6,281 nt of DNA, taken from the NCBI GenBank assembly GCA_937889485.1, contig CALAPG010000398.1, positions 1 through 6,281 of the forward strand, in the 5' to 3' direction. Below are positions 1 to 6,281 of this stretch, piece by piece; the stretch's first letter is position 1; every line of letters starts with the position of its first letter. The notes under the pieces were generated by a model, which made no database searches, had not been told where the DNA came from, and worked only from the letters and a program-made list of their open reading frames with translations. The stretch comes from an uncultured Moraxella sp. (GTDB lineage Bacteria > Pseudomonadota > Gammaproteobacteria > Pseudomonadales > Moraxellaceae). Made by a program: the position numbers and the translations under genes.

Positions 1-515
1 GCGCCGTGGTAGGAGACAGTCCTTTTGCGGTATTATTGCCCGACGTGATATTAAACCCCTATGCCAGTGACTACAACACCCATAACCTGGCCTTTATGCT
101 ACAAGCATTTTGCAACTATCAGCATTCACAAATTTTGGTTGACCCAGTAGCCGAAGCCGATATCCATAAATACGGCATTGCCAAACTCAAAAGTGCCCAA
201 ATCATTGAAAAAACAGCTGCTAATCAAACCTTTGCGGTAACAGGATTTGTTGAAAAACCCAAAGCAGAGGTTGCGCCATCTAACCTTGCAGTGGTGGGAC
301 GCTATGTCTTTAACAATGCCATCTTTGATTACTTAGAAACCACCAAACCCAGTGTGGGTGGTGAGATCCAACTCACAGACGCCATTGATGCATTGATAGC
401 CACACAAGGGGTAGATGTGGTCAGTATGGTAGGCAATAGTTTTGATGCGGGCGATATGACCAGTTATATGCAGGCATTTTGTTATTTTGCTGATAAATTT
501 GAAAACTCGCATTAA
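1..515 (+). CDS. galU: UTP-glucose-1-phosphate uridylyltransferase, 3' part (5' end outside window)
   Basis: GalU makes UDP-glucose and pyrophosphate from UTP and glucose-1-phosphate in the cytoplasm, supplying UDP-glucose for surface polysaccharides and for GalE downstream. The frame is open to the left edge (first full codon at base 3), so about 171 codons of a protein usually near 290 residues are present and the N-terminal nucleotide-binding loop is missing. Seen directly: VGDSPFAVLLPDV near the start, whose Asp belongs to the family's metal/sugar-phosphate site; VEKPK at about 249-263 with the conserved Lys; then APSNLAVVGRYVF, EIQLTDAID, and FDAGD near the C-terminus. These match bacterial GalU in the same order. 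The GTG at base 6 is internal to the conserved region and is not a real start. The gene ends TAA at 513-515, and pgi begins 15 bp later, consistent with one transcript. Family assignment is firm; only completeness is limited by the window edge. Confidence 0.95.
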   Translation, partial: AVVGDSPFAVLLPDVILNPYASDYNTHNLAFMLQAFCNYQHSQILVDPVAEADIHKYGIAKLKSAQIIEKTAANQTFAVTGFVEKPKAEVAPSNLAVVGRYVFNNAIFDYLETTKPSVGGEIQLTDAIDALIATQGVDVVSMVGNSFDAGDMTSYMQAFCYFADKFENSH

Positions 516-530
516 TCCAAAAGGCTAACC

Positions 531-2198
531 ATGGGCTCAGTAGATTTAGATAAAGACCATCTACCCTTGTCGGCTTGTCACCAAGCTTGGCAAAATTTGT
601 ATCAAGACGCCAAGCAGGCGCCTAACTTATCTATGCTATTTGATCAGCAAGATCAAAGCGGTAGCGTGCCTAGAGGTGAGGCTTTTCAATGCACAGCTTG
701 CGACATCTTGATGGACTTTAGCAAGCAAAAATTGACTAAAAAAACTCTAACGGATTTGCTACACCTAGCTAAAGTATCTGACTTAAAAAGAAAAATTAAT
801 CAGCTTATAGCAGGTGATATTGTCAATGATACAGAAAATCGCCCCGCGTTACACACCGCCCTACGGCAACCAAAGTCTGAGGTATTGTTCTTAAATGAGC
901 AAGATGTTATTGCCAATGTGCATGCAAGCCTTGATAAGGCAGAAGGGCTCGTCAATCGTATACGTACAGGCATATGGCGTGGCTACGCGGGCAAAGCGAT
1001 TACCGATGTGGTCAATATTGGGGTGGGTGGCTCAGATTTAGGGCCAGTCATGGCAACGACCGCCCTAAAGGAGTGGTCAGATACGGCAATTCAAGTACAT
1101 TTTGTTTCCAATATGGATGGCACGCAGCTTGATGGCTTGCTCAAAGTTTTAAACCCACAAACCACCTTATTTATTATTTCTTCCAAGTCTTTTTCTACTA
1201 TTGATACTTTTTCCAATGCCAAAACCGCGCTGTCTTGGCTGTTAGCTAGTCATGATAACAAAGCCACTATTTTGCGCCGTCACTTTATTGGTATTTCGAC
1301 CAAAACCGATAAAATGAGTGAGTGGGGCATTCATGTAGATAATCAGCTACTCCTATGGGAATGGGTGGGTGGACGCTTTTCGATGTGGTCGGTAATTGGG
1401 CTTGCGATTGCTATCAAGATTGGTATGCCCAATTTTCGTGAGCTGCTAGCGGGTGCTTATGCGATGGATCAGCATTTTGCCAGTGCAAAGTTTAGCCAAA
1501 ATATGCCTGTTTTGTTGGGGTTGATTGGGGTTTGGAACAGTACCTTTTTGGGCATCAATGCCCACGCAGTGCTGCCTTATGATGGTAGGTTATCGTTTTT
1601 CCCCAATTATTTAACCCAACTAGAGATGGAGAGTAATGGCAAGTCGGTCAATCGCCAAGGTAATGCGGTCGATTATAATACTTGCCCCATCTTATGGGGG
1701 GATATTGGTTCTAATGCCCAGCATGCGTTTTATCAGCTACTTCATCAAGGTACGCAAGCAGTCAGCTGCGACTTTATTGCGCCCATCCGCCGTTATGCAG
1801 AGGTGCAGCAGGCAAATCCTAATTTGATTGAGCAGCATCAGTTATCGTTGGCCAATTGCTTGGCACAAAGCCAAGTATTGGCATTTGGTAATGATGCCGT
1901 TGATAAAGATGATACAATGGTTGATAAGTTTAAGCGTTATCGCGGTAATCAGCCCTCTACCACGCTCTTGTTAAAACAACTGACGCCCAAAAGTTTGGGG
2001 TCGTTGATTGCTTTGTATGAACATAAAGTGTATGTGATGAGTGTGATTTGGCAAATCAACCCATTTGACCAGTGGGGCGTTGAGGTGGGTAAGGTTATGG
2101 CAAATGCGGTGTTTGATGCACTGGTATCTATGGACACCAACACAAATTTTGATAGCTCGACTAATGCTTTGCTAAAAATCATTCAACAGAATAGATAG
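531..2198 (+). CDS. pgi: Glucose-6-phosphate isomerase
   Basis: Pgi interconverts glucose-6-phosphate and fructose-6-phosphate in the cytoplasm, linking glycolysis/gluconeogenesis to the hexose-phosphate pool used by GalU. The 555 residues are close to the usual bacterial length of about 550. Seen in order: GVGGSDLG at about 164-171; the phosphate-binding SSKSFSTIDT at about 217-226; PGI signature 1 (WVGGRFSMWSVIG); and PGI signature 2 (INPFDQWGVEVGK). The expected catalytic residues are present: Glu367 in MESNGK, His398 in NAQHAF and Lys521 in VEVGK. The 31-residue spacing of Glu and His equals that of Glu357/His388 in rabbit PGI. The start at 531 follows an AAAAGG Shine-Dalgarno-like run at 519-524. 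The gene sits 15 bp after galU and 4 bp before the UGDH-like gene, so co-transcription is likely. Nothing suggests loss of function. Confidence 0.97.
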   Translation: MGSVDLDKDHLPLSACHQAWQNLYQDAKQAPNLSMLFDQQDQSGSVPRGEAFQCTACDILMDFSKQKLTKKTLTDLLHLAKVSDLKRKINQLIAGDIVNDTENRPALHTALRQPKSEVLFLNEQDVIANVHASLDKAEGLVNRIRTGIWRGYAGKAITDVVNIGVGGSDLGPVMATTALKEWSDTAIQVHFVSNMDGTQLDGLLKVLNPQTTLFIISSKSFSTIDTFSNAKTALSWLLASHDNKATILRRHFIGISTKTDKMSEWGIHVDNQLLLWEWVGGRFSMWSVIGLAIAIKIGMPNFRELLAGAYAMDQHFASAKFSQNMPVLLGLIGVWNSTFLGINAHAVLPYDGRLSFFPNYLTQLEMESNGKSVNRQGNAVDYNTCPILWGDIGSNAQHAFYQLLHQGTQAVSCDFIAPIRRYAEVQQANPNLIEQHQLSLANCLAQSQVLAFGNDAVDKDDTMVDKFKRYRGNQPSTTLLLKQLTPKSLGSLIALYEHKVYVMSVIWQINPFDQWGVEVGKVMANAVFDALVSMDTNTNFDSSTNALLKIIQQNR

Positions 2199-2202
2199 TA
2201 TT

Positions 2203-3474
2203 ATGATGGAACAAATTTTTATTATCGGTGGCAGTAACGAAGCACTAAACACAGCAATTGTAATGGCAAGTTTAGATAGAAAAGTGACAGTCATTTGTTC
2301 GCAAAAGCAAATACAAGATACTCTCCAGCATTATTGTTTTGAGCGACAGATGGTCTCATTGTGGCACTTGTATACAAAAGAGCAAAAAATACAAATCAAT
2401 GAAGAGGTCTCGGCGACATTAGGTCAGATTAAAAATGATGAGACATTTCTATCTGCGACTTTTTGGCTATTTTTGGACACGTTAGATATCAATGATCGTC
2501 AACCCATTTTGGGGGCTATTAATCATCCCAATTGTAAAACAGTGTTGAGTGGGGTGTGCGATATTGGCGCAGCTGATAATATGGCAGCCGCATTGGCAAC
2601 ACCGTATGTGTTTTATTTACCATTTATTTTTATAAAAGATGGCATGAATTTTAGCTCTTTATTACAACCAGAGTTTGTCGTGCTAGGTGAAAAAACACCT
2701 AATAGCTACCTTGAGTGTGATGCAGTGAGTTTTTTTGTGAACCAATCGCAACAAAATCATGTTACAGATATTAAAACTGCTGAGTTCTCACGTAATACCA
2801 TTATGACAATGTTGGCGACTCGTTTAAGTTTGATGAATGAATTATCCAGATTGGCTGATCAACTAAATGTAGATATTACACAAGTAGAAAATATTGTCGG
2901 CAAAGACCCAAGAATAGGCAAAGATTATCTTTCTGCAGGTTGGGGGTTTGGAGGGAAAACGCTGCCTAACGAATTGTTGCGATTGACCCATACATTTCAA
3001 CAATGCAACATCAAAAGCTCTTTAATTCAAAAAGTAATGGCGATCAACGAAGACCAAAAAGAGCTGATTTTTCGCAAATTTTGGCGACACTTTGATGGAT
3101 TTATTGAGCATAAAACCGTGGTCATTTGGGGTGCAGGATATCGTAGTGGCACAGGGAGAACAACAAACTCTGCTATTCATCCTCTACTCAAATTGCTTTG
3201 GTCGTATCAAATTAAGACATTGATTTTTGCCACCAATACAGCATTTGAGCTTCAAGAGCACTACAGTGGTGAACCTTTATTTGAGTTAATACAAGATAGC
3301 TATCAATACTTACCACAAGCCGATGCATTGTTTATTATTAATGTTTCTGCGCATTATAGTTTGAATGTTAATTTGTTGAATCAAGCCAACGTACCTATTT
3401 TTGATGCTAAAAATTTTGTGAATAATGAGAATAAAATAAGACTAACTACCGCATATTATGGTATTGGTCGCTAA
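2203..3474 (+). CDS. UDP-glucose/GDP-mannose dehydrogenase-fold protein with lost catalytic residues (probable pseudoenzyme)
   Basis: This intact 423-residue frame has UGDH-family layout. It has an N-terminal Rossmann-like part (about 3-180), a central helical domain (about 190-290) with NELSRLAD, DPRIG (235-239) and GFGG (248-251), and a C-terminal UDP-binding-like domain (about 304-410) with VVIWGAGYRSGTGRTTNSAI. By eye alignment to Streptococcus pyogenes UGDH (numbering from memory), catalytic Cys260 is Thr253, with Lys263 and Asp264 as Asn256 and Glu257. Lys204 is Arg197, Asn208 is Met201, Thr118 is Gly117, Glu145 is Ile or Phe (141/142), Lys320 is Arg314 and Asp324 is Gly318. The NAD-binding GxGxxG has become GGSNEA (9-14). 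UDP-glucuronate synthesis is therefore unlikely, although the UDP-contacting loop is kept. No internal stop or frameshift breaks it. It starts at tandem ATGs (2203, 2206) 4 bp after pgi with no clear Shine-Dalgarno, suggesting translational coupling. G+C is visibly lower than in its neighbours. Its actual function is unknown. Confidence 0.85.
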   Translation: MMEQIFIIGGSNEALNTAIVMASLDRKVTVICSQKQIQDTLQHYCFERQMVSLWHLYTKEQKIQINEEVSATLGQIKNDETFLSATFWLFLDTLDINDRQPILGAINHPNCKTVLSGVCDIGAADNMAAALATPYVFYLPFIFIKDGMNFSSLLQPEFVVLGEKTPNSYLECDAVSFFVNQSQQNHVTDIKTAEFSRNTIMTMLATRLSLMNELSRLADQLNVDITQVENIVGKDPRIGKDYLSAGWGFGGKTLPNELLRLTHTFQQCNIKSSLIQKVMAINEDQKELIFRKFWRHFDGFIEHKTVVIWGAGYRSGTGRTTNSAIHPLLKLLWSYQIKTLIFATNTAFELQEHYSGEPLFELIQDSYQYLPQADALFIINVSAHYSLNVNLLNQANVPIFDAKNFVNNENKIRLTTAYYGIGR

Positions 3475-3545
3475 AAATGACAACAATACTTAACGCTATA
3501 GTTTGTTCTAACAAGTAATATTACAATAACGGTTGTAGTGACATT

Positions 3546-3551
3546 AAAAGG
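3546..3551 (+). promoter_or_regulatory. Ribosome binding site of galE
   Basis: AAAAGG followed by T lies 6 nt before the ATG at 3558. It is a clear Shine-Dalgarno match and supports that start, which also places the Rossmann glycine motif at the usual distance (residue 12). Confidence 0.7.
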
Positions 3552-3557
3552 TAACTT

Positions 3558-4592
3558 ATGAAACCCATATCAAACAAAATTTTGGTTACAGGCGGTGCGG
3601 GCTATATCGGTAGTCACACCTTGATTGAGCTAGTACAAGCAGGGTTTGAACCTGTCGTCTACGATAACCTCTCTAACAGTAGCCCCCTTGCGGTTGGGCG
3701 TGTTGAGAAGATTATTGGGCAACCTATTACTTTTATTGAAGGCGATATTCTAGATACTGCGCGACTTGAAAAAACATTTGTCGACCACAATTTTTTTGCC
3801 GTGATACACTTTGCAGGGCTAAAAGCCGTGGGCGAGTCGGTAGCCAAACCGTTATGGTACTATCAAAATAACGTGACAGGCACGTTAAACTTATTAGAAG
3901 TCATGAGTAAGGCTGCCATCAAAAACTTAATTTTTTCTTCATCAGCTACCGTCTACGGTGATCCCCAATCATTACCGATTGTTGAGACATCGCCGCGCTC
4001 TGCCACCAACCCATATGGGCAAAGTAAGCTAATGATTGAACATATTCTAGCGGATTTAGCTAGTTCAGACGCGGAGTGGCAAGCCATTAGTTTGCGCTAT
4101 TTCAACCCCATTGGGGCGCATATTACAGGAACAATTGGTGAAAATCCCAACGGCATTCCCAATAATTTGATGCCTTATATTAGCCAAGTTGCGGTAGGCA
4201 AGCTTAAGCAGCTTAGTGTGTTTGGGGATGATTATGATACGGTAGATGGCACGGGCGTGCGAGATTATATCCATGTGGTGGATTTGGCAAAAGGACATGT
4301 GGCAGCGCTGCAGTACCTCCAAAAACAATGCAAGCTAGGTTTTGAGGCGATTAACCTAGGGACAGGTAAGGGGACTTCGGTGCTGGAGCTGGTGCAAAGC
4401 TTTGAAGCGGTTACAGGACAAGCCGTGCCCTACCAAATGGCACCAAGACGGGCAGGAGATATCGCCAGCTGTTATGCTAGCAGTGGCAAGGCTCATCAGC
4501 TATTAAACTGGCAAGCGGCGCTGGGTATCAAAGAAATGTGTGCAGATACCTGGCGTTGGCAACAACAAAACCCGAATGGCTATGATGCTTAA
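3558..4592 (+). CDS. galE: UDP-glucose/UDP-N-acetylglucosamine 4-epimerase
   Basis: GalE is an NAD-dependent short-chain dehydrogenase/reductase that interconverts UDP-glucose and UDP-galactose, using the product of GalU. The 344 residues match the family length of about 340. Seen directly: TGGAGYIGSHT with the NAD-binding GxxGxxG at residues 12-18; FSSSATVYGD with catalytic Ser129; the YxxxK pair Tyr153/Lys157 in NPYGQSK; LRYFNPIGAH; and GVRDYIHVVDLA. At the position of E. coli Tyr299, which limits that enzyme to UDP-glucose/galactose, this protein has Cys305 (APRRAGDIASC), as human GALE does. Family knowledge therefore predicts that it also accepts UDP-GlcNAc/UDP-GalNAc. The ATG is preceded by a good Shine-Dalgarno. 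It lies 83 bp after the UGDH-like gene, on the same strand. No well-spaced promoter is visible in that gap, so read-through from upstream is plausible. The stop codon lies within a hairpin. Confidence 0.96.
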   Translation: MKPISNKILVTGGAGYIGSHTLIELVQAGFEPVVYDNLSNSSPLAVGRVEKIIGQPITFIEGDILDTARLEKTFVDHNFFAVIHFAGLKAVGESVAKPLWYYQNNVTGTLNLLEVMSKAAIKNLIFSSSATVYGDPQSLPIVETSPRSATNPYGQSKLMIEHILADLASSDAEWQAISLRYFNPIGAHITGTIGENPNGIPNNLMPYISQVAVGKLKQLSVFGDDYDTVDGTGVRDYIHVVDLAKGHVAALQYLQKQCKLGFEAINLGTGKGTSVLELVQSFEAVTGQAVPYQMAPRRAGDIASCYASSGKAHQLLNWQAALGIKEMCADTWRWQQQNPNGYDA

Positions 4593-4612
4593 GGAGCGGT
4601 ACAAAGCATCAT
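4582..4612 (+). other. Stem-loop across the galE stop codon
   Basis: ATGATGCTT (4582-4590) is perfectly complementary to AAGCATCAT (4604-4612), giving a 9-bp stem with a 13-nt loop that carries the TAA at 4590-4592. No T-tract follows, so it is not a textbook intrinsic terminator. It may protect the galE 3' end or help a Rho-type end. An AT-rich second dyad (AGTAAAA 4628-4634 / TTTTACT 4641-4647) lies just downstream. Confidence 0.45.
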
Positions 4613-4646
4613 GTGATCTGTAAAAACAGTAAAAGCAATATTTTAC

Positions 4647-4674
4647 TTGACCCACAAAATTAGAAAGAGATAAT
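4647..4674 (+). promoter_or_regulatory. Sigma70-type promoter for rsmH
   Basis: The -35 box TTGACC (4647-4652) and -10 box GATAAT (4669-4674) are 16 bp apart, each one base off consensus. Transcription would start near 4681, leaving a leader of about 37 nt before the rsmH ATG at 4718. This fits rsmH being transcribed independently of the sugar cluster. Inferred from sequence only. Confidence 0.55.
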
Positions 4675-4695
4675 AGAAGGTTAACTTTCTTCTAT
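4673..4695 (+). promoter_or_regulatory. Imperfect dyad at the rsmH transcription start (possible operator or leader hairpin)
   Basis: ATAGAAG (4673-4679) and CTTCTAT (4689-4695) form a perfect 7-bp inverted repeat with a 9-nt spacer. Within it, 4675-4690 is also a 14/16 palindrome centred on GTTAAC. It abuts the -10 box and covers the predicted start point, where a repressor site or a 5' RNA hairpin would act. No known regulator motif is recognised. Confidence 0.35.
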
Positions 4696-4717
4696 CGACC
4701 GCTAAGTACCCTTATTA

Positions 4718-5707
4718 ATGAATGATATTACCGCAGTAGGCGACTTTTCGCACCAAACCGTCTTATTGGCTGAGACGGTTGCTAGCGTCTTAGATACGCC
4801 ATTGTCCAGCTTATCGCAACTTGCGCCCAAATTTTCTGGCATTTTTGTGGATGCCACCTTTGGTAGGGGCGGTCACAGTCTCCTATTACTTAATCATCTA
4901 GATAGTGACAGCCGCCTGATCGTTTTTGATAAAGACCCCCAAGCCATTGCTGCCGCCACAGCACTGGCAAAAACTGATGCCCGTGTCACCGTAGTGCATG
5001 AAAGTTTTGCGCAGTTACAATCGAGCTTACAAGCGCTAGGTATTGTGCAAGTACAGGGAATTATGGCAGATTTAGGGGTTTCTTCCCCCCAGCTAGATGA
5101 CGGCAGCCGCGGATTTAGTTTTATGCGAGATGGGGCGGTGGATATGCGTATGGACACCACGCGTGGGCAGTCGGTGGCACAGTGGCTAGCCGAGGTGGAT
5201 GAAAACACCCTTGCTGATGTGTTATTTAATTATGGCGAAGAGCGTCACAGTCGCCGCATTGCCCGTGCCATTAAGCAAATGCCTGATTACCATTCCACCT
5301 TGCAGCTTGCTGAAGTCATCAAACAAGCCCACCCAAACTGGCAAAAAGGCAAACACCCTGCTACCCAAAGTTTTCAAGCCATGCGGATTTTTATTAACAA
5401 TGAGCTAGGTGACATTGAAGAGTTTTTAGCACAAGCGTTATCGGTGCTAAGTCCAGGTGCGCGCTTGGCAGTGATTAGTTTTCACTCACTTGAAGATCGT
5501 CTCATCAAGCAGTTTTTGCAAAAACATAGCAAAGGGCAATACCCAGGGGATGAGCTGTTACCCATGCCGCCCAAGCGCCCAAAACTTTTATCAAAACCTG
5601 AACGCGTGGCACCTTCCGCTGCTGAAATTAAAAGCAATCCGCGAGCTAGAAGCGCCTGGTTACGTTCAGCCACATGCCTTAAACCTAAGCAGGCACCCGA
5701 CTGCTAG
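4718..5707 (+). CDS. rsmH: 16S rRNA (cytosine(1402)-N4)-methyltransferase RsmH (MraW)
   Basis: RsmH uses S-adenosylmethionine to N4-methylate C1402 of 16S rRNA in the decoding centre; the gene usually opens the dcw cluster. The 329 residues slightly exceed E. coli's 313, explained by a longer N-terminus (11 residues before HQTVLL) and a longer linker at about 27-40. Seen in order: HQTVLLAETV (12-21); SAM-binding DATFGRGGHS (45-54); VFDKDP (69-74); ADLGVSSPQLD (117-127); GFSF (132-135); NYGEER (171-176); SFQAMRIFINNEL (218-230); SFHSLEDR (254-261); and a basic Pro-rich tail with NPRARSA. All the expected motifs are intact. The ATG at 4718 has no good Shine-Dalgarno, so the start is the least certain part. 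An independent promoter lies at 4647-4674. No mraZ lies upstream and no ftsL directly downstream, so the usual dcw context is missing on both sides within this window. Confidence 0.96.
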   Translation: MNDITAVGDFSHQTVLLAETVASVLDTPLSSLSQLAPKFSGIFVDATFGRGGHSLLLLNHLDSDSRLIVFDKDPQAIAAATALAKTDARVTVVHESFAQLQSSLQALGIVQVQGIMADLGVSSPQLDDGSRGFSFMRDGAVDMRMDTTRGQSVAQWLAEVDENTLADVLFNYGEERHSRRIARAIKQMPDYHSTLQLAEVIKQAHPNWQKGKHPATQSFQAMRIFINNELGDIEEFLAQALSVLSPGARLAVISFHSLEDRLIKQFLQKHSKGQYPGDELLPMPPKRPKLLSKPERVAPSAAEIKSNPRARSAWLRSATCLKPKQAPDC

Positions 5708-5802
5708 CGCAAATTTTTTTGGTGCATATTTGCTATAAGATCCAACAATGGCTTAGGCTGCCAAGGCGTGTACATCCATTAGCAAACCAACAACATATTA
5801 GC

Positions 5803-5833
5803 TTGTATAAAATGACTTAGCTTGCGTTATAAT
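5803..5833 (+). promoter_or_regulatory. Possible promoter inside the post-rsmH gap
   Basis: A perfect -10 box TATAAT (5828-5833) is preceded by TTGTAT (5803-5808) with a 19-bp spacer, longer than the optimal 17. Transcription would begin near 5840, about 10 nt before the first of the nested complementary segments, which is what makes the box worth noting. Confidence 0.4.
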
Positions 5834-5839
5834 GGTTTG

Positions 5840-5995
5840 TTTTGTGTGTTTGGGCGAGACTGTAAACGGTTAAGCGTTTGGTAGGGGTGTAAGGCAATTG
5901 TTAAATGCAGTGAGTTTTGTTATGCTTACCCCATAATATTCAACATCTTACAACCAGCCGTTACGCCAAGCGGACAGTTTGTTCACCCAGCCTGT
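5840..5995 (+). ncRNA. Candidate structured RNA (small RNA or leader), family unknown
   Basis: Four pairs of complementary segments nest inside one another: TGGG 5851-5854/CCCA 5986-5989; ACTGT 5859-5863/ACAGT 5974-5978; CGTTTGG 5875-5881/CCAAGCG 5966-5972 (one G-U pair); and GGGGT..AAG.CA 5884-5896/TGCTTACCCC 5923-5932. Together they allow one elongated fold of about 140 nt starting just after the TATAAT-directed start. Its 3' end is not defined by a terminator: only CCTGTTTTG follows the closing stem. It matches no RNA family I recognise. The pairings were found by eye and chance pairing is a real alternative, so confidence is low. Confidence 0.25.
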
Positions 5996-6132
5996 TTTGA
6001 TAGCCTAGTTAGTTGGCAGGTAAGATATGTTAAATGCCTTTGGTAATTTAACTTTAACTTTTAGTCAGTTTAAATGGCTCGTTGATCTGACAAGGCAGCA
6101 CTGGGGCTAGCACAAGCACTTAAGTTAAAAGA

Positions 6133-6187
6133 ACCCAAAATTGACCATAAATTTTACAGGAAAATGCCCTTATTTCAGGTTTTGGGT
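6133..6187 (+). other. Irregular stem-loop with GGA-containing apical loop
   Basis: ACCCAAAA (6133-6140) pairs perfectly with TTTTGGGT (6180-6187). Inside it, ATAA 6147-6150 can pair with TTAT 6170-6173, and ATTTT 6151-6155 with AAAAT 6161-6165, exposing ACAGG (6156-6160). No T-tract follows, so it is not a standard terminator. It would lie in the leader of the next gene if transcription begins at 5840. Confidence 0.35.
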
Positions 6188-6251
6188 CTAGCTTCACCGT
6201 CTTACGGTACCTATCCTTGCGCTATGGCACAGGGAGCCTGCCAAGCCAACA

Positions 6252-6260
6252 TGATATAAT
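6252..6260 (+). promoter_or_regulatory. Extended -10 promoter pointing out of the window
   Basis: TGATATAAT is a perfect TATAAT (6255-6260) with the upstream TGn of extended -10 promoters, which can work without a good -35; none is visible at 17 bp. The start would be near 6267, implying that the next gene begins just beyond the right edge. Confidence 0.45.
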
Positions 6261-6281
6261 TTGCGTTTGATATAAGAAAAT

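Follow-up and report, generated by a model that had tools for sequence, protein, structure and literature searches.

The catalytic, NAD-contacting, and UDP-contacting roles of the residues compared here are known from UDP-glucose 6-dehydrogenase (UGDH). According to the accessible part of PMC9676051, galU, ugd, gpi, and pgm are present in all described K clusters of Acinetobacter baumannii (237 types); the key reads ugd as UDP-glucose dehydrogenase, and under ugd2-ugd5 it lists D-GlcA, with the number 24. In the available sections of PMC3628348 and PMC3726653, ugd is also treated as the dehydrogenase. According to published keys, UDP-glucuronate is made by ugd in every A. baumannii capsule locus. 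A second described system is GalF, which the accessible part of PMC11796359 presents as a dead GalU paralogue in a capsule cluster; E. coli GalF is reported, in other work, to contact GalU. Enterobacterial GalF, an inactive copy of a UDP-glucose enzyme that is conserved in a capsule region, is the nearest precedent for how the protein described here might work. However, GalF is related to GalU and belongs to the nucleotidyltransferases, whereas the protein described here matches only UGDH-type families and has no homology to GalU.

The window, which is the whole stretch of 6,281 nucleotides that was analysed, encodes a UGDH-like protein between pgi and galE (Table 1). The name Ugd* is used here for this Cys-less UGDH-like protein and its relatives. 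The gap between pgi and the Ugd* gene in the window is four bases, and the frame is open over its full length, as the initial annotation had stated.

Table 1 Features of the window and of the Ugd* protein that it encodes
Feature	Position	Strand	Remarks
galU	3..515	+	5' end cut by the window
pgi, glucose-6-phosphate isomerase	531..2198	+	NF001211, 719.6 bits (cut-off 492)
Ugd* (UGDH-like pseudoenzyme, putative) CDS	2203..3474	+	423 aa, ATG to TAA, frame intact
Degraded NAD glycine motif (GxGxxG), residues 9-14 GGSNEA	2227..2244	+	Alignment
Gly117/Val118, place of catalytic Thr (STVPVG), lost	2551..2556	+	Alignment
PEFLxEG position, residues 140-147 PFIFIKDG; Asp146 replaces the second Glu, and the first is lost	2620..2643	+	
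Arg197 (catalytic Lys place) to Met201 (Asn place)	2791..2805	+	Alignment with 41 Cys-bearing relatives
UDP-contacting stretch DPRIG...GWGFGG (residues 235-251), kept	2905..2955	+	Alignment
Thr253 (catalytic Cys place), Asn256 (Lys), Glu257 (Asp of GCGYGGSCFPKD)	2959..2973	+	phmmer against solved UGDHs
Arg314, place of FKP Lys	3142..3144	+	Alignment
Lys403 of DAKN, place of DGRN Arg	3409..3411	+	Alignment
galE, UDP-glucose 4-epimerase	3558..4592	+	TIGR01179, 455.6 bits (cut-off 262.3)
rsmH	4718-5707	+	3' of galE

The segment GWGFGGKTLPNE of the window protein is aligned by phmmer over GCGYGGSCFPKD of solved UGDHs. In contrast to the solved UGDHs 3gg2 and 2y0c, the window protein lacks the catalytic Cys, Thr, and Asn, the Glu of the PEF motif, and the glycine motif of the NAD site. 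Depending on the alignment, the position of the PEF Glu is occupied by Phe141 or Ile142, and that of the Thr by Gly117 or Val118; the difference is a shift of one residue in both stretches, and neither reading restores the Thr or the Glu. The initial annotation had claimed that all catalytic residues were replaced. The claim holds for the Cys, Lys, Asn, Thr, and PEF Glu positions, and a search for an alignment that restores the Cys or Lys found none, but "every" was too strong a word, because three of the replacements (Arg197 for Lys, Glu257 for Asp, and Asp146 for the second Glu) are conservative. The degraded NAD glycine motif is a further loss that had not been listed, and the UDP-contacting DPRIG and GFGG segments are kept, as had been reported. 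Judged by the defining features examined in its sequence, the window protein is not a UDP-glucose dehydrogenase, and the loss of catalysis by Ugd* is well supported by the residue comparisons.

Relatives were collected with three protein queries: the window protein (set 1, best 120 of 678 matches, Moraxella where a genus is given), an Acinetobacter relative (set 2, best 120 of 3484 matches), and an Alcanivorax-type protein (set 3, best 120 of 2276 matches, with Alcanivorax, Halopseudomonas, Pseudomonas, and Marinospirillum among the names). The 360 listed proteins comprise the window's own (P0001) and 359 relatives, some of them from the capsule-forming A. baumannii; P0020 and P0259 are fragments. 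The catalytic Cys is replaced in all 360. Its place is taken by Thr (71), Ser (34), or Ala (15) in the best 120 of set 1, by Asn in each of the best 120 of set 2, and by Ser (82), Asn (26), Gly (9), Ala (2), or Lys (1) in the best 120 of set 3. A Cys occurs further along the loop, off the catalytic place, in three proteins of the Moraxella type: P0024 and P0088 (GWGFGGKSLPCELD), and P0046 (GWGFGGKSLPGELC). The motif GxGxxG was found within the first 20 residues of none of the 360 listed proteins; within the first 60 residues it occurs in P0280 only, beyond residue 30, which is not the P-loop place.

Genomes contain the same type of protein. Some match is present in 284 of the 299 genomes of the M. 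atlantae family, where at least 131 of the listed best matches, down to an E value of 6e-75, are of the window type by score. The genus of genome G300, whose relatives in the database carry the name Acinetobacter, gave strong matches in 57 of 60 genomes; in the best 30 of these 57, the Cys place is always occupied by Asn and the locus always includes galU. The best 30 loci from the Alloalcanivorax order (244 genomes) encode 28 Cys-less and two Cys-bearing proteins; galU or pgi is located in the flanks of about 1.5 kb of 27 of the 28 Cys-less genes, the one with neither being L081. At the class level (321 genomes), the best 30 loci include seven Cys-less genes, every one beside galU or pgi, and 23 Cys-bearing genes, none of which has galU or pgi in its short flanks. 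All of this sampling was by similarity to the queries and not random. A contig scan for exact peptide patterns of the window protein gave two loci, and a genome similarity search was used instead. Names were taken from L001, L002, and the database listings, and "Psychrobacter-like" is an inferred label. Ugd* is a group found across several families of Gammaproteobacteria, not the single odd copy that had been assumed, and the orthologues read, which were inspected for ordinary active enzymes, are not ordinary Cys-bearing ones.

One branch with an SH-aLRT support of 98 separates the 90 Cys-less from the 18 Cys-bearing rows in a 108-row tree. After the motif columns had been blanked, a tree of 136 rows (95 Cys-less and 41 Cys-bearing) again contained one such branch, with a support of 87, not starred. 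Long branches are present, among them the one leading to the window-containing group, with a length of 2.92 in the 108-row tree. A single loss of the Cys is the simplest reading of these trees, the rows of which were sampled by similarity.

Site-by-site conservation was compared among 41 Cys-bearing, 53 basal Cys-less, and 42 derived Cys-less proteins, the last including the window protein. Omitted from the rows were duplicate, short, or broken loci (L003, L004, L042, L051, L053, L054, L066, L073, L074, L082, L083, L087, L089, L090, and L091), frames shorter than 400 aa (L041 included), and the L110 dehydrogenase, which has no loop motif; the counts are therefore free of broken copies. Because the groups were defined by the active-site loop, the Cys column (41, 0, and 0 rows) is split by construction, while the other columns are free. 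The second Gly of the NAD motif is kept in 41 Cys-bearing, one basal, and two derived rows, and the third Gly in 41, four, and none. All 41 Cys-bearing proteins have the helix Lys, the helix Asn, the PEF Glu, the second Glu, the loop Asp, and the Thr. The helix Lys is found in 52 of the 53 basal rows and is replaced by Arg in 42/42 derived rows, whereas the helix Asn is kept in 24/53 basal and 0/42 derived rows, 39 of which have Met. The PEF Glu is kept in three basal rows (Asp in 41) and no derived row, the second Glu in 46 basal and four derived rows (Asp in 36), and the Thr in 32 and two. The loop Asp occurs in 37/53 basal rows, and Glu takes its place in every derived row.

The UDP-contacting side of the pocket has a different pattern. 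The UDP Arg and both loop glycines are present in every row, including all 95 Cys-less ones. The FKP Lys, presumably K339 of human UGDH, is found in 53/53 basal rows, and the derived rows have Arg (24) or Lys (18). The DGRN Arg, which we take to be R442 of human UGDH, is also found in 53/53 basal rows but in only two of the 42 derived rows, among which Lys (27) and Gln (11) prevail. The counts indicate that both Cys-less groups have lost the thiol and the cofactor site, and that the UDP side of the pocket is retained in the basal one. The window's branch is the most derived, with most of the remaining pocket swapped for fixed new residues and the Cys loop changed to GWGFGG-x-T/S/A.

The central UGDH domain with the dimer helix (PF00984) is the only part of the window protein detected by Pfam (81.2 bits, gathering score 25.4), and the NAD domain (PF03721) was not detected by Pfam in the window protein. 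The NAD domain is the weakest Pfam domain of the group, with 41.7 bits in L002 versus 209.4 in the Cys-bearing L103. A three-domain UGDH fold is predicted with confidence for the window protein, including an intact N-terminal Rossmann fold, which agrees with the fold retention proposed in the initial annotation. By descent, the window protein is a member of the UDP-glucose/GDP-mannose dehydrogenase superfamily. The database names in Moraxella and Acinetobacter, and the published K-locus gene keys in the accessible parts of PMC9676051 and PMC3628348, would make Ugd* an ordinary active UDP-glucose 6-dehydrogenase. The NCBIfam model TIGR03026, with a curated cut-off of 189.8 bits, is exceeded just by the basal P0222 (194.9) and clearly by the basal L002 (227.3) and L107 (230.4). 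However, the window protein scores 132.2 bits, below this cut-off, the Cys and the NAD glycine motif are absent, and in the available part of PMC9676051 the D-glucuronate of K units in A. baumannii is credited to ugd2-ugd5 rather than to the ugd that every cluster has. An ordinary active enzyme is hence hardly credible.

Ugd* is under purifying selection. The omega values (Nei-Gojobori) are between 0.024 and 0.153 in 16 of 17 gene pairs, none of which includes the window itself, and the remaining pair, L029/L030, has an omega of 0.43 with very few changes (dS 0.04). The frames were taken from stop to stop, so that short non-coding leaders are included in these values. For pgi in the same 17 pairs, omega is 0.017-0.254, and Ugd* is less constrained than pgi in most Moraxella-like and Psychrobacter-like pairs. 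Broken Ugd* copies were observed as a stop in G101 and as split frames in G267 and G269 (L041, L051, and L042 are loci of these genomes); the broken copies in these three loci may be due to sequencing error or real loss. Together with the lost catalytic residues and the long branch to the window's group, they would fit the slow decay of what was once an ordinary UGDH. Against such decay, 130 of the 131 listed derived-type matches have no stop in the matched stretch (the split-frame copies of G267 and G269 are counted among the 130), the omega values are low in all but one pair, the replacements are fixed in 42/42 derived rows, and one branch parts the Cys-less from the Cys-bearing rows. Decay is therefore a highly improbable explanation, and a decaying single copy is rejected on the spread, the omega values, and the fixed replacements. 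The earlier proposal that the protein has been repurposed and is kept by selection instead of dying out, with orthologous dN/dS well below 1, is supported by the same losses in relatives, the low omega, and the predicted fold.

The Cys-less genes are closely linked to galU and pgi. Among 130 unique proteins, counted after frames shorter than 300 aa and dehydrogenases without the loop motif had been dropped, 82 of 89 Cys-less genes but only two of 41 ordinary Cys-bearing ones are located within 400 bases of galU or pgi. Of the two Cys-bearing exceptions, one is L107, in which an ordinary ugd precedes galU-Ugd*-pgi, and the other is L110:2343-5342, in which a Cys-bearing ugd immediately follows a remote pgi homologue (36% identity). 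A third exception, the Cys-bearing copy of L060 at 175 bases from galU, was dropped by the length filter. Six of the Cys-less genes without such a neighbor (L021, L022, L035, L040, L041, and L051) are at contig or locus ends, have split frames, or are just beyond 400 bases; the seventh is that of L081. Among the Cys-less loci, 49 (the window included) are 5.4 kb or longer. Within 3.5 kb on the same strand, pgi is found in 44 of them, galU in 41, and galE, the least constant of the three neighbors, in 21. One or both of galU and pgi are present in 47 of these loci, and in the other two, L035 and L040, the distance to the contig end is 162 and 270 bases. As the initial annotation had anticipated, relatives beside pgi, and often galE, carry the same losses in the loci read. 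The partners that it had suggested, GalU, GalE, or a glycosyltransferase, are candidates only.

The gene order is galU-pgi-Ugd* in the window's group (L001, L036-L039, and L052-L054), whereas it is galU-Ugd*-pgi in Acinetobacter and Alloalcanivorax (L002, L043, and L055-L059). No fusion of Ugd* to GalU or Pgi was noticed among the listed frames of the loci read. No single constant partner could be picked: L156-L158 are galU-linked without pgi within about 5-7 kb, and L114 and L115 have pgi without galU on the available upstream 4 kb. Twelve genomes without a sound Ugd* were also probed, namely nine of the 15 match-less genomes of the M. atlantae family and G206, G865, and G861, in which the search of the G300 genus had given at most a weak match. 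Seven of the twelve lack pgi, and nine lack galU if matches with E values of 1e-5 to 1e-10 are counted as other nucleotidyltransferases. The galU, pgi, and Ugd* module tends toward joint absence, a pattern that one deletion of the locus would also give.

Cys-bearing ugd and Cys-less Ugd* genes share a cluster with galU in L107:4246-7808 and L106:2501-7407. Ugd* could be a structural or regulatory subunit in a mixed oligomer with an ordinary UDP-glucose dehydrogenase, as this sharing, the ordinary gene upstream of galU in L060, and the survival of the central dimer helix domain as the sole Pfam-detected part of the window protein would allow. A Cys-bearing UGDH query had a match in each of the 25 genomes probed. 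However, Ugd* is the only match in ten of them (G012, G027, G044, G047, G072, G079, G087, G113, G187, and G251), eight of which are of the Moraxella type, a count in which draft assemblies may miss genes, and a mixed oligomer is thus distinctly unlikely. In G002 the other match to the query is one of 25%, and a protein with the loop SFGYGGYCLPKD, which we take to be the E. coli type of Ugd, is encoded in six other genomes.

Among the 53 basal rows, 52 retain the Lys, 46 the second Glu, 37 the Asp, 32 the Thr, and 24 the Asn, and a partial or different reaction is therefore possible by sequence. Ugd* might be an enzyme for another UDP-sugar reaction, such as an isomerase, lyase, or hydrolase step, that needs neither a thiol nor a canonical NAD site. 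The strong purifying selection, the near-universal basal Lys, and the new pocket residues Arg197 and Glu257, fixed in 42/42 derived rows, are in line with such an activity. However, the window's branch is without the Asn and PEF Glu in 42/42 rows and without the Thr in 40/42, the NAD domain is the weakest in Pfam, and the residue at the Cys place varies over the group (N, S, G, H, A, Y, T, and K), unlike in a new active site. Another reaction is, on balance, rather unlikely.

The reading favored here, with a probability of about 0.55, is that Ugd* is a non-dehydrogenase pseudoenzyme that binds a UDP-sugar and regulates or scaffolds the supply of UDP-glucose by GalU and Pgi. UDP-glucose or UDP would occupy the old substrate pocket of Ugd*, and the bound ligand would signal the state of the pool derived from glucose-6-phosphate. 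Ugd* would then act as a sensor or regulatory partner of GalU, or of Pgi. Binding of a UDP-sugar is suggested by the retained UDP-contacting residues, although their retention could instead be caused by folding or oligomer contacts. Because the DGRN Arg is kept in just two of the 42 derived proteins, such binding can be assumed with less confidence for the window protein than for the basal members; the reshaped pocket of the window's branch (Lys to Arg, Asp to Glu, and the Cys loop) means that its ligand may differ from theirs. The putative sensing or regulatory contact with GalU or Pgi is the least certain part of the proposal. Further points against this reading are the residues kept by the basal members, the intact predicted Rossmann fold, the few broken copies, the L029/L030 pair, the weaker constraint than on pgi in most Moraxella-like and Psychrobacter-like pairs, the unstarred branch in the blanked tree, the long branches, and the joint absence that one deletion would also give. 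A broader and more tentative version is that an ancient family of dead UGDHs beside galU and pgi, spanning Moraxella, Psychrobacter-like bacteria, Acinetobacter, Alcanivorax, and Halopseudomonas, and misnamed in the A. baumannii capsule locus, might act as a sensor of UDP-glucose and set how much glucose-6-phosphate flows into UDP-glucose through GalU and Pgi. The question raised is the role of a selected, UDP-sugar-shaped dead enzyme beside GalU and Pgi.

The protein P0222, named A. baumannii, falls into the same Cys-less group in the tree, and from its neighborhood and the published locus maps it is probably the ugd of the K locus. Like the window's Ugd*, the galU-linked Acinetobacter Ugd is Cys-less and galU-adjacent, but it is of the basal type and keeps the Lys, the FKP Lys, and the DGRN Arg. 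To judge by its residues, it appears unable to make UDP-glucuronate. Inactivity of this core Ugd would explain why the D-glucuronate in K units is assigned to the extra ugd2-ugd5, and that assignment fits a core ugd that is no dehydrogenase. Reportedly, Ugd2 is credited in the title of a 2018 study by Kasimova. In the literature covered, which includes few subscription papers, no statement was found that the galU-linked Ugd is inactive. If it is inactive, pathway models and names would have to be corrected over several genera.

A plasmid origin of the window was considered and rejected, as a plasmid collection gave no near match. A small RNA was sought across the window and none was found; positions 5739-6281, about 540 bases 3' of rsmH and of the frame that overlaps it, contain no frame of at least 60 aa and no Rfam match up to and including an E value of 0.5. 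Among proteins near-identical to that of the window, P0014-P0018 differ from it mostly in residues 406-417 (window 3418-3453), and P0019 chiefly from residue 322 onward (window 3166-3474). These blocks of C-terminal differences look like allele exchange entering from the galE side.
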